A stretch of DNA of 24,194 bases from a virus. The stretch lies in IMG/VR virus record IMGVR_UViG_3300034356_000878, positions 1 to 24,194 of that record, one strand, 5' to 3'. A model generated the notes under the pieces. That model saw only the letters and a list, made by a program, of their open reading frames with translations. It ran no database searches and was not told where the DNA came from. Positions within the stretch are counted from its first letter, which is position 1. Each line of letters begins with the position of its first letter. Made by a program: the position numbers and the translations under genes. This document shows positions 1-24,194 of the stretch, piece after piece.

Positions 1-192
1 AATAGCGTGAAGGACTTCGTGGAAAAGCGTCACACGCTTTGCAGAACCAGTAAGTTCGACGTCCAGGACAATGGTGTTGTCTTTGTAAACCGTTTCACCG
101 TAGGTGCCAGCAGCCAGGGCAGAACTGTGTTTTCTTTTTACTTCGGCAATGGTCCAAATTTGTGTGCCAATTTTTACTTGCTTAGGGGTCAC
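1..192 (-). CDS. Truncated HExxH zinc metallopeptidase-like protein (N-terminal 64 residues)
   Basis: The reading frame opens with GTG at 192, whose GTGA overlaps the TGA stop of the preceding gene, and runs off the left edge of the window without a stop. The 64 visible residues end in LFHEVLHAI, a zinc-binding HExxH motif (His58, Glu59, His62) preceded by hydrophobic residues, as in small ImmA/IrrE- or SprT-like phage peptidases. The upstream part is a beta-rich stretch ending in TIVLDVEL. The third zinc ligand should lie beyond the edge. Its position as last visible gene of the recombination cluster suggests an early accessory role, but the substrate is unknown. An inactive domain of this fold is also possible. 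Confidence 0.7.
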   Translation of the reverse strand, partial: MTPKQVKIGTQIWTIAEVKRKHSSALAAGTYGETVYKDNTIVLDVELTGSAKRVTLFHEVLHAI

Positions 193-554
193 CGTTCACC
201 AATTCCTGCTGTTCGCCAGCCTAGTTCCACCATACGCGCGGAAGTTTGTATTGCCATAGTCGCTTCGCTTAGGTGCTTCAATTTCGTCTTTATGTAGTCC
301 ACGCGCACCTTCTGCAATTCAGCCGCTGTGCGGGCTTCCTGCGCCCGTAAACCAGCAATTGCTTCGCGGTCCTTGACTGTTCCCTGGGACGCCAGAAACG
401 CTTCGTATTCGACTTTATTGGCTTCCTGGTCTAAACGAACATAGTCCTGCTGTGCCTGTTCCAGCAAAGCAACACCCTTTTCAGACTGGCTTCGAATGTC
501 TGCCAAAGCCGTGATTACGTCCTGCGGGGTCACAATTTCATTAGTCAAGGTCAT
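189..554 (-). CDS. Hypothetical coiled-coil protein
   Basis: A 121-residue protein I do not recognise. It is mostly charged helical sequence with a long predicted coiled coil (about residues 15-105, rich in Glu, Gln, Ala and Lys) and no cysteines or catalytic motif. I chose the ATG at 554 because an AGGA lies 11 bases upstream; the in-frame TTG at 563 sits only two bases behind the same AGGA. It overlaps the end of the preceding small gene and the start of the metallopeptidase gene, so the three are translationally coupled. The context suggests an accessory to the recombination/replication genes, which is inference only. Confidence 0.72.
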   Translation of the reverse strand: MTLTNEIVTPQDVITALADIRSQSEKGVALLEQAQQDYVRLDQEANKVEYEAFLASQGTVKDREAIAGLRAQEARTAAELQKVRVDYIKTKLKHLSEATMAIQTSARMVELGWRTAGIGER

Positions 555-732
555 TTTGTTCAATTTCCTGTTGCGTCTGTATAAGTCGTAAATGGATCCT
601 TCGCAGGTCTTCTTCTAACCCACGGGTTTCCCAGCCAGCCTGGGTGAAAAAGTCCAAAACCTGCGCCACCTGGTCAAACGCTTCAACAAGAATTCTGCGA
701 CGTCTAACCAGGGGGTGCAAGGCTTCAGGCAT
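541..732 (-). CDS. Hypothetical small basic/acidic helical protein
   Basis: A 63-residue protein starting at an ATG that shares bases with the TAA stop of the upstream gene (TAATG), a typical phage coupling arrangement. The N-terminal third is arginine-rich (four Arg at residues 10-13), while the C-terminal half is amphipathic, Glu/Gln-rich helix. It has no cysteines and no signal or membrane segment. The family is not recognised. It is kept as a real gene because of its tight coupling on both sides and its position in an otherwise gapless operon. It may be a partner of the neighbouring coiled-coil protein. Confidence 0.65.
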   Translation of the reverse strand: MPEALHPLVRRRRILVEAFDQVAQVLDFFTQAGWETRGLEEDLRRIHLRLIQTQQEIEQNDLD

Positions 733-1241
733 TAGGGCAGCGTCTTTGCTTTGGCTTCAATTTTCTTCAGCACCAGATCACCAGCACCCGCCTTTTGTGC
801 TTCGTTGTAAAGTTTGCGGGCAGCAACCTTGGTGTCCAGGTCATTCACTTTGTCTTCCCAGTCACCTGCGTTACGCAAAGGGTTGTCTGCTGGGGCTTGA
901 CGGTTGCGAACTTCTTCAGCACTGGCAATGCCCTGCTTAGTGTCCACAGCCAGGGCAGCGACCATTGCACGACCCCAGGCAGCAGTTTCTGCGTTCTGAA
1001 CTTCGCTGTCGCGCGTAAACGGTGTCTTGCCAGGGATAGGTTCCCAGGCAGTGCCAATGCCAGGGTGCAGGTCGTCTGGTCCGCGCAATGCTGCCGCGGT
1101 GTAAACAACAAAGTCTTTGCCGCCAATGTTGACGAATTCCAACTTCACTTGCTGCAACGAACCCTGCGGGTATTTTGCACGGAATTCAACAATTCTTTGT
1201 GCAACGTCAATGTAGTCCAATGGTCCTTTGTATTCAGCCAT
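732..1241 (-). CDS. Probable single-strand annealing / ssDNA-binding recombination protein
   Basis: A 169-residue protein. The N-terminal pattern YIDVAQRIVEFRAKYPQGS (residues 10-28) and the motif AETAAWGRAMVAAL (residues 84-97) resemble phage Erf/Rad52-like annealing proteins and related ssDNA-binding proteins, in which an ETSAxGRA motif is characteristic. Between them lies a glycine/proline-containing beta region (GTAWEPIPGKTPF, residues 63-75). The C-terminal third is charged helix. RBS AAGGGA lies upstream of the ATG, and the start overlaps the stop of the preceding nuclease-like gene by eight bases. It lies two genes downstream of a YqaJ exonuclease, the usual pairing of exonuclease and annealing protein in phage recombination. 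The function rests on motif and context, not on a search. Confidence 0.62.
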   Translation of the reverse strand: MAEYKGPLDYIDVAQRIVEFRAKYPQGSLQQVKLEFVNIGGKDFVVYTAAALRGPDDLHPGIGTAWEPIPGKTPFTRDSEVQNAETAAWGRAMVAALAVDTKQGIASAEEVRNRQAPADNPLRNAGDWEDKVNDLDTKVAARKLYNEAQKAGAGDLVLKKIEAKAKTLP

Positions 1242-1704
1242 TTGGTGTTCCCTTCTTTGCTAATAGTTTCATACTTGCTACGGGAACTTTGTAAACGGGT
1301 TCCCAGTCCGTGGATCTTGGACCGCCGCGCTGCCCGCCCATTTGTGGGAAAGCAGTGCTAACGTCCATAACGTCAATATAGCGAATTTGGTCCAGGAAAT
1401 TGACCATATACAGGGCTTTATATTGCGTGTTTGGTCGTTCCCGCAGAACAGCCTGGTATTCGTCCCGAAGCGCAATGTATTTGCGTAAGTTCATAATCAC
1501 AGTAGGACTGTCGTCTGCGGTGCGGTTGTAGGTCTTCAGTTCAATACACCCAACCCACTGGTCGCCCAGTCGAACGTCCCAGTCAATTGGGTTGTAGTGT
1601 TCGCGTTCCCAAATTTCGACACCCCAAACTTCCTGGATAAACGCCTTCACTTGCTGTTCGTTTTCCAGTGTTTCCTGGGTGGCGTATTTCGTGACCTGGT
1701 GCAT
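1234..1704 (-). CDS. PD-(D/E)XK-type nuclease-like protein
   Basis: A 156-residue protein with the string IDWDVRLGDQWVGCIELKTY (residues 40-59). An acidic residue on a strand (Asp41/Asp43) followed by Glu55-x-Lys57 on the next strand is the catalytic core pattern of the PD-(D/E)XK nuclease superfamily. Residues 1-30 form an N-terminal helix with Glu18 or Glu25 as possible further ligands. The C-terminal tail is basic. The ATG at 1704 follows the stop of the YqaJ gene by three bases. It is sandwiched between the exonuclease and the annealing-type protein, so DNA end or recombination-intermediate processing is likely. The specific substrate is not predictable. Confidence 0.6.
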   Translation of the reverse strand: MHQVTKYATQETLENEQQVKAFIQEVWGVEIWEREHYNPIDWDVRLGDQWVGCIELKTYNRTADDSPTVIMNLRKYIALRDEYQAVLRERPNTQYKALYMVNFLDQIRYIDVMDVSTAFPQMGGQRGGPRSTDWEPVYKVPVASMKLLAKKGTPNG

Positions 1705-1707
1705 TTT

Positions 1708-2652
1708 TTACTTGCGCTTATTTACCAAGTAAGGGGTTCCACCATTTCGCGCCTGGCGGGTAACAACCACTTCACCATTGAACAAGCCGTTCTTCGCTTT
1801 GCCCATTACAGCCAAGACCTTAGCCTTAGCCAAATTAGCCTGTTCAATTGCCTGCGCTTCGTCAGCAATAACTTTGGCGTATTCAACAAACAGATCACCA
1901 AGTTCTTCCTTGCCGTCTGGGTCAATGTCTGGGTGTTGTTCGCGCACAGTCTGCAAAGTGCTGGTGAACGGTGCAGAAAAGTCTGGCACAGTGCCTGCGT
2001 CAACAAACGCCTTCACTTCCGTAACTGCTGCCAAGTTTGCTTCTGCTTCAAATTCGTTGTAGTCAATTTGGAACTGGCGCATTTTCGAACCAGCAAACAA
2101 AACAACAACGTAAGCCCGCGCGAAACCAAAGGTCTGCAAATACCAAAGAACCTGGGCGCGATAGTGTGCAGGAATTTCGCCAGTCTTTTCGTTCCAGCCG
2201 TCTTCATAACGTGCAGTTTTGACTTCAATAATTCCATAACCGCGAACGTCCTGGTCTTCACCCAGGGCAGGGTCTTCATTGCTAAATTCGTAAATTGCGT
2301 CAGGGTTTGCTTGCTGCCAAGGACGGTCCTGGTGGCACCAAGTTCCAACTTCGCGGTGCAAAATAAATTCTGGGTGGTCCTTAGCCCACACGTCCAGAAT
2401 TACGCTTTCAAGTGTCGTTCCCCAAAACATTGCTTCGCTTGGTTCCAGGTTGTCTTCGATAAGACCAACACGTTTAGCAGCCCACGTGTAAGGCGACTGC
2501 CAAGGTGAAAGACCAGCAAGAACACCTGCGTCACTTCCACCAATTCCCTTAGCGCGTTGTTCGTGCCATTCAGGGCTTTGGTTTTCGAACTTGCCAACAA
2601 GGTGTGCCGTGCCAAGAATTTCTGGCAATTGTGATACGTTATTTACAGCCAT
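1708..2652 (-). CDS. YqaJ-type viral recombinase exonuclease
   Basis: A 314-residue lambda-exonuclease/YqaJ-family protein expected to degrade one strand from dsDNA ends to make 3' overhangs for an annealing protein. Visible motifs in order: SPEWHEQRAKGIGGSDAG (26-43) with the GGSDA signature, SPW (49-51), G78xxxE82, NPDAIYEF with catalytic Asp118, IIEVKTA (141-147) with Glu143-x-Lys145, and YRAQVLWYLQ (164-173) with Gln167. These match the family's catalytic set, and the length is usual. ATG at 2652 is preceded by AAGGAA at good spacing. It is the first gene of the leftward early operon, and its leader carries a long inverted repeat (2685-2709). Confidence 0.9.
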   Translation of the reverse strand: MAVNNVSQLPEILGTAHLVGKFENQSPEWHEQRAKGIGGSDAGVLAGLSPWQSPYTWAAKRVGLIEDNLEPSEAMFWGTTLESVILDVWAKDHPEFILHREVGTWCHQDRPWQQANPDAIYEFSNEDPALGEDQDVRGYGIIEVKTARYEDGWNEKTGEIPAHYRAQVLWYLQTFGFARAYVVVLFAGSKMRQFQIDYNEFEAEANLAAVTEVKAFVDAGTVPDFSAPFTSTLQTVREQHPDIDPDGKEELGDLFVEYAKVIADEAQAIEQANLAKAKVLAVMGKAKNGLFNGEVVVTRQARNGGTPYLVNKRK

Positions 2653-2683
2653 TGGGTTCCTTCCCTTCGCCTGGTGGTCGCAT
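2639..2683 (-). CDS. Possible 14-residue leader peptide overlapping exonuclease start
   Basis: An ATG at 2683, three bases after the large inverted repeat, opens a frame encoding MRPPGEGKEPNGCK and stopping at 2639, inside the exonuclease gene. It overlaps the exonuclease ATG in another frame. There is no convincing ribosome site, so it would have to be translated from a leaderless or very short-leader transcript. It may be chance. Confidence 0.15.
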   Translation of the reverse strand: MRPPGEGKEPNGCK

Positions 2684-2684
2684 T

Positions 2685-2709
2685 ACGGGTAGCCAATTTG
2701 GTTGCCCGT
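2685..2709. repeat. 25-base imperfect inverted repeat in the divergent early intergenic region
   Basis: Half-sites ACGGGTAGCCAA (2685-2696) and TTGGTTGCCCGT (2698-2709) are inverted around a single central T. They are perfect except at two pair positions that would be G-U wobbles in RNA. It lies between the leftward exonuclease gene and rightward whiB. The core GGGTAGCC...GGTTGCCC recurs at 4443-4461. It could be an operator or an RNA hairpin in the exonuclease leader. Confidence 0.6.
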
Positions 2710-2750
2710 TTTGCGTTTCCAGGATCTTTATTTGTGTAATACTTACCTTA

Positions 2751-2765
2751 GTCGGACCTTCCGAC
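2751..2765. promoter_or_regulatory. Inverted repeat upstream of whiB (operator candidate)
   Basis: GTCGGA-CCT-TCCGAC is a perfect 6+3+6 inverted repeat, 22 bases before the whiB GTG start. A TAATAC-like -10 candidate lies just upstream (about 2737-2742), which would put the repeat in the early transcribed region or over the transcription start. It may be an operator for the divergent promoters. No promoter element here is strong. Confidence 0.4.
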
Positions 2766-2787
2766 ATTCCAAACGTAAGGGAAGAAC

Positions 2788-3051
2788 GTGTTTGAAACAT
2801 TTGCAATAAACCCAGACTTGAAAGCACTTTACGACGCCCAGGACGCCGCCCCAGAAATAGTTCCCTGCACGAACGACCCAGACCTTTATTTTCCAGAAGG
2901 ACCCCAGCAAGACTGGGAAAAGGAAATGATCAAGGCAGCCTGCAACAGTTGCCCAATACTAAAGCAGTGCGCCGCCTACGGTGAGAAATACGCCACAGCA
3001 GGCGTCTGGGGTGGCAAACGCTACGTTGAACGCCCTGGCAGCAAAGGCTAA
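2788..3051 (+). CDS. whiB-like: WhiB-family Fe-S transcriptional regulator
   Basis: An 87-residue WhiB-like protein, the only rightward gene in the window. Four cysteines (Cys27, Cys52, Cys55, Cys61) give the C...CxxCxxxxxC arrangement that binds a [4Fe-4S] cluster. It is followed by the conserved GVWGG turn (residues 72-76) and a short basic tail (KRY...ERPGSKG), the DNA-contacting part of the family. WhiB proteins bind the principal sigma factor's region 4 and redirect or repress host promoters; some phage versions interfere with host regulators. The start is GTG at 2788 with AAGGGA eight bases upstream. Its own terminator follows, so it is a monocistronic unit transcribed away from the exonuclease operon. 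Confidence 0.93.
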   Translation: MFETFAINPDLKALYDAQDAAPEIVPCTNDPDLYFPEGPQQDWEKEMIKAACNSCPILKQCAAYGEKYATAGVWGGKRYVERPGSKG

Positions 3052-3061
3052 GACAATAAGA

Positions 3062-3093
3062 AAAACCACCCGCCCGCAAAGGTAGGTGGTTTT
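3062..3093. terminator. Bidirectional terminator between whiB and the sigma-like gene
   Basis: A perfect 9-bp stem AAAACCACC (3062-3070) / GGTGGTTTT (3085-3093) with a 14-base loop. Rightward transcripts end in a T-rich run (3090-3099) and leftward transcripts in TTTTTCTTATT (from 3065 down). It lies between the convergent whiB and sigma-like genes and can end both. Confidence 0.88.
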
Positions 3094-3117
3094 CTTTTTA
3101 TGGCGGCTAGGCAGCGG

Positions 3118-3705
3118 TCACAACCTATTGCCCGCCAAACTATCGGCTAAACGGTGAATAGCGCGGTCCACAGCCTTCTTAGCCCCGTCCTTGGAAATGC
3201 CACGCAATTCCCCAACTTCTTCCAGGCTAAGTCCGTCCTGGAAACGCCAAATAAGCACCTGGCGCACTTCAGGGTTCAAACCCCAGAACGCCTGCCTAAT
3301 GTCTGTAATGATCGTCAAAGCCAGGTTGCTTTCGTTAGGCACCTGGACAGGTTGACCAGTGCCAGGGTTGACGTTCACGCTGGTAACAGGCGTGTCTTCG
3401 AAAATGAAAGGCAACGCGCGACGCAACAATTCAGGCGTATAAAATTCGTCATACAACGGACGCCCAACACTAGCCGCCTGTTCCTTTGCACAAAACTTGG
3501 CTGCTTCCCGACGAAGCGAAACATACAGTTTGCCGTTGTCCCCAGGTTCGTTGCGCCAACGTTCCAGGGTGCGCCAATTTTCCACCAGCCACAAAAACAG
3601 GTGCTGTTGTAGATCGTCAATTTCTACTGCTGTCCACTTCGAACCAATACGCCAGGCAACCTTTTCAGCCAGTTTCAGTTCGTGTTCTGTTACTTGCTGC
3701 TTCAT
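3118..3705 (-). CDS. Sigma-70-like (region 2/4) transcription factor
   Basis: A 195-residue protein. Residues 142-190 contain a sigma region 4-type helix-turn-helix: LNPEVRQVLIWRFQDGLSLE followed by EVGELRGISKDGAKKAVDRAIHRL. Residues 28-75 (EIDDLQQHLFLWLVENW...LYVSLRREAAKFC) resemble the helical region 2 that binds core RNA polymerase. The middle 80-140 is divergent. I start it at ATG 3705, whose ATGA overlaps the TGA of the upstream exonuclease gene; an in-frame ATG at 3771 would overlap that gene by 70 bases. Such small sigma-like proteins in phages probably drive middle or late gene expression. A pure DNA-binding regulator without core-binding ability is the alternative. Confidence 0.78.
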   Translation of the reverse strand: MKQQVTEHELKLAEKVAWRIGSKWTAVEIDDLQQHLFLWLVENWRTLERWRNEPGDNGKLYVSLRREAAKFCAKEQAASVGRPLYDEFYTPELLRRALPFIFEDTPVTSVNVNPGTGQPVQVPNESNLALTIITDIRQAFWGLNPEVRQVLIWRFQDGLSLEEVGELRGISKDGAKKAVDRAIHRLADSLAGNRL

Positions 3706-4436
3706 ACCGCCCGCATACTTGTTGAAGCCAAAGAAGTTGCGCCACGCTGCCAAGACCCGCAAGCCTTGCACTGGTAACGCTGGTAAGCAGCCGAAGCAGT
3801 CATTGCATAACCGCGACGCATAAGTTCCTTAGAACCACAGTTGCGGCAACCGTCTGCTTCCAGGTTGTGCATTGCATAGTTTGGTCCGTTCTTGATCCAG
3901 GGCTTTAGAATTTCATAAAGGTCCACCAGCAAATTTACATCTTGAATTTGGTATTCCTTCATTTCTTTCCAGGCGGCGCGGTTGCCCGCCATACAGTCCA
4001 GCCACAGTTGGAAGCCGCTGTGCTTCACCTTGGCACCAACGCCAAGTTTCTGGGCAACATAGTCCAGTTTATTTGAAGGCATACGGAATTGCGCCTTGAC
4101 CACTTGCATAAGGTCCAAGTCTTTCCAGGGCGAAGGTGGCAGGTAGCCGTTTTCTAAGAATTCACGCCTAATGTGCTTGCTGTCGAAGTCGCGCGAATTC
4201 CAGCCAATAACAACGTCCGCTTCGTGCATTAGATCGTGCAGTGTGTCTAGCATTTCTTTTTTGCCGTGGTGGTGAACCGACTTGAACACGACCTTCTTGC
4301 CGCCGTGCCAACGCGCACCGAAACAAATAACTTCGGTGGTCGAAACCAATTTGTCTATGGAAATGTTTTGGTTCCATAAACCCCAGACGTGTGCCAGGTT
4401 AGGACTGGTTTCCAGGTCCAAGAAAAGTATTTTCAT
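3702..4436 (-). CDS. DnaQ-like 3'-5' exonuclease (DEDDy) with C-terminal zinc ribbon
   Basis: A 244-residue RNase H-fold exonuclease. Exo I: FLDLETSP with Asp7 and Glu9. Exo II: GWNSRDFDSKHI with Asn80 and Asp85. Exo III: YQIQD with Tyr162 and Asp166, making it the DEDDy subtype found in B-family polymerase proofreading domains. The C-terminus carries CRNC (Cys197, Cys200) and CKAC (Cys223, Cys226), a zinc ribbon that could bind nucleic acid. There is no polymerase domain in this protein, and no polymerase gene in the window. It is first in a two-gene unit with the sigma-like factor. There is no clear ribosome site before the ATG; a TACCCT six bases upstream would fit a leaderless transcript, common in actinobacteria. 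Confidence 0.88.
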   Translation of the reverse strand: MKILFLDLETSPNLAHVWGLWNQNISIDKLVSTTEVICFGARWHGGKKVVFKSVHHHGKKEMLDTLHDLMHEADVVIGWNSRDFDSKHIRREFLENGYLPPSPWKDLDLMQVVKAQFRMPSNKLDYVAQKLGVGAKVKHSGFQLWLDCMAGNRAAWKEMKEYQIQDVNLLVDLYEILKPWIKNGPNYAMHNLEADGCRNCGSKELMRRGYAMTASAAYQRYQCKACGSWQRGATSLASTSMRAV

Positions 4437-4442
4437 AGTTCA

Positions 4443-4461
4443 AGGGTAGCCAGGTTGCCCT
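4443..4461. repeat. Inverted repeat in the DEDDy exonuclease leader
   Basis: AGGGTAGCC-A-GGTTGCCCT is a 9+1+9 inverted repeat with two G-T pairs. It carries the same half-site core (GGGTAGCC / GGTTGCCC) as the repeat at 2685-2709 but with a shorter spacer. It lies seven bases upstream of the exonuclease ATG, where a bound repressor or an RNA hairpin would affect expression. Confidence 0.55.
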
Positions 4462-4488
4462 GGTCGCTGTGTTTAGGCGCGTTGGGCG

Positions 4489-4530
4489 TGTCGAAAAGGG
4501 AAAACCCCCAAACCCGTGAAGGTCTGGGGG
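4489..4530 (-). terminator. Terminator after the small Cys protein gene
   Basis: Arms 4505-4514 and 4521-4530 form a 10-pair stem with one A-C mismatch and a six-base loop. On the minus strand it is followed by TTTTCCCTTTT. It lies just past the stop of the 80-residue gene and isolates it from the exonuclease/sigma unit. Confidence 0.82.
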
Positions 4531-4561
4531 CTTCTTCCCCACGATAGGGGGGCGGGGAAGT

Positions 4562-4804
4562 CTATGCAGCAGTTCCTTGGAACCACGCTGGTAGATAGCC
4601 AGTTTCTGCAACTTCGGTAACAATTTCCTTGCACTGGGCGCACCAGCACTGGAACACTGGCTTGTTAGAAGTTGAAGCCCAGCAAGTTGTTGAAAAAACC
4701 ACTGGGTATTCTTCAAAAAGTTCAAGTTTTGCTTCTGCACGGCTAATAGCCTTGGTTAGTTGTGCAGTAATTTTTGCTTGGTTCTTAGCGGTGTTGTTGT
4801 TCAT
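4562..4804 (-). CDS. Hypothetical small cysteine-containing protein
   Basis: An 80-residue protein that I do not recognise. Residues 1-35 form a charged, Ala/Lys/Glu-rich helix. Residues 38-60 hold a Cys-Trp pair and CWCAQCKE, giving Cys41, Cys53, Cys55 and Cys58, a spacing that could bind zinc. A clear AGGGA lies eight bases upstream of the ATG at 4804. It stands alone between two terminators with its own sigma-70-like promoter and a palindrome over the -35 box, so it is probably an independently controlled early protein, for example a host-takeover or regulatory factor (inference). Confidence 0.75.
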   Translation of the reverse strand: MNNNTAKNQAKITAQLTKAISRAEAKLELFEEYPVVFSTTCWASTSNKPVFQCWCAQCKEIVTEVAETGYLPAWFQGTAA

Positions 4805-4847
4805 TTTTTCCCTATTCTTTCAGCCAGCCTTCCCGCTGGATAAAACC

Positions 4848-4877
4848 AGTATGGCACACGATCCGACCAGGGTGCAA
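4848..4877 (-). promoter_or_regulatory. Candidate sigma-70-type promoter for the small Cys protein gene
   Basis: On the minus strand, TTGCAC (4877-4872) as -35 and CATACT (4853-4848) as -10 are separated by 18 bases, with 43 bases from the -10 to the ATG at 4804. It lies directly downstream of the late terminator, where a new promoter is needed. Confidence 0.5.
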
Positions 4878-4886
4878 ACTTTTGCA
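4873..4886. promoter_or_regulatory. Palindrome overlapping the -35 box (operator candidate)
   Basis: TGCAAA-CT-TTTGCA is a perfect 6+2+6 palindrome covering most of the candidate -35 box. Just beyond it, GGTAAC occurs twice at 4895-4900 and 4906-4911, exactly 11 bases apart, about one DNA turn. Both look like protein-binding sites for control of the isolated small gene. Confidence 0.45.
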
Positions 4887-4920
4887 ACATTTTTGGTAAC
4901 AACTTGGTAACGCCCCAGAA

Positions 4921-4954
4921 AGCAGAAAAACCCCCACCCGTAAGGGCAGGGGTT
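4921..4954 (-). terminator. Terminator of the late (structural-lysis) operon
   Basis: AACCCC (4929-4934) pairs with GGGGTT (4949-4954), and an inner CCC/GGG stem closes a GTAA loop with a 2x2 internal loop between. On the minus strand it is followed by a TTTTT run. It starts 13 bases after the holin stop codon, so it ends the late transcript. Confidence 0.83.
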
Positions 4955-4966
4955 CTTCCAGGTGGG

Positions 4967-5194
4967 TTATTCCGCTTTACGAAAAGCGTCGTCCACTTCG
5001 TTCTTAGTCAGTTTGCCGTCTTCATAATAGGCTTTACCTATTGACGCCCAAACCGTCATTGCAGCAGACAGGGCTGCAACAACTGCCGCCTTCCAAGCGT
5101 CTATTGCAAGCAGGCTTCCCGCTGCCATAATCGCCGCAACTTCCGTTGCAACTAGCGCAAGGGTCCTTTTGATCGCTTCCCAGACAATTTTCAT
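4967..5194 (-). CDS. Holin (r1t-like, two membrane segments)
   Basis: A 75-residue membrane protein. Two hydrophobic segments, about residues 11-31 and 34-53, are separated by a short turn (IDAWK) and followed by a charged tail (YYEDGKLTKNEVDDAFRKAE). This size, topology and acidic C-terminus match r1t-type holins of actinophages. It forms the inner-membrane lesion that releases or activates the endolysin. AGGA eight bases upstream supports the ATG at 5194. It lies 29 bases after the endolysin gene and is last in the late operon. Confidence 0.8.
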   Translation of the reverse strand: MKIVWEAIKRTLALVATEVAAIMAAGSLLAIDAWKAAVVAALSAAMTVWASIGKAYYEDGKLTKNEVDDAFRKAE

Positions 5195-5223
5195 TCTTCG
5201 GTTCCTGTTCTGCGGTCATTTTC

Positions 5224-5961
5224 TCACTTCAACTTTATTGTGTCGCCAGGTTTCAAAGCCTTGTTGCCGTTCAACTTCTGCAACGCCTTGAAGTCCAAAC
5301 CGTTCTTATCAGCAATAGACCAATAACTGTCCCCCGCCTTCACTTTGTAAGTGGTCACAGCAGGCTTAGGTTTTGCCACAGCAGGCTTTGCAGGTGCGGG
5401 TGGTGCAACTGGTGGTGCGGGTGGTGCTGGTGGCGTCACAGGGGCTTCTGTGGCTTCTTCATTCCCAGCCACAGTTTCCCAGGCAGGGTGTGCCACGTAA
5501 GTAATGTAACGGTAAGGACGGGTTTTGTAATAAACACCGTCACCATTCGCCTGGTCGCCAGTTCCGTCAGGGTTCACTGTGTTGCCACCAATGCAATAAA
5601 GCAGTTTTGCTTTCTTGTCGTTGCGTAGCACGATCTCTACGTGGTCCGCAGCAGTCTTGCTGCCGTGGAAGTTCATAAACACAATGTCGCCAGGCTGGGC
5701 ATTAGCAACCTTCACCAGACGCTTGTTTTTCTTGAACCACGCAACGCCAGCAGTGCAAGAAATGAAACCCTTCTTCGACTGCGCGGCAACCAACTTGCCC
5801 AAACCGTTTATGTCGTAGCAGTAACTAACAAATTCAGCGCACCAAGGAATGTTGTTTATTCCGTAATGCTTGCCAAAAATGTTGGCGTTGTTTTTGCCTT
5901 CTTTGTAAGCAGCGTCCGCATAGTGGCGGGCTGTCTTTAGGACTGCGGCTACGGTAGGCAT
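5224..5961 (-). CDS. Endolysin: CHAP amidase/peptidase with C-terminal LysM
   Basis: A 245-residue cell-wall hydrolase. The CHAP domain covers about residues 5-165: PWCAEFVSYCYD holds the catalytic Cys41, ADHVEIV holds His107, and CIGGNT supplies the polar third residue (Asn127). QPGDIVF is a typical CHAP strand. Residues 171-202 are a Pro/Ala-rich linker. Residues 204-245 (TYKVKAGDSYWSIADKNGLD...LKPGDTIKLK) are a LysM domain that binds peptidoglycan glycan strands. There is no signal peptide, so export depends on the holin. ATG 5961 overlaps the TAA of the LysM protein gene (TAATG). CHAP enzymes cleave either the amide bond to the glycan or the cross-bridge; which one cannot be read here. 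Confidence 0.92.
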   Translation of the reverse strand: MPTVAAVLKTARHYADAAYKEGKNNANIFGKHYGINNIPWCAEFVSYCYDINGLGKLVAAQSKKGFISCTAGVAWFKKNKRLVKVANAQPGDIVFMNFHGSKTAADHVEIVLRNDKKAKLLYCIGGNTVNPDGTGDQANGDGVYYKTRPYRYITYVAHPAWETVAGNEEATEAPVTPPAPPAPPVAPPAPAKPAVAKPKPAVTTYKVKAGDSYWSIADKNGLDFKALQKLNGNKALKPGDTIKLK

Positions 5962-6176
5962 TACTTCACCCGAACAGTTTCACCAACGACAAGTGCCTTG
6001 CCGCCGTTTAGTTCCATAAGTTCCACAGCAGTTGCGTAGCCCTTACCAAACTTGACGCCCAGGCTTGCCCAGGTGTCGCCTTCCTGTGCAACATAAGTGC
6101 CAGGTGTAGCCTTAGCAGCAGGGGCTTCTTCAATAACAACTTCTTCAGTCATTACTTCAGGCTTGTTTTTGCTCAT
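5961..6176 (-). CDS. Stand-alone LysM peptidoglycan-binding protein
   Basis: A 71-residue protein. The N-terminal 26 residues are acidic and Ala-rich (EEVVIEEAPAAKA), followed by one LysM domain (residues 27-71: TYVAQEGDTWASLGVKFGKG...LVVGETVRVK). No catalytic domain is present. It immediately precedes the CHAP-LysM endolysin with overlapping stop and start. It may help target the lytic machinery or sit on the tail. A split remnant of a larger lysin is also possible, although the two LysM sequences are clearly different. Confidence 0.85.
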   Translation of the reverse strand: MSKNKPEVMTEEVVIEEAPAAKATPGTYVAQEGDTWASLGVKFGKGYATAVELMELNGGKALVVGETVRVK

Positions 6177-6178
6177 AG

Positions 6179-6382
6179 TTATTGTCCTAACGCGTTAGCA
6201 ATTGCTGCACCCAGGCTGCCAGACGCCATAGCGACGCCTAGCAAAACCCAACGAAATTGTTCTAGGGTGCGAATTCGTTTTTCGTGATCCAGAACGTTGC
6301 GTTCTGTCCAGGTTATGTGGTTTGGCAGCCGTTCATTCAGAATGGTTACCTGGCGGGTTAGTTCCAGAATTTGTTCTTCCAT
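6179..6382 (-). CDS. Coiled-coil, single-span membrane protein (XhlA-like, possible second holin)
   Basis: A 67-residue protein. Residues 1-42 form a charged helix with heptad character (MEEQILELTRQVTILNERL..., HEKRIRTLEQ). Residues 44-65 are a hydrophobic membrane segment (WVLLGVAMASGSLGAAIANAL). This layout is that of XhlA-type haemolysin/holin accessory proteins placed before lysis genes. GGGCGGGAA precedes the ATG. Two bases separate its stop from the LysM gene start. It could act as holin, antiholin or lysis regulator alongside the holin at 4967-5194. Confidence 0.7.
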   Translation of the reverse strand: MEEQILELTRQVTILNERLPNHITWTERNVLDHEKRIRTLEQFRWVLLGVAMASGSLGAAIANALGQ

Positions 6383-6393
6383 TTCCCGCCCCT

Positions 6394-6717
6394 TTATTCA
6401 GCAGGTGCAGGTGCAGGTTCTTCTGCTGCAATTGCTGCTTCTAATTCTGGGGCTGGTTCTGCTGCAATAATTTCTGGAATGACCACTGGCTGTTCTTTTG
6501 GACGTGGAATTGTTGGTTCCGAAGGGCTGTTCCCTGGAAGTGGTGCCGTTGGATCAGTAATTGCTGTAATCCACGCCTTAGCCCAATTTGAAGCGTCGGT
6601 TTTATTAGCCCAAGGGGTTGTGTCTGGATAATCAGGTTGAAACACCACTGGCACGTCGTTACCTTCGGCATAAATAAGAACTGCGTTGTTTTCGTCAATT
6701 TCGTAACGGAATTTCAT
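6394..6717 (-). CDS. Hypothetical tail-associated protein with acidic Pro/Ala tail
   Basis: A 107-residue protein. Residues 1-55 form a compact beta/alpha region (MKFRYEIDENNAVLIYAEGN ... PDYPDTTPWANKTDASNWAKAWI). The PxxPDTTPWANxxDAxxWAxxWI pattern recalls small proteins encoded behind tail fibre genes, including fibre assembly helpers. The remainder is low-complexity Pro/Glu/Ala. AAGGAAA precedes the ATG. It follows the propeller tail protein by ten bases. A role in fibre assembly or as a small structural protein is plausible but unproven. Confidence 0.68.
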   Translation of the reverse strand: MKFRYEIDENNAVLIYAEGNDVPVVFQPDYPDTTPWANKTDASNWAKAWITAITDPTAPLPGNSPSEPTIPRPKEQPVVIPEIIAAEPAPELEAAIAAEEPAPAPAE

Positions 6718-6727
6718 TTGGCTTTCC

Positions 6728-8029
6728 TTAGATCAGGCTGTCGAGTGCTGCGGTTGTGCGACCAGCAGGGATAGTGCTGCTGTTGTTTGGTAAATAGTGG
6801 AAGAAGTTGGTGCTTGTAGTTAGGTAACCAGCATAGTTGGTATTACTTGCCCAGGTTCGTGAATACCAAGTGACCAGATCCGTTGAAAACCAACTTGAAC
6901 TTGAAGAAGTCGGTTGGTTTTGGACAATTCCATAACAGAACAACCCGTTAGTGTAAAGAATTGGTGCTGTTGAAGAAAACGGCGTTGCTTTCGAAGTCCA
7001 GTTTATGCCGTTGGTCGAAGTGTAATACGTTGAACTGCTAATGTTACTGACTACAAACGTGCCGTTTGCGTAGGTAATTACTGGGTTGCCGCTAACTGTC
7101 GTTGGGAACGTGCGGGCAGTCCAGGTGCTTAGATCAGTTGAAGTGTAATAAGTCGCGTCACCAGAACGCAAAGCAATAGCGATACCACCACCGCTACCAG
7201 TCCAGAACGGGTTGCTGTTAGTTCCTGCAACAATAGTTGCCGCGGTCCAAGTTACCCCGTCAGTTGAAATGTTGGCAGATCCGTCTGGACCAGTGACGAT
7301 CCAGCGCGGTGTGGTTAGGCTGCCCGCATAGTGTGGGTTTCCCTGCCAAAGCCTGCTGGTAGTTAGGGTTCTGCTTGTCCAGGTTGCACCAGTTGGCGAC
7401 GTGGTTACTGAAGCAGAAGCAGACCCCCAGGGTGCTGCCACAAACAAGTTGTTTCCCCAACCAATGTTTCCAAGGTAACTAACTGACGTAGCGGTGTTGT
7501 TCCAGGTGCTTCCAGTGTCTGTCGATACGTAAACGAACGGTCCAGAAGTGTAGTTGACTGCAACAATTGTTGAACCACTTGACGCAACTGAATATGGGCT
7601 AATCATTGACGTGCTTGGAAAGTTAGAACCAAAAGCCGCCCAGTTGTTAGCGGTCAAAGTTGCCGAAGTTGCAGCAGTCCATTTGCGAACGATAACTGCA
7701 CCAACGAAGTTCACAATGTAAAGACCGTCAAAAGCCGCAGTGGTTGTGAAGTTGTAGTTGTTTAGACCTACCGAACCAGTGGAACCAGCAGTCATATAAG
7801 AAACTACGTTTTCGGCTAGTAGGCTGGGGACTGTTCCAACGTAACCGTAAATTTTTACGTTGGTGGTTGTTGAACCACGGAATTCGATAACGTAAGAACC
7901 TGCTGGAAGTCCACCAGTTACGGCAAACTTACCATTGCCGCTGGCTGGGACTTGAAAAGCGGCAACAATGTTGCTGCCCAGATCACCAGTTGCTGCGTTT
8001 GTTGCGCCACCAATAGTTGAAATAGCCAT
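6728..8029 (-). CDS. Asp-box beta-propeller tail protein (probable receptor-binding protein)
   Basis: A 433-residue protein rich in Ser, Thr, Gly and Asn. The N-terminal ~115 residues form a beta-sandwich-like region. After that come six copies of an Asp-box-type motif S-T-D-x-G-x-T-W ending at Trp176, 217, 261, 303, 344 and 388. The spacing is a regular 41-44 residues, as in sialidase/BNR-type beta-propellers. Best copies are STDTGSTW (169-176) and STDGVTW (255-261). No enzymatic residues can be assigned. The position at the end of the tail genes, and glycan recognition by such folds, support host-surface binding. AGGAAG precedes the ATG. Confidence 0.75.
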   Translation of the reverse strand: MAISTIGGATNAATGDLGSNIVAAFQVPASGNGKFAVTGGLPAGSYVIEFRGSTTTNVKIYGYVGTVPSLLAENVVSYMTAGSTGSVGLNNYNFTTTAAFDGLYIVNFVGAVIVRKWTAATSATLTANNWAAFGSNFPSTSMISPYSVASSGSTIVAVNYTSGPFVYVSTDTGSTWNNTATSVSYLGNIGWGNNLFVAAPWGSASASVTTSPTGATWTSRTLTTSRLWQGNPHYAGSLTTPRWIVTGPDGSANISTDGVTWTAATIVAGTNSNPFWTGSGGGIAIALRSGDATYYTSTDLSTWTARTFPTTVSGNPVITYANGTFVVSNISSSTYYTSTNGINWTSKATPFSSTAPILYTNGLFCYGIVQNQPTSSSSSWFSTDLVTWYSRTWASNTNYAGYLTTSTNFFHYLPNNSSTIPAGRTTAALDSLI

Positions 8030-8031
8030 TT

Positions 8032-8364
8032 TTAGTAAACTTCCTGTCCGAAAGCCATAAAGGTAATAGCGTTAGCCGTTCCTGTTTGAACAGTCAAAAC
8101 GTCCGAAGCACCCAAAGTAATGCCTAGGGTCAAAGCGATAACTGCGTTAGCAGCAAGACTGACGTCGTAAACCAGTGCGTTCGACAAAGAAGCCGTAGCA
8201 CCAGAAACACGGACATAAATACGTGCAGTGGCAGCGGCGGCAGTGTCGTTAGTCAAAGTCAAACTTGAAACAACTGCTTGACGACCAGAAGGGACCGTGT
8301 AGAGATCCACGTTTGTTGTGCCAGCAGGGGCAGCCTGCCCAAGCACCTTGTAAATTGTTGGCAT
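8032..8364 (-). CDS. Small beta-rich minor tail protein
   Basis: A 110-residue protein of alternating hydrophobic/Ser-Thr strands (DLYTVPSGRQAVVSSLTLTN at 20-39, ARIYVRVSG, DVLTVQTG), with no cysteines. The opening YKVLGQ-APA-TT-DLYTVP pattern is one I associate with small structural proteins in many tailed phages. It is likely a jelly-roll-like decoration or tail component. It lies two bases before the propeller gene start, so the two may be coordinately made. No catalytic motif is seen, and the precise role is unknown. Confidence 0.7.
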   Translation of the reverse strand: MPTIYKVLGQAAPAGTTNVDLYTVPSGRQAVVSSLTLTNDTAAAATARIYVRVSGATASLSNALVYDVSLAANAVIALTLGITLGASDVLTVQTGTANAITFMAFGQEVY

Positions 8365-8389
8365 TTGTTATTTTCTCGCTTTCTTTGTT

Positions 8390-9013
8390 TTACGCGCCCA
8401 TTAGAAGGAACTGGCTGGGTGCGTCTGGTGCTAAGGAAGTCCACGTGCTACCAGTCCAGTATTCGTGGAAGCCCAAAGTCGTGTTGTAACCAATGGTTGC
8501 ATTAGCGACAGGGTTAGAAGGACGGGTTACGGTTGTCCAAATTCCAACGCGTTGACCCATAAATTTGCGTAGATCAGTGACCATACCAGCAGTAATGCTA
8601 GTGGTGTTGTTAGGAATAGTGACGTAAGCCAAAAGCAGTTGGTAAATACCGCTAGTAGTCTGGGTCAATGCTGGTGCAACAGGGCTAGACGGGACTGCCG
8701 TGCCTGGCACAGCCTTCAAAGTCACGCCGTTAGTGGTCAAGTCAAGTTCCAAAACAATTGCGTCAATTCGGGTATTTGCGCCCGCAGTGGTTAGTGCAAC
8801 AGTTGCCTGGGCAGTGTTCTGGTAGTAGTGACCGCGAACAAACGCTTCACCCGCAGCCACACGGACCTGCAAACCGCTGTTATCGCCAGAAACCAACAGG
8901 TTGCTGTCGCCTGGCACACCCTTCACACCATAGTCTTGAAAGTTAGACGCCCACTGTCCAAACTGGGTTTCGCTAACGTCAACGTTTTCAAACGGAAAAC
9001 TAACTTCTGCCAT
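8390..9013 (-). CDS. Minor tail / baseplate protein
   Basis: A 207-residue protein with an N-terminal domain containing GLQVRVAAGEAFVRGHYYQNTA (about 47-68) and RIDAIVLELD (about 82-91). These resemble the N-terminal parts of upper baseplate or fibre-base proteins that assemble on the tail tip. The C-terminal ~45 residues include GYNTTLGFHEYWTGSTWTSL, a short motif common at the end of phage tail fibres. AAGGAAAGA precedes the ATG. It sits between the tail hub and the small beta protein, so it probably joins the receptor-binding part to the tail tip. Confidence 0.75.
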   Translation of the reverse strand: MAEVSFPFENVDVSETQFGQWASNFQDYGVKGVPGDSNLLVSGDNSGLQVRVAAGEAFVRGHYYQNTAQATVALTTAGANTRIDAIVLELDLTTNGVTLKAVPGTAVPSSPVAPALTQTTSGIYQLLLAYVTIPNNTTSITAGMVTDLRKFMGQRVGIWTTVTRPSNPVANATIGYNTTLGFHEYWTGSTWTSLAPDAPSQFLLMGA

Positions 9014-9025
9014 TTTCTTCTTTCC

Positions 9026-10684
9026 TTAGTTGCTGTTTATCCAAAGCCCAGTTGCGGCTTGATACTTCAAAAACTGCCCGTCAGTCGGTGCAGTGATCTT
9101 GACGTTGTGAATTTCGTCCAATTCAAAACCATTCTGCACCTTGACGAAAACAGAACCATTGACTGCGTGGCTGCGTTCAACAAACCCAATAAGGACCAGG
9201 TGGTTAGGGGCAGAAGGTTTAGTGGTTCCCCAGCCGCCAGCGGTTGTAGGCGATAACCACAAAGCCGCGCCTTCGGTCAAACCGCTAGTGTTCAAAGTCC
9301 CCAGGGAACCTTCAGTGATAACGTAGCCGCTTTGGTTATTTGGAATGTCTGCTTCAACAATGCCAAACGTTTTTGAACTGGTGCTTTCCGCGTCAGCCTT
9401 AGCCAAAGCAACGGTTACACGGTTGCCCTGTGCGCCCGAAATGTAAACAGCCTGCCCCTTAGTCAAGGTTGCGCCAGTGCGGTTATTCACCAACTGCTTT
9501 ACCGTGGTTGCTACCAGGGCTGGTTCGTTGCGTTCCAGGTTGCTAATTCGTTCGTTCTGTGCCTGCTGGTTAGCAATTAGTTTGCTTTCAACGTCAATGC
9601 CTGTGCTGCTGCCAACAGTGGCACCAACACGAACACCGTCAGCCGCAACCACAATACCGACTTCGGTAACAACTGCGCTGCTTTCAATGTCGTCAATAAC
9701 AACAGCAACCTTGTCGCCCAGGTTCCAGTCAACACCGAAACGCATAGTCTGGTCGTCAGAAGGTGAAACAGAACTGGAAACAATGGTTTTGCCTTCAGTT
9801 AGCAAAAGTTCTTCGCCAGCCTGGGCTAATGCTGTAACGTCGTTAGTTCCGCGCTTATCAGTAAAAACTTCAATGCGACGGTTCCATTCCGCAGCGGCTT
9901 CAATAGATCCAGGGTTAGTGTGAAGGACCAGCAAACGGTCTGCACCTTCGCCGCCACCAGCAACAATGGTGTGGGTGGCACGTGGGCGACTGTAAGCGTA
10001 TTCCGTTTTAGTCAGAAGCCCGTTGTAAATGTCCAGACGAATAAGGTCAGAACGGTCAACAGGTTCGAACACCTGGAATTCTAGGTTGTTGCCAACTTGT
10101 TCAATGGTGAAGCCCAGGTTCGACAGGCTAGCCAAACCAGCCAATAGTTCTTGCAGGCTTTGGAAACGACCCTGTCCAGTAACAGTGCTGCCGCGAGAAA
10201 GCGAAGCCTGGACGGTCAAGTTAGCGACCTTGCGCGAACCTGGGGCAGAAGGACCAACGTTTGCGTCCACGTAAGCCTTCAGGACGTCTTCAGCAGCACC
10301 AGTTCTAACGTCGTAGTCGTCAATTTGCTGGGTAATGTCTTCAGTTGCTGGTGTTGGGTAAGCCAAGCGTTCCTTCAAAAGAACACTGTCGTCCAAACCG
10401 CTAATTTCAAGCGTTCCAGTCAAGTCGGTTGTGCTTTGCACAGTCACCACAGAAGTAGTTGGACCCGAAAGCAAAGTTCCCTGGTCAGTGCTAACGATCA
10501 GACCCGCACCTGGCATACGCAATTCGTTAGCCATAAAGTGACCAACAGGCAGGCTAATTTTCCAAGTGCCAACGTCATTGAAACGCAAAACTGCTTCGAA
10601 CCCAATAAGGTCTTCTGGCAGCAATTGACCAAGACGGTTCAAAGACGCGTCGCGGACTTCAACAGTCAGGTCGGTTATTTTCAT
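9026..10684 (-). CDS. Tail hub/tip protein, ReqiPepy6 gp37-like, with C-terminal carrier module
   Basis: A 552-residue protein. Residues 1-365 resemble the Siphovirus ReqiPepy6 gp37-like family (hub fold related to gp27/Tal), including FEAVLRFNDVGTWKISLPVG at the start, a sandwiched QSLQELLAGL segment and WNLGDKVAVVIDD near the end. A short helix (IANQQAQNERISNLERN) links to a C-terminal beta module, about residues 395-552: TKGQAVYISGAQGNRVTVAL, GIVEADIPNNQSGYV, PSAPNHLVLIGFVERSH, VFVKVQNGFELDEIHNV. Such a module recurs at the ends of many phage tail proteins. The start (TAATG) overlaps the distal tail gene stop. It probably closes the tail tube and anchors the fibres. Confidence 0.85.
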   Translation of the reverse strand: MKITDLTVEVRDASLNRLGQLLPEDLIGFEAVLRFNDVGTWKISLPVGHFMANELRMPGAGLIVSTDQGTLLSGPTTSVVTVQSTTDLTGTLEISGLDDSVLLKERLAYPTPATEDITQQIDDYDVRTGAAEDVLKAYVDANVGPSAPGSRKVANLTVQASLSRGSTVTGQGRFQSLQELLAGLASLSNLGFTIEQVGNNLEFQVFEPVDRSDLIRLDIYNGLLTKTEYAYSRPRATHTIVAGGGEGADRLLVLHTNPGSIEAAAEWNRRIEVFTDKRGTNDVTALAQAGEELLLTEGKTIVSSSVSPSDDQTMRFGVDWNLGDKVAVVIDDIESSAVVTEVGIVVAADGVRVGATVGSSTGIDVESKLIANQQAQNERISNLERNEPALVATTVKQLVNNRTGATLTKGQAVYISGAQGNRVTVALAKADAESTSSKTFGIVEADIPNNQSGYVITEGSLGTLNTSGLTEGAALWLSPTTAGGWGTTKPSAPNHLVLIGFVERSHAVNGSVFVKVQNGFELDEIHNVKITAPTDGQFLKYQAATGLWINSN

Positions 10685-11541
10685 TAGTGAATTACTTCGT
10701 AACGTGGTGAGTAATAACAGGTAACTGCCGTGTCTGGGGTGCTGTCCACACCAATAACGGTAATGGTTGAAATTCCAGGCTTCAGGCTAAACAACTTAGG
10801 TGCTGCGCTTAGTTTCGAATAAGCGTTGTTTCCTGCGTCGTCAAAAACTTTACCAGTAGCAGTGTCCACGGTGTATGCGACACCCGCAGGCACTGGATCA
10901 GTGAAACCAAACGAATAGGTTCCGTCACTAATCAAAAGCCCAGTAACAGGTCCACGAACAACCCAACGCGGTTGAATAGGGACGTCACCCTGGTTGTTTA
11001 CAGTGACCACACCAAGGGTTTGGCTGCTGGACACCTTCAACTTAGTTAGTTGCGGCAAAAGACCGCGCCCAGTGCTGCCAGAACCAATGTTGAAAGAATT
11101 TTCGACCAGGGTCTGCCAGTAAGGTTGCGGTGCCTGCATTTGGATAACCCAGTTGCAGAACATACCGTTCGCAGTGCTGCCAAACTGTGTTTCAGCCCCG
11201 CCAACATAGTGCGCTTCAAGAAACAGGCTGTCGCCGTTGCTGTAATTAGCCACAACCTTGGTAGGTCCGTTGGTGGTTTGCAGAAGTCGTGCCAGGCGGC
11301 GAAGTTTAGTTTCAACGTCGCCACGGTCAGTTCCAAGGACAGTCAAAGGAAGGTCCAGGTCGCGCACACCGCGTTTGGTGTGTCGCCAGGTTCCACCGTC
11401 ACCCGCGCTGTCGTCAATTCGCACAGCGGTAGTAGGAATACCAAAGCCAGTAACGCCAGTGGTCAGGACGAAGTCGCCAGCGTCAGCCAGTTCAATGGTG
11501 TCGCCGTTAGATCCAACTAGGGAAATGGTTACGTTTACCAC
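10684..11541 (-). CDS. Distal tail protein (Dit-like)
   Basis: A 285-residue protein of the siphovirus tail-component type. GIPTTAVRIDDSAGDGGTWR (35-54) and RDLDLPLTVLG with a following helix (VETKLRRLARLLQ) match the N-terminal ring domain of distal tail proteins. PYWQTLVENSF around 140-150 and the following beta region form the C-terminal part. It forms the ring connecting tail tube and tip. The start is GTG at 11541 with AGGTGG upstream. The gene overlaps the end of the tape measure gene by seven bases and its stop is fused to the start of the hub gene. Confidence 0.85.
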   Translation of the reverse strand: MVNVTISLVGSNGDTIELADAGDFVLTTGVTGFGIPTTAVRIDDSAGDGGTWRHTKRGVRDLDLPLTVLGTDRGDVETKLRRLARLLQTTNGPTKVVANYSNGDSLFLEAHYVGGAETQFGSTANGMFCNWVIQMQAPQPYWQTLVENSFNIGSGSTGRGLLPQLTKLKVSSSQTLGVVTVNNQGDVPIQPRWVVRGPVTGLLISDGTYSFGFTDPVPAGVAYTVDTATGKVFDDAGNNAYSKLSAAPKLFSLKPGISTITVIGVDSTPDTAVTCYYSPRYEVIH

Positions 11542-14270
11542 GCTGCTACCACCTTTGCGCGTCTAATTGCCTGGAATAGTGCTTGTTCTGCGTCAATTGA
11601 CTGGTTTGGTGCTGCGTTGTAAACAATTGTTGGACTGTTAGAACCAGCAACCATTGCCTGGAAGTCCTTTAGTGGGGTCACCACTTCTGGACCTGCTTCA
11701 CCAATTAGCCCCAATGTCGGTTTGGTAACAAAGCCACCGTTAGCAAAGGCTGGGATAACAATACCGTTCAATTGCTTGTTGGCAGAAGAAACCGCAGTTT
11801 TAGCCGTGTTCAACTTAGCCAAAGCGTTCTTTGCAGCCGTCGAATTCTTTCCAGACTTCTTCACAGCGGCGTCGTAAGCAGCCTGGGCAGTCTTTGCAGC
11901 AACCTTAGCGTCTGCAACCTTCTGTTCTGCGGCAGCCTGGGCAGCACCTGCACTAATAATAGCAGCAATGCGGCTTGCGAATTCGTCAGCAACACGCGCC
12001 ATAACAGCACTAAGGGTTGCTTCCTGCGAAACAAGACCGTCCACAACAGACTGGGCAAAAGCAATACCCTGGTCGAACAACACGCCACCCACCTGGGTAG
12101 CCAAAGCGACAGCCTGGGCGTTTGCTTCATTAGCCAGAACATTCAGTGCGTCAACCGCACCCTGCCCGCCTTCAATAATTGACTTAGCAAAGTCAACCGC
12201 GCCTGCTTCAACAATTTGACGGTAAAGGTCTTTATTCAGACCCATTTGCTGCAACTTGGCAGAAACAACCGCTAGTTCTTTAGCCTTAGCAACACGATCC
12301 TGCAATTGCTTGATAGCGTCAGCCGCAGTGGTCTTTTCGTCAATTGTGTAGCCTGCGCCAAACTTTTCAGAAATAGACTTTAGGAAGTCAGCCTTTTCCT
12401 GCAAACGGTCAGCCAGGTCGTCCTGGGCTTTTTCCAGTTTCGCAACAATAGCGTCGTGTTCCTTAGCCAAACCTTGCAGTTGGGTGCTGTAAACCTTTAT
12501 TAGCGAATTGGCAGCATTTGCGCTTTTCTTCGAAATGTCTTTGTTCCAAAGTGCGTCGTCAACCCAGGAAGCGACCTTTTCCATAGTCGCCTTCACGCCT
12601 GCTTCGTCAGAAGTCAAGCCTTCAATAAGACCTTCAAGAATGTTCTTACCGAATTCGCGGAAGACCTTAGAAGGGGACTTGATACCCAGGGCAGCCTTGA
12701 AAGGTGCCACGATCCAGCCAGGCAACATATCTAGGAAGAACTTGCCAACGTTTTTCAGCAGGCTACCTGCGCCGTTGATTAGACCCTGGACAATGTTCTT
12801 ACCAAAGTTGAAAAGCATATTGGCGAAGCCGCTAATGGCTTTCAAAATTTTGCCAGGCAATTCAGTAAAGAATTTGACTATGTTCGTTATGCCAGTGCTA
12901 ACAAAAGAAACAATGTTGTTCCAGATAGTGCTAAAGAAGGAAACAATGTTGTTCCAGACCTGCACAAAGAACTGCCCAATTTTCTGCCAGTTCTGTCCGA
13001 TCCAGGCAACAAATTTGATAATAAGCCCGTAAATAGACCAGTCCATAAAGATACGGACAATGAAGTTCAAAGCGTCTTGGAAGAACTTACTAATGTTTTT
13101 CCAGGCTTCACCAAACCACTTGACTACGTTGTTCCAGGCTTCGGTCACCCACTTGGTCATTGCTGTCCAAGCGTCCTGGAAGAAAGTGGTCTTGGTTGCA
13201 AGTAGCACGATACCTGCGACCAGGGCAGCGACGCCCAGCACGATCCAGGTTAGTGGGTTAGCCAACAAAGCAGCCGTGAAAAGCCAAATACTGCTGGTGC
13301 TAATAGCCGTGGCGATAGCCTGGGCGTTTAGTGCAATGCTAAGAAGTGTGACTGTGCCAGCAAAAGCACCAATAACAGGACCGTAGTCCTTGAAGAAGTT
13401 GGTCAGGTTAGTGAACGCTGGAACCAGGACGTCATTAGCGAAGTGCGCCAAGTCAGTCATAACAGGAAGCAGACCTTGACCAATGTTGGTCTTTAGGTTT
13501 TCCATTTGTGCGTCCAGGATACGCTGCTGGTTAGCCAAGCCGTCGCTGGTGCGGGCAAAGTCGCCCTGCTGCACACTGGTCTGGTCCATAATTACGCCAT
13601 AAGAAGCCAGGACCTTCATTTGCGGGGTCAGGGCTTCCTTGGTGGTCTTGGTCAAACCAAGTTCCACAGCCTTCTGGCGAAGGGTGAAGTCGTCAAGCAA
13701 AACACCAAAGCGGCGAAGTGGTTCTGCTTCACCACGAAGACCAGCACCAAGCGCAAGAATTGCTTCTTCTGGGGTGCTGTTATTGAAACTGGCAAGGTCA
13801 GCAGCCAGGGTGGTCAACTTGGTAGAAAAGTCAACGTTCGCCTGTCCAGCCAAACCAGCAGACTTACCAAAAATACCAAAGGTTTTGGCAGCGTCTGTGG
13901 CAGCAATTGAAGACAAACCAATGTTCACTGCACCACTAGCAAACTTGCTAATTTCGGTAGAAGCGTCACCAAAAATTTGAATAGTTGCAGTGCCTGCTTC
14001 GTTCAAAGACGAAGCGTTAGTGATCGCGTCACCCAGGAAGTTCTTGACGTTTACCAGGGCGAAAGTGGCAGCCATACCAGCAACCATAGGACCAATGTAG
14101 GACTTTAGTTTGCTGCCAAAGCCTGTTGCCAAGCCGCCAGCCATTTGACCACCAGCAGCGTCACCTGCTGCGGCAACCTGTCCACCCAATTGGGTTTTTA
14201 GGTAGTTTTCAACTGCAACAGTGCCTGGAACAATGTTTACGAACGCCGTCGCTAATGCACTACTTGCCAT
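11535..14270 (-). CDS. Tape measure protein
   Basis: A 911-residue protein, the longest in the window. Features: an N-terminal Ala/Gly-rich region, APLRRFGVLLDDF-type helix (EPLRRFGVLLDDFTLRQKAVELGLT) typical of tape measures, a hydrophobic stretch around residues 300-365 (two or more membrane-type segments), Trp-rich repeats (WNNVVKWFGEAWKNISKFF, IWNNIVSF) at about 385-470, long coiled coil beyond 600, and the C-terminal FANGGFVTKPTLGLIGEAGPE motif frequent in tape measure proteins. It sets tail length and is ejected into the cell. At about 0.15 nm per residue the tail would be near 135 nm (inference). ATG 14270 overlaps the chaperone gene end by 11 bases. Confidence 0.95.
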   Translation of the reverse strand: MASSALATAFVNIVPGTVAVENYLKTQLGGQVAAAGDAAGGQMAGGLATGFGSKLKSYIGPMVAGMAATFALVNVKNFLGDAITNASSLNEAGTATIQIFGDASTEISKFASGAVNIGLSSIAATDAAKTFGIFGKSAGLAGQANVDFSTKLTTLAADLASFNNSTPEEAILALGAGLRGEAEPLRRFGVLLDDFTLRQKAVELGLTKTTKEALTPQMKVLASYGVIMDQTSVQQGDFARTSDGLANQQRILDAQMENLKTNIGQGLLPVMTDLAHFANDVLVPAFTNLTNFFKDYGPVIGAFAGTVTLLSIALNAQAIATAISTSSIWLFTAALLANPLTWIVLGVAALVAGIVLLATKTTFFQDAWTAMTKWVTEAWNNVVKWFGEAWKNISKFFQDALNFIVRIFMDWSIYGLIIKFVAWIGQNWQKIGQFFVQVWNNIVSFFSTIWNNIVSFVSTGITNIVKFFTELPGKILKAISGFANMLFNFGKNIVQGLINGAGSLLKNVGKFFLDMLPGWIVAPFKAALGIKSPSKVFREFGKNILEGLIEGLTSDEAGVKATMEKVASWVDDALWNKDISKKSANAANSLIKVYSTQLQGLAKEHDAIVAKLEKAQDDLADRLQEKADFLKSISEKFGAGYTIDEKTTAADAIKQLQDRVAKAKELAVVSAKLQQMGLNKDLYRQIVEAGAVDFAKSIIEGGQGAVDALNVLANEANAQAVALATQVGGVLFDQGIAFAQSVVDGLVSQEATLSAVMARVADEFASRIAAIISAGAAQAAAEQKVADAKVAAKTAQAAYDAAVKKSGKNSTAAKNALAKLNTAKTAVSSANKQLNGIVIPAFANGGFVTKPTLGLIGEAGPEVVTPLKDFQAMVAGSNSPTIVYNAAPNQSIDAEQALFQAIRRAKVVAAW

Positions 14271-14912
14271 TTTTGTCCTTCGGGTTCATTTGGGCTAGAC
14301 GAAGCAAAACTTCCGAATTGCTTTGTCGTTTTTTGCCACCAATTTTTTGGGTGTTTTCTTCCAGCCAAGGCGTTGGATACGGCTTTGGTTTGCTTTTGCT
14401 ATTCACAGCAGCAAGCAAGTCGTAAACGTGGGTTAGCACGATCCATTCGCGGTTTACTGGGTGCTTCCAGTCATTCACAACGGCTTGCAGCCAACTGTTC
14501 GTGTCTATTAGCAGCATTGCAATTAGAAGGGCTGCTTCCCGAAGGCTAACAGTGTCCCCAATTGCTTCAATACTTAGTTGGAACTTTGTCCTAAAGTCGT
14601 AGGCAAGTTCCGCGGGGTGGTCCTGGACATAAGCCAGAACCTTTAGGCTTCCCCCACGCCTGCCCCCTGGGTCCACGCTTCAAGGAACTGCTGGAATTCA
14701 GCCTGGTCCATAGCGTCAACGGCAGCAAGTTCTGCGCTGTCTTCACCCATTACAGTTTCCAGGATAATAAAAGCGGTGTCGCCTTCGTCCTTGCCCTTAC
14801 GTGCCTTGCGAATAACGCCAATAGGCAGCGCGGTGAACGCTGGAATGGTGAAGTCCTTGCCCTGGTGGGTGAAGGTAAAAGTCTTCTTTAGGTGGTCCTG
14901 TGGTGCAGTCAT
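14260..14912 (-). CDS. Tail assembly chaperone, long (frameshifted) form
   Basis: The second open frame (14676-14260) has no ribosome site, overlaps the end of the shorter chaperone frame and is in the -1 frame relative to it. A GGGGGAA heptamer (14655-14649), read as G-GGG-GAA and lying three bases before the TAA of the first frame, would allow a -1 slip. It would yield about 217 residues: 88 from the first frame, then SLKVLAYVQDHPAEL... to the end. This is the G/GT arrangement conserved in siphophages, in which the minor fusion form recruits tail tube subunits to the tape measure. The C-terminal part is helical and basic (KPKPYPTPWLEENTQKIGGKKR). Confidence 0.82.
14643..14912 (-). CDS. Tail assembly chaperone, short form
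   Basis: An 89-residue protein with an N-terminal beta region (KTFTFTHQGKDFTIPAFTALPIGVIRKARKG) and an acidic helical C-terminus (ETVMGEDSAELAAVDAMDQAEFQQFLEAW). This is typical of siphophage gpG-like chaperones that coat the tape measure before tube assembly. TAGGAACCGCATT precedes the ATG, so the AGGA is about eight bases upstream. It lies directly before the tape measure and after the major tail protein, the standard place. The last codons carry the slippery site for the longer form. Confidence 0.85.
   Translation of the reverse strand: MTAPQDHLKKTFTFTHQGKDFTIPAFTALPIGVIRKARKGKDEGDTAFIILETVMGEDSAELAAVDAMDQAEFQQFLEAWTQGAGVGEA
14649..14655 (-). promoter_or_regulatory. Probable -1 programmed frameshift site GGGGGAA
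   Basis: Read in the minus-strand frame as G-GGG-GAA: the P-site tRNA can re-pair GGG to GGG and the A-site tRNA GAA to GGA. The zero-frame TAA stop is at 14645-14643, giving the two-frame overlap needed. A second run, GGGGGCA, occurs at 14667-14661 and is a weaker alternative. Confidence 0.75.
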
Positions 14913-14923
14913 AATGCGGTTCC

Positions 14924-14984
14924 TAACGGTCTTAGCAGTCTAGCCTTGACGACTTTTGTTTTACGTCAAGGTTAGCGGTCTTAG
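14924..14984. repeat. Direct repeats flanking a hairpin before the chaperone gene
   Basis: TAACGGTCTTAG (14924-14935) and TAGCGGTCTTAG (14973-14984) match at 11 of 12 positions. Between them CCTTGAC (14944-14950) and GTCAAGG (14965-14971) form a perfect 7-bp stem. The arrangement lies in the 137-base gap between the major tail and chaperone genes. Confidence 0.5.
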
Positions 14985-14993
14985 GTGGTGAAA

Positions 14994-15032
14994 CCTGGCA
15001 GGGCAAGTGACCGCTTTACTCACCCTGCCAGG
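14994..15032 (-). terminator. Hairpin after the major tail gene (attenuator or partial terminator)
   Basis: A perfect 10-bp stem, CCTGGCAGGG (14994-15003) / CCCTGCCAGG (15023-15032), with a 19-base loop, 17 bases after the major tail gene stop. The minus-strand tail is only TTTCACC, so full termination is doubtful. It more likely protects the abundant tail-tube message or reduces readthrough into the tape measure region. Confidence 0.55.
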
Positions 15033-15049
15033 GGCTTTAGGGCGTCTTA

Positions 15050-15589
15050 CTAAGGAAGAACGCTTTCAAATTCGCTAAACATTACGTCAGCAACGCGTCC
15101 GTCCTTAGCGTAAGCAGTTACGGTAATGCCGTAAGCAATTGCTTCGCCGTTCTGGATCTGCTGCGCTTCAACGCTTAGGATCTCGCCAGTTGGAACGTAG
15201 TGGCGAATAGCCTTTGCACCGTCAACAACGTCAATGACGAACGACTTGCGTCCACCAGTGTTGGTTGGGTTTAGGGCAATTTTGCCACCGACCATAGTGC
15301 CACCAAAGTAGGCTTCCAAAACTTCCTGTGAAGTTTCCAAAAGCATAAACGAATAAGTAACAGTTCCTTCGGTTACTACTTCGCGCACTAGGTCAGCGTT
15401 CTGCCAAGCACGAATTTGGTTTGTTGACTTGTCGGTTGTGAAGGTAACGCCGTCAGCAGACACGTAGCCAAGTTCCTTGAACCCAGCGTTTAGTGAAGCA
15501 GTTGACGAAGTTGGTGCAGTTGTGGTGGTTGCACCGACATAAACCTTGCCAGTGATACCAACAACAACTTTATCGGCAGATAGTGCCAT
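15050..15589 (-). CDS. Major tail (tube) protein
   Basis: A 179-residue protein: the N-terminus MALSADKVVVGITGKVYVG is followed by small Thr/Ala-rich turns (TTTTAPTSSTASLN), then FKELGYVSADGVTFTTDKST, EGTVTYSFMLLETSQEVLEAYFG and a C-terminal beta strand region. This is the usual pattern of siphovirus tube subunits, which stack as hexameric rings. The gene sits between the tail terminator and the chaperone pair. It has its own leader (15590-15650) with three inverted repeats and strong RBS AAAGGA, and is followed by a hairpin, consistent with high-level expression. Confidence 0.88.
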   Translation of the reverse strand: MALSADKVVVGITGKVYVGATTTTAPTSSTASLNAGFKELGYVSADGVTFTTDKSTNQIRAWQNADLVREVVTEGTVTYSFMLLETSQEVLEAYFGGTMVGGKIALNPTNTGGRKSFVIDVVDGAKAIRHYVPTGEILSVEAQQIQNGEAIAYGITVTAYAKDGRVADVMFSEFESVLP

Positions 15590-15599
15590 AGTTGTTTTT

Positions 15600-15649
15600 C
15601 CTTTCGAAAGGGTGGTTGCCCATTAGGGCGGTTTTCTGCGGTGCAGAAA
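15600..15649 (-). promoter_or_regulatory. Structured leader of the major tail gene
   Basis: Three inverted repeats lie in series: TTTCTGC-GGT-GCAGAAA (15633-15649), GCCC-ATTA-GGGC (15618-15629 approx.) and CCTTTCGAAAGG (15600-15611), a perfect 12-base palindrome that contains the ribosome-binding AAAGG of the tail gene. The second is embedded in an 18-base element, GGTTGCCCATTAGGGCGG (15614-15631), also found with different spacer bases at 23996-24013. Confidence 0.5.
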
Positions 15650-15650
15650 C

Positions 15651-16058
15651 TTATGCGTTTAGATCTGTGCCTTTTACGGACAGACCAATGTCCAGGTAAC
15701 GCTTTTCCTGGGTGCCGTCTTCAGACACACGCACAGGTCCAAGTCGGACTTCTGCGCGTTTTATTTCGTCACCAGTGCAGCCCCGAATTAGGGCTTCTAC
15801 TAGCAGCGAAAGACTGTTTGCGGTGCCATAGTCGTTTGCATAAACTTCCAGGGTCACGCTTGCGGTTTTTAGGACATAGTCACGTTCCGCGTTGTAAGCC
15901 GCTGTAACGACCACTTCCTTGGCGGGCTGGGCTTCGTCTGGTTGTGCCTTTTTAGTGGCTACACGGACGTTCTGCGCCGTTACAGACCCATTTGCGACCA
16001 GGGCAGCCTTCAAGTATGCGACCAGGGTCTTTTCAATGTCTGGAAAAATTACTGCCAT
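15651..16058 (-). CDS. Tail terminator protein
   Basis: A 135-residue protein: IFPDIEKTLVAYLKAAL at the N-terminus, a central strand VVVTAAYNAERDYVLKTASVTLEVYA, and a helix SLSLLVEALIRGC. Such alpha/beta proteins of 120-150 residues in this genome position cap the tail tube and attach it to the neck. It follows the gp10-like neck gene by two bases and precedes the major tail gene. Assignment rests mainly on size, fold pattern and order. Confidence 0.75.
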   Translation of the reverse strand: MAVIFPDIEKTLVAYLKAALVANGSVTAQNVRVATKKAQPDEAQPAKEVVVTAAYNAERDYVLKTASVTLEVYANDYGTANSLSLLVEALIRGCTGDEIKRAEVRLGPVRVSEDGTQEKRYLDIGLSVKGTDLNA

Positions 16059-16060
16059 TG

Positions 16061-16402
16061 CTAACCCCGTCTAGTAAACCTATAAAGTGCAGCCCGCAGG
16101 TGGGCTACGCCGTCACGCTTCATAGTGTGAAAGTGTGCGGCTAAGAATGTTTTCGTGTCTGCATTGCTAACAACGTTTACGCGGGGACGTTTGCCGCCGC
16201 GACCTTCCCACTGGACACTAAACCCAGCGTCAGCATAACCAGAAATACGCCCACCACTGCCTTCTTCAGCACGATCAGCAGTTGCCTGGGCTTCCGCAGC
16301 AACACTAGAAGCAACGCCAACAAGTTGTGCGCGAATTGCTGGGTTACTTCTTAGGAAGTCCGCAATTCCTTCTTCGTGAACGGTTACGCGGACATTAGCC
16401 AT
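16061..16402 (-). CDS. HK97 gp10-like neck / head-tail joining protein
   Basis: A 113-residue basic protein. It starts MANVRVTVHEEGIADFLRSN, continues with an Ala-rich helix (VGVASSVAAEAQATADRAEEG) and the glycine-rich GGRISGYADAGFSVQWEGRGGKRPRV strand. It ends with a helix (HFHTMKRDGVAHLRAALYRF). This matches small gp10-type connector proteins placed before the tail terminator. The start codon overlaps the end of the preceding stopper gene by eight bases. An assembly-helper role is also possible. Confidence 0.75.
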   Translation of the reverse strand: MANVRVTVHEEGIADFLRSNPAIRAQLVGVASSVAAEAQATADRAEEGSGGRISGYADAGFSVQWEGRGGKRPRVNVVSNADTKTFLAAHFHTMKRDGVAHLRAALYRFTRRG

Positions 16403-16736
16403 TGCGTTTTCTCACGTTCACTACAACGCCAGCGTCTAAACCAAGCGGGTTTTCAGTTCCCCAGTCGTGCGCTTCGCCGTCCTTGACCCATTCAGTGTTC
16501 CGCACAACAAACCTGTCGCCTTCCATAACCTGGGTGCCATTAGGCAAGTAAAGGGTTATTGTCGCGTCTATCGGGTCGCGGTTTGGATCTACTGGTTCTG
16601 AAGTTGAACCGAAACCAATAAGCACGTTCTTCACAGTTACGGTGGTCACCGTGTGGGTTTTGTTGCCGTATTCGTCCACGCCGTTAGCAGCGCGTCGTTT
16701 GATTAGAACAGTTTCGTTTCCGCGGAAAAAGGACAC
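16395..16736 (-). CDS. Head-to-tail stopper (head closure) protein
   Basis: A 113-residue beta-rich protein: VLIKRRAANGVDEYGNKTHTVTTVTVKNVLIG (10-41), EPVDPNRDPIDATITLYLPNGT, GDRFVVRNTEWVKDG and a basic end. This is the beta-barrel pattern of gp16-type stoppers that close the portal channel after packaging. The start is GTG at 16736 with GGAAGA upstream, five bases after the connector gene stop. Confidence 0.75.
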   Translation of the reverse strand: MSFFRGNETVLIKRRAANGVDEYGNKTHTVTTVTVKNVLIGFGSTSEPVDPNRDPIDATITLYLPNGTQVMEGDRFVVRNTEWVKDGEAHDWGTENPLGLDAGVVVNVRKRNG

Positions 16737-16741
16737 AGTGT

Positions 16742-17203
16742 TTAGTCTTCCAGGTCGTCGCTACCGAAAGTTTGAAAACCTTCGTTGTAGCCGTTGCCAC
16801 TAAGCCAAATGTAGTCGCCGCCATTCGTGGCGTTTGGTGCAAGGTCAATTTCGAAAGCCTTGCCTGTTTGCTTAGGGGCTAACAAATTCTTTTCTTCGTC
16901 AGACAGCCAAATGTCGCTGCCAGCGGTGCCAAAGTTTCTGGCTTGACCGTAAGGACCTGTTTGCTGCTGCCAGTAGGTCAAGTTATCTGGGTTGCGTAGA
17001 ACACGCGACACCATACGAACTACGGCAATAGTCACGTTACGAACTGGCAAAGTGCCTGCCGTAATGCGGTCCTGGATCTTTGGGAATTCGGAAAGAATGA
17101 CGGCTTCGGCGTCAGCGATAAGTTCGCTAACCATTTCTTCGTCTGTTGGGACGTTGCTGCCAGCCCAGCGGCTGGTTACGTCAGTGAAAGTTGCCCAGGT
17201 CAT
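16742..17203 (-). CDS. Head-tail connector (adaptor) protein
   Basis: A 153-residue protein. Residues 1-75 are helical with the pattern FTDVTSRWAG...EEMVSELIADAEAVILSEFPKI...RNVTIAVVRMVSRVLRNP, typical of the Gp19/Gp15/Gp42-type connectors that dock to the portal. The acidic C-terminal half (SDIWLSDEEKNLLAPK, then DYIWLSGNGYNEG) is less conserved. GGAAGG precedes the ATG. It is the first gene after the major capsid gene and its hairpin. Confidence 0.82.
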   Translation of the reverse strand: MTWATFTDVTSRWAGSNVPTDEEMVSELIADAEAVILSEFPKIQDRITAGTLPVRNVTIAVVRMVSRVLRNPDNLTYWQQQTGPYGQARNFGTAGSDIWLSDEEKNLLAPKQTGKAFEIDLAPNATNGGDYIWLSGNGYNEGFQTFGSDDLED

Positions 17204-17236
17204 TGTCTGCCTTCCAAATAAAACTTAGGTGTGCCA

Positions 17237-17258
17237 GGGGGCAGCCGAAGCCGCCCCC
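17237..17258 (-). terminator. UUCG-capped hairpin after the major capsid gene
   Basis: On the minus strand, GGGGGC-GGC-TTCG-GCT-GCCCCC forms a nine-pair stem (one G-U) with a TTCG tetraloop, 19 bases after the capsid stop. There is no immediate U run (TGGCACACC, then TTTTATTT 14 bases on). It is probably a transcript stabiliser or partial terminator that gives high capsid and lower connector expression. Confidence 0.65.
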
Positions 17259-17277
17259 CAGCGGTGTCCTAGGGGGA

Positions 17278-18099
17278 CTATGCGCCTAGATACTTTACAA
17301 CGCCAGGTGCTTGAACAACCTTGGTGCCGTAAACGTTTAGACCACGAACAATGTCCGCAAAGCGGTCAGTTGCGCGAAGGCTTTCAACCTTGTCGATCTG
17401 TGAAACGAAAGCCACAGTTGCGCCGTGGTAACCAACTGCCACAGGCTTGGTTGCTTCAGCGAATAGTGGGGTTTCTAGGATAGTCATACCGTAAACGCGT
17501 CCGACCATACCGTTGCGAAGTTCTTCTGCGCCTAGACCAGAAACGCTGGTGCCTAGACCAGCAACAATAAGGTCTGCGAAAGCAGGGTTTACAGCAACGA
17601 AGCGGTCCGCAGCAGGGACCTTGTTCTTGGTCAACTGGGTGCGGATAGCGCGAAGGGCAGCAAGTGCCTTGTCGCCGCTGTCGATTACAACAGCACCTGC
17701 GCCAGTGTTTAGGTTGTTTCCTGCGCCAGAGATCATTCCTGCAAGAACAGCCTTTTCTGCGTCTTCGCCTAGGGCGCGACCAGCAGAAGCAACCCAAGCG
17801 TCGAAGGTTCCAGCAGCCTGGACTGCGTCAACGTCGTCAACGTAAACAGAAAATGCCTTTTCCTGGTCGATAAGAAGCGCAACAGTGGTGTCGTTTAGTG
17901 CTTCTGCCGAAACAGTGCGTCCAGCAAGTTTGTAGTCAACAATAGTTGGGGTGGTAGCACCGATAATGTTGACGGTGTTGCCCTTACGTGCGTCGCCGCT
18001 GTAAGTGGTGGTTAGGGTCGGGATAACGACCTGGTCCTTGGTGAAGGCAGTGGTAACGCCAGCCGCCCACACTTCTGGAATAAAGTTGTCGATTGCCAT
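17278..18099 (-). CDS. Major capsid protein (HK97 fold)
   Basis: A 273-residue protein. The N-terminus MAIDNFIPEVWAAGVTTAF resembles short-armed capsid proteins made with a separate scaffold. The spine helix region (FDAWVASAGRALGEDAEKAVLAGM, 99-122) and the A-domain-like C-terminus (GMVGRVYGMTILETPLF... and IVRGLNVYGTKVVQAPGVVKYL) fit the HK97 fold. There is no delta-domain extension or protease site that I can see, in keeping with the separate scaffold. AAAGG precedes the ATG. A strong hairpin follows the gene, as expected for the most abundant virion protein. Confidence 0.9.
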   Translation of the reverse strand: MAIDNFIPEVWAAGVTTAFTKDQVVIPTLTTTYSGDARKGNTVNIIGATTPTIVDYKLAGRTVSAEALNDTTVALLIDQEKAFSVYVDDVDAVQAAGTFDAWVASAGRALGEDAEKAVLAGMISGAGNNLNTGAGAVVIDSGDKALAALRAIRTQLTKNKVPAADRFVAVNPAFADLIVAGLGTSVSGLGAEELRNGMVGRVYGMTILETPLFAEATKPVAVGYHGATVAFVSQIDKVESLRATDRFADIVRGLNVYGTKVVQAPGVVKYLGA

Positions 18100-18130
18100 T
18101 TAGGTAACGACCTTTCTTTTCAGTAGTTTT

Positions 18131-18676
18131 TTAGTGGATACCCAAAATGTCGTTCAACCGTCCAGCAAGTTTTGCTTCCATAATCTGCGCTGGGGTCATT
18201 GTCTTTAGATCTTCTTTAGTCAATTGACCAATTGCAGCGGTAGCAGGTTTGCCCTGGTTGTCGTCTGGTTTTGGGGTTTTTGGTTTGGTCTGGTCCGCGA
18301 TAAGCGACAACAGTTTTTCTGCTGCTGCTTCTAGTTCTTCGCGTGAAGAACCAACAAGCAGGTCCAGCGCGGTAGAAGGAACACCCTTTTCGGTTGCTAC
18401 TTCGTAACGCAGTAGTTTGGCAGTAGCGTCAGCGGCTGCTGCCTGTGTGCTTGCCAATTGTTCCGCAAGTTTTTCATTTTCGGACTTTTGGTTTTGCTCA
18501 TACTCACGCCACTTGTCCGCCAGGGCTTTATCAGCCTGGGCGTCTTTCGCGCGTTGTTCCCACTTGCGGGCTTGCGCCTTCCAGTCAATTTCTTTAGCGT
18601 CGCCCTGCGGCATTGCTTCGGTGGTGTCTTGGACTTCTTCAGTGGTTTCAGTTGCAGTAACGTTTTCGTCACTCAT
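18131..18676 (-). CDS. Scaffolding protein
   Basis: A 181-residue, highly charged protein. The N-terminal 30 residues are acidic and Thr-rich. Residues 30-95 are a Lys/Glu/Gln/Ala coiled coil (KAQARKWEQRAKDAQADKAL...), followed by a helix (LLVGSSREELEAAAEKLLSLIA), a Pro/Lys linker and a C-terminal helix (AQIMEAKLAGRLNDILGIH) that probably docks to the capsid protein. Its place just before the capsid gene and its composition are those of phage scaffolds. AGGAAGGAA precedes the ATG at 18676. Confidence 0.88.
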   Translation of the reverse strand: MSDENVTATETTEEVQDTTEAMPQGDAKEIDWKAQARKWEQRAKDAQADKALADKWREYEQNQKSENEKLAEQLASTQAAAADATAKLLRYEVATEKGVPSTALDLLVGSSREELEAAAEKLLSLIADQTKPKTPKPDDNQGKPATAAIGQLTKEDLKTMTPAQIMEAKLAGRLNDILGIH

Positions 18677-18706
18677 TTGCGGTTCCTTCCTATGCAGGAA
18701 ATTGTC

Positions 18707-18742
18707 CAGCCGTGCGGCTGTCTTACCAGTGCTTTACTGGAA
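18707..18742 (-). repeat. Two hairpins in the scaffold leader
   Basis: CAGCCG-TG-CGGCTG (18707-18720) is a perfect 6+2+6 palindrome. CCAGT-GCTTT-ACTGG (about 18727-18741) is a five-bp stem next to it. Both lie in the 69-base gap before scaffold. The GCCG-TG-CGGC core recurs before the small terminase gene. Confidence 0.5.
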
Positions 18743-18745
18743 GTT

Positions 18746-18928
18746 TTACAGGTTTGGGTTAGCCCCAACCTTTTTTTCAACTGCCAGGATCAAGTCCTGT
18801 ATTTCAGTTGGTAAATTTTCAAAGTCTTTGGCGGCTTCGGCAACAACGACCAATTGGGTTTGTTGCTTCGGGGTCATTTTTAGCAGTTGCGTGACCCAGG
18901 CAATTCGGCGGGATAGTTCTGGTTTCAC
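18746..18928 (-). CDS. Hypothetical small helical head protein
   Basis: A 60-residue protein starting at GTG 18928, one base after the stop of the MuF gene, with AAGG upstream. It is predicted all-helical (RRIAWVTQLLKMTPKQQTQLVVVAEAAKDFENLP...) with no cysteines. I do not recognise the family. Its position between the MuF fusion and scaffold suggests a head-assembly accessory, or an immunity/control partner for the ADP-ribosyltransferase-like domain (both are inference). Confidence 0.65.
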   Translation of the reverse strand: MKPELSRRIAWVTQLLKMTPKQQTQLVVVAEAAKDFENLPTEIQDLILAVEKKVGANPNL

Positions 18929-18929
18929 T

Positions 18930-20600
18930 TTAGCCCAGAACCTTCGTTGCGCCGCGGTTCAACACGACGACAAAACCATTGTGTTCCATAAGAATACCGT
19001 CGTAACCTTCTACCGCTGCTAAGACACTTTTAGCCTGGTCCCAGGATCCAGTCCATTCCCCTGGCAACTTTGCAACCCGTTCTTCTAACCAGTCAAGTTG
19101 TGCTTGCTCATTAGCGAATTTCAAAACCTTGGCTTCTGGCTTCCACTGGGCTGCAATTACTTGCCCAGAATTCAGAACCTGGTCCAAACTAAGTTGGTCA
19201 AAATAAGCGTCACCAAGTCCAGCGTATTCACCAGCAATTCGGTAACTAGGAATTGTTGCGCCTGTTCTACCAGTGGCAAAATAGGTGCCATTACCAAAGT
19301 AGCCAAGTCCCTGGTAACTTTCGTCCCCAAACTTGAACTGGGCAACCTGGCTAATAGCCGTAGCCTTATCTTTTGGGTTTCCTACACCACGAAAAAGCGG
19401 GTTTTCACCAAGTTCTTCAATGCTGCCAACAATTTCTGGTTTGCCGTCCATTCCCTGCTTTTTCAAAACATAGGAAAGCATTTGGTCACCTTCTGCTGGT
19501 GCTTGCCCAGGTTTGAACGTGTTGGAAATTCCTAAGTTCTTCCAATTCGCCTGGTCAGCGTAAAGGTCTTCAATTGTTTGATAAGCCCGCTGTGGTGCTT
19601 GGACAAACTTCAAGTATTCGGGCTGTGTGCCTTTGTAATACGGGGACTGCTTCAGCGTGTCTTCAATACGCTGCCAACGCGTCTGGCTTTCTTCAACATA
19701 AGTTCCATTAGCCTTAGCCTTTTGGATCTCACGCCAGTTAGCCAGGGTCTGCTTAGTCCCAGCATTGCTGCCGTTCCATTCAGACTTCGCCTGTGTGTAT
19801 TCGCTTTCAAATTCGTCGTAATAATCAGGACGAATAGGTTCTTCACCTTCAAACAAAGGCTGGATAGTGCAGTGGCAGTGATCGTGGAACTTCACAGCGT
19901 AACTGCTAACGCGAACCCTGCCGTTAGTGCTGCCAATAGCCATAAGGCGGCAGAATTCACAGGCACTTGCCTGGGCAACGCGTTGCACACGGGACACGTA
20001 AGGATCCAGGGCAGCATTGAACAGGACAGTGTCGCGGTGGTAACTAGCAACTTCGCGGGTAATGGCGTTGTTCATAGCACCAACAGCAGCCTGGTGTCCG
20101 TCCTTGGCGCGGACCTTCATAGTCCAGCCAATAACACGTTCACTTTTGGCAGCAGTGTCGTAGTTGTCTGCCAGTAAAGCAACGTATTTGTCCTGGTTAG
20201 TGTTTAGACCAATTGCAGAACGGGTTCTTGCCCTGGCAAAATTTGTTTCACGGCTTCGTCTAGCGTCGCGGCTTAGTCCAGCAGGGTTTGCTTTGTTCGC
20301 TTCCCAGTAGGCGTTCGCTTGCTGCTGGTAAAAGTCCAAAGCGGCTGTGCTGTTTATCTGTCCAAATTCGTCCAAAAGGTTTGGCATAATCTGGCGCAAC
20401 AAACCACCAAATTCTTGCTGGTCAAAACCTGCACCAATAGAAACAGCACTGGTTGCCTGGTCGGTAGCCAACTTGTTGACTTCAGCCAGAATACGTTCCT
20501 GCTGCCTGGTTAGTTCATAATCAAAACGGGCTTTAGTTACCTTGTTGCCATTCCAGTAGTAAGAACCACCAGAAAAACCGCTGTAATTACTGTCCACCAT
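18930..20600 (-). CDS. MuF-type minor head protein fused to an ADP-ribosyltransferase-like domain
   Basis: A 556-residue two-part protein. Residues ~130-250 are the MuF-like (SPP1 gp7-type) region: a helical stretch, VASYHRDTVLFNAALDP, then CEFC (Cys214, Cys217) and HDHCHC (His239, His241, Cys242, Cys244), the zinc-type motif of this family. It sits inside the head near the portal. After a charged helical linker (260-390), residues ~372-556 look like an ADP-ribosyltransferase: NPLFRGVG with candidate NAD-binding Arg404, GYFGNGTYFAT (433-443) as the aromatic/Ser-Thr-Ser-type strand, and GYDGILMEHNGFVVVLNRG (532-550) at the end. MuF proteins carrying C-terminal toxin or transferase domains are known. 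The catalytic Glu is not certain. ATG 20600 overlaps the portal gene by 14 bases. Confidence 0.83.
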   Translation of the reverse strand: MVDSNYSGFSGGSYYWNGNKVTKARFDYELTRQQERILAEVNKLATDQATSAVSIGAGFDQQEFGGLLRQIMPNLLDEFGQINSTAALDFYQQQANAYWEANKANPAGLSRDARRSRETNFARARTRSAIGLNTNQDKYVALLADNYDTAAKSERVIGWTMKVRAKDGHQAAVGAMNNAITREVASYHRDTVLFNAALDPYVSRVQRVAQASACEFCRLMAIGSTNGRVRVSSYAVKFHDHCHCTIQPLFEGEEPIRPDYYDEFESEYTQAKSEWNGSNAGTKQTLANWREIQKAKANGTYVEESQTRWQRIEDTLKQSPYYKGTQPEYLKFVQAPQRAYQTIEDLYADQANWKNLGISNTFKPGQAPAEGDQMLSYVLKKQGMDGKPEIVGSIEELGENPLFRGVGNPKDKATAISQVAQFKFGDESYQGLGYFGNGTYFATGRTGATIPSYRIAGEYAGLGDAYFDQLSLDQVLNSGQVIAAQWKPEAKVLKFANEQAQLDWLEERVAKLPGEWTGSWDQAKSVLAAVEGYDGILMEHNGFVVVLNRGATKVLG

Positions 20601-21957
20601 TTGCGGTTGCTGCCCTTGCTGCGTCCGCTAGGTTAGCCACAAAGTTACGGGCTTGGTTCGCAGCCTTTTCAGCCTTGATAACCTGCTTGTCGCTGTCTGA
20701 AAGTCCAATTCTGTTGTAAACAATTTCACTGTCTGGGGTCAGAACCTGTGCCTGGATCAGTTTTAGAATTTCGTCAGCAGCAGCCGCACGTGTTGGGGTA
20801 GAAGCGTCGCGCCAAACAGGGCGAACGTTGTTTGCTTCAGCAGGAATAACACCGTCGCGGACCAAAAGAACCAACTTGGCTACTTCAGACCAGGTGCGAC
20901 CAAACTGGCGTTGGCGACGTTCTGCACGTTTGACCAAACGGGCTTCCATTTGGCGAATAGCGTCAGCAGAAGCAGGGTTGTCGGTCTGAAAACCAAGGTA
21001 AGACGCAGGAATTGCTGTTTCAGCAGCAATAAGTTGTGCATACTGGCGAATTTGTTCAAAATACGGGGTCGGACTGTTCGCCTGGAACTGTCCAACGCTA
21101 GGCATAACGCTGTCTTCTTCGTTGTAAGGCACAGCCAACACGCGTCCCTGGATCACGGACCAAGGGTTTAGTGGGTTGCCGTCGCTGTCCAGGAACATAT
21201 CCTGTGGCGCACCCATAACGTAACGCTGCGGTGCGCTGTAAAATTCGCGGGCAACTTCAGCACCAAGCAAGGTTCGCATAGCAGCGTCCGTGTAAGAACG
21301 AACTGCGCGGGTAATCTCGCTACGACCTTCAGGGTCGCCAGAACGTGGGTTGTTTATTAGCGGCGAAACAGTGACGCGTCCCAGGTTGTGCTGGTCGCGG
21401 CTAACTTCAACGAAAGTGTTCGCAAACGCTTCAAAATAAATTGTTTCATTAGGCAAATACAGTGACCCGCCAACAATTGTTCCGTCGTCGTCCTTGCGGT
21501 TCGCAAGCAAAGCGGCAGTAAGGCGGCGGCTGCGTAGATCGTAAGCCGCGGTTGCCTTCTTAGGGCTTTCGATAGTAACCAAAACGTCAGGTTCACCCAA
21601 TTCTGGGCGTCCCTTACCAACAAACACGAAGCCAACGCCGTAAATTAGGGCGTCTTTGTGTCCCAGGCTGCTTTCAAGGTCCAAGTCATTCGCGCGAAAC
21701 ACTTCTTCAAGTCCCAAAGTGTCTGCACCAATGTAACCTTCGAAGTCCAGGCGTTCTTCTAGGACGTCAACGGCAGTTCCAGCCCAGCCAACAACACTGT
21801 CCACCAACTTCAAAGCAGGTGGTATTGAAATGTTTAGGTCTTTTAGTCGGTTCTTGCCTTCGTAATAGTGTTCAAGCGTGTGGTTCTTGCCGTCGTGGTG
21901 CGACAGTTTTCGCGCAAGTCGCTGGATCAGCGCAAGTTCTTCAATGCTTAGGCTCAT
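20587..21957 (-). CDS. Portal protein
   Basis: A 456-residue SPP1 gp6-like portal. Visible parts: an N-terminal helical segment (SIEELALIQRLARKLSHHDGKNHTLEHYYEGKNRL), PPALKLVDSVVGWAGTAVDVLEERLDFEGY, the wing region with DVLVTIESPKKATAAYD, and the stem/crown region SYLGFQTDNPASADAIRQMEARLVKRAERRQRQFG. That NPASADAIRxxE motif is characteristic of this portal type. I start it at ATG 21957, whose ATGA overlaps the terminase stop; the frame stays open to 22035, but that would overlap terminase without need. It forms the dodecameric DNA channel that the terminase docks on. Confidence 0.92.
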   Translation of the reverse strand: MSLSIEELALIQRLARKLSHHDGKNHTLEHYYEGKNRLKDLNISIPPALKLVDSVVGWAGTAVDVLEERLDFEGYIGADTLGLEEVFRANDLDLESSLGHKDALIYGVGFVFVGKGRPELGEPDVLVTIESPKKATAAYDLRSRRLTAALLANRKDDDGTIVGGSLYLPNETIYFEAFANTFVEVSRDQHNLGRVTVSPLINNPRSGDPEGRSEITRAVRSYTDAAMRTLLGAEVAREFYSAPQRYVMGAPQDMFLDSDGNPLNPWSVIQGRVLAVPYNEEDSVMPSVGQFQANSPTPYFEQIRQYAQLIAAETAIPASYLGFQTDNPASADAIRQMEARLVKRAERRQRQFGRTWSEVAKLVLLVRDGVIPAEANNVRPVWRDASTPTRAAAADEILKLIQAQVLTPDSEIVYNRIGLSDSDKQVIKAEKAANQARNFVANLADAARAATANGGQ

Positions 21958-23477
21958 AGCACTAATGCCCTTCGGGTCGTATTCGTCTTGCGGTCTTTGG
22001 TGGCGTGTCGTGCGCCATTCGCTAGAACTGCACAAGCCAGAAGGTCAACCTTTCGGGGGCTGTTCTTCTTTTCTTTCTTGAAACTTCCCGCTTCTGTTGC
22101 GACAGCGTTCAAAACGTGCCTTTCTAGTCGCGGGTCTTGGTCGCCACCAATTTCCTGTGCCACCAGGTCAGCAAGAAACTGCTGTGCCATAGGCGCAATG
22201 CGGTGGTTCGTTGGTGGAATACGTTCAACGCGCTTCTTCCAACGCTTAGACCATTCTAAAACGTCTGGTTCATAAAATGACGGGTCGCACCACAACATTT
22301 TTACGTCGTAGTTTTCAAACATTTTTTCAACTGCGCGGTTTACGTCCGCACGGTCAACCGTCCAGTCTGGGTCTTGAAAGTCAGGTTCCCAGCAAGCCAT
22401 TACCGACATAGTGCCAGTATTCACGTCCATAGCGACAAGCCCAGTGGCGTCACCGCTAACAGAACCGTCGAAGCCAGCAACAATACTTGCACCCAACGGA
22501 ATGGACTTTTCGCGTTTTGCTTCAACCCAGTGGTGTGGGCTAACAAAGTCTTCGCCAGCCATACGAACCCACTGGTTTAGTCGATAACGCTGGAAGCCCG
22601 CGAAGCCAGAAGATCCTGCGGCAGCAATGCCCGCTTCGAAGTCACCCAGGTCAAGAAGACCTTCAGCCAGGTTAGGGTTTGCTTTACGCCAAACCGCTGG
22701 GTCTGTTGGGTCGTCTTCGTTGGCTGCTTCCCAGGACCAAAAACCATATTGCGGGTCGTGAACTTCCCCAGCAGCAACACGTTTGCCGTGTTCATACAAA
22801 CGACCAAGCAAGGTGTCTGTATTCCCGCCCGCAGTAGTGATACCAACAACCAGGCTTTCAGGACGGTCAGCAGAACCAGTGGTTAGTGCGTCCCAAAGTT
22901 CTGCACCACGCTGGTTGCTTGCCGAAGAAGCCCAACCGTGAATTTCGTCAGCAATGACCAAAGACGGGGCAAGTCCGTGCGCTCTCATACCGTCAGCAGA
23001 AAGGGGTCTGTAAACATTTCCCTTGCTAGGCAATTCGATAGCGTCGCGGTAAACCTTCAAAATGCGGGACAGGCTGGGGTTATTCAAAATTTGTTGCCTG
23101 GCTTCACCAAAAACAATTTTCGCCTGGGCGCGGTCACCCGCAGCAGAATAAACCTGGCTGCCTGGATCACCAAAGACCAGGTGGTGGACTGCCAGCGAAG
23201 TTCCCAGCAAACTTTTGCCGTTTTTTCTGGGCAATAAAACGACTGCGGTGCGGTAACGAAGCAGCCCAGTAACTGGGTCAAGTTCTAAAAGACGGTCAAC
23301 CAGCCATTTTTGCCAGTTAGTGAATTCCAAAGGTTCGCCCTGCTTGAAGCCACGGGAAGCCCGTAGAAGCGTCTTAGCAAAGTCCGCAACTTCTGGACCA
23401 AGCGACTGGTCAGACAGGCTAGGAACGGCGTAGGCGGGCTGCCAGGACGGGTCAGGCGGTGGCAGTGTGGCGGACAC
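21954..23477 (-). CDS. terL: Terminase large subunit
   Basis: A 507-residue packaging ATPase/nuclease. Walker A: LLPRKNGKSL (Arg84-Lys85-Asn86-Gly87-Lys88-Ser89). Walker B: SLVIADEIHGW (Asp177, Glu178). Motif III-like: VVGITTAGG. The nuclease domain begins SIVAGFDGSVSGDATGLVAMD (first metal Asp337) and includes LWCDPSFYEPDVLEW further on. The start at GTG 23477 lies within the small terminase gene (26-base overlap) and has no clear ribosome site, so translation is probably coupled. The exact start is less certain than the identity. Confidence 0.95.
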   Translation of the reverse strand: MSATLPPPDPSWQPAYAVPSLSDQSLGPEVADFAKTLLRASRGFKQGEPLEFTNWQKWLVDRLLELDPVTGLLRYRTAVVLLPRKNGKSLLGTSLAVHHLVFGDPGSQVYSAAGDRAQAKIVFGEARQQILNNPSLSRILKVYRDAIELPSKGNVYRPLSADGMRAHGLAPSLVIADEIHGWASSASNQRGAELWDALTTGSADRPESLVVGITTAGGNTDTLLGRLYEHGKRVAAGEVHDPQYGFWSWEAANEDDPTDPAVWRKANPNLAEGLLDLGDFEAGIAAAGSSGFAGFQRYRLNQWVRMAGEDFVSPHHWVEAKREKSIPLGASIVAGFDGSVSGDATGLVAMDVNTGTMSVMACWEPDFQDPDWTVDRADVNRAVEKMFENYDVKMLWCDPSFYEPDVLEWSKRWKKRVERIPPTNHRIAPMAQQFLADLVAQEIGGDQDPRLERHVLNAVATEAGSFKKEKKNSPRKVDLLACAVLANGARHATKDRKTNTTRRALVL

Positions 23478-23964
23478 GTCGCTGCGCTAATTCGTCTAGG
23501 TCGTCACGAACACGAACTTCAGCAAGTCCAAGACGTGAACGGTCAGAAGGACTAAAACCGATAGCAGAAAGCCACGCAGTCATTTGTGCGCGAAGGTTCT
23601 GCAACTGGACAACCAGCGGGTGGGTAACAACCTGCCCGTTAGCAGTCACGTAATAGCGCGGTTCCGCGCCAGTGTTCAACAAGTCACGAATAAGGGCGTA
23701 ATCGTCCTGCGCTTCACAAAGAAGCGAAACAATGGTGTGATCACTGCCTGGCGCAAGCCAAGCGCGTCCAACAACCCAAACGTGGTTCCACAGTGCCAGA
23801 CCTGCTTCGCCCAGGGGCGGCGGGATAGGAACGCCTGGTGCGCTGCTAAGACCCTGCCCTGGAAGGGGTGCGTCTGGTAACTGCTTCTTGCTGGGGTTTC
23901 CCGCAAGCCTGTGTTGTTCCACTGGTTTGCTAGGACGCCCTACTGGTCTGCCTGTTGAAGCCAT
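23452..23964 (-). CDS. terS: Terminase small subunit (P27-type)
   Basis: A 170-residue DNA-recognition subunit. The basic N-terminus STGRPVGRPSKPVEQHRLAGNPSKK, then PPPLGEAGLALWNHVW and LAPGSDHTIVSLLCEAQDDYALIRDLL, match the P27 small-terminase pattern (short basic leader, W-containing helix, then a helix-rich core). I chose ATG 23964; an in-frame TTG at 24030 would add 22 residues but overlaps the palindromes of the leader and lacks support. It binds the packaging site and positions the large subunit. Confidence 0.85.
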   Translation of the reverse strand: MASTGRPVGRPSKPVEQHRLAGNPSKKQLPDAPLPGQGLSSAPGVPIPPPLGEAGLALWNHVWVVGRAWLAPGSDHTIVSLLCEAQDDYALIRDLLNTGAEPRYYVTANGQVVTHPLVVQLQNLRAQMTAWLSAIGFSPSDRSRLGLAEVRVRDDLDELAQRRVRHTATA

Positions 23965-23980
23965 TGCGTTACTCACTAAC

Positions 23981-24013
23981 TGCCGTGCGGCAAAAGGTTG
24001 CCCGTGCGGGCGG
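23981..24013 (-). repeat. Paired palindromes in the small terminase leader
   Basis: TGCCG-TG-CGGCA (23981-23992) and GCCCG-TG-CGGGC (24000-24011) are perfect palindromes with the same TG centre, 19 bases apart. The second lies within GGTTGCCCGTGCGGGCGG (23996-24013), which matches the major tail leader element at 14 of 18 bases, differing only in the four spacer bases. Confidence 0.55.
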
Positions 24014-24194
24014 CTACGATCTGTAACCAAAAATTGCCCCTGCCACTAATAGGCATACGCTAAAGCGGGGTCTTATGCTTCAGCAATTCGGCTACTAGCA
24101 GGAACAATGCCCTGGATAGTGCCAAGTCTATACGAACAACCGTTCGAACAAGCCCCTAGCCCCCCTTCGAATTTCCCGCAGCCGTGCATAGGCT
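24014..24194. other. Non-coding right end upstream of the small terminase (packaging-site candidate)
   Basis: No convincing gene lies between the small terminase leader and the window edge. It holds CGAACAA twice (24133-24139 and 24145-24151, 12 bases apart), the palindrome GTTCGAAC (24142-24149), another TTCGAA at 24166-24171 and a C-rich run (24152-24165). In cos or pac phages this interval carries the packaging recognition or cut site. I could not identify a cohesive end or a clear promoter. Confidence 0.35.

Follow-up and report, generated by a model that had tools for sequence, protein, structure and literature searches.

A probable antisense RNA over the start of a recombination exonuclease gene in uncultured phages carrying WhiB-like genes

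In this study, we propose that an inverted repeat in the leader of a RecE/YqaJ-like recombination exonuclease gene serves as the terminator hairpin of a small antisense RNA encoded in cis, which probably blocks translation of the exonuclease in a manner resembling the sar RNA of phage P22. The window analysed is the whole virus sequence of 24,194 nucleotides, and its relevant features are collected in Table 1. The predicted antisense RNA covers the start signal of the gene and has been maintained across dozens of uncultured relatives, so that its probable role is to switch the exonuclease off. If real, it would belong to a family of antisense RNAs, conserved over more than 30 distinct leaders, through which uncultured phages carrying WhiB control a recombination exonuclease, and would add a post-transcriptional layer to phage recombination control. 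It would also mean that what looks like an "operator" repeat in a phage leader may turn out to be the terminator of an antisense RNA.

Table 1. Genes and predicted elements around the two leaders of the window
Feature	Position	Strand	Description
RecE/YqaJ-like recombination exonuclease	1708..2652	-	314 aa; Pfam YqaJ 8.8e-17; PHROG RecE-like exonuclease 3e-63
Predicted antisense-RNA promoter	2619..2640	+	TTTCTG-N10-TACGTT, in exonuclease codons; -10 box TACGTT at 2635-2640
Predicted antisense RNA	2647..2720	+	about 74 nt, from complement of exonuclease codon 2 to terminator tail
Predicted 5′ hairpin of antisense RNA	2648..2678	+	10-bp stem including start-codon complement; 11-nt loop UCCUUCCCUUC
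Predicted intrinsic terminator	2685..2720	+	11-bp stem 2685-2709; extension CGCA/TGCG (2679-2682 with 2712-2715); tail TTTTGCGTTTC
Predicted exonuclease promoter motif	2745..2766	-	TGTCGG-N10-TAAGGT; -10 at 2745-2750; implied leader length about 86 nt
WhiB-like gene	2788..3051	+	divergent from exonuclease; Pfam Whib 4.2e-10
Sigma-like protein	3118-3771		
DEDDy exonuclease	3702..4436	-	DNA polymerase exonuclease subunit family; PHROG 403, 3.5e-86
Repeat in DEDDy leader	4443..4461		not the same element as the exonuclease-leader repeat; overlaps likely -10 box TACCCT (4443-4448, - strand)

A conserved hairpin in the exonuclease leader and its strand

Syntenic relatives (L150, L151, L122 and others) were collected by protein searches in IMG/VR; they are uncultured virus contigs or fragments, with start codons assigned mechanically. 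In more than 30 related phages, a hairpin is found at the matching place of the exonuclease leader, its stem differing in sequence from phage to phage and its pairing being maintained. Five of these leaders, taken on the sense strand, were used to build a covariance model, which recovered the other leaders as well as the window, with a modest score for the latter (16.3 bits, E 0.036 in 24 kb). Strong matches are limited to at most one per phage record, at the exonuclease. Across 13 sequences, 12 of the 15 pairs show two-sided changes, and the covariation score reaches 0.538, against 0.169 ± 0.027 after shuffling and at most 0.116 after sliding. When the 4227 covariance models of Rfam were searched, no match was obtained in the window, L150 or L122, and L151 gave one irrelevant match below threshold.

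The strand on which this structure acts can be read from its pairs. Indeed, the repeat of the window folds with -22.0 kcal/mol on the + strand and only -11.4 on the exonuclease strand, because two "mismatches" of the 25-base repeat become G-U pairs on the + strand, which gives a clue to the true strand. Over 20 leaders, the antisense fold is more stable than the sense fold in 19 and has the lower z-score in 15; 61 G-U pairs are counted on the antisense strand versus 7 on the sense strand, where the same positions are unpaired (A-C). Moreover, the sense 5′ flank GGAAANGCAAAAC becomes, when read antisense, a T-rich tail directly 3′ of the stem, and such a tail exists on the antisense side only. 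The site also has the most G-C pairs among the terminator-like hairpins of the first 8 kb. Since fold stability, G-U pairs and the T-rich tail favour the antisense strand, we identify the conserved structure, from its sequence features, as an intrinsic terminator for rightward transcription.

Some variations of this type of structure were observed. In L243, L245 and L250, the terminator loop, read antisense, holds CCCCC, identical to the 5′ arm of the stem; it could alternatively pair with the 3′ GGGGG arm, and a switch is possible. Elsewhere in the window, the covariance model cross-matched at 3061-3101, beside whiB, and at 4493-4535, and these matches correspond to terminator-like hairpins viewed from the back. 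The hairpins, at 4500-4530 and 3061-3101, have split T tracts (TTTTCCCTTTT, TTTTCTTTTT) and are similar in style to the exonuclease-leader terminator.

An antisense promoter and an anti-Shine-Dalgarno hairpin

As the terminator reads rightward, its transcription must start within the exonuclease gene. An antisense TANNNT box was found at a fixed place there, at codons 5-6 (offset 12 or 13), in 19 of the 20 leaders of the first set, and in 20 of 21 when L253 is added. Re-drawing synonymous codons gave 3.88 ± 1.69 such boxes, with a maximum of 11 in 5000 draws. The residues encoded at the box vary (NV, SL, IV, TI and others), and the codons GTA, ATA, CTA or TTA are used in all but two leaders. 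Ten nucleotides upstream of the box, at the -28 position, TGTC is present in 7 of 20 relatives and is a motif shared with the exonuclease promoter (TGTCNG-N10-TANNNT); the hexamer of the window at this position, TTTCTG, is one base off, and the -35 region is weak.

The exonuclease promoter motif itself was found in 18 of 25 exonuclease leaders, mostly 106-121 nt 5′ of the start codon, for a mean of 0.026 in shuffled sequences. Its 10-nt spacing differs from that of a sigma-70 -35 box, and an activator (WhiB-like, sigma-like or a host WhiA-type protein) may therefore bind it. Just upstream of its -10 box, at 2751-2765, lies a perfect inverted repeat, GTCGGA-AGG-TCCGAC, with GTCGCA-TGG-TGCGAC at the matching position in L150. 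This repeat is a better operator candidate than those at 2685-2709 and 4443-4461.

A validation set of 25 leaders that had not been used before was scored for the box at offset 12/13 and for the antisense terminator. Both were present in 14 leaders and neither in 7, the terminator alone being found in 3 and the box alone in 1 (Fisher p=0.0017, a statistic that, like those on conservation, ignores shared ancestry, positives and controls lying partly in different clades). The box was thus detected in 15 of these leaders; a terminator was detected antisense in 17 of them and sense in a single one. Leaders devoid of the promoter and terminator mostly also lack the 5′ hairpin described below. A terminator without a -10 box at offset 12/13 is seen in L230, L338, L349 and L364, perhaps because of a misplaced start codon in the latter two.

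Placing the RNA start about 7 nt 3′ of the -10 box, we infer an RNA that overlaps the exonuclease Shine-Dalgarno and the ATG at 2652. The stretch 2646-2720 is predicted to fold into two hairpins (-36.2 kcal/mol, z -5.9). In the first, the start-codon complement is paired to a GGUG segment, and the exposed loop, UCCUUCCCUUC, is exactly complementary to the Shine-Dalgarno region of the exonuclease. This anti-Shine-Dalgarno design was recognised in 31 of 38 leaders, five of the 38 having no clear 5′ hairpin. In the 33 leaders compared, the contiguous stem has a median length of 9 bp antisense versus 4 bp sense; the antisense stem is the longer one in 29 and the sense stem in none, and controls without the unit split 6 and 6. 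Only transcription of the antisense strand into a structured RNA would lead one to expect such an asymmetry, which, judged from the predicted stems, also keeps the start site of the mRNA relatively open. What the comparison between relatives establishes at the sequence level is the promoter box, the terminator and both hairpins of the antisense strand, as well as the fact that these parts come and go jointly and do not depend on whiB.

We can propose the following mechanism. The rightward promoter in the first exonuclease codons would fire toward the exonuclease promoter and yield an RNA presenting the anti-Shine-Dalgarno hairpin first, followed by the hairpin and U-rich tail that would halt transcription before the exonuclease promoter is reached. 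The loop would then pair with the exonuclease mRNA, and the duplex would spread across the ribosome-binding site and start codon, so that translation of the exonuclease, and perhaps of its operon, would be blocked. The production of the RNA, its ends and the translational repression are what we infer from this arrangement. We also considered an action in trans, in which the loop UCCUUCCCUUC would pair with GAAGGGAA-type ribosome-binding sites of other messages of the phage, of a superinfecting phage or of the host. Such an extension is speculative and rather unlikely; if true, the RNA would be a general translational switch and not a private regulator of the exonuclease.

Alternative readings and the second repeat

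Two facing promoters about 100 bp apart with a terminator between them could also serve only to shape transcription, by interference between the convergent promoters or by protection of the exonuclease and whiB promoters, the RNA itself being functionless. As the conserved anti-Shine-Dalgarno hairpin is unneeded for either interference or insulation, we regard this as unlikely. An element of the exonuclease mRNA leader, acting on stability, as an RNase III cleavage site or as a translational operator, was our first model, with strong covariation of a stem that sits in the predicted 5′ UTR and, in most relatives, precedes the start codon by 26-33 nt. The G-U and T-tail evidence moved the element to the opposite strand: the A-C mismatches of the sense strand are antisense G-U pairs, the T-rich tail and the -10 box are antisense, and the 5′ hairpin is disrupted when read sense. 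We therefore consider an mRNA-leader element quite improbable. The original prediction had taken the changed spacing of the two repeats as favouring an RNA hairpin over a DNA operator; this appears right for the exonuclease site, except that the RNA would be the antisense one and not the exonuclease leader.

With whiB downstream and on the same strand in most relatives, the repeat might instead be an attenuator in a long whiB leader begun within the exonuclease gene. This candidate was rejected as very improbable, since L253 has the antisense unit and no whiB beside its exonuclease; there, the upstream gene is co-oriented, and the exonuclease promoter motif, the terminator and the antisense box are all kept. 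In addition, whiB lies at a distance of 300-359 nt in L243, L245 and L250, and relatives without the unit still have a divergent whiB. In L243, L245 and L250, an extra small cysteine-rich ORF with CxxC motifs, encoded on the antisense strand, separates whiB from the exonuclease. Among cultured phages, a DNA search gave nothing close to the window. The closest by its exonuclease is PFR1 (36% identity), and the closest cultured phages are without the arrangement, the PFR1 exonuclease starting about 35 bp after a co-oriented gene. A search with the WhiB-like protein returned no match.

The antisense RNA proposed here concerns the exonuclease leader, and the second repeat of the window has to be considered separately. 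The two repeats read ACGGGTAGCC-AATTT-GGTTGCCCGT (25 bases, 2685-2709) and AGGGTAGCC-A-GGTTGCCCT (19 bases, 4443-4461). As originally described, they have the same half-sites, GGGTAGCC then GGTTGCCC, in the same order with spacers of 5 and 1, and both lie upstream of leftward genes, the exonuclease starting at 2652 and the DEDDy exonuclease at 4436. The half-site pair occurs only twice in the whole 24-kb record. Nevertheless, half-site sharing alone is weak evidence, because, when the window was shuffled 60 times with its dinucleotides kept, at least one shared inverted half-site pair also arose in 7 of the shuffles (mean 0.13). Non-coding sequence makes up only about 4% of the window, so it is less likely that both repeats fell in leaders by chance, an argument that is post hoc. 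The half-sites were absent from every IMG/VR relative scanned, and a scan of the whole collection for the pair gave at least 119 stretches, which is about chance level by our own estimate.

In relatives whose neighbouring genes are conserved, where the original prediction looked for conservation of the repeats, the one at the exonuclease survives as a structure and not as a sequence, and the one at the DEDDy gene does not. Indeed, the DEDDy repeat was not recognised by the covariance model for the exonuclease hairpin (2.4 bits), and it is absent from the DEDDy leaders of L150 and L151 although the flanks align (CGACACG, GCTA, CTT, ATG). A TANNNT box lies exactly 6 nt before the ATG in the window (TACCCT) and in L150 and L151 (TAGTCT), with no obvious Shine-Dalgarno, which fits a leaderless message; the DEDDy message is likely of this type. 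This -10 box shares bases with the right half-site in its minus-strand reading (GGCTACCC). Some 30 nt further upstream, CGACACG followed by TAAAC is conserved (about 4475-4492, - strand; also in L150 and L151). CGACACG contains GACAC, the WhiA consensus of Streptomyces (PMC3781837), and a WhiA-type box is a lead here.

The common regulator originally suggested for the two units (WhiB-like, sigma-like or a repressor), which would use as operators the half-sites common to both leaders, is extremely improbable and was rejected, since the half-sites are absent in relatives, their spacing differs by 4 bp, the exonuclease stems vary freely yet keep pairing, and the DEDDy copy is unconserved and differently structured. 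The two repeats are not supported as one shared element, and their resemblance is best read as a coincidence or a decayed copy.

Relation to known repeats and antisense RNAs

Inverted repeats just upstream of start codons are known in actinophages, as the ESAS/SAS elements of Cluster K and the repeats of Clusters O and EG; they are conserved in sequence, with several to 34 copies per genome, and for ESAS the authors saw little support for RNA pairing (PMC3203893, PMC4351075, PMC7302621). Unlike SAS/ESAS, the exonuclease-leader hairpin is present as a single copy per phage, its sequence is free and its pairing is kept, which places it outside this type of element. Among the titles listed by literature searches, there was no phage antisense RNA against a recombination exonuclease.

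Among antisense RNAs, the countertranscripts of plasmids and transposons (CopA/CopT, IS10 RNA-OUT) are stem-loop RNAs complementary to the leader of their target, with a 3′ stem-loop that is the terminator. The RNA predicted here differs from them by having no role in copy number or transposition and by a loop that is complementary to the Shine-Dalgarno itself. The OOP RNA of phage lambda, about 77 nt long, is a terminator-ended antisense RNA opposite a phage gene and covers the 3′ end of cII. The predicted RNA is likewise terminator-ended but, unlike OOP, covers the start of its target.

The sar RNA of phage P22 is close to 68-69 nt long and ends at an intrinsic terminator. We claim no sequence relation to sar, and several traits set the two apart: the target here is an exonuclease and not an antirepressor, the promoter lies within the first codons of the target, and the hosts of the arrangement are uncultured phages with WhiB-like genes. 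On the other hand, the sar RNA blocks the ribosome-binding site of ant (PMC7968456), and the RNA predicted here would likewise be a small phage RNA made from the opposite strand over the ribosome-binding site of its target gene. As far as can be predicted from sequence, it has the same traits as sar: a promoter of its own on the opposite strand, an overlap with the ribosome-binding site and start codon, and an intrinsic terminator.
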